Assembly: GCF_037076425.1 (NCBI RefSeq)
Contig: NZ_AP028127.1
Location: 340,001-404,000, forward strand
DNA from: Turicibacter faecis
GTDB taxonomy: Bacteria > Bacillota_I > Bacilli_A > MOL361 > Turicibacteraceae
Reading direction: 5' to 3'
Length of the DNA: 64,000 nucleotides
In this document: positions 1 to 64,000 of the stretch, piece by piece
How positions within the stretch are numbered: the stretch's first letter is position 1
Layout: the number at the start of each line of letters is the position of its first letter
The notes under the pieces: model-generated
What the model was told of the DNA's origin: nothing
The model's input: the letters and a program-made list of their open reading frames with translations, nothing else
The model's database searches: none
Translations under genes and position numbers: made by a program

Positions 1-308
1 TCCGCGTGTTTGACAATTTAATTTTAAATATGACGAAGTATGCGATGCCAGGAACTCGGGCGTACATTGAGATTTTAGATCAATCAGAAGTCGTTCAAAT
101 TGTATTTAAAAATATGTCAGCAGATGAACTTTGTGTAAGTGCACAGGAGTTAACGGAGCGTTTTGTTCGTGGGGATCAATCCCGTCATACGGAAGGTTCA
201 GGATTAGGACTAGCGATTTCAAAAAGTTTTGTGGAGCTTCAAGGCGGAAGTTTAGATATCCAAATCGATGGAGACTTATTTAAAGTTATAATTACTTTTA
301 CTAAATAA
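1..308 (+). CDS. Sensor histidine kinase, C-terminal end (partial)
   Basis: This is the last ~100 codons of a two-component sensor kinase whose start lies before the window; the frame is open from base 3. The visible part is the ATP-binding HATPase_c domain: an N-box (DNLILNMTKYA), then an F-box/G2 region (ERFVRGD...EGSGLGLAISKSFVELQGG). GLGLAI is the nucleotide-lid glycine motif of histidine kinases. The reading ends in TAA and a terminator follows within 10 bases, so it is the last gene of its operon. The partner response regulator is presumably upstream, outside the window. What it senses cannot be told from this end. Confidence 0.9.
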   Translation, partial: RVFDNLILNMTKYAMPGTRAYIEILDQSEVVQIVFKNMSADELCVSAQELTERFVRGDQSRHTEGSGLGLAISKSFVELQGGSLDIQIDGDLFKVIITFTK

Positions 309-313
309 ATCAG

Positions 314-351
314 AAAAAGGAGTCATGCATGAATAGGCGTGACTCCTTTTC
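314..351 (+). terminator. Terminator after the sensor kinase
   Basis: An 11-bp stem (arms 315-325 and 340-350, AAAAGGAGTCA / TGACTCCTTTT) ends in a short T run directly behind the kinase stop codon. Confidence 0.85.
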
Positions 352-437
352 ATATAGAGTTAGGAAACCACAGATTAGAAATAGGTAAGAGGGGGGGAAG
401 AATTGTTTTTAATGACAAGAGACTTGTATTATTTTCA

Positions 438-501
438 AGTTCATTTATCATTCTACTTTTCTCCAAAAAGTTCATCTAAAGTTTCAGAAAGAGTTCATTT
501 A
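438..501 (+). repeat. Three direct repeats AGTTCAT(T/C)TA
   Basis: Near-identical decamers start at 438, 469 and 492 in the noncoding stretch 352-643. The 31- and 23-base spacing is close to three and two helical turns, which is what stacked regulator sites often show. They lie upstream of a MATE gene and just downstream of the sensor kinase operon. Regulatory function is inference; no known site matches. Confidence 0.35.
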
Positions 502-534
502 CCAAAGGGCTGTTGTCATTTATACTTATATATG

Positions 535-568
535 AATAAAGTATTTGGCGATTGCTAAATACTTTATT
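535..568 (+). terminator. Hairpin between the kinase and the first MATE gene
   Basis: A perfect 12-bp stem (535-546 / 557-568, AATAAAGTATTT / AAATACTTTATT) is followed by TTA and only a weak T run. It lies 75 bases upstream of the MATE start, so it is either the end of an unrecognised transcript or an attenuator in the MATE leader. No gene was found in 352-643. Confidence 0.45.
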
Positions 569-643
569 TTATGAAATACTTAACGTGCGATTAAGTGATT
601 TAACAAGATAGAGTGTGAGAGGGTTAAGGAGGAGATAAAATCA

Positions 644-2005
644 ATGGTTTTGGAAAATGATTTAGGAAGAGATGATATTAAGAAACTGGTGTTTAGGTTG
701 GCCATTCCATCTATGTTGGCCCAGTTTATTAATGTTTTATACGGCGTAATCGATCGCATTTATGTTGGAAATATTGCCGAGATTGGCGATTTAGCGCTCG
801 CCGGAATTGGAATATGCGCCCCGATTACAGCTCTCGTTTTAGCTTTTGCGTCGTGGATTGGAGTTGGTGGGGCCCCATTATTAAGTATTTATTTGGGAGA
901 GGATAAAAAGGATGAGGCACGCCGTGTATTAGCCAGCTCGTTTATGATGCTTTGTGTGATTTCTTGTGTGTTAACTATTCTTTTATTGCTGTTTAAGAAG
1001 CCTTTATTACTCGGGTTTGGAGCAAGTGAGGTGATTTATCCACTAGCAGATGAATATTTTTCGGTCTATATTCTAGGGACCATTTTTGCTCTACTTGCTC
1101 TTGGGATGAATCAATTTATTTTAAGTCAGGGATTCGCGAAGGTGGCCATGAAGTCGGTTTTAATTGGAGCTATTTTAAACATTGTTCTGGATCCTATTTT
1201 TATTTTTACGCTTGATATGAAAATTCAAGGGGCCGCCCTGGCGACCGTTATTTCCCAAGTTGTTTCATGTGCGTATACGTTGAGGTTTTTATTTGGGAAG
1301 CAGACATTAATCCCGATTACCTTTGGTGGCTATTCTTGCTCAATCATGAAAAAGATTTTAAAAATTGGAGTTATTCCATTCATTATTGTTGCTTTGGATA
1401 GCGTGATGCTCATTGCCTTAAATATGGTTTTTAAAAGTTATGGTGGAGAAAAGATGGGAGATCTTCTCATTACAGCGACTGCCATTTTACAAAGTTTTAT
1501 GCTCATGATTACGATGCCTCTTAGTGGGATTACGATGGGAACACAAGCCATTTTAGGTTATAATTATGGAGCTCGAAATTCAAAACGGGTACTGTCAGCT
1601 CAAAAGTATATCTTTATTTTAAGTTTAATTTTCATCCTGATTATGTTATTGATTGCTCAAACGATTCCCCATTTATTTGTGAGAATTTTTACTGATAATG
1701 TAGAAACGATTCAGTTAACGAGTTGGGCAATTAAGATTTATACGCTCGCCTTAATTGGAGTGGCTATTCAATACGTGGTGGTGGATGGATTTACGGGAAT
1801 GGGTGTCATTAATGTCGCTATTTTACTATCGATGGGACGAAAATCATTTTTCTTTATTTTCGTCTGCCTCATTCCGCTAGTATCAGATGTGACTCACGTT
1901 TATTATGCGGCACCGCTTTCTGATACGATTGGTGCGACGATTACGTCGATTTGTTATTGTTTATTAATTAAGCGTATTTTAAGAAAGCGAGAGCTCGCTG
2001 TTTAG
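644..2005 (+). CDS. MATE family multidrug efflux transporter
   Basis: A 453-residue integral membrane protein of the MATE (multi-antimicrobial extrusion) family, which exports drugs or metabolites using a sodium or proton gradient. It has the usual two bundles of six hydrophobic helices; the N-terminal part shows the family pattern PSMLAQFINVLYGVIDRIYVG and the mid-protein has GAILNIVLDPIFIF and GAALATVISQ. ATG is chosen because AAGGAGG (627-633) precedes it at good spacing. It is a single-gene unit, ended by the terminator at 2028-2075. It is one of three intact MATE genes here, and the decayed tail at 3243-3474 resembles its C-terminus. Substrate unknown. Confidence 0.93.
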   Translation: MVLENDLGRDDIKKLVFRLAIPSMLAQFINVLYGVIDRIYVGNIAEIGDLALAGIGICAPITALVLAFASWIGVGGAPLLSIYLGEDKKDEARRVLASSFMMLCVISCVLTILLLLFKKPLLLGFGASEVIYPLADEYFSVYILGTIFALLALGMNQFILSQGFAKVAMKSVLIGAILNIVLDPIFIFTLDMKIQGAALATVISQVVSCAYTLRFLFGKQTLIPITFGGYSCSIMKKILKIGVIPFIIVALDSVMLIALNMVFKSYGGEKMGDLLITATAILQSFMLMITMPLSGITMGTQAILGYNYGARNSKRVLSAQKYIFILSLIFILIMLLIAQTIPHLFVRIFTDNVETIQLTSWAIKIYTLALIGVAIQYVVVDGFTGMGVINVAILLSMGRKSFFFIFVCLIPLVSDVTHVYYAAPLSDTIGATITSICYCLLIKRILRKRELAV

Positions 2006-2027
2006 TGAAGAGCTATAAATATAAAGA

Positions 2028-2075
2028 AGCCGGTAGATTTTCATTAGTTAAATGAAAGCCTACCGGCTCTTTTTA
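2028..2075 (+). terminator. Terminator after the first MATE gene
   Basis: A 9-bp stem AGCCGGTAG / CTACCGGCT (2028-2036 / 2060-2068) is followed by a T run. Confidence 0.9.
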
Positions 2076-2160
2076 TAGATTAGTCGAGCTTTTTTTATAG
2101 GTTAATATTTCATCAAATGAATGAATCGATGAGGTTTCTTCTTGAAACTTAAAAGTTTGT

Positions 2161-2595
2161 TTATCGTTTGATGAGTTTATATACAATATAGCCGATTAAG
2201 CAACCTAGAAAATTTAAGAAAATATCATCGACATCAAAGATTCCTAAGTAAGTGAGGCGTTGGGTTAGTTCAATCCCTAAAATACTAAGCAGGGCGATAA
2301 CAGTAAAGCTTAAAAATGAAGATCGACTTGGATAAGCTAAAGGGAATAAAATACCAAACGGAATAAAAAGGATGACATTTAATATGAGGTGGGCTTTGGA
2401 GTAGTGGATGTCTTGAATGAAGGTTTTAAATGGGATGAGATTTACTAAGGAGGAAGAGCCCATTTCAACTGAATTTTTATTAATCATCATGCGATTCAAT
2501 ACTTCATTCACGTCGCCAAAAAATTTAAAAACGATGAAGTTCATTAACATTAAGAAATATATCCAAAATAAGAGTTGAATCCATTTTTTAGTCAT
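2161..2595 (-). CDS. VanZ-like family membrane protein
   Basis: A 144-residue membrane protein with the VanZ-like pattern: an N-terminal membrane helix, the motif NLIPF, a second segment NVILFIPFGILFPL, then ELTQRLTYLGIFDVDDIFLNFLGCLIGY. The acidic DVDDI and the preceding glutamate are the conserved features of this family. VanZ in glycopeptide-resistance clusters gives low-level teicoplanin resistance, but most chromosomal VanZ-like proteins have no known role. It is a lone gene; the good ribosome site (AGGAGG, read on the minus strand) lies just before the start. No van genes are nearby, so a resistance role should not be assumed. Confidence 0.85.
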   Translation of the reverse strand: MTKKWIQLLFWIYFLMLMNFIVFKFFGDVNEVLNRMMINKNSVEMGSSSLVNLIPFKTFIQDIHYSKAHLILNVILFIPFGILFPLAYPSRSSFLSFTVIALLSILGIELTQRLTYLGIFDVDDIFLNFLGCLIGYIVYKLIKR

Positions 2596-2646
2596 GGTTC
2601 TATACCTCCTTTAAGTGGGATTACTACTTTTATTTTACCTAGAAAT

Positions 2647-3054
2647 TTACTTTATATCACCTTTTATTGAGTAGACGTTTCCATTTGTAGGAACTGTAAA
2701 TAAAACGTAATATTTTTCATTTGCACTTAAACCATAAAATGTTGTACTTCCTTTTCCCCCAGAAACTGTAATAGTTTTATTACCAACACTCTTGTTGTTT
2801 TTATTATAAAGATATATAGTTGTTTGATTTTGTGTTCCTGATGGTTGAGGAGAGATGACAGAGAAACTAGTGATGGAAACTGTAATAGATGACTTTCCAG
2901 TAAACCAACTATCAGTGTATACCTTTGCTCCAATTCTGTCAATTTTAAAGGCATAGGCTCCCTTTGATAGATTATGTACTGGGGCGTTAGTCCCTGGTCT
3001 AGTGCTTCCCTTTGTTGAATTTTCATTTAAATTATGTGTTATTTCAGTATTCAT
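2647..3054 (-). CDS. Hypothetical protein, beta-rich
   Basis: I do not recognise this 135-residue protein. It is rich in Thr, Ser, Asn and Gly, with alternating beta-type stretches (SSITVSITSFSVI, QTTIYLYN, KYYVLFTV) typical of a small beta-sandwich, as in secreted or surface proteins. No signal peptide or membrane segment precedes it: an AAAAGGAG ribosome site (minus strand) lies just before the ATG, which supports this start. It may be cytoplasmic or carried out by an unseen route. The downstream neighbour on the same strand is the VanZ-like gene, about 50 bases on, so the two may be co-transcribed. Confidence 0.6.
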   Translation of the reverse strand: MNTEITHNLNENSTKGSTRPGTNAPVHNLSKGAYAFKIDRIGAKVYTDSWFTGKSSITVSITSFSVISPQPSGTQNQTTIYLYNKNNKSVGNKTITVSGGKGSTTFYGLSANEKYYVLFTVPTNGNVYSIKGDIK

Positions 3055-3242
3055 TATACGTAATCTCCTTTTGTTTATTTTTAGGTAGATTTTCTCATAA
3101 GATTAATAATAAATTGAATTATGAGAAGCTCCGATAGTCATTATATGTATGAGTGTTTGGAGTGTGCTAGCTGTTTTTTGAAAATTGTTTTTTAATTTTA
3201 TAATCGTTGATTTATACGCTAGGTTTAAGAGAGGTCGTCTTT

Positions 3243-3474
3243 TAATATATGTTTTGGGGTGGATGCAAAGGAATGAATATGATTAATGGAGCCATCTTAA
3301 TGTCGCTGGAACGATGTTTATTTTTTTATTATTCCCTTCCTAATCCCCATGTTATCTAATGAAATCAATATTTATTATGTAACACTAATGTCGGATATCA
3401 TTGGTGGAAAGATTGGTGGAAAGACTATATCTATTTGTGAAGTGCCTTTTAAGAAAGTGGGAAATAGCCATTAA
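3243..3474 (+). pseudogene. Decayed C-terminal end of a MATE transporter
   Basis: Two frames together read like the tail of the MATE protein at 644-2005. Around 3259-3342 one frame gives GGCKGMNMINGAILMSLERC, which lines up with DGFTGMGVINVAILLSMGRK. After a frameshift near 3340 the next frame gives FLIPMLSNEINIYYVTLMSD, matching CLIPLVSDVTHVYYAAPLSD, and runs on to TISIC, matching TITSIC, before a stop. A four-residue repeat (IGGK/IGGK) is also inserted. The 5' part of the gene is gone. It is probably the leftover of a tandem duplication or an ancestral neighbour; it cannot be functional. The stretch 3055-3240 upstream holds no recognisable gene. Confidence 0.75.
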
Positions 3475-3557
3475 TGAATGGAGAGACTTTTGAAAGGTAG
3501 GAGGTTAATAATCTCTGACCTTTTGTCATATATTGATTAAGAAAGGGGGGGGATTTG

Positions 3558-4352
3558 ATGAGGAAGTTTTTAGGTGAGGAGTTTTATACCCTATATCGTG
3601 CAAGTTTAGAGATGTTGTTAAAAATTATTCCTGTTATTTGGGGAGCGCTCGCTTTTTTGAGTGGGATGATTCAAATGGAATGGGCTGAAGAAATAATTAT
3701 TTTTCAGGTCGTTGGTTTAATGATGAGGTCATTAATCATTGGAGCGATTCAAGGATGGTTGGGGACCTTTATTTTTGTGACGCTTGTGTTTGTGTTGATG
3801 AAAGTCCTTAATGTACCAACCGATATCATTAATGGACAGATTATTAAAAATCTGACAGCACCTCGTCCACGGGGAAAGGGGCATTTTTCTCGCACGGATT
3901 GTTTGTTTAATATGATTGGGACGTGTGTTTTAATTTTCGTTTTTTGTTTTTTCCCACAGATTATCGCTAGTTATCATGTCGTGGATGGAAAATTAAAGAT
4001 TTTAGAACCTTTGTTAAATTTAACGGTCTTTGCAAAGTATCAACCGTTCTTTTTTATTGTGTATTCTTTAGGTTTTATTTATTACGGTTGCCGTTTTCTA
4101 ATTGGACGAATGACAGGTAAACTGCTTCTTTTTTGTGTGATTTATAAAGGACTATCGTGTCTTCTTTTTTGTACGATGATTTTAAGTCCTTCCATTTTTA
4201 ATGAGGCGTTTTTTACCACACTATTTTCATTTCAATCGGTGGACTGGTTAGCTGATGATTATTTTGTGAGTCGGATATTAGCCGGAATTGCTGTGATTGG
4301 GTTTATCATTGATTTTTTTGAAGGAATTAGTGAGTTTTATCGGCAACGTTAA
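3558..4352 (+). CDS. Hypothetical multi-pass membrane protein
   Basis: I cannot assign this ~264-residue protein to a family. It has about six hydrophobic segments (for example PVIWGALAFLSGMI, GWLGTFIFVTLVFVLM, MIGTCVLIFVFCFFPQII and RILAGIAVIGFIIDFF near the C-terminus). A basic loop APRPRGKGHFSRTD sits near residue 105. ATG at 3558 is preferred over an in-frame TTG at 3555, because a long G-rich ribosome site (3545-3552) sits at better spacing. The gene ends 18 bases before the leader peptide of the next MATE gene and no terminator lies between, so it is probably co-transcribed with that exporter and the ZIP transporter. Confidence 0.65.
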   Translation: MRKFLGEEFYTLYRASLEMLLKIIPVIWGALAFLSGMIQMEWAEEIIIFQVVGLMMRSLIIGAIQGWLGTFIFVTLVFVLMKVLNVPTDIINGQIIKNLTAPRPRGKGHFSRTDCLFNMIGTCVLIFVFCFFPQIIASYHVVDGKLKILEPLLNLTVFAKYQPFFFIVYSLGFIYYGCRFLIGRMTGKLLLFCVIYKGLSCLLFCTMILSPSIFNEAFFTTLFSFQSVDWLADDYFVSRILAGIAVIGFIIDFFEGISEFYRQR

Positions 4353-4370
4353 TAGAGTGGAGGAATAAGG

Positions 4371-4406
4371 ATGAAGAACCTGTCTGAATTAACCCTTCTT
4401 TTCTAA
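4371..4406 (+). CDS. Putative 11-residue leader peptide of the MATE gene
   Basis: ATG at 4371 opens an 11-codon reading frame (MKNLSELTLLF, stop TAA at 4404-4406). It has its own good ribosome site TGGAGG at 4358-4363, seven bases upstream. Its last four codons form the 5' arm of the hairpin at 4393-4423, whose 3' arm carries the ribosome site of the MATE gene. This is the arrangement of translational attenuators such as those of erm and cat genes: a ribosome on the leader would melt the hairpin and free the downstream site. Function is inferred from this geometry only. Confidence 0.55.
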   Translation: MKNLSELTLLF

Positions 4407-4424
4407 ATTTTTGAAAAGAAGGGG
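4393..4424 (+). promoter_or_regulatory. Hairpin covering the MATE ribosome binding site
   Basis: A perfect 11-bp stem (CCCTTCTTTTC, 4393-4403, with GAAAAGAAGGG, 4413-4423) has a 9-base loop. The 3' arm contains the AAGAAGGGG ribosome site for the ATG at 4431. No T run follows the stem, so it is not a terminator. Confidence 0.7.
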
Positions 4425-4430
4425 ATAATA

Positions 4431-5687
4431 ATGTTTAAGAAAAATAAGCTAGATCAATTAGCATTTCCGCTCATGTTGAGTAATGTTTTAGGATTAGTCA
4501 TCGGTTTGTGTGATCAGGCGATTATGGGGCATTTGTCGATGGAGTGTTTTGCGGCAGTCGCTATTGTTTCAGGATTTATCAATAGTGTAACGGGGATTTT
4601 AGGAATGACGGCTACTCGATTTAATATTTTAGGTTCAAAAGAGACAACATCGGTTAAGGTGATGGACGATATGTGGGCACAAGTTGTTCTAAGCGTTGGG
4701 ATTGGTCTTTTATCAATACTCGGGATGGTAGGATGCGGGCCATTTATTTTTCAACACATTTACCAATTGAATGGTGCCGTTTTGTCTGATTCATTAAATT
4801 ATGCGATGATTTTTAGTAGTTCCATCGGATTAAATTTATTACTTTTTACGTGTTCAAGTTATTTGAAGATTGTGAATCAAACCATGTACGTTTTAATAGG
4901 GAATACGGTGGCGGCCATGACAAATGTTTTATTGGACCTTGTGTTCGTTTATGGGTGCTCACTTGGAATGATTGGAAATGCCATCGGCTCGGTTTTAGCG
5001 CTTATCCTTAATTTGATTATTTATGGGTATCTTTTTCAAAGAAAGGGCCTATTGACAGTTAGGAAAGTGAAATGGGAGAGGATAGGCGTCATTTTATGGG
5101 GATCGATTCCGATGATGATTCAAGAATTTTTGGAAAGTACCGTATTTGTTGTCGTGATTGGCGCACTTATTTCACGGATTGGTTTGCAGGAAATGGCCGT
5201 TTATCAGTTAATTAATCAGTTACAAATAATTGCCTGGATGCCGATGTATGCGTATGCTCAGGCCGCATTGACGCTTGTTCATCAAAGTCCATCGAGTTAT
5301 CGTTTAGCAATAATCCGTTCGATGGGGATGTATTTGATGATTTCAGTTATGATGATAGTATGTTGGAAGCCTTGCATTCATTTTCTAACGAATCAGGAGG
5401 AATTAATCTTAGCAACAGAAACCTACTTTATAGGCGCTTTAAGTCTTGGTGTTTTTTATAATGGTGTCACGGTATACCAGCAGACGTTACAGTCTTTAGG
5501 AAAACAAAGATGGGTTTTGTGTATCAGTTTTCTCTTTTATGCCATCGGAGGAGGTTTGATTAGCCTAGGATTACAAGGATGGGACTCGCTATGGGTGGTT
5601 TATTTAGGCTTAGCGGGAATTTACGCATTATTAGCAGTGATGATGAGCGTTAAATTGAAAGTTTTGATGAGGGGGGGACTAGAATGA
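4431..5687 (+). CDS. MATE family efflux transporter (short type)
   Basis: A 418-residue membrane protein with MATE architecture: an N-terminal segment LAFPLMLSNVLGLVIGLCDQAIMGH, followed by about eleven further hydrophobic helices. It is shorter and quite different from the MATE proteins at 644 and 22671. The start is the ATG after GAAGGGG; that ribosome site lies in the hairpin described at 4393-4424. The gene overlaps the ZIP transporter by four bases (ATGA), so the two are translationally coupled. Drug export is the family role; the substrate is not predictable. The leader peptide suggests induction by a compound that slows ribosomes. Confidence 0.88.
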   Translation: MFKKNKLDQLAFPLMLSNVLGLVIGLCDQAIMGHLSMECFAAVAIVSGFINSVTGILGMTATRFNILGSKETTSVKVMDDMWAQVVLSVGIGLLSILGMVGCGPFIFQHIYQLNGAVLSDSLNYAMIFSSSIGLNLLLFTCSSYLKIVNQTMYVLIGNTVAAMTNVLLDLVFVYGCSLGMIGNAIGSVLALILNLIIYGYLFQRKGLLTVRKVKWERIGVILWGSIPMMIQEFLESTVFVVVIGALISRIGLQEMAVYQLINQLQIIAWMPMYAYAQAALTLVHQSPSSYRLAIIRSMGMYLMISVMMIVCWKPCIHFLTNQEELILATETYFIGALSLGVFYNGVTVYQQTLQSLGKQRWVLCISFLFYAIGGGLISLGLQGWDSLWVVYLGLAGIYALLAVMMSVKLKVLMRGGLE

Positions 5688-6472
5688 GTCCAGTTTTATT
5701 AGCTTTTTTAGGAACGATGATGACGTTTTTAGCGACCACAATCGGTGCTGCTTTTGTTTTTTTCTTTAAGAATGGAATTAATGCGTTTTATCAGCGCATT
5801 TGTCTTGGTTTTGCGGCGGGAGTGATGATTGCGGCTTCGGTTTGGTCACTTTTAATTCCGGCGATTGAAATGGCGGCTGAGCAAGGAGGGATTGGATGGA
5901 TTCCTGCGGCTGGAGGTTTTGTCTTAGGGGGCGCATTCTTATATTTATTGGATCAGGTACTTCCCCATTTGCATATGATGAGTGGGTTAGAGGAAGGACC
6001 GAAGACAAATTTTAAAAAATCTACTCTTTTGTTTTTAGCGATTACTTTACATAATATTCCCGAGGGACTTGCAGTGGGTCTTTCCTTTGCGTTAGCTGCA
6101 AGGGAGGGAAGTTCACTTAGTTTAAGTGCCGCGTTAATTTTAGCGATAGGGATCGGTCTTCAAAACTTACCGGAGGGAGCAGCAGTGTCACTTCCGTTAA
6201 GGGAGCAAGGGGTTAGTACGAAAAAGGCATTTGCATTTGGTTCATTATCGGGGATTGTTGAACCGATAGCGGGTGTACTTGGGGCTGCGCTTGTCGGTTC
6301 GATTATTGGGATTATGCCCTGGTTTTTAGCATTTGCTGCGGGGGCAATGATTTATGTCGTTGTCGAAGAGTTGATTCCAGAGGCCCAATTAGGGGATCAT
6401 TCCCATTCCGGTACCGCCGGTGTGATGATTGGATTTTTGGTTATGATGATTTTAGATGTTGCACTCGGTTAG
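5684..6472 (+). CDS. ZIP family metal transporter (ZupT-like)
   Basis: A 262-residue membrane protein of the ZIP family, which moves zinc, iron or manganese into the cytoplasm. The hallmark metal-site helices are clear: HNIPEGLAVGLSFAL in helix 4 and NLPEGAAVSLPL in helix 5. As in ZupT-type members, the paired HNIPEG/NLPEG motifs supply the metal ligands, with a glutamate-rich VVEELIPEA in a later helix. A His-containing stretch GDHSHSG lies near the C-terminus. The start overlaps the MATE stop codon (ATGA), with GGGGGG just upstream as ribosome site. The coupling to a MATE gene is unusual and may only reflect operon shuffling. Confidence 0.92.
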   Translation: MSPVLLAFLGTMMTFLATTIGAAFVFFFKNGINAFYQRICLGFAAGVMIAASVWSLLIPAIEMAAEQGGIGWIPAAGGFVLGGAFLYLLDQVLPHLHMMSGLEEGPKTNFKKSTLLFLAITLHNIPEGLAVGLSFALAAREGSSLSLSAALILAIGIGLQNLPEGAAVSLPLREQGVSTKKAFAFGSLSGIVEPIAGVLGAALVGSIIGIMPWFLAFAAGAMIYVVVEELIPEAQLGDHSHSGTAGVMIGFLVMMILDVALG

Positions 6473-6514
6473 TCTCGTACAAAGAAGAGGTGTGAGTTAT
6501 AAATGAATCGGTGA

Positions 6515-6542
6515 TTGACAAAACTAAATAGGGTGATATAAT
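6515..6542 (+). promoter_or_regulatory. csoR-copA promoter
   Basis: TTGACA (6515-6520), a 16-base spacer and TATAAT (6537-6542), just upstream of csoR: a near-consensus vegetative promoter. Confidence 0.85.
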
Positions 6543-6547
6543 AAGTT

Positions 6548-6567
6548 TACCCCCCACCCAGGGGGGG
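6548..6567 (+). promoter_or_regulatory. CsoR operator
   Basis: The G/C-tract palindrome TACCCCCCACCCAGGGGGGG lies directly after the -10 box, over the expected transcription start. Tetrameric CsoR repressors bind sites of this C-tract/G-tract form and release them on Cu(I). The rest of the region is AT-rich, which makes the element stand out. The G tract also runs into the csoR ribosome site (GGAGGAGG). Confidence 0.85.
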
Positions 6568-6582
6568 AGGAGGTAGTAAGAG

Positions 6583-6849
6583 ATGAATGAAGAAAAAAAG
6601 AAAGCAATCCAGGTGTTAAAAACAGCACGTGGTCAAATAGATGGGATTATTAAAATGATTGAAGAGGATCGTTATTGTATGGATGTGACAAATCAGATAT
6701 TCGCTTCTCAGGCGCTCTTAAAACGAGCAAATATTTTAATATTGAAACAACATTTAGATTACTGTGTGACTCAGGCCTGTCTTAACGGAGGCAGTGAGGA
6801 AAAAATTAATGAAATTATCTCTGTGTTGGAGCGTGCTATCAGTAAATAA
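6583..6849 (+). CDS. csoR: Copper-sensing transcriptional repressor CsoR
   Basis: An 88-residue, all-helical repressor of the CsoR/RcnR (DUF156) family. Cu(I) binding releases it from DNA and turns on the copper exporter. The three ligands are present at canonical spacing: Cys32, His57 and Cys61 (C-x24-H-x3-C). The N-terminal LKTARGQIDGIIKMIEEDRYC is the classic start of the family. It is first in the operon with copA, 48 bases upstream of it, and its own promoter carries the palindromic C/G-tract operator, so it is autoregulated. The Cys/His pattern argues for copper rather than nickel (RcnR) or persulfide (CstR) sensing. Confidence 0.95.
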   Translation: MNEEKKKAIQVLKTARGQIDGIIKMIEEDRYCMDVTNQIFASQALLKRANILILKQHLDYCVTQACLNGGSEEKINEIISVLERAISK

Positions 6850-6897
6850 ACGGGTAGAAATCCATTAAAGGAAGAGAATGAAAGAGGAGGCTACTAG

Positions 6898-9333
6898 ATG
6901 ACGAAGAAAATATCGATGAAAATTGAAGGGATGAGTTGTTCATCGTGTGCGAATCGATTAGAGAAGGCCATTAATAAGCTAGAGGGGATTGAGCAAGGAA
7001 ATGTTAATTTTGCGACGGAGATGTTAACAGTGGTTTATGATGAGGCGAAAACATCACCCATGGCAGTAGAGTTAGCGGTTGAAAAAGCGGGATTCAAAGT
7101 GAGAAAAGATATAAAAGATTATTCCTTTAAGGTTAAAGGAATGAGCTGCTCATCATGTGCGAACCGCCTTGAACGTCTTGTTCAAAAGTTAGAGGGGGTC
7201 GAGGCGGCAAGCGTGAATTTTGCAACTGAAAAGTTGACGGTAAAGCTAAATGCCGATGTGATTGGATATAATCAGCTTAAGGAGGCGACCCAGTCGGCCG
7301 GATTTGAGTTATTAACGGATGAGGAGATCAAGCAGCAGCCAACGAAGGAAGTGAGCGAGGCCCACCGATTGTTTAAGCGATTTATGATTTCTCTCATTTT
7401 TTCGGTGCCTCTTTTAATTATTTCAATGGGCCATATGGTGGGATTACCCCTTCCGCACATGATTGATCCAATGAGGAACCCTCTAAATTTTGGATTGATT
7501 CAACTTGTGTTGACGTTACCTGTTGTCTTCACAGGGTATAAGTTTTATCAGGTCGGCATTAAAAATTTAGTTCAATTAAGTCCCAATATGGATTCGTTAG
7601 TCGCGATTGGGACATTGACCGCCTTTTTATATAGTTTATTTGGTATTTATCAAATTTCGCAGGGGGATGCACATTATGCGATGCATCTTTACTTTGAATC
7701 GGCAGCCGTTATTTTAACTTTAATTACGCTCGGAAAATATTTAGAGGCAGTCTCGAAAGGAAAAACATCTCAGGCAATTAAAGCGTTAATGGGGCTCGCT
7801 CCAAAAACGGCTACTGTTGAAAGAAAGGGTGTGGAGTTAGAAGTTCCGATTGAGGAGGTCATGGTCGGAGATCTTGTCCTTGTGAAACCTGGTGAAAAGT
7901 TGCCTGTTGATGGAGAGGTCGTAGAAGGAATGACGGCCATTGATGAGTCGATGTTAACGGGTGAAAGTATTCCGGTGGAAAAAACCGTAGGAAGTCAAGT
8001 CATTGGGGCCAGTTTAAATAAAACAGGCTTTATTAAATATAAAGCGACACGAGTGGGGCGCGACACGGCATTATCTCAAATTGTGAAGTTAGTCGAGGAT
8101 GCCCAAGGATCTAAAGCTCCGATTGCTAAAATGGCGGATATTATTTCTGCTTATTTTGTTCCTATCGTCATGGGATTGGCTGTGATTTCCTCACTTTTAT
8201 GGAAAGTGTCAGGCGAAAGTGATGTATTTGCCTTGTCTATTTTTATTTCCGTTTTAGTGATTGCCTGTCCGTGTGCGCTTGGATTGGCAACACCGACGGC
8301 TATTATGGTCGGAACAGGAAAAGGTGCGGAGTATGGGGTCCTCATTAAAGGGGGAGAAGCCCTAGAAATGACGCACCGTTTACAGACGATCGTTTTTGAT
8401 AAAACAGGAACGATTACAGAAGGGAAGCCGAAGGTGACCGACGTTTTAGCGTTGTCCCTATCCGAAGAGCAATTATTAAGTTATGCAGCGAGTGCCGAGA
8501 AGGCGTCCGAACATCCGTTAGGAGAAGCGATTGTTCGCGAGGCACAGGATCGGGGCTATGCTTTATGCGAGTTAGAGTCATTTCACGCGATGATTGGTCG
8601 TGGAATCGAAGGTGTGATTTTAGGTCAGAAGTTGCTTATTGGTAATCTAAAGCTTATGGTTGAACATCAGATCGATGTCTCTTCTTTACAAGAAAAAACG
8701 GATGAATTAGCCTATGAAGGAAAGACTCCGATGTATATGGCGATCGATGGAGAGTTAGCTGGTGTGATTGCCGTAGCGGATACCGTAAAAGAGAGCAGTA
8801 AAAAAGCAATCGAGACGTTACATCAGATGGGAATCCAGGTGGCAATGATTACTGGGGATAATCAAAAAACGGCGGATGCGATTGCGCGTCAGGTTGGAAT
8901 TGATCTCGTGTTGGCGGAAGTGTTGCCAGCTGATAAGGCGAATGAGGTTAAAAAGTTACAACAATCGGGACGTAAGGTCGGAATGGTTGGAGATGGGATT
9001 AATGATGCGCCCGCTCTTGCTCAGGCCGATATTGGGATTGCGATTGGAAGCGGGACCGATGTTGCAATTGAGTCGGCTGATATTGTCTTAATGAAGAGTG
9101 ATTTAATGGATGTTTCAACCGCTATTCGACTAAGCAAGGCAACGATTTTGAATATTAAGGAAAACTTATTTTGGGCTTTCGCCTATAATGTGCTAGGTAT
9201 TCCTGTAGCAATGGGAGTTTTACATTTATTTGGCGGACCGTTATTAAATCCAATGATTGCGGCAGCAGCGATGAGTTTAAGTTCAGTTTCTGTTTTACTT
9301 AACGCGCTCCGTTTACGTAAATTTAAGGCTTAG
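6898..9333 (+). CDS. copA: Copper-exporting P1B-type ATPase CopA
   Basis: An 811-residue P-type ATPase that pumps Cu(I) out of the cytoplasm. Two N-terminal heavy-metal-associated domains each carry GMSCSSC (about residues 11-17 and 80-86). Eight membrane helices follow; the transport site CPC is in helix 6 ([14 protein letters not shown], ~457). The phosphorylated aspartate is in DKTGT (~500), the nucleotide-site histidine-proline in SEHPLGEA, and the hinge in [10 protein letters not shown] (~698). Length and order match bacterial CopA. It is the second gene of the CsoR-controlled operon and ends at a strong terminator (9341-9373). Confidence 0.97.
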
Positions 9334-9340
9334 GGAATGA

Positions 9341-9373
9341 AAAAGGTGAGCAGATAGTTGCTCACCTTTTTTG
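9341..9373 (+). terminator. Terminator of the csoR-copA operon
   Basis: A 12-bp stem AAAAGGTGAGCA / TGCTCACCTTTT (9341-9352 / 9359-9370) is followed by TTTG. Confidence 0.92.
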
Positions 9374-9728
9374 TTTGGGAAAAGGCTTGATCAACAAAAG
9401 GATGGACGTGTCCATGTTTGAAAGAGTTTAACTTTTATTTCGGTTAAGCACACAGATGCAACGGGCTTATGGGATGCCACCTTTTTTATCTATAGAAAAA
9501 CAAGGTGTGATCACCGGTTAGTCACAAAAAGAACACAATTTTGTAGGTAAATATTGGTAATCTTTTGTGTGCGATGACGTATAATGTACTAGATGAGATA
9601 AAAAAGAAAGTAAAAAATGAAGCTATTTGCCGTATCAATTTATGAAGTAGTTATCGTAGTAAAAAGGTCAAGGACCTCATAAATCTTACACTTGAGCGTG
9701 TAAAGAAATAGAATGGAGGAATGGTAAC
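9374..9728. other. Noncoding stretch before copZ
   Basis: No gene was found. A TATAAT at 9580-9585 could be a -10 box for copZ, but no good -35 lies at normal spacing (TTGGTA at 9554 is 20 bases away). A small inverted repeat TTACAC/GTGTAA lies near 9687-9704. No copy of the CsoR-type C/G-tract operator is visible, so copZ may be controlled differently from copA. Confidence 0.5.
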
Positions 9729-9929
9729 GTGAGAAGAAAACTTCGATTACATGGAATGAACTGTAAAAATTGTGTGACACATGTGAATAAAACATTACAA
9801 TCCCTCGAGACAACAAATTTACAAGTTTGTGTGGGGGCTCAGTCAATGTTAGTGAATACTGGAGGAACAAGTGCGTTAATCCAGCAAGCCATTGATGGAG
9901 CGGGTCATACTATCCTTGGAATTGATTAG
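9729..9929 (+). CDS. copZ: CopZ-like copper chaperone
   Basis: A 66-residue heavy-metal-associated domain protein with the Cu(I)-binding motif GMNCKNC at residues 9-15, followed by a beta-alpha-beta-beta-alpha-beta-like pattern. It would carry Cu(I) to CopA or CsoR in the cytoplasm. GTG is used as start, with GGAGGA eight bases upstream; the nearer ATG at 9721 runs into a stop after three codons. The C-terminal half is less typical of CopZ (SMLVNTGGTSALIQQAIDGAGH), so another HMA-type metal chaperone is possible. It is separated from copA by a terminator and 355 noncoding bases. Confidence 0.75.
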   Translation: MRRKLRLHGMNCKNCVTHVNKTLQSLETTNLQVCVGAQSMLVNTGGTSALIQQAIDGAGHTILGID

Positions 9930-10044
9930 TAGCAGTTTCTCACATCAAAATAATAGAGTAAATGAAAGACTGTCTAAACATTAAAGGGAATGTTAACCGT
10001 ATTCCATGACAGAATGATGACATTTATTTATACAGAAGATGAAA

Positions 10045-10080
10045 AGGTAGTTTCTATGTTTCATAGAAACTACTTTTTTA
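10045..10080 (+). terminator. Terminator after copZ
   Basis: A perfect 12-bp stem GTAGTTTCTATG / CATAGAAACTAC (10047-10058 / 10062-10073) with a T7 run. The stretch 9930-10228 otherwise holds no gene. Confidence 0.93.
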
Positions 10081-10228
10081 ATGAGAAAAGAGTTAAATGG
10101 ATAATTTCAATATAATAGTCCATATTTTAATTAAAAATACTAATTAAGGAATTTAATTAAATATTTACTTTTTTTGTTTTTTTTTGTATAATCGGTATGT
10201 AATAAATGTAGGAAAAGGAGAGATTAAG

Positions 10229-11011
10229 GTGAAAAAATGTATTTTAATGTTGTTAACTGTAGTATCTATGTATTCTACAGGAACAGTAAAGGCAGAAACA
10301 AATTCAGATTACGAGGTGAAAATGCCAGAGCAGTCTATATTAAGAACAGAGGGATTAGAGTCTTATTCACAACGTATCCGAGAATTAAACCAAAAGGAAA
10401 TTGATAAACTACCTAGGGATGAGCAACAAGATGCAATTAGTTCAGTTTTACAAGTAATATCTGAATTAAATCAATCTAAAGTAGATGAAATTACACAGAT
10501 GAAGGAACAAAGCGTAGGTGATTTAATTGAATCTAATACTCGTGGGAGAACTACGACAATTGAATGGCAGAATTATGGGGATATTTTAGTAACTTTAGAT
10601 TCTAAGACTTTAGGATGGAATCATGGTCACGCGGGAATTGTAGATTTTAATAAAAATCGAGTAATTGAAGCGAATCCTGGGGAGGGAGTTCAGAGCAAGT
10701 TGAGTTATAATAAGTATTGGAAGAGTGTTAATACTGATGAACTTTATGTGGGTGGAGCTTCCCAATCAAATTATAAAACTGCGGTAAATTATGCAGCTAA
10801 ACAAATTGGTAAGCCATATACGATTATGACCACGTTAAGTAATACAGATAAGTGGTATTGTTCTAAATTGGTGTATAAGGCTTGGTTAAGTGCAGGTTAT
10901 AATGTAGGGGATCACTATAAAGACAGTGCGTGGAAATATGATTTTATAGGTGTTACGCCAAAACAAATTTTATGGGATGATAATGTATTCTTTTACCAAA
11001 AGGTAAAATAG
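10229..11011 (+). CDS. Secreted permuted papain-fold (YiiX/NlpC-P60-like) protein
   Basis: About 260 residues. GTG at 10229 follows AAGGAG and gives a clean signal peptide (KKCILMLLTVVSMYSTGTVKA), so it is preferred to the upstream in-frame start at 10184. A helical linker (residues ~35-110) precedes a papain-like domain in which His comes before Cys: DILVTLD...WNHGHAGIVDF, then KWYCSKLVYKAW. That order is the circularly permuted arrangement of the YaeF/YiiX and LRAT-like enzymes, which act as amidases or thioesterases. Target unknown; it acts outside the membrane. The next gene, a lipoprotein, starts 9 bases later. Confidence 0.75.
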   Translation: MKKCILMLLTVVSMYSTGTVKAETNSDYEVKMPEQSILRTEGLESYSQRIRELNQKEIDKLPRDEQQDAISSVLQVISELNQSKVDEITQMKEQSVGDLIESNTRGRTTTIEWQNYGDILVTLDSKTLGWNHGHAGIVDFNKNRVIEANPGEGVQSKLSYNKYWKSVNTDELYVGGASQSNYKTAVNYAAKQIGKPYTIMTTLSNTDKWYCSKLVYKAWLSAGYNVGDHYKDSAWKYDFIGVTPKQILWDDNVFFYQKVK

Positions 11012-11020
11012 GAGAAAAAA

Positions 11021-12187
11021 ATGAAACGAAATATTTTACGTCTTAGTTTATTGGTTGGCACTGTTTTAATCGGTTGCTATTTACTAAAACTGACAATAGG
11101 AGGAAGACCTAAAGAGTTTTCTAGTTTACAAATTATACCTAATGATTATTACACACGTTCTTATCTTGTTTATGGGAATTCGTCGGGTGAAATAATAGAC
11201 AATCAAAAGCTACCGAAAGGAAAAGGAGTTGGCTACTCCTCCCTTCGACAAGTAGGAAATAGGGTTTATTTTGACGCCTACCCGGAGATTTCAACGATTT
11301 TAACTTATAATACTCAAACACATACGTTAGATGAAATGGCAACACTAGATCGGAAATATGAAAGTATTAATCCTTATTCTGAACAATTAGCCGTGATGAT
11401 TAATGGTGGTTTTTTGGGTGATGGGGAGTCTTACCGTTCGGGGATTTGCTATTTAGATGAATCGTGGGAATGTCTAGATTTAGAAAGTAATCTTCATATT
11501 TGGACGGGAACTGTATTTAAGGATAAGATATATGTTTATGCAGATGCTGCCTATCCCCAGTTTGATGAAAATGACAATATCATAAGGGAAGAAAAAATAT
11601 TGATTTATGATAAAGGATTCAATCAAATAGCTTCAATTGATGTGAATGAGGAATTAAATTTAGGACGAGACGTGATTTATTTTTATCCTTATCAAGATTC
11701 ATTATTTTTGTTAGGAGAAGGACTAGAGACTGGACAGTTTACGATCCTAGAGGTAGATGAACAGGTACAGGTAAAGTCACGACTTAGTTTTGCAGAAACG
11801 AATAATGAGGCGAGAAATCTTTGTACGCCGTTATCCTTTTTCGAAGAAGATAAGGGAAACCTTATATTAGAATTGGCGTGTGATAAGGCTAAAGGATCGG
11901 TTGGTTATGATCCTGCAAGGGTACAAGAAGATAACTTATTATTGAAACTGGATTTTAATCATTTGGATTCAACTTCCCCCGCTATCAAAGAAATCGGAGA
12001 ACACCGAACGGTTGGTGTGAACTTTGAAACCAATACGCTCCTAACCATTAATCGATTAGACAGCTCGACGATTAATTCAGTTCATGTTTATAATTTAGAT
12101 TTTGATTTTCAAGAGATAAGAGAGCTTGAAAAATTTGATCATCGGCTACCAATGCTTATCGATTTTGTTGAAAGAAAAGATAACTGA
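11021..12187 (+). CDS. Putative lipoprotein, propeller-like, unknown function
   Basis: A 388-residue protein with a short N-terminal hydrophobic segment ending in a lipobox-like VLIGC (Cys19), so it is probably anchored in the membrane with its body outside. The remainder has repeated beta-strand patterns (for example RVYFDAYPEISTILTYNTQT, KIYVYADAAYP, SLFLLGEGLETGQFTILEV) suggestive of a beta-propeller. I recognise no catalytic motif. It starts 9 bases after the secreted papain-fold gene and shares its terminator, so the two probably work together. If the cysteine is not lipidated, the segment would act as a plain membrane anchor. Confidence 0.65.
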   Translation: MKRNILRLSLLVGTVLIGCYLLKLTIGGRPKEFSSLQIIPNDYYTRSYLVYGNSSGEIIDNQKLPKGKGVGYSSLRQVGNRVYFDAYPEISTILTYNTQTHTLDEMATLDRKYESINPYSEQLAVMINGGFLGDGESYRSGICYLDESWECLDLESNLHIWTGTVFKDKIYVYADAAYPQFDENDNIIREEKILIYDKGFNQIASIDVNEELNLGRDVIYFYPYQDSLFLLGEGLETGQFTILEVDEQVQVKSRLSFAETNNEARNLCTPLSFFEEDKGNLILELACDKAKGSVGYDPARVQEDNLLLKLDFNHLDSTSPAIKEIGEHRTVGVNFETNTLLTINRLDSSTINSVHVYNLDFDFQEIRELEKFDHRLPMLIDFVERKDN

Positions 12188-12220
12188 ATGATATAGTCAT
12201 TTGTAAAATTTTTTGAAACA

Positions 12221-12256
12221 AAAAAGGGTCCATTTTATAGTAAAGTGGACCCTTTT
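12221..12256. terminator. Bidirectional terminator
   Basis: Stem AAAAGGGTCCA / TGGACCCTTTT (12222-12232 / 12246-12256) lies between convergent genes, with T runs available on both strands. Confidence 0.88.
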
Positions 12257-12695
12257 ATTGATTTCGGTCGATATTGATATGATGGGTGAGTCGGAAAAGA
12301 GAGGAAACAAGTAAAATTCCGAAAGCTAGGGAACCGGCAATCGCAATTGTATGAATAAATGTTTCTAAAAAGGCAACAATATCCCCTGTTAATGCGTGTT
12401 CCATGGTGTAGTAAATTCCGCTACCCGGAACAAGTGGGATTAAGGCAGCGATTAAGTAAACGGTAATAGGGACTTTGTGGATACGAGCCATAATCTCTGA
12501 GTAAAGGGCGATAATAACGGTTGCGATAAAGTATTGAATGAGATCCGTTCCTAAAAATGAGGACCCAATGAAGGCAAGCCAACCAATTGTTCCACCGAGC
12601 GCGGCATAAAAAACCATTTTCCCACGAATATTAAAAATAATGCAAAATCCGGCGGTGGCAATAAAGGTATAAAGACAAGGTAGTAAAACGTCCAA
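12255..12695 (-). CDS. ThrE-type threonine/serine exporter, small subunit (YjjB-like)
   Basis: A 146-residue membrane protein with four to five helices, the ThrE_2 (DUF3815) half of the threonine/serine exporter family. The pattern ALIPLVPGSGIYYTM is the conserved family motif. In some organisms the two halves are one protein (ThrE); here, as in YjjP/YjjB, they are separate. The start is a TTG six bases after AGGAGGG; that ribosome site overlaps the stop region of the larger subunit, so the two are coupled. Substrate (threonine/serine, or succinate as reported for YjjPB) cannot be decided from sequence. Confidence 0.88.
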   Translation of the reverse strand: MDVLLPCLYTFIATAGFCIIFNIRGKMVFYAALGGTIGWLAFIGSSFLGTDLIQYFIATVIIALYSEIMARIHKVPITVYLIAALIPLVPGSGIYYTMEHALTGDIVAFLETFIHTIAIAGSLAFGILLVSSLFRLTHHINIDRNQ

Positions 12696-12706
12696 GATAA
12701 TCCCTC

Positions 12707-13462
12707 CTAAAAATATGTTGAAATGGAAAGGGCGATCCCTGTTCCCACTGCGATTGAAGTCGCGGTTAATAAGGCTTCTGTCATTTTAGTTTGACCGGCA
12801 ATAAAGTCACCGGCGATAATATCACGAACAGAGTTTGTAATGGCAACCCCAGGGACAAGATTCATCACTAATCCGATGATCATCTTATCGACATGTGAAG
12901 CCAATTGAAAATGACAGACGAGCGTTGAAAGAAGACCGCAGAAAAAGCTACATAAAATAGTCGTAAAAAAAGGATTCGTTCTCAACTTTGTTAGATGATG
13001 AGCGGTGATTTTTAAGAGAGGACCAATCCAAAAGGACCAAAATGCATCAACAAATGCCCCTCCAAAAAAGAGGGTGAACATTGAAGAAGTAATGGCATAG
13101 GCCATTAATTGAGCGTAAAAACCGTAGATAGGCCGTTTAGAAATCTCATCTAATTGGGCGTCCACAATATTTAAATCAGGGGTATTTTGACAAATTTGTC
13201 GACATAAATGATTTAATCGCTCGACCTTATCTAAATTCGTTGTTCGGTCGTGAATCCGCTTAGTTTTAGTTAAATTAATATGTTGGGTGGTCATTAAGGT
13301 GACGATGATAGTATTTGGAATTGCGTAAACATCGACCTCGCGTGCACCATAAGCTAACACCATTCGACGAATGGACTCTTCAACGCGATAAATCTCTGCT
13401 CCATTTTCAAGAAGCATAGTTCCGAGTCGCACACTGACATTTAATAATTGATCAAAATTCAT
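12707..13462 (-). CDS. ThrE-type threonine/serine exporter, large subunit (YjjP-like)
   Basis: About 251 residues, the ThrE_1 (DUF1212) half. A cytoplasmic N-terminal domain of ~110 residues has the family motif LLENGAEIYRVEESI, followed by about five helices ending in MNLVPGVAITNSVRDIIAGDF. The ATG at 13462 (MNFDQLLNVSVRLG) is preferred; an in-frame GTG lies four codons upstream and neither has a strong ribosome site. First gene of the two-gene operon with the YjjB-like subunit. Exports small amino acids or organic acids across the membrane. Confidence 0.88.
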   Translation of the reverse strand: MNFDQLLNVSVRLGTMLLENGAEIYRVEESIRRMVLAYGAREVDVYAIPNTIIVTLMTTQHINLTKTKRIHDRTTNLDKVERLNHLCRQICQNTPDLNIVDAQLDEISKRPIYGFYAQLMAYAITSSMFTLFFGGAFVDAFWSFWIGPLLKITAHHLTKLRTNPFFTTILCSFFCGLLSTLVCHFQLASHVDKMIIGLVMNLVPGVAITNSVRDIIAGDFIAGQTKMTEALLTATSIAVGTGIALSISTYF

Positions 13463-13697
13463 GAGGAATACCACCGTCTTTCATAAATAATATGTTTGCA
13501 GATAGGAGAACATTTTGTTGATCACCAGTCACCTTTGGAATCGAAATAAGGGGAATGATCGTTCTGAATCTATAAGAATTTGTCTTTATTATATAAGAAA
13601 GAAAGGGGCCTGTTAACCCTAATTTTTTATTTTGATAGAATGCACAAAAACAAAGAAAAAAAATAAAAATTTTTTCTTAAAGGAATGTATATTTTAG

Positions 13698-13727
13698 TTT
13701 ACATATTTTTGGTATGTATGTTATAAT
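13698..13727 (+). promoter_or_regulatory. Promoter of the cold shock gene
   Basis: TTTACA (13698-13703), an 18-base spacer and TATAAT (13722-13727). The implied 5' leader is about 120 bases, the long untranslated leader typical of csp mRNAs. The rest of 13475-13853 shows no gene. Confidence 0.75.
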
Positions 13728-13853
13728 AAATATAACTTAATAGTCTTTTCTAATTTAAATTTGAACCACTGGGGTAGTATTTAACTCGAACATTGATTGA
13801 AATTATTTGAAATACGGCATTAAGAAATAAAAAATCTTAGGAGGTACTTGATT

Positions 13854-14054
13854 ATGACAACAGGTACAGTAAAATGGTTTAACTCAGAAAAAGGTTTCGG
13901 ATTCATCACTGTTGAAGGTGGAAACGATGTATTCGCTCACTTCTCAGCAATCCAAGGAGAAGGATTCAAAACTTTAGAAGAAGGTCAACAAGTTTCTTTC
14001 GAAATCGTTGAAGGAGATCGTGGACCTCAAGCAGCTAACATCGTTAAATTATAA
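13854..14054 (+). CDS. Cold shock protein (CspA/CspB family)
   Basis: A 66-residue single cold shock domain that binds single-stranded RNA and DNA and acts as an RNA chaperone. The two RNP motifs are intact: KGFGFITV (RNP1) and DVFAHFSAI (RNP2); the TGTVKWFN opening and the ending GPQAANIV are standard. ATG at 13854 follows AGGAGG (13839-13844). Codon choice looks like that of a strongly expressed gene. The ~120-base leader may fold in a temperature-dependent way, as known for cspA, but that is not visible directly. Confidence 0.97.
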
Positions 14055-14073
14055 TTTTTAATTTCATTAGCTT

Positions 14074-14112
14074 AAAAGCTATAGATAGATATTCTATCTA
14101 TAGCTTTTTTTA
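14074..14112 (+). terminator. Terminator of the cold shock gene
   Basis: A 14- to 16-bp stem AAAAGCTATAGATAGA / TCTATCTATAGCTTTT is followed by T residues. Confidence 0.93.
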
Positions 14113-14306
14113 ATTTTATAGTCTAAAAAAGAAATAGGTGTATATATTTAATAGTAGGAGTTAAACAAAGTTAGTTTAGGTAAAAAAATAAATTGTTACT
14201 GGCAGGACTGCTCGTTTAATAGGCCACTTTTTATTTAAATAGGTGGGGAAATGAAAGGTTTGTTATCGTTTGATGGGGCATAATTACTGAAAGCGAGGGA
14301 TTAACC

Positions 14307-14774
14307 ATGGATGAAGCCATGAGATTATGTATTAAAGAAGCAATAGAGGGAGTAAATAATGGGGATGGTGGACCTTTTGGGGCGGCTATTTTACAGGATG
14401 GAAAAATAATTGCATTAGAACATAATCAAGTGATTAAAACAAATGATCCAACGGCTCATGCTGAAATCAATGCGATACGTCGTGCTTCGCAAATCCTAAA
14501 TCGCTTTGATTTAAGTGATTGCATATTAGTGACGTCATCGGAACCTTGTCCCATGTGCCTAGCCGCGATTTTATGGGCAGGTATAAAAAAGGTGTATTAC
14601 GGATGTAACGTGCGTGACGCCAAGGAAATTGGATTTGCCGATGAATTTATTTATGACTTCTTAAAGGATAAATCTAAAAACTCCCCCACTATTGCTCTAG
14701 AAGAGATGCTTCGTGAAGAGGCGTTAGAGGCTTTTAAAATTTGGTATCAGAAAAAGGATAAGATCCCTTATTAA
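14307..14774 (+). CDS. guaD: Guanine deaminase (cytidine deaminase fold)
   Basis: A 155-residue zinc hydrolase converting guanine to xanthine and ammonia in purine salvage or nitrogen recovery. The zinc site is complete: HAE (His51, Glu53) and PCPMC (Cys81, Cys84). GGPFGAAI near residue 22 and the C-terminal end KIPY resemble B. subtilis GuaD, whose C-terminal tail closes the active site. The related tRNA adenosine deaminase TadA has a different C-terminus. Length equals that of B. subtilis GuaD. It is 22 bases upstream of the isomerase-like gene at 14797 and probably co-transcribed. Confidence 0.85.
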   Translation: MDEAMRLCIKEAIEGVNNGDGGPFGAAILQDGKIIALEHNQVIKTNDPTAHAEINAIRRASQILNRFDLSDCILVTSSEPCPMCLAAILWAGIKKVYYGCNVRDAKEIGFADEFIYDFLKDKSKNSPTIALEEMLREEALEAFKIWYQKKDKIPY

Positions 14775-14796
14775 GAGGATAAGGAGGAATTATTAG

Positions 14797-15597
14797 ATGA
14801 TAAATTTAAGTTACGGAATGCCCCAGTTAATGGATGTGGATGGAATGGAAGAGAATTTTCAACTCTGCAAGGAACTAGGGCTTGATTTTGTTGAATTAAA
14901 TTGTAATTTACCGATGTGCCAACCTGAAACAATGAATGTTCAGTATCTTAATCGCCTAAAGCAACAGTATGGTGTTTCTTGTACGATTCATTTACCTGAG
15001 GATTTAGATTTAGGTCATTTTAATCGTCATGTTCGTGAGGCTCATTTAAAAGTGTTAGAGGAGGCGATTGGGGTAGCTGATCGGCTTGGATGTAAAATTT
15101 TAAACATTCATATGAATGCGGGAATGGAGTTTAAAACGCCGGAAGGTGAGATGGCTCTTTATGAAAAATACGAGTCAAAATATTTAGATAATATTAGAGC
15201 GAGCTTAGAACTGATTGATATTTGGTTAGGTGGAACGGGTGTACAGATTGCGATTGAGAATACGGGGGTATTAGACCGGCGATATATTCAAAAGGCAGTA
15301 AATGAGCTACTTAAGAGCGGAAGGTTTTGTTTGACCTTCGATGTAGGACATGACTATATTGCTTCTCATAAAGATCAAACGTTTATCTTAAACCATCGCG
15401 CTCTGATTAAACATCTTCATCTTCATGATGCAACGTTAGAGCGCGACCATCAACCATTGTACACTGGGGATGTAAAGATTGATGAGGGGTTAAAATTGGC
15501 CTTGGAAAATAAGACGGGTGTTTTAATTGAAGTTAAAACAAAGTCAGCTCTTGAAGCCTCAGTGGCAAAGTTAAAGGAAAAAGGGTATATTCGTTAA
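14797..15597 (+). CDS. Sugar phosphate isomerase/epimerase family (TIM barrel)
   Basis: A 266-residue AP-endonuclease-2-like TIM barrel protein. Metal-ligand positions of the family are seen: HMNAG, IENTG (Glu), FDVGHD (Asp, His), HLHDA (His) and a terminal IEVKT (Glu). Such proteins isomerise or epimerise sugars or sugar derivatives with a divalent metal; the exact substrate is not predictable. Ribosome site AAGGAGG is at 14781-14787. It follows guaD closely and ends in a bidirectional terminator (15598-15622). Confidence 0.8.
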   Translation: MINLSYGMPQLMDVDGMEENFQLCKELGLDFVELNCNLPMCQPETMNVQYLNRLKQQYGVSCTIHLPEDLDLGHFNRHVREAHLKVLEEAIGVADRLGCKILNIHMNAGMEFKTPEGEMALYEKYESKYLDNIRASLELIDIWLGGTGVQIAIENTGVLDRRYIQKAVNELLKSGRFCLTFDVGHDYIASHKDQTFILNHRALIKHLHLHDATLERDHQPLYTGDVKIDEGLKLALENKTGVLIEVKTKSALEASVAKLKEKGYIR

Positions 15598-15622
15598 AAA
15601 ACCTCCACGATGGAGGTTTTTA
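15598..15622. terminator. Bidirectional terminator
   Basis: Stem AAAACCTCCA / TGGAGGTTTT with a CGA loop between convergent genes. Confidence 0.88.
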
Positions 15623-15880
15623 TTTTGAAAATTCGGATTCAAAAAACTCAATTTTGGCTTGTAATATTCTTTCAAGTCCTGTGATAGCATGGGTAAGTTC
15701 AGATAAACAATTTTTAGACGTATAAAGTTCAGCGGGGGTTATCCCTTGTGAGTTAACGATATCATTTAATCGTTTTGCCTCCGTATAAATCGTATCTACG
15801 AAAAAAGATTCCTGTAAAGCAATAGACGCAATTAAATTATTAATAGCTTGATTATGATTCGGCTGTTCGGGTGATAACAT
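15620..15880 (-). CDS. Small hypothetical helical protein
   Basis: An 86-residue, mostly helical protein with a strong ribosome site (AAGGAGG eight bases before ATG on the minus strand). The segment NNLIASIALQESFFVDTIYTEAKRL recalls the SIALQE-type repeat found in a widespread group of small Firmicute proteins often encoded near sporulation or surface genes; I note this as a resemblance only. No signal peptide, membrane segment or catalytic motif. Lone gene, convergent with the isomerase-like gene. Confidence 0.7.
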   Translation of the reverse strand: MLSPEQPNHNQAINNLIASIALQESFFVDTIYTEAKRLNDIVNSQGITPAELYTSKNCLSELTHAITGLERILQAKIEFFESEFSK

Positions 15881-16089
15881 ATTAAAATTCCTCCTTAGTC
15901 ATCCTAAAAAATCAACGACACCTATACTTTATTTTATGCATCATCGGTTAAGATGTTATTAAAAGCTCATGTTATTTGTCTAAATAAGATAAAATTTTTT
16001 CCAGGTTAAATGTGATGTGTTTTATTGTTTAATTATTAGAAAATACGTTACAATAATAAGGATTATAAATGAGTTGGAGGAATGAATCT

Positions 16090-16467
16090 GTGGTTAATTA
16101 TATTGCAAAGGTCACAATTTATGTAAATAACCAAGAAGAGGCGAAACAATTTTGGACAGAAAAAATGGGATTTGTTTGTCATGAACAACCGATGGGACCT
16201 CACTTTAAATGGATGGAAGTTCGCCCAAAAGAAGCAGAAAAAACTTCTTTTGTTATTTATGAAAAGGAACTCATGCTAAAACAGAATCCAAAGGCAAATG
16301 TGTCACACCCTAATGTGATTTTAAGCACAACAGATATTGAAGGTGCTTATCAACAATTACAAGCAAATGGGGTAAAGGTTGGCGAGTTACAAATCATGCC
16401 TTACGGAAAAATGTTTACATTCGAAGATCAAGATCATAATATCTACCTTCTTCGTGAAGATCAATAA
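16090..16467 (+). CDS. VOC family (glyoxalase/bleomycin-resistance fold) protein
   Basis: About 125 residues. Two beta-alpha-beta-beta-beta modules are visible: KVTIYVNNQEEAKQFWTEKMGF at the start and HPNVILSTTDIEGAYQQLQANG later, ending in the typical FEDQDHNIYLL. VOC proteins bind a metal and act as lyases, dioxygenases or drug-binding proteins; the substrate is not readable. GTG at 16090 is chosen because GGAGG at 16076-16080 is nine bases upstream and because it starts exactly at the first strand; an ATG at 16069 would place the ribosome site inside the gene. Lone gene with its own terminator. Confidence 0.85.
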   Translation: MVNYIAKVTIYVNNQEEAKQFWTEKMGFVCHEQPMGPHFKWMEVRPKEAEKTSFVIYEKELMLKQNPKANVSHPNVILSTTDIEGAYQQLQANGVKVGELQIMPYGKMFTFEDQDHNIYLLREDQ

Positions 16468-16500
16468 AAGGGGCGATGGGGCATTCCATTCCCCTTTTTT
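16466..16500 (+). terminator. Terminator after the VOC gene
   Basis: Stem AAAAGGGG / CCCCTTTT with inner ATGG/CCAT pairing and a T run. The next 300 bases (to 16802) hold no gene; an 8-bp inverted repeat GACTTATA/TATAAGTC (16526-16546) overlaps a TATAAT there and may be an operator. Confidence 0.85.
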
Positions 16501-16802
16501 AATTTTGTATAATTTGGAATGACTTGACTTATAATAACTATAAGTCAGAGTGAGCTTTTACGACTTCAATATGTTTAGATAGATGTACGCGTATTTTGTA
16601 GCGCACCATTGTTTAATTATTTAGTGACGCCCATAAATTTAGAAATCGCTTTTTATCTACCGTATAAAAAATGAAAACAGAGATAGAGGATTAGTCGATT
16701 GTGGAATTTTTAAACGGATGTTTAGGAATTATTTTAAATGAAGGGTATGTTTAAAAAGAAGTTGTTCATTCTAATAATGTATACTTGAGGAGGTCGGTTG
16801 GC

Positions 16803-17390
16803 GTGGAAAAGAAGATTCGGTTAGCGAGTTCAATTATTGTTCCAACATTATTATTTGTACTATTTACAGTTTCTTACCAAAATTATCGTCCGCAGGAAAG
16901 TGTCAAAGAATTACTAGAGGATTATAAAAATTTACAATATAATACGGATGATGTCGCTGTTAAATTAACTACGGATTCAGCGGTTGAAACCGTCCTATTA
17001 AATAAGGTATTACCTAATATGAATTATAAAGTATTACAAAGTCAGATTGATGATGATAAAGCAATTGTGACGCTCGAGGTAAGTAATGTTAATTTAGATC
17101 ATATGCTTCAACATTATGAATCAAATGTCGTAGAACAAACGATTAAACCGATTGAGGATGATGTTCTTGAGGCATCCGCTCATATTGATGATTTAGAGGT
17201 TAGTTTGCTTGTAAATCTTATTGATAACCCAGATATTCAAAAGGATTACATCACCCAACAAATTGAAGTAACCTTACACAAACAAGGAAGTGATTGGGTT
17301 CTTGAAGATAGCGATGAATTATTTAAGGCAGTGATTGGAAGTCAGTCAGACGTCATTTCGTTTGAGCATTTAGTAAGAGAAACAAATTGA
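16803..17390 (+). CDS. Hypothetical membrane-anchored extracytoplasmic protein
   Basis: About 195 residues; no family recognised. A single hydrophobic segment (LASSIIVPTLLFVLFTVSY, residues ~6-25) after a lysine/arginine-rich start suggests a signal anchor with the remainder outside. The body is acidic, with mixed alpha/beta patterns such as NYKVLQSQIDDDKAIVTLEVSNV and DYITQQIEVTLHKQGSDWVLE, resembling small NTF2- or DUF4878-like extracellular domains. GTG at 16803 is chosen because GGAGG lies nine bases upstream; the in-frame TTG at 16785 would include the ribosome site. Single gene with a terminator. Confidence 0.65.
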   Translation: MEKKIRLASSIIVPTLLFVLFTVSYQNYRPQESVKELLEDYKNLQYNTDDVAVKLTTDSAVETVLLNKVLPNMNYKVLQSQIDDDKAIVTLEVSNVNLDHMLQHYESNVVEQTIKPIEDDVLEASAHIDDLEVSLLVNLIDNPDIQKDYITQQIEVTLHKQGSDWVLEDSDELFKAVIGSQSDVISFEHLVRETN

Positions 17391-17396
17391 AATTAA

Positions 17397-17436
17397 AAGA
17401 GACTATTTCGCTAAAGCAAAATAGTCTCTTCTTTAA
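17397..17436 (+). terminator. Terminator
   Basis: A perfect 12-bp stem AAGAGACTATTT / AAATAGTCTCTT (17397-17408 / 17419-17430). Confidence 0.9.
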
Positions 17437-17600
17437 GTTTTCTTAAATAGCATGAGTAGATGAGATAGGGGGCATGATTAAAGAAGTTTTTGTTCGAAAG
17501 GGAAAACAGAAGTTGATGCGTATTAACAAGGGTGGTTGGTGGCATTTTTTTGAAGGATGTGACAATAAAACATAATTTTAAAAAATAAAAGTCATATTAT

Positions 17601-17629
17601 TTGTGTTTTAGAAAAACGTACGATATAAT
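17601..17629 (+). promoter_or_regulatory. Promoter of the candidate small RNA
   Basis: TTGTGT (17601-17606), a 17-base spacer and TATAAT (17624-17629). No open reading frame follows before the terminator at 17760-17789. Confidence 0.6.
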
Positions 17630-17635
17630 AAATTT

Positions 17636-17789
17636 GTCTTAAAAAAAGACAAAAAATATTGCAATAAATTTCTTGCCAAGCTTTTTAACAGAAATTTATC
17701 CCCTCAAGAATATTTAATAATTATCCCCTCAAATAATTATTAAAACCTTAAAAGACAGGTCCAGTTACTTCTCGTAACTGGATTTTTTA
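17636..17789 (+). ncRNA. Candidate small RNA with two CCCCTCAA motifs
   Basis: A ~150-base noncoding unit bounded by a promoter and a strong terminator (stem TCCAGTTAC / GTAACTGGA, 17760-17768 / 17774-17782, then T6). The motif TTATCCCCTCAA occurs twice (17696-17707 and 17721-17732). The second copy sits in the 8-base loop of a perfect 11-bp hairpin (17714-17724 / 17733-17743). A stem ATAAATTTC / GAAATTTAT (17664-17672 / 17691-17699) precedes the first copy, and a small hairpin lies at the 5' end (17633-17653). C-rich UCCCC loops are the targeting element of several Firmicute small RNAs that pair with ribosome binding sites. It could instead be a leader of the alpha-galactosidase gene, but the terminator argues against that. 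Confidence 0.6.
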
Positions 17790-17875
17790 TTTTGATCGGA
17801 TAGATGCTGTTTCTTCGTAAAGGGAGATTAAATAACATACATTTAACCATATATCTATAACATCTAAACATAGAA

Positions 17876-17899
17876 AGAAAACGTTTTTAAGTTTATAAT
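17876..17899 (+). promoter_or_regulatory. Alpha-galactosidase promoter region with a cre-like site
   Basis: AGAAAACGTTTTTA (17876-17889) resembles a CcpA catabolite-response element, with two departures from consensus, and overlaps the region where a -35 should be. TATAAT follows at 17894-17899. No good -35 box is present, which suits a promoter that needs an AraC-type activator; the likely activator gene is downstream at 20223-21104. Confidence 0.45.
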
Positions 17900-17940
17900 G
17901 AAAACATATTCAAAAGCAATAAGAGCGAGGAGAGAAGAGA

Positions 17941-20172
17941 ATGCCAATCTTATTTAACGATCAAACAAAAGAGTTTCACTTATATAATCAAGCAATTAGC
18001 TATATTATGACTGTTTTACCGAATGGGCAATTGGGGCAATTATACTATGGAAAGAAAATTCGTCATAATGCATCGTTTTCTCATTTGCTAGAACAACGTC
18101 CGCGTCCGTTATCAGCGTGTACATTTGAAGGAAATATGAGTTTTTCATTAGAACATATTCGTCAAGAATATCCATGTTATGGAACAGGTGATTTCAAATA
18201 TCCAGCCTATGAAATTTTACAACAAAATGGTAGTGATATTACTGAGTTCGAATACGTTTCACATCAAATTTATAAAGGGAAACCAGCTTTAATTGATAAG
18301 ATGCCATCAACATATGTTGAGTCGGATGAAGAAGCAACAACATTAGAAATTACATTAAAAGATGCGTTAATTCAAACAGAATTAGTTTTAACGTATACGA
18401 TTTATGAAGAGCGTCCGGTTATTACACGTCATGCGACATTTAAACATTTAGGACAAGAGGAAGTAACCTTAACAAATGCCATGAGTATGGCAGTTGATTT
18501 TCCAGATTACAACTATGAAATGGTTGAATTAACGGGAGCATGGTCAAGAGAGCGCTATGTAAAACATCGTAAATTAGAACATGGAATTCAGTCTGTGTAT
18601 AGTATGCGTGGAGCTAGTAGCTCAAATTACAATCCATTTTTAGCATTAAAACGTCCGCAAACGACGGAAAATAGTGGGGAAGTGTATGGATTTAGTTTAG
18701 TATATAGTGGAAACTTCTTAGCACAGGCAGAGGTTCATACCTATGGTACGACACGTGTGATGATGGGATTACATCCAAATCGTTTTAATTGGGTATTAAA
18801 ACAAGGTGACGTGTTCCAAACACCAGAAGTTGTTATGGTTTATAGCGAAGATGGATTAAATGGAATGAGTCAAACGTACCATGAATTATATCGTACACGC
18901 TTATGCCGTGGATATTGGAGAGATCGCGTACGCCCAATTTTAGTAAATAACTGGGAAGCAACGTATTTTGATTTTAATGAAGATAAAATTGTATCAATCG
19001 CTAAAGATGCTAAAGAATTAGGAATTGAATTATTTGTATTGGATGATGGATGGTTTGGTAACCGCGAAGATGATACTGTAGGTTTAGGAGATTGGTACGT
19101 TAAAAACTTCGATAAGTTGCCAAATGGAATCGCCGGACTTGCGAATCGTGTAACGGATCTTGGAATTAAGTTTGGGTTATGGTTTGAACCTGAAATGGTA
19201 AATAAAAACAGTGATTTGTACCGCGCACATCCTGACTGGATTTTAACAACACCAAATCGTGGGGCTTGTCATGGACGCCATCAATTTGTCTTAGACTTCT
19301 CACGTAAGGAAGTGGTTGATTACATTTATGAAGCAATGGCAAAAGTATTATCAGAAGCGCCTATCTCTTACGTAAAATGGGATATGAATCGAAATATTAC
19401 AGAATGTTTCTCAGCAGTTGCATCAGCTAAAGATCAAGGAAAAGTATTCCATAAATATATTTTAGGGGTTTACGACTTATATGATCGTTTAACGACTGAA
19501 TTCCCAGAAATTTTATTTGAATCATGTGCGAGTGGGGGATCACGTTTTGACCCAGGAATGTTATATTACGCACCACAAACATGGACAAGTGATGATACAG
19601 ACGCTGTGGAACGTTTAAAAATCCAATATGGAACATCAATGGTTTATCCGATTAGTAGTATGGGTTCACATGTCTCAGCTATTCCTAATCATCAGTTATA
19701 TCGTAATGCGCCGCTATCAACACGTGCCAATGTCGCGTATTTTGGAACATTTGGTTATGAGCTTGACTTAAATAAATTAACAGAGGCAGAAAAGAATGAA
19801 GTGAAGCAGCAAGTTGCCTTCTTTAAAGAATACCGTGAGACCATTTTTAATGGAACATTCTATCGCTTATTAAGCCCATTTGAGGGGAATGAAACATGCT
19901 GGATGATTGTTTCACAAGATCAAAAAACGGCACTTGTTGGATATTATCGTCCGTTAAATGAGGTCAATGTAGGATTCCGCCGCGTTAAATTACAGGGGTT
20001 AAATCCAGATTTAAAATATACGGTTTCAATTAATGAGACCACTAATTACGGAGATGAACTCATGAATGCTGGATTGATTACATCTGATGGTTCATGTGGA
20101 GAAAATAAAGCACCATACGATGGAACAAATGGTGATTATCAGTCACGTATTTATTTATTAAAAGCAGAATAA
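17941..20172 (+). CDS. Alpha-galactosidase, glycoside hydrolase family 36
   Basis: A 743-residue cytoplasmic enzyme (no signal peptide) that removes terminal alpha-1,6-galactose from raffinose, stachyose or melibiose. An N-terminal beta-sandwich is followed by the TIM barrel with DDGWFG (~367), the nucleophile motif KWDMNR (Asp ~480), ESCASGGSRFDPGM (~526) and the acid/base motif WTSDDTD (~549). Length and motif spacing match family 36 group I enzymes such as AgaA/RafA. Codon usage suggests high expression. It is a single gene convergent with an AraC regulator, with which it shares a terminator. No transporter for the sugar is adjacent. Confidence 0.96.
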   Translation: MPILFNDQTKEFHLYNQAISYIMTVLPNGQLGQLYYGKKIRHNASFSHLLEQRPRPLSACTFEGNMSFSLEHIRQEYPCYGTGDFKYPAYEILQQNGSDITEFEYVSHQIYKGKPALIDKMPSTYVESDEEATTLEITLKDALIQTELVLTYTIYEERPVITRHATFKHLGQEEVTLTNAMSMAVDFPDYNYEMVELTGAWSRERYVKHRKLEHGIQSVYSMRGASSSNYNPFLALKRPQTTENSGEVYGFSLVYSGNFLAQAEVHTYGTTRVMMGLHPNRFNWVLKQGDVFQTPEVVMVYSEDGLNGMSQTYHELYRTRLCRGYWRDRVRPILVNNWEATYFDFNEDKIVSIAKDAKELGIELFVLDDGWFGNREDDTVGLGDWYVKNFDKLPNGIAGLANRVTDLGIKFGLWFEPEMVNKNSDLYRAHPDWILTTPNRGACHGRHQFVLDFSRKEVVDYIYEAMAKVLSEAPISYVKWDMNRNITECFSAVASAKDQGKVFHKYILGVYDLYDRLTTEFPEILFESCASGGSRFDPGMLYYAPQTWTSDDTDAVERLKIQYGTSMVYPISSMGSHVSAIPNHQLYRNAPLSTRANVAYFGTFGYELDLNKLTEAEKNEVKQQVAFFKEYRETIFNGTFYRLLSPFEGNETCWMIVSQDQKTALVGYYRPLNEVNVGFRRVKLQGLNPDLKYTVSINETTNYGDELMNAGLITSDGSCGENKAPYDGTNGDYQSRIYLLKAE

Positions 20173-20201
20173 TGCCACCACACATTTCGCACACGCCTAC
20201 A

Positions 20202-20240
20202 AAAAAGGGAACGACTAATGATTTAATCGTTCCCTTTTTC
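20202..20240. terminator. Bidirectional terminator
   Basis: A 13-bp stem AAAAAGGGAACGA / TCGTTCCCTTTTT (20202-20214 / 20227-20239) between the convergent alpha-galactosidase and regulator genes. Confidence 0.92.
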
Positions 20241-21104
20241 ATGTTGGTGGGGGTCGCTATCCCGTTTATAGTGGTTTTGAGTATTAGCCTTACGGTAATT
20301 TAAGGGACTTAACCCTGTTATTTTCTTAAAAGCTTTGGAAAAAGCCAGTGGGTCATTGTAGCCACACGAGTTAGCGATGGTATGGACGGCAAGTTCCGAA
20401 TTAATAAGAAGTTCCGATGCCTTTGTAATTCTAAATTTCATTAAAAATTGTTGCGGGGAAAGATGAAGTGTTTGTTGGAATAGGGTCGTTAAATAGGTAC
20501 GACTTAATGAAACGTAATTGGCAATATCGGTCACTAAAATAGGGTTTTGATAGTTTTTTTGAATATACTCGACTGCCTTGCTAATATAAAGATTATCTGT
20601 TTCAACATCTTCCTCATAGGGAAGTTCTGCCGATTTTGCTAACGTCGCAAAGAATAAAAAGAGAATACCTTGCAACGAGAGTTCATGATAGTGTCCCCAT
20701 GTATCGTGCTCAAGCATTTGCTCAAGGTACTGAGTCAGTTGTTCAGATTCTTGGCATCCAAATGTATAGTCTGTTTCTCCCATTCCTCCATACTTTAAAT
20801 AAGTTTTTGCCTTACTCCCATTAAATCCAATCCATAAATACGTCCAAGGATCGGTTTCATCGGCTTGATAAAAGGTTAATTCTCCGGGGCGAATTAAAAA
20901 ACCTTGCCTTGCTTCAATCGTATATTTTCGATCGTTTACATAATAATATCCTTTTCCTTTAATCACATAATGAATCAGGTAGTTTGGTCGTACGGCTGGG
21001 CCGAAACTATAACCAGACGGACAATTCTGGCGCCCACAATATAGGAGGTGGAAATCTTCAAATGTTGGATCCTTGAATTTTAAAAATGAATACTGTTGCG
21101 TCAT
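20223..21104 (-). CDS. AraC family transcriptional regulator (MsmR/RafR-like)
   Basis: A 293-residue regulator: an N-terminal cupin-type sugar-binding domain (SYSFGPAVRPNYLIHYVIKGKGYYYVN...RPGELTFYQADETDPWTYLWIGFNG) and two C-terminal helix-turn-helices, the second in the family signature IANSCGYNDPLAFSKAFKKITGLSPLNYRK. This architecture is that of MsmR/RafR activators of alpha-galactoside genes, which respond to the sugar. The adjacent alpha-galactosidase is its probable target. It is similar along its length to the regulator at 29496-30326, so the two are paralogs. Confidence 0.92.
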   Translation of the reverse strand: MTQQYSFLKFKDPTFEDFHLLYCGRQNCPSGYSFGPAVRPNYLIHYVIKGKGYYYVNDRKYTIEARQGFLIRPGELTFYQADETDPWTYLWIGFNGSKAKTYLKYGGMGETDYTFGCQESEQLTQYLEQMLEHDTWGHYHELSLQGILFLFFATLAKSAELPYEEDVETDNLYISKAVEYIQKNYQNPILVTDIANYVSLSRTYLTTLFQQTLHLSPQQFLMKFRITKASELLINSELAVHTIANSCGYNDPLAFSKAFKKITGLSPLNYRKANTQNHYKRDSDPHQHEKGND

Positions 21105-21254
21105 ACAAGCTCCTTACGGTTACTAAGATTTCTTTATTTAGATTATAACGCAAAACTTATTGAAACGATATCGTAGAATTTGTAGAAAAAAATAAAATTA
21201 TGATATGATAGTGGAAATAATAAGATTGAATTCAAAGGTGAGAGGTACTTAAAA

Positions 21255-22580
21255 ATGAACGCTCAATTAAATGGATTAATTGTAACCAAAGAAAGCCCTA
21301 ATTATGAAACGTGTTGTTTATCTTGGAACCGTGCAATCGATAAACATCCATCTATGATTATTTATTGTCAGCAAACTGAAGATGTTGTTTTTGCTATTCA
21401 TTATGTGAGAGAGAAACGACTCCCTTTTCGCGTGCGATCAGGAACTCATCATTATGCAGGATATTCAACGGGAGATGGAGTAGTGGTAATCGATGTAAGT
21501 CGAATGGATAAGATTGTATTAACTGATCAGTCAGTCACTGTTCAGGGGGGAGTTCGCAATCGGGAATTGTATGAAAAAGTTTGTCAGGCAGGATATGCGT
21601 TTGCTGGTGGGGGGTGTCCGACCGTCGGTGTTGCAGGGTATACATTAGGTGGTGGATGGGGATATTCTAGTCGATTGTTGGGATTAGGGTGTGATTCGTT
21701 AATTGAAGCAGAAATTGTGATTGCTAGTGGAGAAGTACTCACAGTGAATCAAAAACAACATGCTGAATTGTTTTTTGCTCTTCGAGGTGGCGGTGGTGGA
21801 AACTTTGGAGTTGTTACCTCTTTAACCTATCGCCTCTCACAAAAAAGAGCAATAGCGACGCTTATCAATATTGATTATCCACACCAAGATTTTGAAAAAG
21901 TGGCCGAGGTGGCTTTAATATACCAAACACTTTTTCATGGATTGGACCGTCGAATGAATTTAAAAATGGCGATGTACCATAGTGATGGAAAAGGAAGAGG
22001 TGTTAAACTTACAGGTTTATTTTACGGGCAAAAAGAAGAAGCGGCGATGTTATTAAGTGAATTTTCATCTGCTCCTCTATTTGAGGTGAGAGAGATGAGC
22101 GTATTAGAGGCTAATCGTGAAATTCAAGATAGTCACCCAGACTTTGAAATGTATTGTTCAGGTGGTCGATTTGTCATGCGCGATTATACAAGGGATGAGT
22201 TCATAAACATGTTGAATTTAATGGAGGAGCGGGCACAGGGATCTGTTTATACCGCACTAACACTGTATGGATTAGGGGGCGCCATTTCAGATATCTTAGG
22301 TTCTGCAACTGCCTTTTATTATCGAGATGCTAGATTTATTCTTGGGTTTCAATCGGTGTTTGAAGATAGGAAATATAAAGAAGAGAATATTCTTTTTGTT
22401 CAGGAGCGTTTTTCTACACTTCGTACATACACTAAGGGATCATTTATTAACTTCCCAATAGAGCAAGGTGAGAACTATGAAAAAGAATATTATGGAGATA
22501 ACTTAGCGCGACTTCAAAGGGTGAAAAGAACCTATGATTCCGATCATCTTTTTAATTTTGAGCAAAGTATTCGTGGATAG
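21255..22580 (+). CDS. FAD-linked oxidase, berberine-bridge-enzyme type
   Basis: A 441-residue flavoprotein: an FAD-binding (PCMH/FAD_binding_4) domain with RVRSGTHHYAGYSTGDGVVVIDVS, in which the first His of THHY matches the residue that carries covalent FAD, then GGGCPTVGVAGYTLGGGWGYSSRLLG. The C-terminal BBE motif YYGDNLARLQRVKRTYDSDHLF is intact. Such enzymes oxidise sugars, alcohols or amines with oxygen. The Cys of GGGCP may or may not form a second flavin bond; this cannot be decided here. No signal peptide. A weak promoter (TTGTAG...TATGAT, 21180-21209) precedes it, and it is divergent from the AraC gene. Confidence 0.88.
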   Translation: MNAQLNGLIVTKESPNYETCCLSWNRAIDKHPSMIIYCQQTEDVVFAIHYVREKRLPFRVRSGTHHYAGYSTGDGVVVIDVSRMDKIVLTDQSVTVQGGVRNRELYEKVCQAGYAFAGGGCPTVGVAGYTLGGGWGYSSRLLGLGCDSLIEAEIVIASGEVLTVNQKQHAELFFALRGGGGGNFGVVTSLTYRLSQKRAIATLINIDYPHQDFEKVAEVALIYQTLFHGLDRRMNLKMAMYHSDGKGRGVKLTGLFYGQKEEAAMLLSEFSSAPLFEVREMSVLEANREIQDSHPDFEMYCSGGRFVMRDYTRDEFINMLNLMEERAQGSVYTALTLYGLGGAISDILGSATAFYYRDARFILGFQSVFEDRKYKEENILFVQERFSTLRTYTKGSFINFPIEQGENYEKEYYGDNLARLQRVKRTYDSDHLFNFEQSIRG

Positions 22581-22611
22581 AGGATAAAATCTTTTTAATG
22601 TCTTTTAAACA

Positions 22612-22640
22612 TTGACAGTTAAAGTAGCGATTGATAAAAT
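22612..22640 (+). promoter_or_regulatory. Promoter of the third MATE gene
   Basis: TTGACA (22612-22617), a 17-base spacer and TAAAAT (22635-22640), about 30 bases before the MATE start. Confidence 0.75.
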
Positions 22641-22670
22641 GAGATAGATTTTTTTAGAAGAGAGTGATGA

Positions 22671-24023
22671 ATGATGACAGATATGACGAAAGGAAGTCCG
22701 GCCAAATTAATTTTGGCTTTTACTATTCCTATTTTAATTGGTAATTTGTTTCAACAGTTCTATAGTATGGTCGATACAGCCATTGTTGGTCAATTTGTTG
22801 GCGTTGGGGCATTAGCAGCTGTTGGGGCAACGGGAGGCGTTATTTTTTTAGTTCAAGGTTTTGTAAATGGATTAACGCATGGGTTTTCAGTGATTGTTTC
22901 TCAACGCTATGGGGCCAATGACGAGCTTGGAATTAAAAAGGCAACGGCAACCTCAATTTACCTATCAGCGATTGCGACGGTTGTTTTAACAGTGATTTGT
23001 GTATTACTTGCTAAACCGGTTCTTCAATTAATGAATACACCCGTTGATATTTTAGAAGATGCAACTTCTTATGTGACGATTTTCTTTGGAGGATTAGTTT
23101 CAATTATTGTTTATAATTTATTGGCGTCTTTATTGCGTGCATTTGGGGATAGTAAAACGCCACTATATTTTTTAATTTTAGCTTCAATTACAAATATTAT
23201 TTTAGATTTAGTGTTGATTATTAATTTTAAAATGGGTGTCGCGGGAGCGGCAATTGCGACGGTTGTTTCACAGGGGCTTTCGGGATTATTATGCTATTTC
23301 TATATGATTAAAAAGTTCGATATCTTGACCCTCAAGAAAGAACATTTTAAGTATGATCCGATGTTAGTTAAAGAGTTAATGTATGTGTCGTTACCAATGG
23401 CACTTCAATACGCGATCACAGCGATTGGAGTGATGATTTTACAAGTGGCAGTGAATAGTTTTGGTTCAACGACTGTAGCAGCTTTTACAGCAGCGACGAA
23501 AGTAGAACAGCTAGTGGTTCAACCGGGAATTGCAATTGGGATGACGATGGCAACCTATGCGGCCCAAAATCTAGGAGCACGACGTATTGATCGTGTACGT
23601 CAAGGGGTCCGACAAAGTACATGGATTACAATCCTAACAAATGCTTTATCAAGTGTTATTGTTATTTTTCTAGGGAGTTATATTGTTCAATTGTTTATTC
23701 CCGCAGAAAATGTCGAGGCTTTACCTATTTCCATGGAGTATTTAAAGATTACTGCTATTTTTTATCCCGTTTTAGGGCTCCTATTTTTATATCGCTTTGC
23801 GCTTCAAGGTCTTGGAAATACTGTTGTTCCCATGTTCGCAGGAGTTATGGAGTTAATTATGCGTACGATTGTTGCTTTTACTTTGCCAGGGCTACTCGGG
23901 TATCAAGGGGTTTGTTTAGCGAGTCCGTTAGCTTGGATTGGTGCAACTGTATGGTTAATTTGGTCATACTTTAGAATCATTCCAAAACTACAGTCTGAGC
24001 ATCCGGTAGCAACGTTAGATTAA
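22671..24023 (+). CDS. MATE family multidrug efflux transporter
   Basis: A 450-residue, twelve-helix MATE transporter of the MepA/DinF-like type. The opening GSPAKLILAFTIPILIGNLFQQFYSMVDTAIVGQFVG and the mid-protein AFGDSKTPLYFLILASITNIILDLVLI are family signatures. Two ATGs (22671 and 22674) are possible starts. It has its own promoter and terminator, so it is a single-gene unit. Drug or metabolite export is the family role; the substrate is unknown. Confidence 0.94.
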   Translation: MMTDMTKGSPAKLILAFTIPILIGNLFQQFYSMVDTAIVGQFVGVGALAAVGATGGVIFLVQGFVNGLTHGFSVIVSQRYGANDELGIKKATATSIYLSAIATVVLTVICVLLAKPVLQLMNTPVDILEDATSYVTIFFGGLVSIIVYNLLASLLRAFGDSKTPLYFLILASITNIILDLVLIINFKMGVAGAAIATVVSQGLSGLLCYFYMIKKFDILTLKKEHFKYDPMLVKELMYVSLPMALQYAITAIGVMILQVAVNSFGSTTVAAFTAATKVEQLVVQPGIAIGMTMATYAAQNLGARRIDRVRQGVRQSTWITILTNALSSVIVIFLGSYIVQLFIPAENVEALPISMEYLKITAIFYPVLGLLFLYRFALQGLGNTVVPMFAGVMELIMRTIVAFTLPGLLGYQGVCLASPLAWIGATVWLIWSYFRIIPKLQSEHPVATLD

Positions 24024-24027
24024 AATG

Positions 24028-24074
24028 AAAGAAATCCCTCATCCAGTTTAGGAGAATGGGATTTCTTTTTTTTT
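24028..24074 (+). terminator. Terminator after the third MATE gene
   Basis: An 11-bp stem AAAGAAATCCC / GGGATTTCTTT (24028-24038 / 24058-24068) with a long T run. Confidence 0.93.
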
Positions 24075-24259
24075 ATAAAAAGGTTGAATCCTCATCGGAT
24101 AGATAGATGAGGATTTGTCGGAAATGAAAGTAAATTGCTGGATATTGAGGTATAGTGATAAGAGGGGAAAAATAAAGTGCGTTATCGTTGATGTTGGAAC
24201 TATTAATGGTTATAATATGAGTATATTTAGATATTCAAAATTGAATGGAGGACTCTAGG

Positions 24260-24640
24260 ATGAAATTTTATATTTGCCCAGAAAAACAAACAGTAATCGA
24301 AGTTGTTGAAGGTCAACAAGCACCATTAACTTGTGATGGAAAACCAATGGAAGAATTAGTACCTAACTCAACAGAAGCTGCAATTGAAAAACATATGCCA
24401 GTTTTATCAATTGAAAATGGAGAATTAAAAGTATGTGTGGGTGAGGTAGAACACCCAAGTATCGAAAAACATTGGATTCCATTCGTAGCTGTTAAAGCTG
24501 GAGATTTAGTATTACGTCGTTCAATTAAAGCAACTGAAAAACCAGAAGCTGTATTCCCATTAGGAAACTTTAAAGGGGAAGTTGAAGTTTACGCTTGGTG
24601 TAACTTACACGGAATTTGGAAAGCAACAATCACTGCTTAA
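24260..24640 (+). CDS. Superoxide reductase (desulfoferrodoxin type, incomplete iron center I)
   Basis: A 126-residue protein that reduces superoxide to hydrogen peroxide in anaerobes. All five ligands of the catalytic iron center II are present: His45, His65, His71, Cys114 and His117, with spacing identical to desulfoferrodoxin (49/69/75/116/119 minus 4 for the first three; the Cys-x2-His motif is kept). The N-terminal rubredoxin-like center I should have four cysteines, but only Cys6 and Cys25 remain; the others are Lys9 and Asp26. Center I is therefore probably lost, as in Treponema-type (class III) enzymes. ATG at 24260 follows GGAGG at eight bases; an upstream ATG at 24245 would contain the ribosome site. 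Monocistronic. Confidence 0.9.
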   Translation: MKFYICPEKQTVIEVVEGQQAPLTCDGKPMEELVPNSTEAAIEKHMPVLSIENGELKVCVGEVEHPSIEKHWIPFVAVKAGDLVLRRSIKATEKPEAVFPLGNFKGEVEVYAWCNLHGIWKATITA

Positions 24641-24650
24641 TTTATAAAGA

Positions 24651-24684
24651 TGAGAGAGTCGGTAATATCCGGCTCTTTTTTTTT
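24651..24684 (+). terminator. Terminator after the superoxide reductase gene
   Basis: A 7- to 8-bp stem GAGTCGG / CCGGCTC (one G-U pair) with a T8 run. The following stretch to 25189 holds no convincing gene. Confidence 0.85.
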
Positions 24685-25189
24685 GTTTGATGAGATAATC
24701 ATTTGGAAAATTACCGCCTTTCGAATGAAAGCTCTCGATGAATTACGAATAAGGGGGGGATAGGGAGAGAGAAGGTTTGAATCATACAAAAATATTTAAC
24801 ACGTGAATTAACCCTTTTAGGGAAATTATCTTATTAAGGATTAGCCACTTTTTAGGCTGATTATTCTTTGGTAGGAACTTAAAAAATCAGCGGGATGTTT
24901 GAACGAATAATAAGTTGTTTATAATACAGCTATACTAAGATATGACTCGATAATAGAAAAGTGATTGGATAGTATACGAGTTCAAGCAATAGAAAAAAGG
25001 GTGATGACACACAAATAGGTGAGTTGCCAAGATGAAACGGATAAGAAGGGAGGAAGATGTTACTAGAACACGAATTGGATAAAAGTTAGCAATCTGTCGC
25101 GATAGACTTTCAACGGAGTCACTTCGTCTGTAGACGAAATGAACGAGTAGGATGTTTAATGTACGATTAGTTTTCAGTAACATTAATTT

Positions 25190-25660
25190 ATGAAAATTGG
25201 ATTAAATTGTAATCAGGCAAGTACAGAATTAAAAGAAAAAATTATTTCTTATTTTCAAGATGAAGGGCATGAGGTTATAGATTTAACGGATAATTCCGAT
25301 CAAAATCCTTTGAATCAATCAAAGTGGACAGTTGAAAAGGAATGGACAGTCATCAAAGAGCCGAATTGCCAATCGTCTCGACCCCATGCAGCATTGATGG
25401 TCAATCGTTTACCTGCGACTTCTATTATTGGAGTAAAGGAGAACACGATGACATCCGTAAGATTAGGGGCCGATCTTCCACAGCTTGTTTCAATGGCCAA
25501 CGAGGCATGGATAAAACCTGCCTTATATAGACAGATCAATTATAAAACGGTATGGGCGACCCTTAAAAGAGCAAATCATTGGAAACACTCAGTAAAAAAA
25601 TGGAGAGAGAATCATCGTAAAAATTCAAAAGAAAGCTCCGAAAACGAAAAAATTCAATGA
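25190..25660 (+). CDS. Degenerate RpiB/LacA-LacB-like protein, possibly a pseudogene
   Basis: A 156-codon frame. Its first 35 residues (MKIGLNCNQASTELKEKI, then GHEVIDLTDNSD) look like the start of ribose-5-phosphate isomerase B or a galactose-6-phosphate isomerase subunit. The segment ALMVNRLPATSIIGVKENTM recalls the family part around VANKIPGIRAA. The central region that should hold the catalytic Cys and the GTGIG loop is missing and replaced by unrelated sequence, and the C-terminal ~50 residues are basic and unlike the family. No ribosome binding site precedes the ATG. I read it as a decayed or repurposed gene; the family link is tentative. Confidence 0.4.
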   Translation: MKIGLNCNQASTELKEKIISYFQDEGHEVIDLTDNSDQNPLNQSKWTVEKEWTVIKEPNCQSSRPHAALMVNRLPATSIIGVKENTMTSVRLGADLPQLVSMANEAWIKPALYRQINYKTVWATLKRANHWKHSVKKWRENHRKNSKESSENEKIQ

Positions 25661-26124
25661 AAGGGAAGTATGGGGGGCATTCTTGAAAGTTGTCTAACTC
25701 CCCTTTCATTAATCATTCTCTAATCTAATGTTTAGGATAAGAATGTTTTTCTTTATAGAAAACTTAGGTTAAACACGCCCCTAATGATAAAAAATATAGA
25801 TTTTACAAAAGTATATATAAAACGACATAGCTGTGCGAATAAGTGAACAATCTTTTCTTTTTTTGCAGAAATTTAGGATGAATCATTTTCTAAATTGGTA
25901 GGATAAAACTATAAATAGAAATAGGTGGTAAAATCTTAAGGATTATAAAAGGATGGTTATTTTTTCTTGTAAGCAGCCAGGCACTTTTCTTGTATAATGT
26001 GTTTAGATAGAATAAATATAGTAAGTTGTAGTGGGGTATAAGGGTAACTTATTATATCAGTTAGAGAAGCAGAGAAAAAAAGATGATAACAATTAGTTAT
26101 CATGGATTGGGAAGGGGAAGCATC
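25661..26124. other. Noncoding stretch
   Basis: No gene seen. A TATAAT at 25993-25998 (TTGTAA 20 bases upstream) may serve the following acetyltransferase gene. Confidence 0.45.
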
Positions 26125-26922
26125 ATGGAATTAACAGGAGTAAAGAAGAGTATGACAACACCAGTAACTAAATCAGATGTGGTAAAGCAGTTAAAACAAT
26201 TAAAGCTGGCTGATTTAGACTTATTGGTGGTATATGCAAACTTAGATGCATTTGATTACATTATTGGAGGGGCTCAGACCATTGTTGAAGCCATCTATGA
26301 AGTGACAGGTTATCTTACGACAATCGTTATGCCCGCTCATTCTATTCATCAATCATGTCCAACTTTCTTTGATGAAGCATTACCAAAGAAGTGGAAGGAG
26401 TTAATGGTGAAGCATACGCCAGCATATAATGAGAGCCTATCACCTATTTTATCAGGTGAAGTTTCAGAAGCATTTGCCCGTATGCCTAGGGTTTATCGAA
26501 GTGCTCATCCAGTAGCCTCATATTTAGCCTCAGGGCGTAAAGCGGCTTGGTTTATGTCAGGTCACCAATTAGACTCCATGTTCGGTGAGCAATCTCCGTT
26601 ACAAAAGCTGTATGCACAAGATGCAAAGGTATTGTGTTTAGGAATTGATTATAATCAATTAACGGCTCTACATTTAGCTGAATACTATGCAGACTGTCGC
26701 CCAACGAAAATACATGAGGCTATTGTAAATCAAGAGGGAGAGGCAAAGTTAGCTGAGTTTGAGGATTTAGCCTTTGATTCAACTTCTTTTAATGAAATCG
26801 GTGCGGCTTATGAAGCGGCAAACCATGAGGTGCCGGTTTTTGAAATTGGAAAAACGACTTGTAAATTAGTAGATTATCGTACATTAATTGATTTTGCTAC
26901 GGATTATTTAAAGGCGAAATAA
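26125..26922 (+). CDS. AAC(3)-family aminoglycoside N-acetyltransferase-like protein
   Basis: About 265 residues of the antibiotic N-acetyltransferase (AAC(3)) family, which uses acetyl-CoA. Family features: DLLVVYANLDAFDYIIGGAQTIVEAIYE near the start, a VMPAHS segment, RMPRVYRSAHPVASYLASG (the conserved RS-x-HP block), FGEQSPLQKLYAQDAKVLCLGID. The usual HSSL motif is changed to YANL. Chromosomal members such as YokD are often poor at acetylating aminoglycosides, so resistance should not be assumed. ATG at 26125 is chosen on the strength of AAGGGG upstream; 26083 and 26152 are also possible. Monocistronic. Confidence 0.82.
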   Translation: MELTGVKKSMTTPVTKSDVVKQLKQLKLADLDLLVVYANLDAFDYIIGGAQTIVEAIYEVTGYLTTIVMPAHSIHQSCPTFFDEALPKKWKELMVKHTPAYNESLSPILSGEVSEAFARMPRVYRSAHPVASYLASGRKAAWFMSGHQLDSMFGEQSPLQKLYAQDAKVLCLGIDYNQLTALHLAEYYADCRPTKIHEAIVNQEGEAKLAEFEDLAFDSTSFNEIGAAYEAANHEVPVFEIGKTTCKLVDYRTLIDFATDYLKAK

Positions 26923-26959
26923 AAAAGGAGTGAGACCGTTTATGTCTCACTCCTTTTTG
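26923..26959. terminator. Bidirectional terminator
   Basis: A perfect 15-bp stem AAAAAGGAGTGAGAC / GTCTCACTCCTTTTT (26923-26937 / 26944-26958) between convergent genes. Confidence 0.93.
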
Positions 26960-27503
26960 TATAGATCTGGCATTCTGTAAAGATATATTGGGGACAGATA
27001 TCGTGAGGTTCATATGCGATTGAATCGACAATCTGACATTCATAAGCGAGTGCAATGGTAATAAGTTCAGGGAAATTTTTGAGGTAGCGATCGTAAAAGC
27101 CTTTTCCGTATCCAATACGATGACAACATCTATCAAATGCAACACCGGGCATAATCATTACTCCTTTTTTATCGGTAACACGCTCAGTTGTTGTCGGCTC
27201 TAAAATGTTAAAGGTTCCACGTGCTACCTCTTCAAGAGAGTTAATTTTATAAAATTCCATAGAATGGTTAATAATTTTAGGAATAGCCACTGTCTTATTT
27301 AAACGAAAGGCCTCTCGTATAATGGGGGTAGTTTTAACCTCGTTTTGGTAATTGACATAGATGAAGAGGGTGGATGCATGTTGGAAGAGGGTGGATTGAC
27401 AGACACGGCGAGAAATGAGATCGCTGTGATAGTTGACGATTGACTCGTCCAATTTTCGTCGTTTGTTAAGTATATCCTGTCGGATTTTTTGTTTATGGTT
27501 CAT
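26940..27503 (-). CDS. 5-formyltetrahydrofolate cyclo-ligase
   Basis: A 187-residue enzyme (MTHFS, also FthC/YgfA) that converts 5-formyl-THF to 5,10-methenyl-THF with ATP, returning stored folate to the one-carbon pool. Family motifs: the basic N-terminus KIRQDILNKRRKL, then the ATP/folate loop PGVAFDRCCHRIGYGKGFYDRYL, and a C-terminal YECQIVDSIAYEPHD. The start has GAGGTGA as ribosome site. The stop codon lies inside the shared terminator stem. Lone gene. Confidence 0.94.
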   Translation of the reverse strand: MNHKQKIRQDILNKRRKLDESIVNYHSDLISRRVCQSTLFQHASTLFIYVNYQNEVKTTPIIREAFRLNKTVAIPKIINHSMEFYKINSLEEVARGTFNILEPTTTERVTDKKGVMIMPGVAFDRCCHRIGYGKGFYDRYLKNFPELITIALAYECQIVDSIAYEPHDICPQYIFTECQIYTKRSET

Positions 27504-27574
27504 AAAATCACCTCGTATAAAGAATATTCATCATCATGTTTTGTTAGTCATATGTTTAAAGAGGAGGGGATAAA

Positions 27575-28381
27575 ATGGAATTAATCGTAAAGAAGCTTGT
27601 ATCAGAATATATGAAATTAGATGAGGTAGAAGCAATGACGCTTGCAGGGTCTCGGGCGTCAGGGAGAAATGACAGCCAATCTGATATTGACTTGGATTTG
27701 TTTGTGACTAGAGCGATTCCGGTTGCGAAGAGACGGGAAATTGCATCAAAGTTTTCAGATTGTATGGAGATTGGAAATGAGTTTTTTGGGAGTTCGGACG
27801 AATTTATAATCCGTGATTCGTTAATCGCTGTCGATATTTGTTTTTTCGACCTAGAAGAGATTCGTCAAAACTTAGCTGAAGTGATGGAAGACTGTCAAGC
27901 TCGAACGGGATATACCACGTGTTTTGTTTACAATGTTTTAAATGCCGAAATACTTTATGATAGAAACCAGGAACTTGAACATTTAAGGAAAAAGTATCAG
28001 CATGTTTATCCAAAGACCCTCAAACAAGCGATTGTAGATAAGAATTATCCGATTTTAAGGGATGCCTTTTCTTCCTACTATCATCAAATTGAAAAGGCGA
28101 TTTCACGTTGTGACTTGAATAGTATCAATCATCGAGTGACAGCATTTTTAGCGAGCTATTACGATATTATCTTTGCGATAAATGGCGTTCTTCATCCAGG
28201 GGAGAAACGTCTCATATCAATTATAGAGTCAATATGTGTGGACTATCCACCTCATACAACCCAATATGTTCATACAATAATTAGAAGTATCGGTGTGGAT
28301 GACAACCTCCTTTTACAGACATTAAACTTATTAGTTGATGAATTAGAGATTCTGTTAAAGGGTAAAGGTTTTCTTTCGTAA
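27575..28381 (+). CDS. Nucleotidyltransferase-domain protein (DUF4037-like)
   Basis: A 268-residue protein. The N-terminal polymerase-beta-type nucleotidyltransferase fold has its catalytic motif LAGSRASGRNDSQSDIDLDLFV (GS...DxD), with a third acidic residue in VDICFFD. The helical C-terminal ~150 residues (HQIEKAISRCDLNSINHRVTAFLASYYDIIFAINGVLHPGEKRL) match the DUF4037 type. Relatives include drug-modifying and toxin-antitoxin nucleotidyltransferases, but no partner gene is adjacent, so the target is unknown. A good ribosome site (GAGGAGGGG) precedes it. Confidence 0.82.
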   Translation: MELIVKKLVSEYMKLDEVEAMTLAGSRASGRNDSQSDIDLDLFVTRAIPVAKRREIASKFSDCMEIGNEFFGSSDEFIIRDSLIAVDICFFDLEEIRQNLAEVMEDCQARTGYTTCFVYNVLNAEILYDRNQELEHLRKKYQHVYPKTLKQAIVDKNYPILRDAFSSYYHQIEKAISRCDLNSINHRVTAFLASYYDIIFAINGVLHPGEKRLISIIESICVDYPPHTTQYVHTIIRSIGVDDNLLLQTLNLLVDELEILLKGKGFLS

Positions 28382-28796
28382 CTTTTAAAAGCTCGGAACC
28401 ACCTCTTAGAAAATTACCCTTTTAAGTGAAAATATGTAGGACGTCTTAAGTAGTTTTACTATGTTGAAATTGTGAGAAAAGAGTAACGTTTTCTGGTGCT
28501 CTTTTTTTATTTTAGTTGCTTTATGATAAGAATTATACAACTAGATTCTTTTAACTGTGACATCTGTTTTGTCCTATAAAGGTCCGGATAATTTTTAAAA
28601 ACCTTTAATGCTTTTAGTTATATGATAGGATGTCTTGAATTGTATCATGCCGAAGATGAGCGGAGTGGCAGTTATAACTCATTGAATGATGAGAAAAAAC
28701 AGACATCTAACCATATCTATCTGAGTTTTTGAAATGTACGTTTTTTTATTTAACTCCTATAATGACAGTAGATTATTTAAAGAAAGAGGGGTTGGC
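28382..28796. other. Noncoding stretch
   Basis: No gene. A weak stem AAAGAG...CTCTTT with a T run near 28482-28507 may end the nucleotidyltransferase transcript. Confidence 0.4.
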
Positions 28797-29444
28797 ATGA
28801 AACGGACAAAATTAGATTATATAGAATATATCGGGGGGATTTTATTATTAACCTTAGGCGTTGCACTGAGTTCTAAGGCGGGACTTGGAACAGGATCATT
28901 AGATTCTATTAATTTTGCATTGGTTGAGCGAACAGGTTTAAATTTATCGGTTATTATTGTTGGGATGGCTGGAGTGGCTATTTTAATATCTGCATTGATT
29001 CGTCGACAGAAGCCTCGATTAAAACCATTAATAGCAGCCTTTTTAATGGCTGTTTTTACTGAAGGATGGGTTAGCGTTGTGGAGACAATTTCTATTCAGT
29101 CGTTTTTAATGCAACTTTTTGTGTTTTTTAGCGCCCTTATCTGTATTGCCTTTGGACTCGCTATTTACCTAAAACCGAAGCTACCGGCTAATCCGAATGA
29201 TGATATTACAGTTTCTCTTCATGAAGTCTATCACCTTAGAATCGGAACAGCAAAGTTGGTCGTTGATTTAACCGCGATTGGGATTGCTTTACTATTAAAC
29301 GGTCCAATTGGGGTGGGAACTCTTTTATTAACCTTTTTATTAGGCCCACTTGTGAATCAAATTAACGCTATCTTTTTTAACCCTCGTATATTACCGATGA
29401 ACAGGGAGATGAAAATGTCTAATGTAAATGAAAGTCTGAATTAG
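28797..29444 (+). CDS. YczE/YyaS-type membrane protein
   Basis: A 216-residue membrane protein with five hydrophobic segments and the family-type motif GVALSSKAGLGTGSLDSINFALVE near the start, equivalent to the ALxxxAxLGxxPWD motif of YczE/YitT-like proteins. A second conserved part is GLAIYLKPKLPANPNDDITVSL. Function is unknown for the family. ATG at 28797 is chosen because AGAGGGG lies six bases upstream. Monocistronic; convergent with an AraC regulator. Confidence 0.78.
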   Translation: MKRTKLDYIEYIGGILLLTLGVALSSKAGLGTGSLDSINFALVERTGLNLSVIIVGMAGVAILISALIRRQKPRLKPLIAAFLMAVFTEGWVSVVETISIQSFLMQLFVFFSALICIAFGLAIYLKPKLPANPNDDITVSLHEVYHLRIGTAKLVVDLTAIGIALLLNGPIGVGTLLLTFLLGPLVNQINAIFFNPRILPMNREMKMSNVNESLN

Positions 29445-29480
29445 ACACTTAACATTCTTTTCTAAAAAGTTCCTTTCATA

Positions 29481-29514
29481 AAAAAACAAGACGAGTTAGA
29501 CGTCTTGTTTTTTT
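29481..29514. terminator. Bidirectional terminator
   Basis: A 13-bp stem AAAAAACAAGACG / CGTCTTGTTTTTT (29481-29493 / 29501-29513). Confidence 0.93.
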
Positions 29515-30326
29515 ATGAGACGGAATTCAGTAGGTGAGACACAGTGAATCTTTTTAAAAGACTTTGAAAACGCAAGTGGATCTTGGTATCCACAGGATCG
29601 GGCGATATCCGAGACGGATAAGTCGGTTTCAGTTAACAACTGTGCGGCCTTTGTCATTCGAAATTGGATCAGGAATTGTTGAACAGACATGCCAACATGC
29701 TTTTGAAATAAGGCAGTCAAATAGGTTCGATTGAGACAAAGATAGTGGGATACATCACTAACTTTAATAGAATTGGCATAGTTATTTTGAATAAAGGCAA
29801 TGGCCTGGTTAATGTAATGGTTTTCGTTTTTAGCCTGTTTAGATAGATTGTTTGGAGCTGATTCCGCTAATTTTGCTAAACATAAGTAAAGTAATCCTTG
29901 GTATTTTAATTCATTTGCCTGTGTAAGACTGTTGTAGTTGAGCATTTCGGTGACATAATTTTGTAACTCTTCACAATGCTCGTAGTGTAAGACTAATTGT
30001 TGGTCGGAAAATCCCGCAGCCTCTAAATATTTTTTTGCCATTTCTCCATCAAACCCAATCCAAACATAAGTCCATGGTTGGACCGGGTCAGCCTGGTAAA
30101 AGGTAAGTTCGTCAGGACGAATGAGAAAACATTGATTTTTAGTGATCTCATAGCATTGATCTTTTGAGTAATAACGCCCCTTTCCATCCATTACAAAATG
30201 TAATAAATAGTTAGAGCGGATAGCCGGTCCAAACGAATGAGAAGACTCGCACTGGTGTATTCCACAAAAACATAGATATAAATCACGGAAATGTTTATAA
30301 TTAACTTCAAGACTTAAATGTGACAC
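29496..30326 (-). CDS. AraC family transcriptional regulator
   Basis: About 276 residues; the same architecture as the regulator at 20223 (cupin-type ligand domain with RSNYLLHFVMDGKGRYYS and RPDELTFYQADPVQPWTYVWIGFDG, then two HTHs ending IARSCGYQDPLAFSKSFKKIHCVSPTEF). The GTG at 30326 is preferred: a GGGAGGA ribosome site lies about 12 bases upstream on the minus strand and the upstream in-frame extension (to 30404) contains it. No sugar gene lies next to it, so its target is elsewhere or it acts with its paralog. Confidence 0.88.
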   Translation of the reverse strand: MSHLSLEVNYKHFRDLYLCFCGIHQCESSHSFGPAIRSNYLLHFVMDGKGRYYSKDQCYEITKNQCFLIRPDELTFYQADPVQPWTYVWIGFDGEMAKKYLEAAGFSDQQLVLHYEHCEELQNYVTEMLNYNSLTQANELKYQGLLYLCLAKLAESAPNNLSKQAKNENHYINQAIAFIQNNYANSIKVSDVSHYLCLNRTYLTALFQKHVGMSVQQFLIQFRMTKAAQLLTETDLSVSDIARSCGYQDPLAFSKSFKKIHCVSPTEFRLIKKQDV

Positions 30327-30813
30327 AATGAAATGCTTCCTCCCCCGAAAAAGACTAGATTTATTCTTATTATAACACGAAATGAAAGCGTTTGAATATA
30401 TCAAAAAGAATGCAAATAGGCGTTTATTTGAAAATAGGTGGGAACTGGGGTGGTAGGAATAAAAAGTGAGAAATGTTTGAAAGGTTGATGCAAAGGGAAA
30501 CTTAATTATAAAAGATGAAAAGTTAACTTGTTAGATTTATTCTTATGAGAATGTTAATTAGCCCTATTAGTCTATGATGGAGAATTTAAATGATTTTGGT
30601 CAAAGAGATTAATCGTTAGATGACTTATAAAAAGATGGATATAACAATTATTTATATAGGTTGCACGTTGAACAAATTTTTTTGATTTAAAAGTTGTAAA
30701 ATTTGCGCTGCCCCGTCGAAAAAAATATAAATTTGCGTATTTTAAAGAGGATTTGAGAATACTAATAGTGGTTTCCGTTTATGAAACCAATTTCGTTAGA
30801 GGAGGTAGTTTAA
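30327..30813. other. Noncoding stretch before the LEA-like gene
   Basis: No gene. Two copies of AAATTTGCG (near 30699 and 30730) and an inverted repeat GGTTTC/GAAACC (30770-30788) lie in the 130 bases upstream of the LEA-like gene and may be regulatory. No clear vegetative promoter is visible, so an alternative (stress) sigma factor is possible. Confidence 0.4.
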
Positions 30814-31287
30814 ATGTCTAATTGTAATCGTACTCCCGATCAAGAAGAGTTTGCTGAGGAAGTGGCAACTGGAGCCAAACACGTGGCGCATAAAGTTGCC
30901 CATGAAGTTAAAGATTTAGCGGCTGATGTAGAACATGGAGCTAAAAAAGTGATGAATGAGGTAGAGGATGTTGCCGAAGACGTAGCGTACAACGCAAGTA
31001 AAATGGCGCATAAAGCAGCCCATGGTGTTAAAGATGCGGCTGAAGACGTGGCTCATGGGGCTAAAAAAGTGGTGAATGGTGCTGAGGATGTTGCCGAAGA
31101 TGTCGCTCATCATATCGCTAAAGGAGCCAAACATGTCGCTCATGCAACAGAACACGTTTTACATGAAGCGAAAGATGGTCTAGAAAACGTGGGCGAGAAA
31201 ATTGAGCATGCCTCAAAAAAAGTGGTAAATAAAACAAAAGAATTCGTTGACGATATCGTCCATCCGAATGATCATTTAGAACAATAA
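30814..31287 (+). CDS. LEA-like amphipathic repeat protein
   Basis: A 157-residue hydrophilic protein made of Ala/His/Lys/Glu/Asp/Val helical repeats. Two copies of a ~40-residue unit are plain: EHGAKKVMNEVEDVAEDVAY and AHGAKKVVNGAEDVAEDVAH, each followed by a K-x-AHKAAHGVKD-like stretch. The 11-residue periodicity and lack of hydrophobic core resemble group 3 LEA or apolipoprotein-like proteins, which protect membranes or proteins during drying or freezing. Histidine content is unusually high. A strong ribosome site (GAGGAGG) precedes ATG. No signal peptide. Stress protection is inference from composition. Confidence 0.7.
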   Translation: MSNCNRTPDQEEFAEEVATGAKHVAHKVAHEVKDLAADVEHGAKKVMNEVEDVAEDVAYNASKMAHKAAHGVKDAAEDVAHGAKKVVNGAEDVAEDVAHHIAKGAKHVAHATEHVLHEAKDGLENVGEKIEHASKKVVNKTKEFVDDIVHPNDHLEQ

Positions 31288-31289
31288 AA

Positions 31290-31313
31290 AAAACAGCCCA
31301 TCTGGGCTGTTTT
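31290..31313. terminator. Bidirectional terminator
   Basis: A perfect 11-bp stem AAAACAGCCCA / TGGGCTGTTTT. On the minus strand it is followed by a T8 run, so it also ends the small gene at 31331-31447. Confidence 0.92.
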
Positions 31314-31330
31314 CATTTATAACTGATGTT

Positions 31331-31447
31331 TTATCTAACAGAAGTTAGTGTTGCAATCATTTCAATGAACGGCGGTGTGATGTAAAATAAGGCAGTTCCA
31401 ATAACTAAACCTTTAACCGCGTCTTTTAACATTTGAATTTGTTTCAT
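31331..31447 (-). CDS. Small hydrophobic peptide (38 residues)
   Basis: A reading frame MKQIQMLKDAVKG followed by the hydrophobic stretch LVIGTALFYITPPFIEMIAT and the tail LTSVR. It has a very strong ribosome site (AAAGGAGG, seven bases before ATG) and a T8 terminator just behind the stop, so I consider it a real gene. A charged amphipathic start followed by one membrane span is typical of small membrane regulators, type I toxins or peptide pheromone/bacteriocin-like products; no family is recognised. The ribosome site is partly paired in a hairpin (31459-31484), and a candidate promoter lies about 255 bases upstream, giving a long structured leader. Confidence 0.65.
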   Translation of the reverse strand: MKQIQMLKDAVKGLVIGTALFYITPPFIEMIATLTSVR

Positions 31448-31455
31448 TTTTATAT

Positions 31456-31484
31456 CCTCCTTTGGTGTTTAATAACCCCAAAGG
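31456..31484 (-). promoter_or_regulatory. Hairpin overlapping the ribosome site of the small peptide gene
   Basis: On the minus strand CCTTTGG (plus 31478-31484) pairs with CCAAAGG (plus 31459-31465), the latter being the upstream part of the CCAAAGGAGG ribosome site. Another perfect stem, AAACGC/GCGTTT, lies just upstream in the leader (near 31500-31516). Confidence 0.55.
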
Positions 31485-31709
31485 TTTTACAGGCCTTCTT
31501 CCTATAAAACGCGTGGTGCGTTTAAACAAGAAAAATAAACAGAGCCTAGTGGCCGCGTTTTCCGTCTGTTATTCGGAAATTAGCCGTCATATTGGTTTCT
31601 GTGATAATCTATTGTTTATCATTTACGTTTGCAATCTGAGCTCTATTTATGAAAAAGCGCTCGTAATTAACTTATGTGGTAATTACTTTCTTTTTGTGAA
31701 TGCTTCGTC

Positions 31710-31738
31710 ATTATCATTTCCGACGATAATGTTAACAA
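31710..31738 (-). promoter_or_regulatory. Candidate promoter of the small peptide gene
   Basis: Read on the minus strand: TTGTTA (plus 31733-31738), a 17-base spacer and GATAAT (plus 31710-31715). The remaining stretch 31739-32292 holds no gene on either strand that I can support. Confidence 0.4.
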
Positions 31739-32292
31739 CACATCAAGAACAGTACATGGAAATTGTTCTTTCCCTAAACCTCGAAACATTCCTTGTCTTA
31801 ACGCAAGGGGTTGGTTTAATATCATAACATCCTTCTTGAAATAATGCAAGAGAAAAAATGAAAAAAATAGATGTAGGGATTAAATAAATTTAGATTTAAG
31901 TCTTGTATCTTTATAGGAACTCACGCATAATTAAAGATAATTATAAGTTAAAATAATGGTTCTACGATGGATCTAAATAAATGGTTTTATGTTGAATTTC
32001 GTCCGTTTTGCTCGGTATCACGATAGGTTGGAAAGTGTGGATAATCAAAGGTGAAAGGCAGTTTATTTAGTTATAACTTATAATAACTGAATACATTCCC
32101 AAAGATTTTATTCCCTTTATAGTGGGTCTTTCCCTTATAGAAACCAAACAACTTATCTTATTTTCCTAACGGTGAAATCTTGTTTATTTTATCGGTAGGA
32201 TAATGAAGAAACCGGGGAGAGATAGGGCGGATTCAAGGCATGTAGGTAACGGTCTAACTAGTGAATTGTAACTATAAAAGGAGTGACGGTGT

Positions 32293-32997
32293 GTGAAGGA
32301 GTATATCACGTTTAAAGAGGTAAAAAAGATCTATAAAATGGGTGAAGTTGAGATTGAAGCATTGAGTGGCGTCAATTTTTCGATTGATAAAGGTGAGTTC
32401 GTCGTCATCGCAGGTGCGAGTGGGGCCGGGAAAAGTACAGTTTTGAATATATTAGGGGGGATGGATACTGCAAGCAGTGGTGAAATCTTTGTTGGGGGAA
32501 AAGAAATTACCCATTACACCAATAAGCAATTAATTACGTATCGTCGCCACGATATAGGGTTTGTGTTTCAATTTTATAATCTTGTTCAAAACTTAACAGC
32601 CCTTGAAAATGTTGAACTAGCAACGCAGATTTGTGAAAATCCATTAGATATTCATGAAGTATTGGAGGCGGTCGGTCTTTCCCATCGTAAAAATAACTTT
32701 CCAGCTCAATTATCGGGTGGGGAACAACAACGAGTTGCGATTGCACGGGCGTTAGCCAAAAATCCGAAGCTACTCCTTTGTGATGAACCAACGGGAGCAC
32801 TTGACTACAATACAGGGAAGGCTATTTTAAAGTTATTACAAGATACGTGTCGACAAATGGGAATGACGGTCGTCATGATTACTCATAATCTTGCGATTGC
32901 CCCGATGGGAGATAAAGTAATCCATGTTCGTAATGGTCGAGTTGCGAGTATTGAAATCAATGAGAACCCGATTCCTGTTGAAAGGATTGAGTGGTAA
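32293..32997 (+). CDS. ABC transporter ATP-binding protein (MacB/LolD type)
   Basis: A 234-residue ATPase with Walker [10 protein letters not shown] (~45), Q-loop FVFQFYNL, signature LSGGEQQRV, Walker [13 protein letters not shown] and the H-loop histidine in MITHN. The DEPTGALD form and short length are typical of MacB/LolD/FtsE-type partners of FtsX-like permeases. GTG start with AAAGGAG nine bases upstream. Its stop overlaps the start region of the permease gene, so the two form one operon. Confidence 0.95.
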
Positions 32998-32999
32998 CG

Positions 33000-35900
33000 A
33001 TGGCGAAAAGTTTAACAAAAGACACATTTCGAGATATCAAAAAATCATTTGGACGCTTTTTTTCAATTTTAATGATTTGTGCGTTAGGGGTAGCCTTTTT
33101 TGTTGGAATCAAGTCGGCGCCTCTTTCAATGGAAAAGACTGTGGATCAATACTATGACGATTATCATATGATGGATTTACGTCTTGTTTCCACATTGGGC
33201 TTTACCGAAGATGATGTTGAGGCCCTTCGAAAGCTCGATGGAATTGAGGGAATTTTTCCGACTTATTCACAAGATGTTTTAACGACGTATCATAATCGTG
33301 AATTAGTCCTTAAGCTGCACGCATTGCCTAAAGATTTAAGTGACGAAAATAAAAATTATCTTAATCGCGTGAAAGTCATTGAAGGGCGCCTCCCACAAAA
33401 ATCAGGTGAAGTTGTGATTGAGCAAGGTGCTTATATGGATCAAATTAAAATTGGTTCTAAGTTAACCCTTGAGTCTGGAACCGACACCCCGCTTAGTGAT
33501 CAACTTCACACGGTAGAATACACAGTTGTTGGAATTGTACAAACGCCGTATTACCTATCATTTGATAAGGGAAGTTCAACTATCGGTAGTGGTCAGATTT
33601 CTAGCTTTGTGATGATTCCACAAGAAGATTTTAAGTCAGAAATATATACCGAAATCTTTTTAACCGCGGAAGGGGTCAGAGATTTAGATACCTTTAGTCA
33701 AAAATATCAAGAGGCGTTAAATCCCCTCGTTTCGTCGATAGAAGAGGTAGCTCACCAACGCACGCAAGTACGCTATGATGAAGTTGTGCAGGCTGCAACG
33801 GAGGAATTGAACAAAGGGAAGGAAGAGTATGACGCTCAACGGAAAAAGGTTGAAGGCGAGTTACAACAGGCTGCCGCCCAGTTAGAGGAGGCACAACAAA
33901 CCATTACCTCGGGTAAAAATGAGTTGACACAACAAGAGTCTGCCTTTCAAACGACCATCAATCAGGCCAAACAACAGTTAAATCAGGCCGAAACAGAACT
34001 CACTGATCAACAAAAAGTATTTGATGAGAAATATCAACAATTTTACGCTATAAAAGCGTCATCCTGGGAGCAAATTGAATTAGCTAAACAAGAAATGAAT
34101 CAAGCAACAACTAAGGTTAGTCAATTAGCTGAAGCCATTGATGGATTAAAGGAATTATTGAATGGACCGTTGTTATCTGAAGAAGAAAAGGTGGCAACAA
34201 AGGAAGAGTTAACAAAGCTTGAAGCTCAATATCAACAGGCGAATGAACAACTACAGACTGGAAGAGAAGAACTTGCTAAAAAGGAACAGGAACTTATTGA
34301 CGGTGAACAACAATTAATTGAGGCAAAGCAAGGGTTAATACAAGCGAAAGAAGCGTTAAACCAGCAAAAAACTCAGTTAGATTTTCAAATAAAAACAGCT
34401 CAGGAGAAGTTTGACGAAGCTAGACGTCAGCTGCAACAAGGTGAAATAGAATATAATGAGGGAAAACAGCAATATGAGGAAGGTAAGAAAGAGGCAGAAG
34501 AAGAATTCAAAAAGGTCGAGGAGCAACTAGCAAAGGCTCAAGAACAAATTGATGAAATATCGCATCCTAAATGGTTGATTCTCGATCGAAATAAACATTA
34601 TTCATTTGTTGATTATCAAGGGGCATCCGATAGTATTAACGCGATTTCACAAGTTTTCCCGGTTTTCTTCTTCATGGTAGCTGCCCTTGTTTGCCTAACA
34701 ACCATGACACGGATGGTAGATGAGCAGCGAATGAATATCGGAACATTGAAAGCACTTGGGTATGGGAAATATCAAATTGCCTCTAAATTTTTGATTTATG
34801 CCGGACTTGCTAGTATGATTGGAAGTATACTAGGTGTGGCTGTAGGTAATCTCGTGTTTCCAAGTGTTGTTGTAAATGCGTATTCGATGATGTATATTTT
34901 ACCTCAACCGATTATTGTATTTAGTTGGCCGCTCATTTTATTGGCGGTTGTTATTGCCGTTTCTGTGACGACCTTATCTGCTTATTTTGCACTTAGTGCA
35001 GAATTAGTCGAGACCCCTTCACTTTTAATGAGACCGAAGGCCCCAAAAGAAGGAAAACGAATTTTACTAGAACGAATTCCATTTATTTGGAATCGATTAA
35101 GCTTTATTGCCAAAGTGACTGTCCGTAATATTTTCCGTTATAAGAAACGATTTTTTATGACTGTATTTGGGATTGCGGGATGTACGGCATTACTCTTAAC
35201 CGGATTTGGGTTAAAAGACTCCATTCGTACGATTGTGGATAAACAATTCAATACTTTATTTTTATATGATATGACGATTTCTTTTGATCGAATGGTAACA
35301 AATACGGATCGTCATATGTTTAAAGATGCGTTGTCTCATGAGGAAACATTCGGTGCTACTTTATTGACAACGACCGAAAATGGTAAAGTGATGGCAAATG
35401 ATGAGCAGAAGGAACTGACGTTATTTATCCCAGATGATTTAGAGAGCTTAGGGGATGTGATTCATTTCCAAAATCGCTTGACTAACGAAGAACTTCAACT
35501 CACAGATCAGGGGGCGATCTTAACTGAAAAGGCAGCCAAACAGTTAAAGGTTAAGGTGGGTGACCAGGTGACGGTTGAGAATTCGAAGGGAGAGCAGGCC
35601 CAGGTTAGTATAGTAGGAATTACAGAAAACTACATTTCTCACTATATTTATTTATCAAAGTCATTGTATCAAAAGTTATTTGGACGAGAAGTAGAGCCTA
35701 ATCAATTACTCGTTTCTTCTGATTTGTCTGATTCGAAGACGAAGTCTCAAGTTGCTAGTGAATTGATGGCACGTGATGAGATTAGTGGGGTGAGCTTTGT
35801 TTCGGCTTTAAAAGATAACTTTGATGACATGTTAACGAATTTAAACTATGTTATTATTTTATTAATTATTTCCGCGGGTGCTTTAGCATTTGTTGTGTTA

Positions 35901-36242
35901 TATAACTTAACGAATGTAAATATTTCGGAGCGTATGCGTGAGATTGCAACGATTAAAGTACTTGGCTTTTACGATCAGGAAGTATCAGCCTATATTTATC
36001 GAGAAAATATTATTTTAACGTTAATTGGAACACTTGTTGGGCTTGGATTAGGAGTGTTATTACATTTATTTGTTATGACGACAGTTGAGGTAGACATGAT
36101 GATGTTTGGTCGTCAAATTGCGGGAACTAGTTATTTATACGCAGCGGGATTAACCATTCTCTTTGCTGTAATTGTGAATTTTGCCATGTACTATAAGTTA
36201 AAAAACGTCGAAATGGTGGAATCATTAAAATCAGTGGACTAA
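33000..36242 (+). CDS. FtsX-like ABC permease with long extracytoplasmic coiled coil
   Basis: About 1,080 residues. One N-terminal membrane helix (residues ~17-37) is followed by a MacB-type periplasmic/extracellular domain, then a ~260-residue coiled coil (about 258-520) very rich in Glu, Gln, Lys and Ala. Three FtsX helices with a GTLKALGYGKYQIA motif follow, then a second extracellular domain and a last set of three helices (MREIATIKVLGFYDQEV). Paired with the upstream ATPase it forms a mechanotransmission-type ABC complex, likely acting on cell-envelope or peptide substrates rather than carrying solutes. ATG at 33000 or GTG at 32991 may be the start. Confidence 0.9.
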   Translation: MAKSLTKDTFRDIKKSFGRFFSILMICALGVAFFVGIKSAPLSMEKTVDQYYDDYHMMDLRLVSTLGFTEDDVEALRKLDGIEGIFPTYSQDVLTTYHNRELVLKLHALPKDLSDENKNYLNRVKVIEGRLPQKSGEVVIEQGAYMDQIKIGSKLTLESGTDTPLSDQLHTVEYTVVGIVQTPYYLSFDKGSSTIGSGQISSFVMIPQEDFKSEIYTEIFLTAEGVRDLDTFSQKYQEALNPLVSSIEEVAHQRTQVRYDEVVQAATEELNKGKEEYDAQRKKVEGELQQAAAQLEEAQQTITSGKNELTQQESAFQTTINQAKQQLNQAETELTDQQKVFDEKYQQFYAIKASSWEQIELAKQEMNQATTKVSQLAEAIDGLKELLNGPLLSEEEKVATKEELTKLEAQYQQANEQLQTGREELAKKEQELIDGEQQLIEAKQGLIQAKEALNQQKTQLDFQIKTAQEKFDEARRQLQQGEIEYNEGKQQYEEGKKEAEEEFKKVEEQLAKAQEQIDEISHPKWLILDRNKHYSFVDYQGASDSINAISQVFPVFFFMVAALVCLTTMTRMVDEQRMNIGTLKALGYGKYQIASKFLIYAGLASMIGSILGVAVGNLVFPSVVVNAYSMMYILPQPIIVFSWPLILLAVVIAVSVTTLSAYFALSAELVETPSLLMRPKAPKEGKRILLERIPFIWNRLSFIAKVTVRNIFRYKKRFFMTVFGIAGCTALLLTGFGLKDSIRTIVDKQFNTLFLYDMTISFDRMVTNTDRHMFKDALSHEETFGATLLTTTENGKVMANDEQKELTLFIPDDLESLGDVIHFQNRLTNEELQLTDQGAILTEKAAKQLKVKVGDQVTVENSKGEQAQVSIVGITENYISHYIYLSKSLYQKLFGREVEPNQLLVSSDLSDSKTKSQVASELMARDEISGVSFVSALKDNFDDMLTNLNYVIILLIISAGALAFVVLYNLTNVNISERMREIATIKVLGFYDQEVSAYIYRENIILTLIGTLVGLGLGVLLHLFVMTTVEVDMMMFGRQIAGTSYLYAAGLTILFAVIVNFAMYYKLKNVEMVESLKSVD

Positions 36243-36246
36243 TTTG

Positions 36247-36284
36247 AAAATCCCTCTCTCTAAAAAAAGAGAGAGGGATTTTGT
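36247..36284 (+). terminator. Terminator of the ABC operon
   Basis: A 15-bp stem AAAATCCCTCTCTCT / AGAGAGAGGGATTTT (36247-36261 / 36268-36282). Confidence 0.88.
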
Positions 36285-36350
36285 ATAAAAGAAAGGGGAT
36301 TCTTGTTTGTTGTATACCTTTGCGCACTCGAATTCTTGGATAGACTTCGC

Positions 36351-36778
36351 TATAATCAATGTATAGAGTTGATGAGAGATAAAGTCTTAGTTATTGGATT
36401 TAACTCTATAGGTGGGAAGTGTCTGTCGTGAGTTTATCATGCATATCATTTAATTATTGGGAGTTTTTTAATTGTTAAAGAACCTTTATGGGGGTAAAGG
36501 TTATCAGTCTATAGGGCCTCTATCGTGAAAAGATGGATAAAGAAGGTGTCTTTTATAAGGGGGAGCTAAAAGATAGGTGATGATAAAAGGTTTAATTGTT
36601 AGAGCGTTTTATCGTCGCTAGATTCGGTCTTTAGTTCATATGTATCCAGTCATTCGGGTTGTTTCTTAAGGTGTAAAATTCTGTTCGATTGGGAGATAGA
36701 CGGTGAGTTGACTAGTTTGAAAATCGTTTAATTTATATTCAGATGGGCTATTATTGGGAAAGGGCCCATCTTTTTTTT
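36351..36778 (+). other. Noncoding region with an orphan terminator
   Basis: No open frame of note lies in 36285-36980, yet a strong terminator (AGATGGGC / GCCCATCT, 36741-36748 / 36764-36771, then T8) ends something. Upstream are a TATAAT (36351-36356), an AACCTTTA/TAAAGGTT hairpin (36481-36488 / 36495-36502) with a G-rich loop, and TAGAGTT...AACTCTA. This may be an unknown structured RNA or the remains of a lost gene. Confidence 0.4.
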
Positions 36779-36980
36779 GCTAAGAAAAGACCGATTGATT
36801 CATGACTCGGGAATAAAGCGGAGTATTTTGTAAAAATCATGGGTCATTCGTTGAAATAAACGGCTTACCTGCTCCTTTTTTGTATTTAACGGGTTTTAGT
36901 TTTAGAAGATTTTTATTGCCTAATCATGTTTTTCTTTGATGGACATATAGTTTAAAGAGATGAGGGGAGGAATCAGGAGT

Positions 36981-37658
36981 ATGCAACTTGATCAAGCAGT
37001 TCTTAGTATTCAATTTGGTGATATCGATGGAGATTATAATTGTGAAAAAGTCGTTCTTTTTGGAACACCGTATAGTCCGAATCAACCCTATATTCAGCAA
37101 GTCGAATTATTAATTCATTATATGGATGATCGAAAATTAAAGTTTCAATTAGATCTTATAGGGTACGATTTACAGTTGTTTCTCGGCGATTTTTTAAAGA
37201 TGAATCAAAATCAAATTTTAATTACAGGGCGAACAGGCGGCGAGAATGATGCGGTGATTGTTCGTTTATACACGTTGGAGGATAACAGATTAAAACTTCT
37301 ACTAGATGAAGAGGATCTAGCTAAAAAATTGACGTGTCAAGCTGGATATATTAATATGAATGGAATGATTGGAGTCACTTGCCCGGCGACAGGACAAACG
37401 TTTATGATTGATAGTCGTGGCCCAATGACACCTTATGCGGGTGTGAGAAAAGACTTAATTCAGCCAATGATTACTACATTATATACGCTATATCCGGTGA
37501 AACAACCGTATGAAAAATATTATAGCTTACAAATTCAACAGCGAATTATCGGGGCTCATCCTTCAGATGTGTTAGGAATGATTCAAACGGTCATTGAATT
37601 AACTCAGGAGGCACCCATTATTAAAAGTCAACGGTTAATTAATTTCTCTAAAATGTAG
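36981..37658 (+). CDS. Hypothetical protein with an FG-GAP/VCBS-like start
   Basis: About 225 residues, no signal peptide. The N-terminus IQFGDIDGDYNCEKVVLFG resembles a calcium-binding DxDGD loop of FG-GAP/VCBS repeats, and a similar strand-loop unit recurs at FLKMNQNQILITGRTGGENDAVIVRLY, suggesting a small propeller-like protein. I do not know its function. ATG at 36981 is chosen because GGGGAGG lies about ten bases upstream; an in-frame ATG at 36960 would contain it. Monocistronic, ended by a 19-bp terminator. Confidence 0.65.
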   Translation: MQLDQAVLSIQFGDIDGDYNCEKVVLFGTPYSPNQPYIQQVELLIHYMDDRKLKFQLDLIGYDLQLFLGDFLKMNQNQILITGRTGGENDAVIVRLYTLEDNRLKLLLDEEDLAKKLTCQAGYINMNGMIGVTCPATGQTFMIDSRGPMTPYAGVRKDLIQPMITTLYTLYPVKQPYEKYYSLQIQQRIIGAHPSDVLGMIQTVIELTQEAPIIKSQRLINFSKM

Positions 37659-37685
37659 GAATAAGAGATAGGGAGTGGGTTAAAG

Positions 37686-37738
37686 GCCATCTACAGCGAA
37701 CTAAGCATAAGTTTAGTTCGCTGTAGATGGCTTTTTTT
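37686..37738 (+). terminator. Very long terminator hairpin
   Basis: A perfect 19-bp stem (37686-37704 / 37713-37731; arms begin GCCATCTACAGCGAAC) with a T7 run. Confidence 0.95.
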
Positions 37739-37803
37739 AGGAAGACAGAGAAGAAGAAATCGTGATATGATAGTAGTAAATTTGAAATAGGGTGCGATAG
37801 AAA

Positions 37804-38439
37804 ATGCAAAAAATAGAAAAACCGAAATTATCCCCATTGTTGAAACCTGAACAATGTTTTGAGTTACTTATTAGAGAAGACTCTTTTATTCAAGGAATGT
37901 TATTTGAAAATGTGACGATTTCATCTCAACTGATGGATCGCCTTTATATTAGCAAATGTCATTTTAAAAATGTTCACTTCGAACCGTGTCAATTTGACCG
38001 AATGGATCTAACGGATACCGTCTTTGAAAATTGCGAGCTCTCTCATCTAAAATTAATGGATGGAAGTATCCATCGCTGTGAATTTAAAAATTGTCGATTA
38101 ACAGGGAGTGACTTATCGAATTGTAGTATTTGGCATACTACTTTTTTGGAGAATACGATGCAATATGCTAATTTTTCCTACAGTAAATTTAAATTTGTTA
38201 ACTTTATAAATAATCAAATGAAAAACAACAGTTTTAATGAATGCCAGTATAAGAAGGTAAGCTATGAAGAATGCCAATTAGCAGAAAGTGAATTTATAAA
38301 TACATCGTTAGCAACCCTCGACTTTTCAAGTTGTGATATTCAACAGATCATCGTTCCAGTTGAAAACTTAAGAGGATTGACCGTTTCAAGCGAGCAGGCG
38401 GTCGCATTAGCCAGCTTGCTAGGTCTTAAAATTGTTTAG
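37804..38439 (+). CDS. Pentapeptide repeat protein
   Basis: A 211-residue protein with a run of pentapeptide repeats of the A(D/N)LXX kind, here often with F and C at the centre: CHFKN VHFEP CQFDR MDLTD TVFEN CELSH, and again CEFKN CRLTG SDLSN CSIWH TTFLE. These fold into a right-handed quadrilateral beta helix. Qnr and MfpA members mimic DNA and protect gyrase from quinolones; others have unknown roles. The many Cys residues and two blocks of repeats are like Qnr/Mcb-type proteins. It is 11 bases upstream of a DNA alkylation repair gene, which makes a DNA-related role more likely, but that is inference. Confidence 0.85.
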   Translation: MQKIEKPKLSPLLKPEQCFELLIREDSFIQGMLFENVTISSQLMDRLYISKCHFKNVHFEPCQFDRMDLTDTVFENCELSHLKLMDGSIHRCEFKNCRLTGSDLSNCSIWHTTFLENTMQYANFSYSKFKFVNFINNQMKNNSFNECQYKKVSYEECQLAESEFINTSLATLDFSSCDIQQIIVPVENLRGLTVSSEQAVALASLLGLKIV

Positions 38440-38450
38440 GAGGGTGATTA

Positions 38451-39152
38451 ATGAATATAAGGGCTGAACTTTTAAAGCTAGCAGAGCCTGATTATCAGGT
38501 CTTCGCCTCACGTTTATTACCGGGGACACCTCATATTCTAGGGGTGAGGCTACCCTACTTAAGGAAAATGGCACAAAAGATTGTGAAAGAGGAAGCTACT
38601 TCTTTTTTATCAGAGCGTGAGATGGTTTACTTTGAGGAAGTGATGTTAAGAGGGATGGTCATTGGTTACCTGAAGAATCTTCCTCTTGAGCGCCACCTTT
38701 ACTACATCAAAGAATTTGTTCCATTGATTGATAACTGGTCAGTGTGCGATAGTTTTTGTTCAGGATTGAAGGTGGTGGGGCGTCATCCAGAGTATTTTTG
38801 GTCTGAAGTCACGGCGTATTTAAAATCGACGAATGAATTTGAAGTCCGTTTTGGCGTCGTGATGCTCTTGAATTATTATGTGAATAATCGTTATGTGGAG
38901 CAGGTGCTTGGGTTGCTTGAAGAAACGATGCATTCCGGCTATTATGTGCGGATGGCGATTGCCTGGGCGATTTCTGTTTGTTATGTGAATTATCCACAGC
39001 TAACGTTAAGATATTTACAAAAGACAACACTTGATACCTTTACTTATAATAAGGCGCTCCAAAAAATTAGGGAATCTTTAAAAACTGATTCCGATACCCG
39101 GGCATTGATGAAGCAGATGAAACGAAATGAAAAAACAGCGACCCCTTCTTAG
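38451..39152 (+). CDS. DNA alkylation repair enzyme (AlkD-like, HEAT-like repeats)
   Basis: A 233-residue all-helical protein of the AlkC/AlkD superfamily, DNA glycosylases that excise bulky or cationic alkylated bases. Typical segments: GVRLPYLRKMAQKI, IDNWSVCDSFC (the DNWxxCD block), FEVRFGVVMLLNYYV and YYVRMAIAWAISVCYV. Ribosome site AGGAGG is just after the stop of the pentapeptide repeat gene, so the two are one operon. The terminator stem begins inside the gene end. Confidence 0.92.
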   Translation: MNIRAELLKLAEPDYQVFASRLLPGTPHILGVRLPYLRKMAQKIVKEEATSFLSEREMVYFEEVMLRGMVIGYLKNLPLERHLYYIKEFVPLIDNWSVCDSFCSGLKVVGRHPEYFWSEVTAYLKSTNEFEVRFGVVMLLNYYVNNRYVEQVLGLLEETMHSGYYVRMAIAWAISVCYVNYPQLTLRYLQKTTLDTFTYNKALQKIRESLKTDSDTRALMKQMKRNEKTATPS

Positions 39153-39172
39153 TAGGAATCGCTGTTTTTTTT
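39130..39172. terminator. Bidirectional terminator overlapping the gene end
   Basis: A 12-bp stem AAAAAACAGCGA / TCGCTGTTTTTT (39130-39141 / 39159-39170); the stop codon of the repair gene is in the loop. Confidence 0.92.
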
Positions 39173-39881
39173 ACCACTCTTGTGGTGTATAGTTTAAATC
39201 TTTAAATAAACGATCTTTTTCTTTTTTTGTTAAGTCGCGCCATTGTCCAATTGGAAGATTTCCTAAATGGATATTCATAATGCGGACACGTTGAAGGCGG
39301 TAAACTTCATACCCTAATGCTTCACACATCCGACGAATTTGACGATTAAGACCTTGGGTTAAAATGATTTTAAATTCGTACTTAGAGAGTTGTTCTACAT
39401 AACAAGGAAGCGTTTTTGTTCCAAGAATTCGAACTCCCTTTGACATTTTTTCGATAAATTCAGGGGTAATTGGTTTGTCAACTGAGACAATATATTCTTT
39501 TTCATGATTATTCTCAGCCCGTAAAATTTCATTCACGATATCTCCATCGTTCGTTAACAAAATGAGCCCATCTGAATCTTTATCAAGTCGCCCGATATTA
39601 AAAATTCGAAGAGGGTGATTCACTAAATCGATAATATTTCCTTTGACGTTTTTTTCTGTCGTACACGTAATACCTACCGGTTTATTTAAGGCAATATAGA
39701 CATTATTACGCGCTAAGCGAAGACGTTGACCATTGACCATAACCTCATCTCCAGGTTTCACTTGGTCACCAATTTTCGCTTTTCGTCCATTAATTTTAAC
39801 GCGTCCCTCTTCAATTAACTTATCTGCTCCACGACGAGACGCTTTTCCTGATTCACTAATAAATTTATTTAAACGCATCAT
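39171..39881 (-). CDS. rluF: 23S rRNA pseudouridine synthase RluF
   Basis: About 237 residues: an N-terminal S4 RNA-binding domain ([21 protein letters not shown]) and the RsuA/RluB/RluF catalytic domain with the catalytic Asp in [19 protein letters not shown]. The stretches ITCTTE...[45 protein letters not shown] and [19 protein letters not shown] agree closely with E. coli RluF (pseudouridine 2604 of 23S rRNA), more than with RsuA or RluB. ATG at 39881 follows AAAGGA; a second ATG is one codon later. Divergent from the next gene. Confidence 0.9.
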
Positions 39882-39991
39882 TTCACATCCTTTAGCGATA
39901 TTTTTTAAGTATACTCTGAAATGTCGAACTTGTCGATAAAAAAATATTTTCGTTAAGTAGGATGGACAACTGATGAATAAAATATGAATTA

Positions 39992-40000
39992 TGCTATAAT
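39992..40000 (+). promoter_or_regulatory. Extended -10 promoter
   Basis: TGCTATAAT (39992-40000) is an extended -10 element ~20 bases before the GTG at 40029; no good -35 is seen. Confidence 0.65.
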
Positions 40001-40028
40001 AAAGTAAAACGTTGAGGAGGCATTTCAA

Positions 40029-40292
40029 GTGGATCAATATTATTTAGTGATGTTTTTACGAGAAGGAAGTTACATCGAATCAAACGTCGATTTGTTAGAA
40101 TTAGATTCATCGACGATTTCAGAAGTGGTTGAGCGTTTAATTGACTACCATAATAGTGACGAATTAGAAGACGAACTTCGAAGCTGTGGCACAAACATTC
40201 GAGCAATTATTCGTGTTTATTTAAATCATGTCGGTGATTATGGTTATGAAGATTTCTATCATTTAGAGTTAGTGACACCGAAGTCGCTATAA
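40029..40292 (+). CDS. Small conserved-looking hypothetical protein
   Basis: An 87-residue acidic protein ([20 protein letters not shown]...[36 protein letters not shown] type composition) starting at GTG with GAGGAGG eight bases upstream. No family recognised. It looks like a compact alpha/beta cytoplasmic protein. A weak terminator (GGAGC / GCTCC, ~40300-40334) follows. Confidence 0.7.
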
Positions 40293-40374
40293 TAAACAAG
40301 GAGCGATCTTTTATGAGGTGGCTCCCTTTTTCGTGATATAATAAGAAAAAAGACGAACTATTGGAGGATTCAAC

Positions 40375-40887
40375 ATGAACAATAACGATATTTTAATACG
40401 AATTCGATATGCCTTAAATTTAAAAGATGGTCAAATGGTTAAAATTTTCAAGCTAGGTGGCGTTATACTCACAGAAGACGATGTTAAAAAGTTATTAACA
40501 AAGGTTAAAGAGGAATTCGGGTTTACAGATGCGAGTGATGAAGAAACGCTTGTGTGTACAAACAAAATGTTAGACGCCTTTTTAAATGGATTAATTATTT
40601 TTAAACGTGGGCCACAGGAACAAAAAACAGAATCGACGTCTCAGCCCGTAACGATTAAGCGCAATAATGTTAACAATATTGTATTAAAAAAATTAAAAAT
40701 TGCGTTATCGTTAACGGCGGAAGAAGTGATTTCAATCTTGAATTTAGCGGGTGTTTCGCTTTCAAAGGGAGAGTTAAGTGCTGTATTGCGTAAGGAGGGT
40801 CATAAAAATTATCGTGAGTGTGGGGATCGCTATTTACGTAACTTCTTAAAGGGGTTGGCGATTCAATACCGAACTGTTAATAAGTAG
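40375..40887 (+). CDS. YehS/DUF1456 family protein
   Basis: A 170-residue protein with two tandem copies of the ~70-residue DUF1456 helical domain: NDILIRIRYALNLKDGQMVKIFKLGG...FLNGLIIFKRG and NNIVLKKLKIALSLTAEEVISILNLAG...FLKGLAIQYR. This is the arrangement of E. coli YehS, whose function is unknown. A ribosome site TTGGAGG precedes the ATG. Monocistronic. Confidence 0.88.
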   Translation: MNNNDILIRIRYALNLKDGQMVKIFKLGGVILTEDDVKKLLTKVKEEFGFTDASDEETLVCTNKMLDAFLNGLIIFKRGPQEQKTESTSQPVTIKRNNVNNIVLKKLKIALSLTAEEVISILNLAGVSLSKGELSAVLRKEGHKNYRECGDRYLRNFLKGLAIQYRTVNK

Positions 40888-41008
40888 CCTAAATGGGTGT
40901 CGGTGTTTGAAAGAAAATGTCGTTGAAAAAAATGTGATTTATTGATATAATTTAGACTCAAAGAAGAGTTCTGAGATAAAAAAATTCGATACATTGGAGA
41001 CGTGAAAG

Positions 41009-41608
41009 ATGACAGTAAGAATTGCAATCCTAGGTGGACCAAGATGTGGGAAAACAACGCTGATTCAACAGTTATATGTCGATATGAAAATTCGTGATAT
41101 TAACGTAGGGGTAGCGACGGAATATAGTACCGATTATTTACGTGATAAAGGGATGATTGAATCGATTTCGGAACAATATGGAATTTACTTGGGACAATTA
41201 CATTTAGAGAATGCTTTAAAAGGACATGAGTATGCCGTGACAGACTATGCAACATTTGTTCCTTATATTTATGGACGTTTAATGCTTGGGGATAAAAAAC
41301 GTACGAAAAAAGAAATTGAAATTTTAAATGATTTATACAGTTTAGCGATTCGCGATTTACCAAACTATGACTATATTTTCTTTGTTCCTCGTGAATTTGG
41401 ATATAAAAAAGATGGGGTTCGTTGGCAAGACGAAGAAGTCGCACAACAAGTCGATAATGCGATTTTAGGTTTCTTAAATGCCGAAAATGTGAAATATGAA
41501 CTTATCACAGGATCGACTCGTGAACGTTCTCAAAGAATCTTAGATATTGTAGGAATCGATAAAGAAATTGTAGCTCCACAACCGGTTAAAGTGGAATTAG
41601 CTGAGTAA
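41009..41608 (+). CDS. P-loop ATPase/kinase (AAA_28, NadR-kinase-like)
   Basis: A 199-residue P-loop protein with Walker A GGPRCGKTT at residues 9-17, then the TEYSTDYLRDKG and VTDYATFVPYIYG segments that recall the C-terminal ribosylnicotinamide kinase fold of NadR and related AAA_28 proteins. The role (kinase or regulatory ATPase) is not certain. Good ribosome site (TTGGAGA), single gene, followed by a strong terminator. Confidence 0.75.
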   Translation: MTVRIAILGGPRCGKTTLIQQLYVDMKIRDINVGVATEYSTDYLRDKGMIESISEQYGIYLGQLHLENALKGHEYAVTDYATFVPYIYGRLMLGDKKRTKKEIEILNDLYSLAIRDLPNYDYIFFVPREFGYKKDGVRWQDEEVAQQVDNAILGFLNAENVKYELITGSTRERSQRILDIVGIDKEIVAPQPVKVELAE

Positions 41609-41617
41609 AATAAAACA

Positions 41618-41656
41618 AAAAAACACGACACAAGATGAAGGGTGTCGTGTTTTTTT
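41618..41656 (+). terminator. Terminator
   Basis: A perfect 14-bp stem AAAAAACACGACAC / GTGTCGTGTTTTTT (41618-41631 / 41642-41655). Confidence 0.94.
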
Positions 41657-41727
41657 ATGAATAATGATTTGCATATAATGGTAAAAGAGGCAGACTAGAG
41701 ATAATAGTTCAAAAGGGGGGAGATTGG

Positions 41728-43374
41728 ATGAGGGAAGTTTATCAATTTTTTGAGGGGTATCATCAATCAAAAGGAAGGCTCATACTTTACATCACGGTTA
41801 GCCTTTTGGTTAAAGGGTTACTGTTACTGATTCCGTATTTAACGAAACAATTAATTGATGATATTCAGTACCAACAGTTAGGGGGATTTAAGTCAACGAC
41901 GTTGTTGCTCATCGGAGCAATGATTTTATTTTCATGTGTATTATCGTTAAAGTATTATTTACAACAGTTAATTGAGATTCGGGTATTAAATCAAATGAAG
42001 CAGAATATGTTAGTCAAACTATTTAACGGTAAGAATGATCAGTTTATTTCCACGACAACAGGGGAAATTATTCAAAAAATTTTTAATGATACTGAGACCA
42101 TTCGTACGTTAATCGTTAGTGCCTGGGTCGATGTTTTGATTGATGGGGGTTATGTCGTCGCGTTAATTTTCATCATGTTTAGGATGAATGTGATTTTGAC
42201 CTTGCTTTTATTAGTGTTAATCCCCATTTTCCTTTTTCTTTATAAAATTTATGCGCCAAGAATCGAGCAGACAAGTCACGCATTGATTCAAGAAGACGAA
42301 CAATTAAAAAGTATGGCAGAGGAACTCATGGCAGGGCGTCTGGATATTAAAGTAAATCGTGCGCAATCGTTTATGGAGCATCGGATTCATCATGGACTGA
42401 ATCGGTATTTTAAACAATCACTTCAAAAAACAAAAAACGTGATGCAGTATGATTATTTTTGGGTGACGGGTGTGATGAATTTAGCGACGTTGTTGATTTA
42501 TTGTTTTGGTGGGTATTTAGTATTTAATCAGCAACTTTCGATAGGGGCGTTAATTTCGTTTAATTTATATTTTTCTAAGGTATGGAGTCCAATCGAAACA
42601 TTTATGGAGTTGACAAAGGAAATGAAGGTGTGGAACGTCTCATTTGAGCGAGTTAAGAATTTTCTTTTACTCGGGGAGGAGCCGGACTCTTCTTCGACAC
42701 AGCTTCCAACGTATACGGACCTGGTGATTAATGACTTAACTTTTTCGTATGAACACCGGACTCTGTTTAATCACTTGAATTTGGTGTTAGCCAAAGGTGA
42801 AAAAGTTGGAATTAAAGGCGGAAATGGTGCCGGAAAATCAACGCTTGCTAGTTTCCTAATTAAATTGCGTGACGTATATGAAGGGAATCTACACTATAGC
42901 GGTGTAGATTATACGGCGCTTAATGCGCGAGCGATTAGGGAACACGTCATCTATCTTCCTCCAAAATCATTTTTATTTAGGGGAACTGTTCTTGAAAATA
43001 TTGCACTCACAACGGATCCTTCTTCAGAAAAGTTAGACGCGTTTTTCGCTCTAGAAGAAGTGCAATCACTTTTAAATGTGCTAAAAGATAATCAACGCGA
43101 TTTAAATACAACGGTTCAGCCCGACACTCCGCTTCTTTCAAGCGGCGAACAAAAAATCATTCAACTCTTACGTGGGATGTATTTAGACGGGGAAGTCTAT
43201 ATTTTAGATGAACCGCTAAATTATGTCGATGGGAAGTATAAGCGGTTAATCATCGAGTGTATTCGTACCTATTTAAAAGATAAAAGTGTTATTATTATTT
43301 CTCATGATGAAGAGATTTTTGCTTGCTGTGACCGAGTGTATCGTTTAGATAAGCAATTGATTTTAGAACCTTGA
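41728..43374 (+). CDS. ABC exporter, fused membrane and ATPase domains
   Basis: A 548-residue half-transporter: six N-terminal membrane helices (~residues 15-290), then the ATPase domain with Walker A GGNGAGKST (~370), a degenerate signature LLSSGEQKIIQL (SSGEQ for SGGQ), Walker B VYILDEP and the H-loop IIISHDEE. It works as a dimer to export lipid, peptide or drug; the substrate is unknown. Length is slightly short for MsbA/LmrA-type exporters. The Q-loop reads LPPKSFLF. Ribosome site AAAGGGGGG. Single gene. Confidence 0.9.
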   Translation: MREVYQFFEGYHQSKGRLILYITVSLLVKGLLLLIPYLTKQLIDDIQYQQLGGFKSTTLLLIGAMILFSCVLSLKYYLQQLIEIRVLNQMKQNMLVKLFNGKNDQFISTTTGEIIQKIFNDTETIRTLIVSAWVDVLIDGGYVVALIFIMFRMNVILTLLLLVLIPIFLFLYKIYAPRIEQTSHALIQEDEQLKSMAEELMAGRLDIKVNRAQSFMEHRIHHGLNRYFKQSLQKTKNVMQYDYFWVTGVMNLATLLIYCFGGYLVFNQQLSIGALISFNLYFSKVWSPIETFMELTKEMKVWNVSFERVKNFLLLGEEPDSSSTQLPTYTDLVINDLTFSYEHRTLFNHLNLVLAKGEKVGIKGGNGAGKSTLASFLIKLRDVYEGNLHYSGVDYTALNARAIREHVIYLPPKSFLFRGTVLENIALTTDPSSEKLDAFFALEEVQSLLNVLKDNQRDLNTTVQPDTPLLSSGEQKIIQLLRGMYLDGEVYILDEPLNYVDGKYKRLIIECIRTYLKDKSVIIISHDEEIFACCDRVYRLDKQLILEP

Positions 43375-43642
43375 TAAATAAGAGGCATGAAGATCCTGAG
43401 TGATTTTCATGCTTTTTTGTCATCTCCAACATGCGCGGGAACTAAAAAATAAAGTAAAATATAATGTATTTTTCATAAAAAGAGAGAGTTATTGTTTAAA
43501 TTCGTGTTTATTTTTCAAAAATAAAAGCATAAAATGGGGCACATTCAATTTTAATGCCGGAGTTAGGGTCAATCATTGGTGACCATGATGTTGTTATGAA
43601 TGAGAGTCTATATGTCATTTAGTCATTTGAAAGGTTGCCATG

Positions 43643-43684
43643 AAAAAACGTGAATAAGCATAACTGGGGTTATTCTTATTCACG
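43643..43684 (-). terminator. Terminator of the zinc-ribbon gene
   Basis: Stem CGTGAATAAG / CTTATTCACG (43649-43658 / 43675-43684); on the minus strand it is followed by T6. The rest of 43375-43642 holds no gene I can support. Confidence 0.85.
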
Positions 43685-43691
43685 TCTTTGT

Positions 43692-43865
43692 TTATTTACC
43701 GATGCATTGACGACAACGATTATAATCGTCACGTTCGGGAAATCTAGTATCAACTCGCCCTCCAGGGCCTACTTCTAAATTGCAATTGGCGCAGTAAGGA
43801 ATTTCTTCATAGGTTCCTTCCTCATAGAAGTGTGACAAAGGTTGCATCATTAATTCTTCAAACAT
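43692..43865 (-). CDS. Small zinc-ribbon-like protein (57 residues)
   Basis: A 57-codon frame with two CxxC knuckles, CANC (Cys25, Cys28) and CRQC (Cys51, Cys54), spaced as in small zinc ribbons. The start MFEELMMQPLSHFYEEG and the middle GPGGRVDTRFPERDDYNR are hydrophilic. ATG has a modest GGGGA ribosome site, and a T6 terminator follows within 10 bases of the stop, which supports a real gene. Role unknown; DNA/RNA or protein binding would be usual. Confidence 0.75.
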   Translation of the reverse strand: MFEELMMQPLSHFYEEGTYEEIPYCANCNLEVGPGGRVDTRFPERDDYNRCRQCIGK

Positions 43866-44013
43866 TATAATTCCCCATTTCTTATACGATTAGGAATAGT
43901 TCTATCATACCCTAATTAAATGTAGAATAAAACGAGTAATGATTGGAAAAAATCGTAAGAAAACGGTTATTAAAACGTATCGAATCCGTATAAATTGGCT
44001 TAGACGTGAATAT

Positions 44014-44174
44014 ATTTTTTACTGTACGATAAGTGAGATGAATAATTCGGCCAGTCTCACAAGTGCTAATACCATTTTTATATGGGATGATGAATGAAGC
44101 TTCCTTAACTTTTAATCTGGGGAGCTTTTCTTTGTAAGTACGATTTTTTCGTTATCTAAAGAAAGGACGACGCA
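44014..44174 (+). promoter_or_regulatory. Leader region of the lysine operon
   Basis: Between the zinc-ribbon gene and lysA lies about 300 bases. It holds a GTGAGA/TCTCAC hairpin (44033-44060), a 19-codon frame ATG 44038 to TGA 44097 with a weak ribosome site, and immediately after it a GC-richer stem AAGCTTCC / GGGGAGCTT (about 44098-44130) with a short T run. This looks like a transcription attenuator. I could not match it to the lysine (L-box) riboswitch: its conserved AGAGG and GGGGGGA motifs are absent. The leader frame has no Lys codons. Confidence 0.4.
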
Positions 44175-45470
44175 ATGAAACTATTAGGAACGATGTCAGT
44201 AAAAAATGATGAATTACATATTGGAGGGGTGAGTTGTTTAGATCTCGCTAAAAGTTACCAGACTCCGTTATATGTATTTGATGAACAATTACTTCGTCAA
44301 AATTGTAGAGATTATGTGAATTATTTTAAAGTAAATGAACGTAAAAATCGAGTTGCTTATGCAGGAAAGGCTTTCTTACCACTTTACATGTGTCAATTAA
44401 TTAAGGAAGAAGGTCTATATCTAGATGTGGTATCGGGTGGTGAACTGTACACGGCCCATAAGGCGGAATTTCCAATGGAGCGTGTTCTTTTTCACGGAAA
44501 TAATAAAACGATTGATGAAATTCAGATGGGTCTTGATTTAGGGGTTGGTCGTTTTGTTGTTGATAATTATTATGAGCTTGATTTACTTGAGGCGTTTTGT
44601 AAGCAGCGTGGACGCAAGCAAGCCATTTATTTAAGGATAACGCCTGGGATTGAAGCCCATACCCATGATTACATTAAAACAGGACAAATTGATTCTAAGT
44701 TTGGGTTTACGTTAACCAATGGTGACTTGTATGAGTGTTTATCGGTTTTTTCACGCTATGAGCACCTAGAGCTTGTTGGATTGCACGCTCATATTGGATC
44801 GCAAATTTTTGATGTAGAACCTTTCCTAGATGAAGTAGACATTATGATGAACTTAGTGAAAGAACTTGACGAGAAGTATCAGATTAAGATTCGAGAGGTG
44901 GATCTCGGTGGGGGAGTAGGCGTATATTATACTGAAAATGATCACCCAAAAACAATCGAGCAGTTTTGTGAAGCTATTTTGAGTAAAGTTGATAGCTCTT
45001 GTCAGCGGCTAGGTATTGAGGTCCCAACCCTTGTTATTGAACCTGGACGTTCAATCGTGGCCAATGCGGGAAGCACACTTTATACGGTAGGATCAACAAA
45101 AGACATTAAGGATATTAGGACATATGTTAGCGTTGACGGCGGAATGACTGATAATATCCGGCCTTCTCTTTACCAGGCACGCTATGAGTGTGCGATTGTT
45201 AATAAAATGAGAAGTGGTGATCAAAAACAAGTAACGATTGCGGGAAAATGTTGTGAAAGTGGAGACATTTTAATTACAGATGTTGATATTTTAGGAATTG
45301 CTAGCGGAGATATTTTAATTATTGCTTCAACGGGGGCGTATGGTTATTCGATGTCTTCAAATTATAATAAAATTCCGAAGGCACCCGTTGTTTTTGTTCA
45401 CGATGAAAAATGTCGATTAGTTTGCCGTAGACAAACATTAGAGGAATTATTAGCGTTAGAAGTTTTATAG
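44175..45470 (+). CDS. lysA: Diaminopimelate decarboxylase LysA
   Basis: A 431-residue PLP enzyme that makes L-lysine from meso-diaminopimelate, the last step of the pathway. The PLP lysine is in VAYAGKAFLPLYMCQ (Lys ~64), with HGNNKTIDEI, GLHAHIGSQI, the glycine phosphate loop DLGGGVGVYY, EPGRSIVANAG and the CCESGD signature (active-site Cys). First gene of the seven-gene lys/dap cluster; the next gene starts 12 bases on. Confidence 0.96.
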   Translation: MKLLGTMSVKNDELHIGGVSCLDLAKSYQTPLYVFDEQLLRQNCRDYVNYFKVNERKNRVAYAGKAFLPLYMCQLIKEEGLYLDVVSGGELYTAHKAEFPMERVLFHGNNKTIDEIQMGLDLGVGRFVVDNYYELDLLEAFCKQRGRKQAIYLRITPGIEAHTHDYIKTGQIDSKFGFTLTNGDLYECLSVFSRYEHLELVGLHAHIGSQIFDVEPFLDEVDIMMNLVKELDEKYQIKIREVDLGGGVGVYYTENDHPKTIEQFCEAILSKVDSSCQRLGIEVPTLVIEPGRSIVANAGSTLYTVGSTKDIKDIRTYVSVDGGMTDNIRPSLYQARYECAIVNKMRSGDQKQVTIAGKCCESGDILITDVDILGIASGDILIIASTGAYGYSMSSNYNKIPKAPVVFVHDEKCRLVCRRQTLEELLALEVL

Positions 45471-45482
45471 AGGGGGAGAATC

Positions 45483-46679
45483 ATGAGGGGATTAGTGCAT
45501 AAATATGGGGGAACCTCAGTGGCGACGCCAGAAAAAATAAAAAATGTAGCCAAACGAATTATCCGAGAAAAGGAGAAGGGTCTGGATATGGTCGTTGTTG
45601 TTTCAGCAATGGGAAAAACAACGGATCATTTAGTGGAACTGGCGGGTCAAATCAGTCAACACCCCGATGAAAGAGAGTTAGATTTATTACTTTCGACGGG
45701 TGAACAAGTCTCGATTGCTTTATTAACGATGGCGCTTCAGGAGGAAGGGTACGAGGCTATTTCTTTAACGGGATTTCAAGCGGGAATTAAAACGGTGGGC
45801 CCTCATACCAAAAATAAAATTATCGATATTGATATTGATAAAGTTAAGGATTATTTGGCAGAAGGAAAAATTGTCATTGTCGCGGGATTTCAAGGTATGA
45901 ACGAATTAGGGGAAATAACAACACTTGGCCGTGGAGGATCAGATACGACGGCAGTTGCACTTGCCGCAAAATTATCTTTTCCTTGTCATATTTATACGGA
46001 TGTTGAGGGGATTTATTCTGTCGATCCACGCTTGTATAAGCCGGCTAAGAAATTAGAAGTGATTAGTTATGAAGAAATGATGGAAATGGCGAGTCTTGGA
46101 GCAGGAGTCATGGAACCAAGGTCAATTTTAATCGGTCAAAAGTATAAAGTTCCTATTTATGTCGCTTCAAGCATGAACCAAGAGAAGGGAACGTATATTA
46201 AGGAGTATGATGGGACAATGGAAGAAAAAGTAGTAACAGGACTAAGTGTTTGTGATGATATTTTAATGGTAACGATTAGTCAGATTCCTGACGCAGCAGA
46301 AAACATGGCTTTAATTTTTGACAAGTTAGCCGCGCGTCATGTTAATGTGGACATGATTAGTCAGGCGGCCTCATTCGAGGGACTGCTGAGTGTATCCTTT
46401 ACGGCCAAAGTTGAGGATAGAGGGGCGGTTCAAGCGGTGATGGACGAGTTAGATCCGCAGTATCATGTGTGTATGGAGTCTGAAATTTCAAAGCTTTCAG
46501 TCGTCGGAATGGGAATGCGAAATCAAAGTGGAGTGAGTGGTCGCTTATTCCGAATTTTAAGTGATCATAAAATACCATTTAGACAAGTGACGACTTCGGA
46601 GATTAGTATTTCTTATGCGATTGATCGTTTAGATAAAGAACGAGCCGTGGCCATTTTATCACAGGAGTTGAACCTGTAA
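45483..46679 (+). CDS. dapG: Aspartokinase (DapG/LysC type)
   Basis: A 398-residue enzyme that phosphorylates aspartate, the first committed step to lysine, threonine, methionine and DAP. The catalytic domain has KYGGTSVA at the start, then TTLGRGGSDTTAVALA. Two C-terminal ACT domains follow and would bind the feedback inhibitor; MDELDP and SISYAID are in them. Location in the dap operon suggests DAP or lysine sensitivity (DapG- or LysC-like); which inhibitor cannot be read. Codes 12-13 bases from both neighbours. Confidence 0.93.
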   Translation: MRGLVHKYGGTSVATPEKIKNVAKRIIREKEKGLDMVVVVSAMGKTTDHLVELAGQISQHPDERELDLLLSTGEQVSIALLTMALQEEGYEAISLTGFQAGIKTVGPHTKNKIIDIDIDKVKDYLAEGKIVIVAGFQGMNELGEITTLGRGGSDTTAVALAAKLSFPCHIYTDVEGIYSVDPRLYKPAKKLEVISYEEMMEMASLGAGVMEPRSILIGQKYKVPIYVASSMNQEKGTYIKEYDGTMEEKVVTGLSVCDDILMVTISQIPDAAENMALIFDKLAARHVNVDMISQAASFEGLLSVSFTAKVEDRGAVQAVMDELDPQYHVCMESEISKLSVVGMGMRNQSGVSGRLFRILSDHKIPFRQVTTSEISISYAIDRLDKERAVAILSQELNL

Positions 46680-46692
46680 GGGGGGATGACAG

Positions 46693-47823
46693 ATGGATTT
46701 AAATGAAATAATGAAGTCTCATCGGAGGTATTTGCATCAAATTCCTGAACTAGGCTTTTGTGAGTTTAAGACATCAGCCTATCTTAAAGAACAATTACTT
46801 CAATTAGGATACGAGGTATATCCTACGGCAAAGACAGGACTCCTCGCCTATCGCCGAGGAGAGAGTGAAGCATGTATTGCTTTTCGGGCGGATATGGATG
46901 GTCTTAGTTTAACTGAAGAAACTCAGATGGAGCATCCTTCTATTCATGAGGGGCAAATGCACGGATGTGGTCATGATGGTCACATGTCCATTCTTTTAGG
47001 ATTTGCGACATATTTATCGACCATCAATGAACTAAAAAAGAGCGTTCTACTAATTTTTCAACCCGCGGAAGAGGGCCCTGGAGGTGCCGAGGTCGTTGTT
47101 TCCGAAGGGGTGTTCACGAAGTATCACGTTCAATACATTTTTGGCTTACATCTGTATCCAGAAATTGAAGAAGGAAAGTTCGGTCTTAGAAAAGGTGTGA
47201 TAACGGCTCAGACGGGTGAGGTTGATATTAAGGTGCAGGGCCGTGGAGGTCATGGGGCTTTACCACATTTATCAACGGATGCGTTAGTCATTGCTTCACA
47301 GTTATTAATGAGTTATCAGACGATTGTTAGTCGTAATTTAAACCCTATTTCTTGTGGTGTTTTAACGATTGGGACGATGCATGGTGGAGAACGGCGAAAT
47401 ATTATTGCAGAAGAAGTAGAGTTGACGGGAACGATTCGAGCATTTAGTGAAGAGGTTTATGAAACGATAAAGCGTCGAATGGTTGAGATTAATCAAGGTC
47501 TTGAGTCGATGTTTAAGGCCCGAATTACGACAACATTTAGAGATATGTACCCGTGTATCGTAAATGATGCTCATTTAGTGGAATTGATTAAGTCTTCTTC
47601 CCTCGCCTCATCGATGGTTGAAATGGACCCGATGATGATTGCGGAGGATTTCGCTTATTATCAGAAGGAAGTTCCGGGATTGTTTTTTATGCTAGGAACT
47701 CGAAATGAGGAACGGGGATTTACGTACCCTTTACATCATTCAAAATTTAATTTTAGTGATGAGGTTTTTATGCGGGGACTTAAACTTTATCAGGAAGTTG
47801 GAAATTTACTAAAAATTTATTAG
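46693..47823 (+). CDS. dapL: N-acetyldiaminopimelate deacetylase DapL
   Basis: A 376-residue M20-family metallohydrolase that removes the acetyl group from N-acetyl-LL-DAP. Metal-site blocks: FRADMDGL (first Asp), MHGCGHDGHM, PAEEGPGGAEV (Glu), FGLHLYPE and HHSKFNFSDEV. Neighbours asd, dapA, dapB and dapH identify it as the DAP pathway member rather than an amino-acid amidohydrolase. With DapH it marks the acetylated route. (Also named dapL in Bacillus; not the plant-type aminotransferase DapL.). Confidence 0.9.
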   Translation: MDLNEIMKSHRRYLHQIPELGFCEFKTSAYLKEQLLQLGYEVYPTAKTGLLAYRRGESEACIAFRADMDGLSLTEETQMEHPSIHEGQMHGCGHDGHMSILLGFATYLSTINELKKSVLLIFQPAEEGPGGAEVVVSEGVFTKYHVQYIFGLHLYPEIEEGKFGLRKGVITAQTGEVDIKVQGRGGHGALPHLSTDALVIASQLLMSYQTIVSRNLNPISCGVLTIGTMHGGERRNIIAEEVELTGTIRAFSEEVYETIKRRMVEINQGLESMFKARITTTFRDMYPCIVNDAHLVELIKSSSLASSMVEMDPMMIAEDFAYYQKEVPGLFFMLGTRNEERGFTYPLHHSKFNFSDEVFMRGLKLYQEVGNLLKIY

Positions 47824-47835
47824 GGAGTGTGTGAA

Positions 47836-48816
47836 ATGAGTGGGGTTAATGTTGCGATTGTTGGGGCGACTGGATTAGTCGGGCAAACTTTTTTAAAGGT
47901 GTTGGAAGAAAGAAACTTTCCTATTCATCACCTGTACTGTTTTGCATCAAGCCGTTCGGCAGGAAAGGAAATCACATTTAAGGGTGAGACTTATGTTGTT
48001 GAAGAATTAACGGAGCAATCATTCGATTACCCTATTGACATTGCCTTATTTTCAGCAGGAGGAGAAGTGAGTAAAAAATTTGCACCTATCGCTGTATCTA
48101 AAGGGGTACGTGTCGTTGATAATTCAAGTGCATGGCGAATGGATCCAGAGGTTGCGTTAATTGTTCCAGAGGTGAATGGGGACACGTTAACACCAGACGA
48201 TTATTTAATCGCTAATCCAAATTGTTCAACCATTCAGTCGGTTGTTCCATTACGTGTCTTACACGAGGCGTATCAAATTAAACGAATTGTTTATTCAACT
48301 TATCAGGCAGTGTCTGGATCAGGGATTAAAGGCTTAAGAGATTTAGAAGATGGAACACAAAAATTTTATCCACACCCAATTACAGGAAACTGTCTACCTC
48401 ACATTGATATTTTCTTTGATAATGGATATACGAAAGAAGAAATTAAGATGATTGAGGAAACGAAAAAAATCCTAAACGACCAAGAAATTAAAATTACAGC
48501 GACAACGGCACGCGTGCCTGTAAAATACGGACACTGCGTTTCTATGAATTTAGAATTTGAAAAAGAGTTTGAGTTAGACGACGTTTATCGCTTATTAGAA
48601 CAAGTGCCTAATCTTGTCGTACACGGCAAAGAAAATCACTTAGATTATCCCCTTCCAATTGATGTAGCGGGGCATGATGAAGTTCACGTTGGAAGAATTC
48701 GTCGTGACTTTAGTGTAGATTCTGGTTTAAATTTATGGGTCGTTGCCGATAACATAAGAAAAGGTGCTGCAACTAATGCGGTTCAAATTGCTGAATCTTT
48801 ACTGACATTTATGTAG
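47836..48816 (+). CDS. asd: Aspartate-semialdehyde dehydrogenase
   Basis: A 326-residue NADPH enzyme reducing aspartyl phosphate to the semialdehyde. Rossmann motif [14 protein letters not shown] at the start; the active-site Cys is in [22 protein letters not shown]-type and PHIDIF segments follow, with the catalytic His in [18 protein letters not shown] at 47836 is preferred over the in-frame GTG at 47827, because AGGGA is nine bases upstream. Fourth gene of the operon. Confidence 0.95.
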
Positions 48817-48829
48817 GAGGGATGTCCTA

Positions 48830-49705
48830 ATGTTTAGAGGATCAGGTGTGGCACTCGTGACACCATTTAAAACGGATGGTAGTGTAGACTACGATCGGTT
48901 ACAGGAGTTATTAGAGTGGCATATTCAAAATCAAACAGATGCCATTATTATTTGTGGAACGACGGGCGAGTCTGCAACGATGAGTGATGAAGAACGTCGT
49001 TCGGTTATTAAATTTACGGTGGATGTTGTTGGCAAGCGTATAAAGGTCATTGCCGGAACAGGGAGTAATAATGCAGCGTATGCTCTTGAGTTAAGTCAAT
49101 ATTGTGAATCGATCGGTGTGGATGGATTACTCGTCGTGACCCCTTATTATAATAAGGCGACAGATCTTGGACTGAGACGTTATTATGAAATGATTGCGAA
49201 TGCGGTAAATATACCGATTATTTTGTATAATGTTCCTGGTCGAACAGGAGTTAACTTAAAGCCATGTGTCGTTAAAGAATTAGCGTTAATTCCTAATATT
49301 ATAGGAATTAAAGAAGCGAGTGGAGATATCGCACAGGTAGCCGAAATTGCTCGCTTATGTGGAAATGATTTTCTCATCTACAGTGGAAATGATGATATGA
49401 TTGTTCCTATTCTTTCACTGGGTGGACAAGGAGTTATTTCGGTATTAGCGAATATCTTACCTCAACAAACGCATGATTTAGTTGAAGCATACTTAACGGG
49501 TGATGTTTTAAAATCACGCCAGTTACAGTTAGAGATGAATGGATTGGTTCATGCGCTCTTTATTGAGGTCAATCCAATTCCAGTTAAGACAGCTATGAAT
49601 TTAATGGGAATGAATGTGGGTGGACTTCGTCTCCCACTAACAGAAATGACAGCAGAACATGTAGAAAAATTAAAAGAAGAAATGTTGAAGCAACAATTAT
49701 TGTAA
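48830..49705 (+). CDS. dapA: 4-hydroxy-tetrahydrodipicolinate synthase
   Basis: A 291-residue TIM-barrel aldolase condensing pyruvate with aspartate semialdehyde. [13 protein letters not shown] binds pyruvate, YNVPGRTG carries the catalytic Tyr region, and the Schiff-base lysine is in [10 protein letters not shown] (~161). Arg of the active site follows in the family place. Ribosome site AGGAGGG. Spacing to dapB is 13 bases. Confidence 0.97.
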
Positions 49706-49718
49706 GAGGTGAATGTAT

Positions 49719-50480
49719 ATGTTAAAAGTTGGTTTAAGTGGTTGTAATGGAACGATGGGGCGTATTTTAAATGAGTTATTGCAAGAGGATCAACACACGA
49801 CCGTTGTGTTTGGAATCGATTTAGATCCGACGCGATTTGAAAATGAATATCCTGTTTTTAAAACTCCGAAGGAAGTGACAGTGCCATGTGATGTGGTGAT
49901 TGATTTTTCAAAACCAGAGAATATTGATGCATTGATTGATTATTGTCTATTAAACCGTGTACCGGCCGTCATTGCAACAACAGGTCTTACGGAGGAACAG
50001 GAGTCAAAGATTGTAGAGGCGTCTCATCAAATTCCAATTTTCCGTTCAGGGAATACGTCTTTAGGTGTTAATGTATTGCTTGATTTGGTAAAGACGGCAA
50101 CACGCTTATTAAATGACCAATTTGATATTGAGGTTATTGAGAAACATCATAATAAAAAGGTGGATGCTCCGAGTGGAACGGCGTTTATGATTGCAAGTTC
50201 AATTAATGAGGAGCTTCATAATTCAATGGAATACCATTATGGTCGCCAAGGAAACCATACGAAACGAGAAGAAAAAGAGATTGGAATTCATTCGGTTCGT
50301 GGTGGAACCATTCCAGGAGAGCATACGGTTATTTTTGCAGGTCCAGATGAAATGATTGAGATTAAGCATACAGCATTATCGAAAAAGATTTTTGCACAGC
50401 AGGCGATTAGGGCAGCTGAGTTTGTGACACAACGTGAGCCTAAGTTATATAATATGCATGATGTGATGAATGCAAATTAG
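49719..50480 (+). CDS. dapB: 4-hydroxy-tetrahydrodipicolinate reductase
   Basis: A 253-residue NAD(P)H enzyme making tetrahydrodipicolinate. N-terminal VGLSGCNGTMGRIL is the nucleotide loop (SGCNG in place of GAxG). The signatures FRSGNTSLGVNVLLD, EVIEKHHNKKVDAPSGTA and the terminal SVRGGTIPGEHTV are all DapB motifs. The ATG at 49719 is better placed than the one at 49713 relative to AAGAGGTGA. Sixth gene of the operon. Confidence 0.96.
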   Translation: MLKVGLSGCNGTMGRILNELLQEDQHTTVVFGIDLDPTRFENEYPVFKTPKEVTVPCDVVIDFSKPENIDALIDYCLLNRVPAVIATTGLTEEQESKIVEASHQIPIFRSGNTSLGVNVLLDLVKTATRLLNDQFDIEVIEKHHNKKVDAPSGTAFMIASSINEELHNSMEYHYGRQGNHTKREEKEIGIHSVRGGTIPGEHTVIFAGPDEMIEIKHTALSKKIFAQQAIRAAEFVTQREPKLYNMHDVMNAN

Positions 50481-50493
50481 GGGAGGTTTTTGA

Positions 50494-51207
50494 ATGAGTC
50501 AGGTGGGATTGTTAGATCCATATGAAATTGCACGTTATATTAAGGAAGCGAAAAAAAGTACGCCCGTTAAAGTGTATGTAAAAGGTGATTTAAAGGGTGT
50601 GGAGTTTCCCAATTGCCGCGTCTTTGGAGAAGGAGAATTTCTAGTTATTTTTGGTGAATATGAGGATGTTCAACCTGTTCTTATTCAAAATAAGGATCGT
50701 ATCGCGTACTATGAAATGGAAAACGATCGTCGTAATTCGGCGGTTCCAATGCTCAACTTAAAAGAAGTTAAAGCGCGTATTGAACCGGGTGCTATTATTC
50801 GCGATAGGGTCAGTATTGGAGATAACGCCGTTATTATGATGGGAGCTGTTTTGAATATCGGGGCAGAGATTGGTGAAAATACGATGATTGATATGAATGC
50901 GGTTATTGGGGCACGCGGAACGATTGGAAAAAATGTTCATGTTGGAGCAGGTTCCGTGATTGCTGGTGTATTGGAACCACCTAGTAAAACTCCCGTTATT
51001 GTTGAAGATGGTGTAATGATTGGGGCCAATGCCGTTATTTTAGAAGGTGTTCGTGTAGGAGAAGGTGCGGTTGTTGCTGCAGGAGCTGTTGTGACAGAAG
51101 ATGTGGCGCCTTATACGGTTGTAGCTGGAATGCCAGCGCGTGTTATTAAACAAAAAGACGAGCAAACGACGGCTAAAACTCAATTGGTAGAAGATTTACG
51201 TCAATAA
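50494..51207 (+). CDS. dapH: Tetrahydrodipicolinate N-acetyltransferase (DapH)
   Basis: A 237-residue acyltransferase that acetylates tetrahydrodipicolinate using acetyl-CoA. The C-terminal half is a left-handed beta helix with hexapeptide repeats ([57 protein letters not shown]). An N-terminal helical domain matches the DapH family; succinyl-type DapD is longer. Presence of dapL in the same operon agrees with the acetyl route. Last gene of the continuous cluster; an IS3 element separates it from dapF. Confidence 0.93.
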
Positions 51208-51236
51208 TTAAAAAAAGTAGTAAAGTAAAAATCTGG

Positions 51237-51325
51237 TATAGTACCTTCGGGGTAGACAAAAAAATAAAAGCGCGCCTATCTCATATGGTAGAATAGCTTT
51301 AAGGTCTACTAAGGAGGTACTTTTT
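51237..51325 (+). mobile_element. Relic of an IS end
   Basis: GTACCTTCGGGGTAGACAAA at 51241 resembles the left end of the intact element at 51381 (TGTACCCTAGAGAGTAGACAAA). An imperfect ~17-bp stem (51241-51257 / 51304-51320) then T5 gives the same hairpin-and-T-run layout seen at the intact left end. It also acts as a possible terminator for the dap operon. Confidence 0.55.
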
Positions 51326-51470
51326 CTTATACAATTCAAAAAGATTAATCGCCATTTTAACTATTCTAAGCTCTATAAAATGTACCCTAGAGAGTAGACA
51401 AATAAAAAAAGTCTACCTTCTAGGGCCTTTTTGTTATAATATTAACTATTAGATTTTAGGAGGATTTTAA

Positions 51471-51881
51471 ATGAGCAAGAAGTTATTTACACCACAAGAG
51501 ATTGAACAACTCAAACAAAACGAATATGTTAAGTCAGTATCTGAAAAAGGGATTACTTATACGAAAGAATTTAAGGAGAACTTTATTATGATGAGCGAGA
51601 AAGGAAAGTTTCCGCGAGAGATATTCGAATACTATGGATTTAATGTTACGGTGCTTGGCATGCAGCGTGTGAATTCTGCAGCTAAACGTTGGAAACAAGC
51701 CTTTAAAACCCAGGGCCCATTAGGATTGGATGATAGTCGTACTAAGAATTCTGGAAGGTCCCTAAAACGAGAGTTAACGCTAGAAGAACAATTATTACGC
51801 ACGCAGGCTAAATTAGAAGTTTTAAAGATTGAGAACGAATTATTAAAAAAGTTGAGACTCATGAGAAAAATGCTCGAATAG
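51471..51881 (+). CDS. IS3-family transposase OrfA
   Basis: A 136-residue protein with the N-terminal helix-turn-helix that binds the IS ends (ITYTKEFKENFIMMSEKGKFPREIFEYYGF) and a C-terminal leucine-zipper-like coil (LEEQLLRTQAKLEVLKIENELLKKL). The promoter TATAAT (51436-51441 region) and AGGAGG site are inside the element. A slippery A AAA AAG near its end lets part of the ribosomes continue into OrfB. Confidence 0.93.
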   Translation: MSKKLFTPQEIEQLKQNEYVKSVSEKGITYTKEFKENFIMMSEKGKFPREIFEYYGFNVTVLGMQRVNSAAKRWKQAFKTQGPLGLDDSRTKNSGRSLKRELTLEEQLLRTQAKLEVLKIENELLKKLRLMRKMLE

Positions 51882-51885
51882 TCTC
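51845..51885 (+). promoter_or_regulatory. Programmed -1 frameshift site
   Basis: A AAA AAG (51845-51851) lies in the zero frame of orfA; shifting back one base enters the orfB frame, which is open from here. A stem GAGACT / AGTCTC (51854-51859 / 51880-51885) two bases downstream would stimulate slippage. This would make the OrfAB fusion transposase. Confidence 0.85.
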
Positions 51886-51904
51886 TAAAGAAGTAAAGTT
51901 TCAA

Positions 51905-52801
51905 ATGATTCATCAAGTAGTGAATCAGACATCAACTAAATTTAAATCTTTAATTTCTCATTTATGCGATAGTCTTGGTGTTTCAAGATCAGGTTATTAT
52001 CGTTATTTTTCGTTATGTGCTGAAGAAGCTCGTTTAAAGCGATTAAAGGAGGAACAACATCGTTTAGAAGTTATTCAAAAGGCCATTTGTTTTAAGGGAC
52101 GAAAAAACAAGGGAATTCGCCAAGTAGCGATGGTTCTTAAAGGGGAATTCAACATTATCTTTAACCTAAAATCTATTCATCGAATCATGAAAAAGTATGG
52201 ACTATTGAGTCAAGTTCGTCGAAGCAATCCCTATCGTAAACTCGCTAAAGCGACACAAGCACATCGTGTCTGTCCAAATCTTGTTAATCGTCAATTTAGG
52301 CCATTAGAACCTTATAAAGTTCTATTAACCGATATCACTTATTTAAAATATGGAAAGGGTCAGACTGCCTATCTCTCGACCATCTTAGATAGTGCAACAA
52401 ATGAAGTTTTAGCTTTTCAATTAAGTGAGCATTTAAAGATAGATTTTGTTCTCCAAACACTGAACCAACTTCAAGAAAATCCGACTGTCCAATTAACGAA
52501 GGAAACGATTATTCACTCCGATCAGGGCGTGCATTATACGAGTCCGCAATTTTCGAATCAATTAAAGGAATTAGGAATTCAACAATCAATGTCTAGGAAG
52601 GGGAATTGTTGGGATAACGCTCCACAAGAATCATTTTTTGGGCATCTAAAAGATGAAGCAGATATAACCAATCAACTGACATTTGATGATTTACTCATTG
52701 AAATTGAAGAATATATAGATTATCATAACAACTTTAGATATCAATGGAATTTAAAAAAGCTGACTCCTGTAGGATACAGAAATCAGCTTCAAGTTGCTTA
52801 G
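51905..52801 (+). CDS. IS3-family transposase OrfB (DDE catalytic part)
   Basis: A 298-residue DDE integrase of the rve/IS3 fold. HTH_21-like N-terminal part (GVSRSGYYRYFS), then the first catalytic Asp in LTDITYLKYGKG, the second in IIHSDQGVHYTS and the Glu in NCWDNAPQESFFGHLKDE. The frame is open upstream to the slippery site at 51845, so the working product is the OrfAB fusion; the ATG at 51905 is only the first ATG. All catalytic residues are intact, so the element may be active. Confidence 0.93.
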   Translation: MIHQVVNQTSTKFKSLISHLCDSLGVSRSGYYRYFSLCAEEARLKRLKEEQHRLEVIQKAICFKGRKNKGIRQVAMVLKGEFNIIFNLKSIHRIMKKYGLLSQVRRSNPYRKLAKATQAHRVCPNLVNRQFRPLEPYKVLLTDITYLKYGKGQTAYLSTILDSATNEVLAFQLSEHLKIDFVLQTLNQLQENPTVQLTKETIIHSDQGVHYTSPQFSNQLKELGIQQSMSRKGNCWDNAPQESFFGHLKDEADITNQLTFDDLLIEIEEYIDYHNNFRYQWNLKKLTPVGYRNQLQVA

Positions 52802-52842
52802 GTTTTTTTCTTTGTCCTTGACAAAGGGTACAGATTACTAAG

Positions 52843-52980
52843 GAGTTAAAACTTCGTGCCGTTAAACTTTATTTGAAGGGGGAGTCTTGTTCCCCTGTTT
52901 GTGAACCATTGAAATCTAAGATCCCAAACGAATTTTATCTTCTTTTCACTATTTTACCCACTAAGGAACGGGGAGGAGTC
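52843..52980 (+). pseudogene. Relic of a transposase OrfA (HTH part)
   Basis: One frame reads ELKLRAVKLYLKGESCSPVC, then EPLKSK, very close to the IS3-type OrfA opening (KELKLKAVKLYLEG...). It follows directly after the right end of the intact IS and decays into noncoding sequence after about 45 codons. It may be the continuation of the older IS whose left end is at 51237. The remaining stretch up to 53216 shows no gene. Confidence 0.55.
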
Positions 52981-53216
52981 ATATTCTTCTGATCCTTGTC
53001 ACTTGTGCGTAGGCCATTAAGTAATTAGTTCCATTTTAGAAGGTTTAAACCTTTTTTAGTCATGTCCATCACAAAAATATTTTTAGATAACCGTCTAGTG
53101 ATAGGAAAGTTTTAATTATTTAACTATTATTTTTCGTTATATTGTTGCAAGAAGGGGAATATGATAAAAAAAGAAGTTGTAAAGTATTCAGTTGAGAGTT
53201 GATGGGAGGGGATCCT

Positions 53217-54086
53217 TTGTTAAAATTTTGTAAGTATCAAGGAACGGGAAATGATTTTATTATTGTGAAACAGTCTGAGATAGATGGCGTTACGTATTCT
53301 TCGCTCGCTAAAAATGTGTGCGATCGACGATTCGGAATTGGCGCGGATGGGATGATAGTTGTTGCCCCCTCAACGGTTGCTGACATTCGAATGATTTTTT
53401 ACAATGCTGATGGCAGTATAGCTACGATGTGTGGAAATGGAATTCGATGTTTTGCCAAATATGTGTATGATCATGGCCTGGTGGGGCAAACCTCTTTTTC
53501 GGTGGAGACATTGGCGGGCGTGCTGACGGTTGAACTCGTGTCTATGACGAATGAAGAAAGCAACGTTAGAGTCAATATGGGATGTCCATGTTATGTTCAT
53601 CCGGCAGTTCCTAAGGTGACATCGGATGGAAAATTCATTAATCAAACCATTGAATTAGAGGGAGAACCTTACACGATAAGTAGCCTCTTTATTGGAACGA
53701 TTCATACGGTTATGTTCGTTTCAGAAATTGATGAGAAGATGGCGACCCACTTAGGGGAGCTGATTGAAAATCATGCCATGTATCCACAAAAAACAAATGT
53801 GAACTTTTGTCGGGTGATTGATCCTCATCACATTGAGGTTTTAACATGGGAAAAAGGAGTGGGTCTTACGCTCGCCTGCGGAACTGGATCAGCAGCCTGT
53901 GCTGTGTTAAGCAGGCAACTGTACCAGTGTGATCAATCCATCACCGTTTCTATCAAAGGAGGAACTCTTCTGATGGAACAAGAGGAAGATGGGGTATATA
54001 TGACAGGGCCGGCTCGTTTGATATGTACGGGGCAATATGTTTATGGGGAGTCGCCACAAGGGGAGCAAGACCTCGACAGCTTCTAA
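53217..54086 (+). CDS. dapF: Diaminopimelate epimerase
   Basis: A 289-residue cofactor-free racemase-type enzyme converting LL- to meso-DAP, which feeds both LysA and peptidoglycan. Both catalytic cysteines are in place: MCGNGIRCFAKY and LACGTGSAACAV; the start reads LKFCKYQGTGNDF. TTG at 53217 is chosen since GGAGGGG is six bases upstream; the in-frame ATG at 53202 lies before that site. It is the only DAP gene after the IS and has lost direct linkage with the operon. Confidence 0.95.
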   Translation: MLKFCKYQGTGNDFIIVKQSEIDGVTYSSLAKNVCDRRFGIGADGMIVVAPSTVADIRMIFYNADGSIATMCGNGIRCFAKYVYDHGLVGQTSFSVETLAGVLTVELVSMTNEESNVRVNMGCPCYVHPAVPKVTSDGKFINQTIELEGEPYTISSLFIGTIHTVMFVSEIDEKMATHLGELIENHAMYPQKTNVNFCRVIDPHHIEVLTWEKGVGLTLACGTGSAACAVLSRQLYQCDQSITVSIKGGTLLMEQEEDGVYMTGPARLICTGQYVYGESPQGEQDLDSF

Positions 54087-54093
54087 AAATAAG

Positions 54094-54124
54094 AAAAACC
54101 TTCTAGGGGATAGAAGGTTTTTAT
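54094..54124 (+). terminator. Terminator of dapF
   Basis: An 11-bp stem AAAAACCTTCT / AGAAGGTTTTT (54094-54104 / 54112-54122). Confidence 0.9.
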
Positions 54125-54183
54125 ATATATGAAACTAGTAGGGGGAACTAGTATTGAGTAAGCTAGCCACGTATAGGGGCAAG

Positions 54184-54256
54184 GATTAAAATAATTTATC
54201 AAAATTCAGGGGCACGTTAGCTGAACTTTGAAGCTTCGGGGAACATTATTTTAATC
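54184..54256. repeat. 73-base inverted-repeat element
   Basis: A perfect 12-bp inverted repeat GATTAAAATAAT / ATTATTTTAATC (54184-54195 / 54245-54256) encloses about 49 noncoding bases. It could be a small MITE-like insertion or a hairpin RNA; nothing else is visible in 54125-54328. Confidence 0.4.
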
Positions 54257-54328
54257 GGATTTAATGACTAGCTTCAATAGTAATATATGAAAATCTAACG
54301 ATTTGGGAACGGTGATCTTATACTTTAT

Positions 54329-54361
54329 AAAAAAATGGACGAATTATCGTCCATTTTTTTA
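54329..54361. terminator. Terminator (mainly for nupC)
   Basis: A 13-bp stem AAAAAATGGACGA / TCGTCCATTTTTT (54330-54342 / 54347-54359). Confidence 0.92.
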
Positions 54362-55528
54362 TAAGAAGAGTCCGACAACGCCAGCTGTCATAATATTAAC
54401 GAGGGTGGCGATTAAAAGGGCCTTCACACCAAGTCGGGCAACTACAGGAACTTTATTTGGGGCGATTGCAGAATAACCACCCACAAGGATTCCAATGGAC
54501 CCAATCCCGGCAAACCCACACAGTGCAACAGTCATCATCGCTTTTACATTTTCCGATAACTCACTAAATTGGGGTAAGGCAAAGGCAACAGCTTCATTGG
54601 TCACTAATTTTGTTGCGAGAATTTGAGAGACGAGCGAAACTTCTTCTTGAGAGACTCCCATTAAATAGGCAATTGGTGTAAAGAGAACACCTAAAATTGA
54701 TTCAATTGATAAGTTCGGGGCAAACAAGGCGATAAAATTATTAATCATTCCAACAAGAGATAAAAACACGATAAGAGCGACGGTGATCCCAATGACACTT
54801 TTAAATCCCGTCATCGCATAGTTCATCATTGTTTCTATAACATTGACCCCTTTATCATTTTCTACATGAATGACGACCTCACGATCATATTCAGTCGGCA
54901 TGAAAATTTGCGTAAGAACGAATGTTGAAAGAACAGTCAGAGGCATAGAAATTAAAATCCATGTCATTGAAGCGCCATAAGAGGCGTAAAGTCCAACAAC
55001 AGATACACTAATGGATGTCATTCCACCGACAAGTGTTGCAAAGATGACGTTATCTTTTGCCTGAGGAAGATAGGATTTAGTGACGAATAGAGATTCTGTT
55101 TGACCTAAAAACATATTGGCTATTCCGTTTGTTGCAACTAACGTATCGACTTTTAAAAAACGGGCTAAACATTTACTTACGATAGAAATAAAGCGTTGTA
55201 ATAGATTAAGGTGAAATAAAATCCCCATTAATGCTGAAATGAAAACGATAGGTAATAAGGAGTTAAGAAAGAACACAAACTGATCACTGATTCCACCAAA
55301 GACAAAGTCAATTCCTATTTTTGATTGATCTAATATCCAGCTAACGCCTACTGAAAGCCATTCTACCCCAATCCAAATAGGGGTTTTAATAAGAAAGAAG
55401 GCAAGAATAAATTGGCCTAAAAACGCCAACCCTACAGATTTCCATTGAATTTTTTCCCGGTTATTTGATGCGAGATAAGTGACGAGAACAATGAGCGCGG
55501 TTCCCAAGAGGGCAAATATCTTTGTCAT
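54359..55528 (-). CDS. Concentrative nucleoside transporter (NupC/CNT family)
   Basis: A 389-residue symporter importing nucleosides with protons or sodium. Family parts: N-terminal helices, GQTESLFVTKSYLP (the conserved GQTExP-like motif region), a central gate domain, and C-terminal EEVSLVSQILATKLVTNEAVAF with GFAGIGSIGILVGGYSAIAP. Ribosome site GGAGG lies ten bases before ATG. Single gene, minus strand. Specific nucleoside not predictable. A possible attenuator lies in its leader (55706-55759). Confidence 0.94.
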   Translation of the reverse strand: MTKIFALLGTALIVLVTYLASNNREKIQWKSVGLAFLGQFILAFFLIKTPIWIGVEWLSVGVSWILDQSKIGIDFVFGGISDQFVFFLNSLLPIVFISALMGILFHLNLLQRFISIVSKCLARFLKVDTLVATNGIANMFLGQTESLFVTKSYLPQAKDNVIFATLVGGMTSISVSVVGLYASYGASMTWILISMPLTVLSTFVLTQIFMPTEYDREVVIHVENDKGVNVIETMMNYAMTGFKSVIGITVALIVFLSLVGMINNFIALFAPNLSIESILGVLFTPIAYLMGVSQEEVSLVSQILATKLVTNEAVAFALPQFSELSENVKAMMTVALCGFAGIGSIGILVGGYSAIAPNKVPVVARLGVKALLIATLVNIMTAGVVGLFL

Positions 55529-55985
55529 AATAAAAAAACCTCCATACTATTATTTTAATAATTATTTTCGCGTATTGCGATTCGCTCTTCAATTAAGATG
55601 GTAAAAGTTGAAGAATTTTGTTGTTTCCTTTTAAACTGATTCCATTTTATCAGAAAGAATCGGTCCATTCTAGAGTTATCGTGAGACATTAATCGTTCAT
55701 CGTATAAAAAAACCTCCTATCAGGATTGTTGCTTTTCCTTGAGATGAATCAAATAGGAGAAAAAAACTCTCCAGACGGGAAGTTTTGTTGGGGAAGATTT
55801 CCCCTTAAAAACCGAAAAATAATGACAGTTTTTCGACTTTTATCCCTGTTTCATATGGAATAAAGCGAGGAAATGAGTCATAGAATGATATAAAATGTAG
55901 AAAAGATAAATGAAGGTGTGTGATGTGATAAGATGGCAATGGATGAGTAGTAAAAGGGTGAGTGAAAGAAGAGGAGGGAACCATT
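55529..55985. other. Divergent noncoding region
   Basis: Shared upstream region of nupC (minus) and the TauE/SafE gene (plus). Apart from the attenuator-like hairpin described separately, no gene is seen. Confidence 0.5.
55703..55762 (-). terminator. Possible attenuator/terminator in the nupC leader
   Basis: Read on the minus strand, CTCCTAT (plus 55753-55759) pairs with ATAGGAG (plus 55714-55720) around an ~32-base loop that can fold itself, and is followed by a GTTTTTTT run. It ends ~175 bases before the nupC start. Nothing recognisable as a purine riboswitch lies above it. A GGGGAA/TTCCCC hairpin sits upstream (near 55790-55804). Confidence 0.45.
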
Positions 55986-56756
55986 GTGATTTTAAAAATT
56001 GTTATCTGTTTAATAGCTGGCCTTTTTGCGGGAGTAGGTACTGGGTTATCAGGGCTTAGTGCCGCGTCTGTGATTTCCCCGATGTTAATTAGTTTTTTAG
56101 GTGTTTCTGCCTATGAAGCAGTAGGGATTGCTTTAGCTTCAGACGTTTTAGCCAGCGCCGTATCCGCCTATACGTATGCTAAAAATAAAAATATTGATAT
56201 AAAAAATGGCTTAGTTATGTTAGGGAGCGTCCTTGTATTTACCCTAATCGGAAGCTATGTTTCCAAATTAGTACCTAATCAAATCATGGGGAATTTTTCA
56301 ATTTATATGATGTTATTAGTTGGAATTAAATTTATCGTGAAGCCTGTCCTAACTCCAAAGGAAGTGGCGGATGAAAAAACGGTTCGAACGAAAATCATCC
56401 AATCTCTTTTATGCGGAGGACTTATCGGGTTTATTTGCGGATTTATTGGTGCAGGTGGCGGAATGATGTTATTATTAATTTTAACAAGTGTTTTGCGATA
56501 TGAGTTAAAAACCGCCATTGGGACGAGCGTTTTTATTATGACCTTCACTGCATTAACTGGAGGTGTTTCTCATTTTATTATTGGCGGAATGCCAGATTTA
56601 GTTATCTTATTTTTATGTATTCTTTTTACTTTATTGGGGGCGCGGTTATCCGCACAATTTGCCAATCGGGCGTCAGAGGTTGTTTTAATCCGAACACTAG
56701 GCGCCATTCTTTCGATTCTTGGCCTTGTGATGATTGGAATGTCGTTTTTTAGTTAA
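55986..56756 (+). CDS. TauE/SafE (TSUP) family anion exporter/permease
   Basis: A 256-residue membrane protein with seven to eight helices in two repeats. The N-terminal GVGTGLSGLSAASVISPMLISFLG and the mirrored CGFIGAGGGMMLLLILTSVL are the two family motifs. TSUP members move sulfite, sulfonates or other organosulfur anions. GTG at 55986 is chosen because AGAGGAGGG lies seven bases upstream; an in-frame start at 55962 contains that site. Single gene. Confidence 0.9.
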   Translation: MILKIVICLIAGLFAGVGTGLSGLSAASVISPMLISFLGVSAYEAVGIALASDVLASAVSAYTYAKNKNIDIKNGLVMLGSVLVFTLIGSYVSKLVPNQIMGNFSIYMMLLVGIKFIVKPVLTPKEVADEKTVRTKIIQSLLCGGLIGFICGFIGAGGGMMLLLILTSVLRYELKTAIGTSVFIMTFTALTGGVSHFIIGGMPDLVILFLCILFTLLGARLSAQFANRASEVVLIRTLGAILSILGLVMIGMSFFS

Positions 56757-56760
56757 ATGA

Positions 56761-56797
56761 AAAAAAGGATAAATCCCGAAGGATTTATCCTTTTTTC
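56761..56797. terminator. Bidirectional terminator
   Basis: A 16-bp stem AAAAAAGGATAAATCC / GGATTTATCCTTTTTT (56761-56776 / 56781-56796) between convergent genes. Confidence 0.94.
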
Positions 56798-57504
56798 ACA
56801 TACTCGGTTGCATCGTCGACCGAAACTTTAAAATATCCACTAGACGTGGTGTCACTAGGATTTTTATAAGGTTCCTTGTTAACGAATAGAGCAACTTTTT
56901 CAACATTATAGTTATAACCATAAGTGTTGACGAGCGACTCAATAAATTTAGGTTCAATTTTTGAATCTAAATCTGTTGATAAATCGAAGCTATCATTGAA
57001 ATAAACATTTAAAATTCCTTTTTCTTCATCAAGCTTAGCTGATGTAACAAAGGTTTCATCGTTTACCGCAACAAAATCTTCATTTTTTTGATTATTTTTC
57101 AGAGCATTTGTTAAGGCGTTAATATAAGCGCCATCGACAAGTTCGACTGTTTTATCGACGTAAAACATTTTTTCTTTTTCTACATCATAATAGTAGAGTC
57201 GACTCGTCTTCTTTTGTGTTTGTGTTTTCTGCTTGGAGCCTGAATCAGAATCTGAATCAGATGCATCCGAAGCATCGTGATTAGTATTAGTGTTAGAATC
57301 GGTATCCGTGGTTTGCTGTTTAGAACTAGAATCAGGTTGATCAGCTTTATCGGCTTGATCTTTTTGACCTTCATTCACTGAAGACTCGTTATTCACTACG
57401 TCTGTCTTGTTCTCTTTAGAGTCTTTTTCGTTTAATGTTTGGCAACCAAACAAACTAAAAACCATAAAGAAGCAAGTCATGATAGCTACGATAAGTTTCT
57501 TCAT
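56785..57504 (-). CDS. GerMN-domain lipoprotein
   Basis: A 239-residue lipoprotein: signal peptide with lipobox LFGC (Cys21), a disordered linker (residues ~24-95) rich in Asp, Ser, Asn, Gln and Lys, then a GerMN domain (YYYDVEKEKMFYVDKTVELV ... KLDEEKGILNVYFNDSFDL). GerMN domains occur in the spore germination protein GerM and in envelope proteins of Firmicutes. Its presence hints at a sporulating ancestor but is not proof. AGGAGGG ribosome site. Single gene. Confidence 0.85.
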   Translation of the reverse strand: MKKLIVAIMTCFFMVFSLFGCQTLNEKDSKENKTDVVNNESSVNEGQKDQADKADQPDSSSKQQTTDTDSNTNTNHDASDASDSDSDSGSKQKTQTQKKTSRLYYYDVEKEKMFYVDKTVELVDGAYINALTNALKNNQKNEDFVAVNDETFVTSAKLDEEKGILNVYFNDSFDLSTDLDSKIEPKFIESLVNTYGYNYNVEKVALFVNKEPYKNPSDTTSSGYFKVSVDDATEYVKKG

Positions 57505-57880
57505 AAGCTCCCTCCTAAATATTCGATTCGATAGTATTATAACAAGCTAGGATGTAAAAAAAGGAAGAAATGTGGCAGAGAATTAAAATTTTAATAAAAA
57601 ATTTAAATTTTTGCATATTTTTTATAAAAATGCATATATAAAGGGAATTTAAAGTAAGATGAAGCTCCTAAATTTTAGAATGAGGCTAGCTGTTATTTTT
57701 ACAAAGATGAATGGAAGATGTATAGACAGGGGGTAATTTTGGGGATAATTTGAAAGAATAGTTTATTGTTAAGCAGTATAACTATAGATAAATGCTATTA
57801 CATTAATTAGATTTATTTATTTTACCTATAGTAAATAAAGAGGTAAACTATTTAATAGCAATCCAAGGAGGTAGTGGTGA
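57505..57880. other. AT-rich region before ldh
   Basis: About 375 very AT-rich bases with no gene. It carries the ldh promoter, but no standard -35/-10 pair or clear Rex operator (TTGTGAAA...TTTCACAA) could be picked out. Confidence 0.45.
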
Positions 57881-58825
57881 ATGAAAAAAGAAATTAGACG
57901 TGTTGTATTAGTAGGAACAGGGTTTGTTGGAATGAGCTTTGCTTACTCATTGATTAACCAAGGTGGAACAGAGGAACTTGTTTTAATTGATGTTAATAAA
58001 GATAAAGCTGAAGGAGAAGCAATGGATTTAAGTCACGGGATTCCTTTCGGGCCCGAAAAAATTAATATTTGGGCAGGAACTTATGAAGATTGTAAAACGG
58101 CAGATGTTGTTGTTATTACAGCGGGAGTCAATCAACAACCAGGTGAGACACGTTTAGCTTTAGTAGAGCGTAACGCAAAAATTATGCGAGATGTTGTCAA
58201 AAATGTTATGGCATCAGGTTTTAACGGAATCTTATTAGTTGCAAGTAACCCAGTTGATGTTTTAACCTATATTGCTTGGCAAGAATCAGGATTACCAAAA
58301 CACCGTGTAATTGGAACAGGGACTACATTAGACACTGCACGTTTACGTCATGAAATCGGGAAATATTTAAAAGTTGACCCACGTAACGTTCATGGATATA
58401 TTGTCGGAGAACATGGGGATACTGAAACCCCATTATGGTCACATACAACTGTTGGTGTTAAACCTATTTTAGATATTGTAAAAGATCATCCAGAATTTAC
58501 GAAAGAAGACTTAGACAAAATTTACGTTAATGTTCGTGATGCGGCTTATCATATCATCGATCGTAAACGTGCGACTTATTACGGAATCGGTATGTGTACG
58601 ACGCGTTTAGTTAAAGCCATTTTAAATGATGAAAACTGTGTCTTACCAGTCTCAGCATATTTAGAGGGACAATATGGATTACATGATATCTTTACTGGAG
58701 TTCCAGCCATTATTAATCGTGATGGAGTTCGTGAGGTATTTGATTTAAATATTACAGAAGACGAGTTAAAACAATTAACAAAATCTGTTTCCATTTTAAA
58801 AGAAACGTTAGATACTGTGCGATAA
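57881..58825 (+). CDS. ldh: L-lactate dehydrogenase
   Basis: A 314-residue NAD-dependent enzyme converting pyruvate to L-lactate, regenerating NAD in fermentation. GTGFVG (11-16) binds NAD, followed by the Asp of VLIDVN; the substrate loop NQQPGETRL contains the Arg, SNPVDVLTY and [13 protein letters not shown] follow, and the catalytic His is in VGEHGDTE (~176). It is LDH rather than malate dehydrogenase since Gln of NQQPG precedes the PGE. Strong ribosome site AAGGAGG and high-expression codon use. Monocistronic. Confidence 0.96.
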
Positions 58826-58923
58826 AAAATTGTACCGTCTCTTTACGTGTATGACATTAAAAAAAAAAGTTGGTTCATCTTAAATTTAAAAAGGTTTTAT
58901 TTGCGCCCAAACGAGGAATGTAT

Positions 58924-59742
58924 ATGAATATCAAATTAATTTGTATTGATATGGACGGAACATTGTTAATGGATCAGCAACGAGTTGCCCAGGTAGATCA
59001 AGAGGCAATTAAGTATGCTAATGATAAGGGCGTCCATGTAGCTATTACAACAGGACGGGTCTATAATTGTGCCAAGCTGTATGCTGAAACGATAGGATTA
59101 AAAACGCCGATTATCGCCTCAAACGGGGCCTTTATAGGGGGAACAAACGGTGAACAAATTTACTGTAACCCACTAAATTTGTCGGATATTAAGCAGTTTA
59201 TGGAATTAACGCAAGAGGAGGGACTACTCTCTTATTTAACTGCTAATTTCGGAATCATTTCAACCCTAGAACTTCCGGATACTAATATTTATAAAGTATT
59301 AAATCAAACGTTACCTGATCAACAGAAAATTCGGTTAGAGGTGATTTCTACGCTGGATGAATTAGCCCCATTCGACGGGGAAGTGTTAAAAGGCGTTTGT
59401 GTTGGCCAAAACGCGGATCAGTTAAGTCGAATTAAGGCAAAGCTTAAAGAAAGTTGCCCCCATTTAGAGGTGGTATCTTCCTGGAACAATAACTTTGAGG
59501 TAATGAGAAAAGGAAGCTCGAAAGGGGAAGCCGTAAAACAGTTAGCAGAATATTTAAAAGTTTCACCAGATCAGGTAATGTGTATTGGAGATAGCGAGAA
59601 TGATTTATCTATGTTAAAAGTGGCAGGTATTGCGGTTGCTATGGGAAATGCGACACCGGAAGTGAAAGAAGTAGCAGATTATATAACTGCTGATAATAAA
59701 AATGGCGGGGTATCTCAGGCTATTTACGAATACATTAAATAA
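58924..59742 (+). CDS. Cof-type HAD phosphatase
   Basis: A 272-residue HAD hydrolase, Cof subfamily IIB. Motif I is DMDGTLL (Asp nucleophile), motif II TTGR, motif III Lys in RKGSSKGEAVK and motif IV GDSENDLSML. A cap domain lies between motifs II and III. Such enzymes dephosphorylate sugar phosphates, FMN or PLP; the substrate is not clear. ATG at 58924 is used because GAGGA precedes it; an upstream in-frame start at 58870 would add a non-family tail. A weak hairpin AGGAATA/TATTCCT ends it. Confidence 0.92.
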   Translation: MNIKLICIDMDGTLLMDQQRVAQVDQEAIKYANDKGVHVAITTGRVYNCAKLYAETIGLKTPIIASNGAFIGGTNGEQIYCNPLNLSDIKQFMELTQEEGLLSYLTANFGIISTLELPDTNIYKVLNQTLPDQQKIRLEVISTLDELAPFDGEVLKGVCVGQNADQLSRIKAKLKESCPHLEVVSSWNNNFEVMRKGSSKGEAVKQLAEYLKVSPDQVMCIGDSENDLSMLKVAGIAVAMGNATPEVKEVADYITADNKNGGVSQAIYEYIK

Positions 59743-59861
59743 AAAAGGAATAGACCGATTATTCCTATTCTAGATAAAAGTTGTAGATAGGCGTTTAATT
59801 TTGCCTTATTTCTAATTTTAAATGAAGTATTAAGTTTAGAAAGGGAAGGATTAGCTATAAT

Positions 59862-59972
59862 AAAGAAGGTAGCAAATCTTTAGAAATAAAGGCTTACACT
59901 ATCATGTCTTTTCTTCCGTTATAGCATAGGTAGAAAACTTATAGACAACGTTGTCTATAAGTTTTCTTTTTG
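59862..59972 (+). ncRNA. Small-RNA-like unit with palindromic terminator
   Basis: A TATAAT at 59856-59861 is followed by ~70 noncoding bases and a perfect palindrome (59932-59949 / 59950-59967, arms AGAAAACTTATAGACAAC) with T5. No open frame lies inside. A small RNA is possible; the promoter has no good -35, so confidence is limited. Confidence 0.4.
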
Positions 59973-60024
59973 CTAAAAATAAAAGGTGTTGATTAAAAAA
60001 AGGAAGAATATCCATAATAAGTTA

Positions 60025-60138
60025 AAAGAATTGTTAACCTTAAGAATTCTTTTTAAAGGCAGATTTTCTGTATAGACTCCTTCTATTATTATCATAAAAG
60101 ACTTGCCACTCCCTTCAGGTATGGCAGGTCTTTTATTC
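60025..60138 (+). ncRNA. Small-RNA-like unit with CUCCUUC segment
   Basis: TTGATT (59989-59994), an 18-base spacer and CATAAT (60013-60018) lead into a hairpin AGAATT...AATTCT (about 60028-60053), a single-stranded part containing CTCCTTC (60079-60085), then a strong terminator AAAAGACTTGCCA / TGGCAGGTCTTTT (60096-60137). CTCCTTC is complementary to ribosome binding sites, as in targeting regions of Firmicute sRNAs. Confidence 0.45.
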
Positions 60139-60320
60139 TTTATCCCCTTAAACTTTAATAAAAAGCTAATAACGATTATTTTTAATTAAGCGTCATAACG
60201 GGACTGTAGGCCAGCGGGACAAATAATGATATAGTAGAGGGTTTAGTTGTATTTTCATAGACAACAGTGATGTGATTGAATTAGAATAATTGAAACGAAT
60301 AGAAATAGAGGTGCTTATGA

Positions 60321-60617
60321 ATGAAGTTTTTTATGGTAGAAGGGACACTCCAACATATAGAACAAATGAATGAAAAGGTAATGATGGAACATAAGAGTTA
60401 TACGCAAAAGGAAATGGACGCGGGAAATATTTTAATGGCAGGTCTTAAGGAGGATATGAGTGGCGGATTGTTTATAATGAAGTCCGATTCCTTAGCTCAT
60501 GTACAAACCTATTTAGAAAATGAACCTTTTTATACATACGGGATTCAAACGTATCGCATTATTGAATTTTCACCCCATTTTTTAACTCAAAATTTAGCCC
60601 AATGGCTCGAAAAATAA
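60321..60617 (+). CDS. YciI-like protein
   Basis: A 98-residue protein of the YciI/YCII fold (ferredoxin-like, dimeric). Conserved pieces: FFMVEGTLQHIE, AGNILMAGLKEDMSGGLFIMKSDSLAHVQTYLENEPFYTYGI. The His/Asp pair of catalytic YciI members is not clear here. Function unknown. An AGAGGTG ribosome site lies before ATG. The noncoding stretch 60139-60320 upstream has no other gene. Confidence 0.82.
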   Translation: MKFFMVEGTLQHIEQMNEKVMMEHKSYTQKEMDAGNILMAGLKEDMSGGLFIMKSDSLAHVQTYLENEPFYTYGIQTYRIIEFSPHFLTQNLAQWLEK

Positions 60618-60660
60618 AAAAAGGTAGGAGACTCTCGTGAGAGAAGTTCCTACCTTTTTC
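60618..60660. terminator. Bidirectional terminator
   Basis: A 12-bp stem AAAAAGGTAGGA / TCCTACCTTTTT (60618-60629 / 60648-60659) with an inner CTCTCGTGAGAG hairpin. Confidence 0.94.
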
Positions 60661-60661
60661 A

Positions 60662-62644
60662 TTATTTAAGGTAATTAACGAAAACCTCTTTAACCATTTT
60701 AACAACACCTAATGTGCCGACACCTTCTTGGACATCCTCTACAACCATTGCAACTGATAATTTAGACGATCCTAAATCAGTTGCAACAAACCAACCATTT
60801 TCACTTCCAGTTTGTCCTTGAGTTGATTTGATTTCCGCCGTTCCCGTTTTTCCGGCTAATTGAACCCCATTTATTTTAGCAAGGTGGCCCGTTCCGTCAG
60901 CATCATTTACGACTGCTTGAAAATCGGCTTGTAGAATGGATAGATTCTGTTCTGAAATAATCGCATCCTTTAAAACTGTTGGCTGATAATCTTCACTTAA
61001 AACAAGATGCGGGGACATAATGCTTCCATTGTTGGCAAGTGAGCTATACGCAAGTGCCATATTTAAAGTGGAAACTAAAATTTCGCCTTGTCCGTAGCCT
61101 GTATCTGCTAGTAAAATATCTCCCGTTAGTGATCCACTATTAGAAATCTGACTTTCCTTAATTGGGTAACCAATATTTAAATCGCTTCCGATGGTGAAAT
61201 TATTAGCCCCCTGAATAAGAGCGTCGCTTCCCATAGCTAGGGCATTCATTGCAAAATAAATATTATCGGAATATTTAATCGCTTCTTTAAGGCTAATAGA
61301 TGTTTGATCGTTAATGCGGTGAATATTATAATTTCCCCATGAACGATTAGGTTGCCAAGTAGAACCATTGATGGTTTTAACTTCGTTTGGATTTAATGTT
61401 CCATTTTCAAGCCCAGTTGCCGCTGTAATCAATTTAAATGTAGACCCAGGGGAATAGAGGCTAGCAAATCGGTTTTTCTCGTCTTCATAACCAATTGCCT
61501 CGCGTTGTTGTTGAACACTTTTTGTCATATAGGTTGTAAACCAGTTAGAGTTATAGGAAGGTGAACTTACAAGTGCTAAGACTTCCCCCGTTGTTGAATC
61601 AACTGCTGTCGATGATCCCTTTTGCCCTTTCATACTATCGTAGACAATTTGTTGAAGGTTAGAGTCGAGGGATAAGTGAATATCCTTCCCATTTTCAGGT
61701 TCCTTACTAATCAACGTGTCAACTTTTTCACCCTCACGCTCGATATAAATTTCATAACCGTTGATTCCACGTAAGGTTGTTTCATAGACTTGCTCAAGCC
61801 CAGATTTACCGATCATAGACTGAGCAGTATAAATACCCTCTGTATCTTTTGACAACTCTTCCTCATTAATGGGACGAATGTAACCGAGTAATCTTCCAAA
61901 GGCTTCGCTGTCTTTATAAATACGTCCATGTTTTGCCTGTTTAATAACGCCATCTAAATTTAAACTTTCTAGTATGACGAGTGCCTTCGCATCGGGGAGA
62001 AGATCAACCAGTGGAACAAAGTATTCCTTATTCGTATTTGCCTTTAATTTTTTTGTAATAGTTTCCTCACTAATATCGAGTAACTCAGAAATTTTAGCTA
62101 TTTTTTCAGCTTCATTTTCTTGTTCGAATACGGCGGGGTGAATTCCAACGCTAATTAAGTCGCCATCAGTCGCTAAAGCTTCATTGTTTCGGTCGAGAAT
62201 ACTTCCGCGATTCGCAGTTTTCGTACTAATTCGTACTTTATCGCCGCGTTTCATCGTTGGAAAAATTAAACTTTCACTCCAAAGAATTTTTAACTCCTTA
62301 TTTTCTTTAACAAATGGAAGTGCAAAATCCTTAAGCTTTAATGTTCCTGCGATAGTATCCATTGTTAAATTGAAAGGGATAATGTCATTTTTATGATCAA
62401 TTTCTCCCATTTCAAATGTAAAATGTGCGGCTTTAATTCCAGAATAAATACTTTTGTATTTTGTTACAAATTCCTCTTCTGTTATTCTTTGTTTTGATTC
62501 TTCACTCAGTAGCTGATAAAGCGCGGCGTAATCTCCACCCGAAAGTGTTTCGGTAAAATTTTTAAAAAGCAGTTCATCAGCATTTGAGGAACAACCAGTT
62601 AAGATAACGATGCAGAGTAAAAGAACGGATAGAATTCTTTTCAT
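60662..62644 (-). CDS. MecA-type class B penicillin-binding protein (PbpC-like)
   Basis: A 660-residue transpeptidase that cross-links peptidoglycan. A lipoprotein-type signal (VILTGC, Cys18) anchors it outside. A MecA_N/NTF2-like domain (residues ~25-140) is followed by the PBP dimerisation domain (RGSILDRN onward) and the transpeptidase with SPGSTFK (Ser ~400), SDN (~457) and AGKTGTAE (~596). This layout is that of S. aureus PBP2a and B. subtilis PbpC (PBP3). Such proteins may bind beta-lactams weakly, but resistance cannot be stated. Single gene, AGGAGG ribosome site. Confidence 0.93.
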   Translation of the reverse strand: MKRILSVLLLCIVILTGCSSNADELLFKNFTETLSGGDYAALYQLLSEESKQRITEEEFVTKYKSIYSGIKAAHFTFEMGEIDHKNDIIPFNLTMDTIAGTLKLKDFALPFVKENKELKILWSESLIFPTMKRGDKVRISTKTANRGSILDRNNEALATDGDLISVGIHPAVFEQENEAEKIAKISELLDISEETITKKLKANTNKEYFVPLVDLLPDAKALVILESLNLDGVIKQAKHGRIYKDSEAFGRLLGYIRPINEEELSKDTEGIYTAQSMIGKSGLEQVYETTLRGINGYEIYIEREGEKVDTLISKEPENGKDIHLSLDSNLQQIVYDSMKGQKGSSTAVDSTTGEVLALVSSPSYNSNWFTTYMTKSVQQQREAIGYEDEKNRFASLYSPGSTFKLITAATGLENGTLNPNEVKTINGSTWQPNRSWGNYNIHRINDQTSISLKEAIKYSDNIYFAMNALAMGSDALIQGANNFTIGSDLNIGYPIKESQISNSGSLTGDILLADTGYGQGEILVSTLNMALAYSSLANNGSIMSPHLVLSEDYQPTVLKDAIISEQNLSILQADFQAVVNDADGTGHLAKINGVQLAGKTGTAEIKSTQGQTGSENGWFVATDLGSSKLSVAMVVEDVQEGVGTLGVVKMVKEVFVNYLK

Positions 62645-63200
62645 TTGAAACCTCCTTTTGATGTTTAATGGTTATAAATTGACAACAGCTAAGTAGACTA
62701 GAAAGAATATAGTTCTTTTGTCAATTATACTCGATTTAGTGAATGAAGTATACGTTCCTCCTTTTGAGAAGAGGCGAAGGATTCACATTTTCTCATTTGT
62801 TATAAATTATTGAAATGGAGCGGGGATTATTCCGCTTTTATTTTCTTTTATTGTGGGATGACTTGAAAACGTTTAAACGAAAAAAACAAAATATATCAAA
62901 AGTTTGTATCATAGAATGAGGGAGTGTCCATAATGACCTTAGTAGCCTAGAAGTTAGGCTGACTTTTAAATCGTGGAGTGCTAAACATAAATAGACGAAG
63001 AAGAGATAGATAAAGTATTTGTCGTAGAAAAATAAACTTGATCTTTAGACCCAATGGCAGGGGTAATTTATTATGTGCGACGGTTTTATTAGGGCGCTTT
63101 AGATGAAAGATAGATATGTTGTAAGGTTTTTTTAGTTGGAGAGTTTATTTTGAGTTTATTTAAAGGTGGTAAAATCCAGGCTTAAAAGAGGAGGAGAGAA
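62645..63200. other. Noncoding region before the last ABC gene
   Basis: No gene. A hairpin AGCGG/CCGCT (62819-62836) with a T-rich tail may be a terminator; a cre-like site follows (see 62863-62878). The longer stretch 62880-63200 shows nothing I can support. Confidence 0.45.
62863..62878. promoter_or_regulatory. cre-like site
   Basis: TTGAAAACGTTTAAAC matches the CcpA consensus WTGNAANCGNWNNCW except at one position. It lies 320 bases upstream of the ABC gene, so the target is uncertain. Confidence 0.4.
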
Positions 63201-64000
63201 ATGTTACAGTTAAAAAATATTGTTAAAGATTATATGATTGGTGATTCGACCCAAAAAGTGTTAAAAGGAGTATCCATTAATTTTAGAGCGAATGAATTTG
63301 TTTCTATTTTAGGACCAAGTGGTTCCGGGAAGACAACCCTCCTTAATATTATTGGGGGGCTTGATCAATATACAACCGGTGATTTAATTATTAATGGGGT
63401 ATCAACACAAAAATATAAAGATTCAGATTGGGACCTTTATCGAAATAAGTCGATTGGTTTTGTTTTTCAAAGTTATAATTTAATTCCACATCAAACAGTA
63501 TTGGCTAATGTTGAATTAGCGCTCACTCTTGCGGGGGTGTCTAAATCGGAACGAAGACGGCGTGCTACTGAGGTTTTAACTAAAGTAGGTTTGGCGGATC
63601 ATTTACATAAGAAGCCGAATCAGATGTCAGGGGGACAAATGCAGCGGGTAGCTATTGCTCGGGCCTTAATTAATAACCCTGAAATTTTATTAGCCGATGA
63701 ACCGACAGGTGCATTAGACACTGAAACGAGTGTTCAAATTATGGAATTATTAAAAGAAATCGCCCGCGATAAATTGGTTATCATGGTCACACATAATCCG
63801 GAATTAGCAGAACAGTATTCAACACGGATTATTCGGCTATTGGACGGAAGAATCCAAGATGATACGAGTCCATTAGAGATTGTGCAGACACCATCTTCGG
63901 AAAAGGAAGAAAAAGGTCGACATGTTTCAATGTCTTTTTTAACAGCCTTATCTTTAAGCTTTAACAACTTAAAAACTAAAAAAGGACGAACGATTTTAAC
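63201..64000 (+). CDS. MacB-like ABC transporter, ATPase plus permease (partial)
   Basis: The gene runs past the window end. The first ~230 residues are an ATPase with Walker A GPSGSGKTT, Q-loop FVFQSYNL, signature MSGGQMQRV, Walker [12 protein letters not shown] and H-loop VTHN. The frame continues without a stop into a linker and then SFNNLKTKKGRT, the start of an FtsX-like membrane part, so this is an ATPase-permease fusion as in MacB. Strong site GAGGAGGAG before the ATG. Export of peptides or an envelope role is usual; the neighbour is the PBP gene. Confidence 0.9.
   Translation, partial: MLQLKNIVKDYMIGDSTQKVLKGVSINFRANEFVSILGPSGSGKTTLLNIIGGLDQYTTGDLIINGVSTQKYKDSDWDLYRNKSIGFVFQSYNLIPHQTVLANVELALTLAGVSKSERRRRATEVLTKVGLADHLHKKPNQMSGGQMQRVAIARALINNPEILLADEPTGALDTETSVQIMELLKEIARDKLVIMVTHNPELAEQYSTRIIRLLDGRIQDDTSPLEIVQTPSSEKEEKGRHVSMSFLTALSLSFNNLKTKKGRTIL

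Follow-up and report, generated by a model that had tools for sequence, protein, structure and literature searches.

The window analysed here, a 64,000-nucleotide stretch (positions 340001-404000) of the single 2.43-Mb contig of the Turicibacter faecis genome (G000), carries at 17941-20172 on the forward strand the gene of a GH36 alpha-galactosidase (aga; Pfam Melibiase, E 2.3e-169). Before it, at 17634-17789 on the same strand, lies a small RNA (sRNA) of ~155 nt that is predicted from its sequence, fold and conservation. A preliminary description of this DNA had placed a candidate sRNA directly upstream of an alpha-galactosidase gene; Pfam confirms this neighbour, and 151 bases separate the 3' end of the RNA at 17789 from the aga start. 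The upstream neighbour is a 201-aa gene with no Pfam match. Between this gene and the sRNA stands a strong inverted repeat of 17 pairs (17395-17432), which the scan reported as a terminator on the reverse strand and which is possibly a bidirectional terminator. Just 5' of the putative sRNA promoter, the sequence at 17550-17592 resembles the 3' end of a gene that we take, from its sequence, to be HAD-like. This gene is intact in another Turicibacter genome, G004 (718-1509 of the locus sequence), and also 5' of aga in G001 (448-1245 of the locus sequence). The GACAATAAAACAT stretch before the promoter appears conserved; because in G004 the upstream HAD-like frame ends in it, it is probably, in G000 and in a further genome, G002, a remnant of that decayed gene and not a regulator site.

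The putative promoter (17601-17629, forward strand) combines a perfect -10 element, TATAAT at 17624-17629, with a 17-bp spacer and a -35 element, TTGTGT at 17601-17606, that has only three of six matches to the consensus. It is absent from the list of our consensus promoter scan, which called 11 sites where 9.3 were expected by chance. In the alignment of the four species that carry the RNA, TTTGTnT and ATAAT are invariant and their spacing is equal. At the other end, the terminator scan placed an intrinsic terminator on the forward strand at 17757-17785, with 12 pairs and a 5-nt loop followed by the U tail TTTATTTTGA; it found five terminator-like sites in the window against a mean of 0.6 in shuffles. 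Of the promoter and strong terminator assigned to the candidate earlier, the terminator and the -10 element thus stand, and the -35 element is weak and uncalled by the scan.

The motif TTATCCCCTCAA, which the candidate had been said to contain twice, does have two exact copies in the window, at 17696-17707 and 17721-17732, both inside the sRNA. At up to two mismatches it has 15 sites in the window where 8.6 are expected, and the 11-mer TATCCCCTCAA occurs four times in the 2.43-Mb genome, twice within the sRNA (the reversed control pattern occurs three times). Among the 12-mers of the window, the fraction with CCCCTC is 0.0005 and that with any CCCC is 0.008. RNAfold gives the RNA at 17634-17789 a folding energy of -32.1 kcal/mol, where shuffled sequences average -14.7 (z -5.86) and none of 200 equals it; the folding z across the four species ranges from -5.5 to -7.4.

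Directly after the predicted start, the fold has a 5' hairpin (UUGUCUU/AAGACAA, 17634-17652), whose stem, GUCU(U/C)/(A/G)AGAC, is present in the folds of all four species; G004 has C-G in place of one U-A pair. In the fourth species, represented by G003, this hairpin depends on the start, as three extra 5' bases cause another pairing to be preferred. A loose AU-rich stem follows at 17664-17699. The CUUGCCAAG block at 17672-17680 is invariant in the four species and partly paired (unpaired probability 0.43-0.85), and it is not accounted for by a model of C-rich seeds. C-rich motif 1, UUAUCCCCUCAA, occupies 17696-17707; its CCCCUCAA portion (17700-17707) is predicted to be single-stranded, and AATTTATCCCC in it is invariant in the four-species alignment. 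In motif 2 the same CCCCUCAA forms the 8-nt loop (17725-17732) of a hairpin at 17713-17744, which had been described as a perfect 11-bp hairpin with an 8-base loop; the hairpin is perfect and the loop is as described, and RNAfold gives it 12 pairs, all A-U. All eight CCCC tracts, two in each of the four species, are predicted to be unpaired (mean probability 0.92-1.00). They lie in the loop and the linker in G000, G002 and G004, where the G004 loop is CCCCC without the preceding U, and in the linker and the terminator loop in G003.

The element is found 5' of aga in four of the five Turicibacter genomes, by blastn in G000, G002 and G004 (identity to the window element 84% in G002 and 78% in G004) and by reading of the orthologous place before aga in G003; one copy was found per genome. 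Over the whole RNA, identity to the window is 83.7% in G002, 74.8% in G004 and 47.9% in G003. The spacer upstream of the RNA is 45.2% identical between G000 and G002, and the spacer from the terminator to the conserved block before aga is 32.3% (G002) and 35.6% (G004) identical to G000. The RNA is no more conserved than the aga coding sequence, which is 86.3% and 81.9% identical in G002 and G004, respectively. The second hairpin (17713-17744) is near-identical in G002 and G004 and is replaced in G003; the terminator stem is kept in G002 and G004, with 97% of cells paired, four pairs changed on one side and one on both. Covariation is uninformative for the structure: in an alignment of only three to four sequences, in which MAFFT misplaced the G000 5' hairpin, 2 of 42 pairs changed on both sides, a number reached by 206 of 500 shuffles, and 10 of the 11 pairs of the second hairpin show no variation at all. 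No reading frame is conserved in the RNA across the four species. A single invariant TTG opens 14, 14, 24 and 7 codons in G000, G002, G004 and G003; the products resemble each other in G000 and G002 only, and no ribosome site is evident before the TTG. The single-contig genome G001 has aga and a related upstream block, but it lacks the sRNA between the HAD-like gene and aga, and neither blastn nor the model searches gave a convincing match elsewhere in that genome. The claim of a free-standing sRNA gene is supported by its presence in four of five genomes, by the missing frame and by the terminators that all four copies carry. The segment 17634-17789 is thus a probable sRNA gene with a predicted transcript, seen only in Turicibacter among the genomes searched.

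In G003, the aga protein is the most diverged orthologue (76%). Before its gene lie the 5' hairpin, CCTTGCCAAG and AATTTATCCCC, and then an unlike hairpin and an unlike terminator, so that the 5' half alone is recognisable; this half is 52.6% identical to the window RNA, barely above a drifted spacer. With an nhmmer profile built without G003 it reaches 25.7 bits (E 4.4e-8 in a search of two loci), a score that carries a large composition correction of 16.6 bits; under structure model R1, likewise built without G003, its score does not rise above noise (18.4 bits, E 0.041). Because of its place, the order of its blocks and the nhmmer profile, the G003 RNA is likely to be a homologue of the window sRNA. 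Its second hairpin lacks a C tract, and its terminator, which stands in the same place as that of the window, has the loop UCCCCUCUUAAU, with UCCCCUC. In a random 12-nt loop of G003 composition, the chance of CCCCTC is ~1e-4 and that of any CCCC is ~0.002. Taken post hoc, this loop is the best sign that selection may keep two exposed C-rich seeds.

The candidate had been thought to lie outside any family that could be named, and the searches agree. In the window no Rfam family, riboswitch and leader families included, reached its gathering score. Relaxing the limit to E 10 gave seven weak matches, all far below the cut-offs, and the loci of the relatives, searched at E up to 1, likewise gave nothing at threshold. 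RsaE (RF01820) had no match at the sRNA locus at E up to 10. It exceeded its cut-off in none of eight Turicibacteraceae genomes, compared with one of 14 control genomes, and the sRNA locus was not among the weak matches listed. LhrC, which has an Rfam model, was not among the seven matches at E up to 10, and FsrA, an sRNA with an iron regulon, was not among the Rfam matches to the window. When 17580-17800 was the blastn query, 30 of 60 genomes had matches at E up to 0.01; beyond G000, G002 and G004 these were only pieces of 19-81 bases, and at none of 27 such loci were two CCCC tracts found on the forward strand near the match. The paired-motif pattern occurred in 14 stretches of named genomes, one of them in Turicibacter sp. 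UBA7094. The other 13 (two in Clostridia) have unlike spacers and were taken as chance, as was the one stretch in viral contigs. Among 395 genomes of the class, model R1 found its three training genomes and four weak matches (E 9.5e-4 to 0.038), none of which has the paired C-rich motifs, and missed G003. Model R2 uses sequence only and includes G003, whose score is therefore given by construction; its best matches elsewhere (E 0.011 in G002, 0.054 in G001 and 0.08 in other genera of the family) are not convincing. Searching other genomes with the motifs and stems, as had been suggested, gave nothing convincing outside Turicibacter. Among the literature matches listed for Turicibacter, there was no paper on an sRNA of the genus.

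Several Firmicute sRNAs offer a comparison. C-rich regions of RoxS (PMC4409812) and RsaE (PMC6435200) bind Shine-Dalgarno sequences; RsaE binds the AGGGGA ribosome site of the lrgA mRNA of S. epidermidis (PMC6435200), and RoxS of Bacillus subtilis has a 10-nt duplication, CCCCUUUGUU (PMC4409812), where the Turicibacter RNA has a 12-nt duplication, UUAUCCCCUCAA. The likeness is that of a Firmicute sRNA with several C-rich regions for G-rich Shine-Dalgarno sequences, a role that is predicted for Turicibacter, and these regions are predicted to be unpaired in the Turicibacter RNA as well. However, the flanks of the motifs are unlike, and the Turicibacter RNA has no covariance-model match. RsaE/RoxS is further marked by control through ResDE and by targets in redox and central carbon metabolism; among the Turicibacter targets that we followed, none was conserved. 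LhrC of Listeria monocytogenes has five copies and binds Shine-Dalgarno sequences through redundant UCCC motifs in a loop, a linker and the terminator loop (PMC4132741). The window RNA would use loop and linker, and the G003 RNA linker and terminator loop, that is, two sites and not three, and one copy was found per Turicibacter genome. The same paper describes the UCCC motif as a way to Shine-Dalgarno sequences that is common to low-GC Gram-positive sRNAs, including FsrA (PMC4132741), with which the Turicibacter RNA shares this motif but not an Rfam match. As there is no RF01820 match and no Rfam family at threshold, we infer by analogy that the sRNA may function like RoxS, RsaE and LhrC without being a member of their families.

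This analogy makes it plausible that the motifs bind ribosome-binding sites, as the preliminary description held, but no target that we followed keeps the pairing. The pattern TGAGGGG(4-10)ATG occurs 26 times in G000 (17 for the reversed control), 24 (10) in G004, 30 (21) in G003 and 28 (9) in G002, compared with 35 (15) in G001, which lacks the sRNA. For GGGGATA(0-10)ATG, of which individual places were listed for G004 and part of G000 only, the numbers are 103 (30), 71 (17), 90 (24) and 46 (25) in the same order, and 57 (9) in G001. At up to one mismatch and with the sRNA copies counted, TTGAGGGGATAA gives 24 (17), 18 (19), 22 (20) and 25 (9) in the four RNA-bearing genomes and 18 (14) in G001. 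The search for GAGGGG-type ribosome sites thus yielded many complementary sites, as expected of G-rich Shine-Dalgarno sequences, but by none of these three patterns is G001 set apart genome-wide in its sites before ATG. We followed 40 of the 143 TGAGGGG places (26 in G000 and 14 in the others); 21 of the 40 open a frame of at least 30 codons. At this coverage the screen is weak, and its outcome does not speak against the existence of targets.

In none of the candidates followed (aga and the AraC-type, ftsX-like and nucleotidyltransferase-like genes) was the pairing kept across species. For the aga ribosome site, eight motif tests gave no pairing clearly better than that of mononucleotide shuffles, of which 29 to 185 in 300 equalled it. 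In G000, G002 and G004 an AraC-type regulator (20223-21104, reverse strand) converges on aga, whereas in G001 and G003 none appeared in the 3.2 kb that follow aga; before the start of this regulator stand TGAGGGGATTGT in G004, CGTAAGGAGCTTGT in G000 and CACGGGGAGTTTGT in G002. The gene that we take from its N-terminus to be ftsX-like has TGAGGGGATATT in G000 and G002, TGAAAGGTTACT in G004 and TGAGAGGTTATT in G001 (the G003 start was left out), and TTGAGGGGATTA, common to G004 and G003, lies inside a coding motif. G000 and G002 each have one exact TTGAGGGGATAA outside the sRNA that is antisense to a gene common to both; G002 has a further one inside a frame, and G003 has one upstream of a presumably GH13-like gene, its own motif 1 being different. 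The nucleotidyltransferase-like gene (window position 27575) has AGGGGATAAA in G000, AGGGGATA in G002, AGGGATAGG in G004 and none in G003, and its best G001 match is only 30% identical. In G000 its ribosome site, GAGGAGGGGATAAAATG (27561-27577), could pair with the sRNA along 10 bases; this pairing is weaker in G002 and G004, and G003 lacks it. A duplex scan of 59 window genes against the sRNA allowed long inner loops and lacked a control for specificity, and we give it no evidential weight; in it, the G-rich ribosome sites of an aspartate kinase gene and several following genes (45483-53217) rank high, and these could be a target cluster or merely strong Shine-Dalgarno sequences.

The position of the RNA raises the question of whether it acts on aga in cis. 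It adjoins aga on the same strand in each of the four species that carry it, whichever gene stands upstream, as would suit a leader or attenuator at which transcripts begun at 17601 end at 17785 in the absence of a signal for read-through. When the RNA is cut before the 3' arm of the terminator, the 5' arm does pair weakly upstream (4 pairs in G000, 3 in G002 and at least 5 in G004), but these pairings differ between the three genomes and are missing in G003, leaving no shared antiterminator, and no riboswitch or leader family is recognised by Rfam. Moreover, conservation and the promoter scan delimit a promoter/operator-like block with the aga leader at 17837-17940 (forward strand), separate from the sRNA. 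This block shares 92% identity with G002 and 61% with G004 and contains a scan hit, TAGAAA-17-TATAAT (17871-17899, 10/12); a related promoter-like block precedes aga in G001 despite the missing RNA, and the spacer between terminator and block is merely 32-36% identical. ATTTAACCATATATCTATAACATCTAAACAT (17841-17880), identical in G000, G002 and G004 and similar in G001 and G003, is likely to be the operator/promoter of aga; beside it is AAAACGTTTT, which we take to be a cre-like motif. Because the pairings are weak and differ, the spacer is unconserved and aga is preceded by a separate promoter-like block with or without the RNA, we regard an attenuator of aga as unlikely, and as less likely than a trans-acting sRNA.

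It is also rather improbable that the C-rich motifs bind a protein, the RNA being a titrating one, and not mRNAs. Short motifs repeated in loops and unpaired stretches would also be in keeping with an RNA that sequesters an RNA-binding protein, and the invariant CUUGCCAAG block lacks an explanation; however, the C tract is kept while its context varies by copy and species, a pattern that pairing with G-rich RNA explains at least as well, and we know of no protein in Turicibacter that binds C-rich motifs of this kind. Very improbable, in our judgement, is the absence of any functional RNA, the locus then being a chance array of hairpins and terminator, possibly the terminator of upstream transcription. 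The weak promoter call, the uninformative covariation and the lack of the element in G001 would be compatible with chance. Against it stand conservation in G002 and G004 well above that of the neighbouring spacers, the low folding z in each species and C tracts kept although the 3' half was exchanged in G003, and the upstream gene has an inverted repeat of its own (17395-17432).

We therefore favour, with reasonable though not high confidence, an independently transcribed, trans-acting sRNA of ~155 nt at 17634-17789, whose redundant C-rich seeds would be directed at G-rich Shine-Dalgarno sequences. This reading draws on an RNA more conserved than the adjacent spacers in G002 and G004, on the predicted exposure of all eight CCCC tracts, on the lack of a kept frame and on the low folding z; the weak overall identity and R1 score of G003 keep our confidence from being higher. 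The sRNA would be transcribed from its own promoter and end at its own intrinsic terminator, with the 5' hairpin probably protecting it. Its two UCCCCUC seeds, the first in a single-stranded linker and the second in the loop of a hairpin, would be exposed and may pair with GAGGGG/AGGGGA-type Shine-Dalgarno sequences of several mRNAs, whose translation would thereby be blocked. More speculatively, and only as a tentative suggestion, the sRNA could be the genus's own general C-rich riboregulator, a stand-in for RsaE/RoxS, in which the G003 seed moved from the hairpin to the terminator loop or in the reverse direction and selection acts on the number and exposure of seeds and not on the scaffold.

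In summary, the predicted sRNA would be a new genus-level example of the known C-rich, Shine-Dalgarno-targeting type of Firmicute sRNA. If it is expressed, Turicibacter, a common gut genus, would have an sRNA open to testing, and one of a compact, convergent design in which the C-rich Shine-Dalgarno-binding seeds are kept while the scaffold is exchanged.
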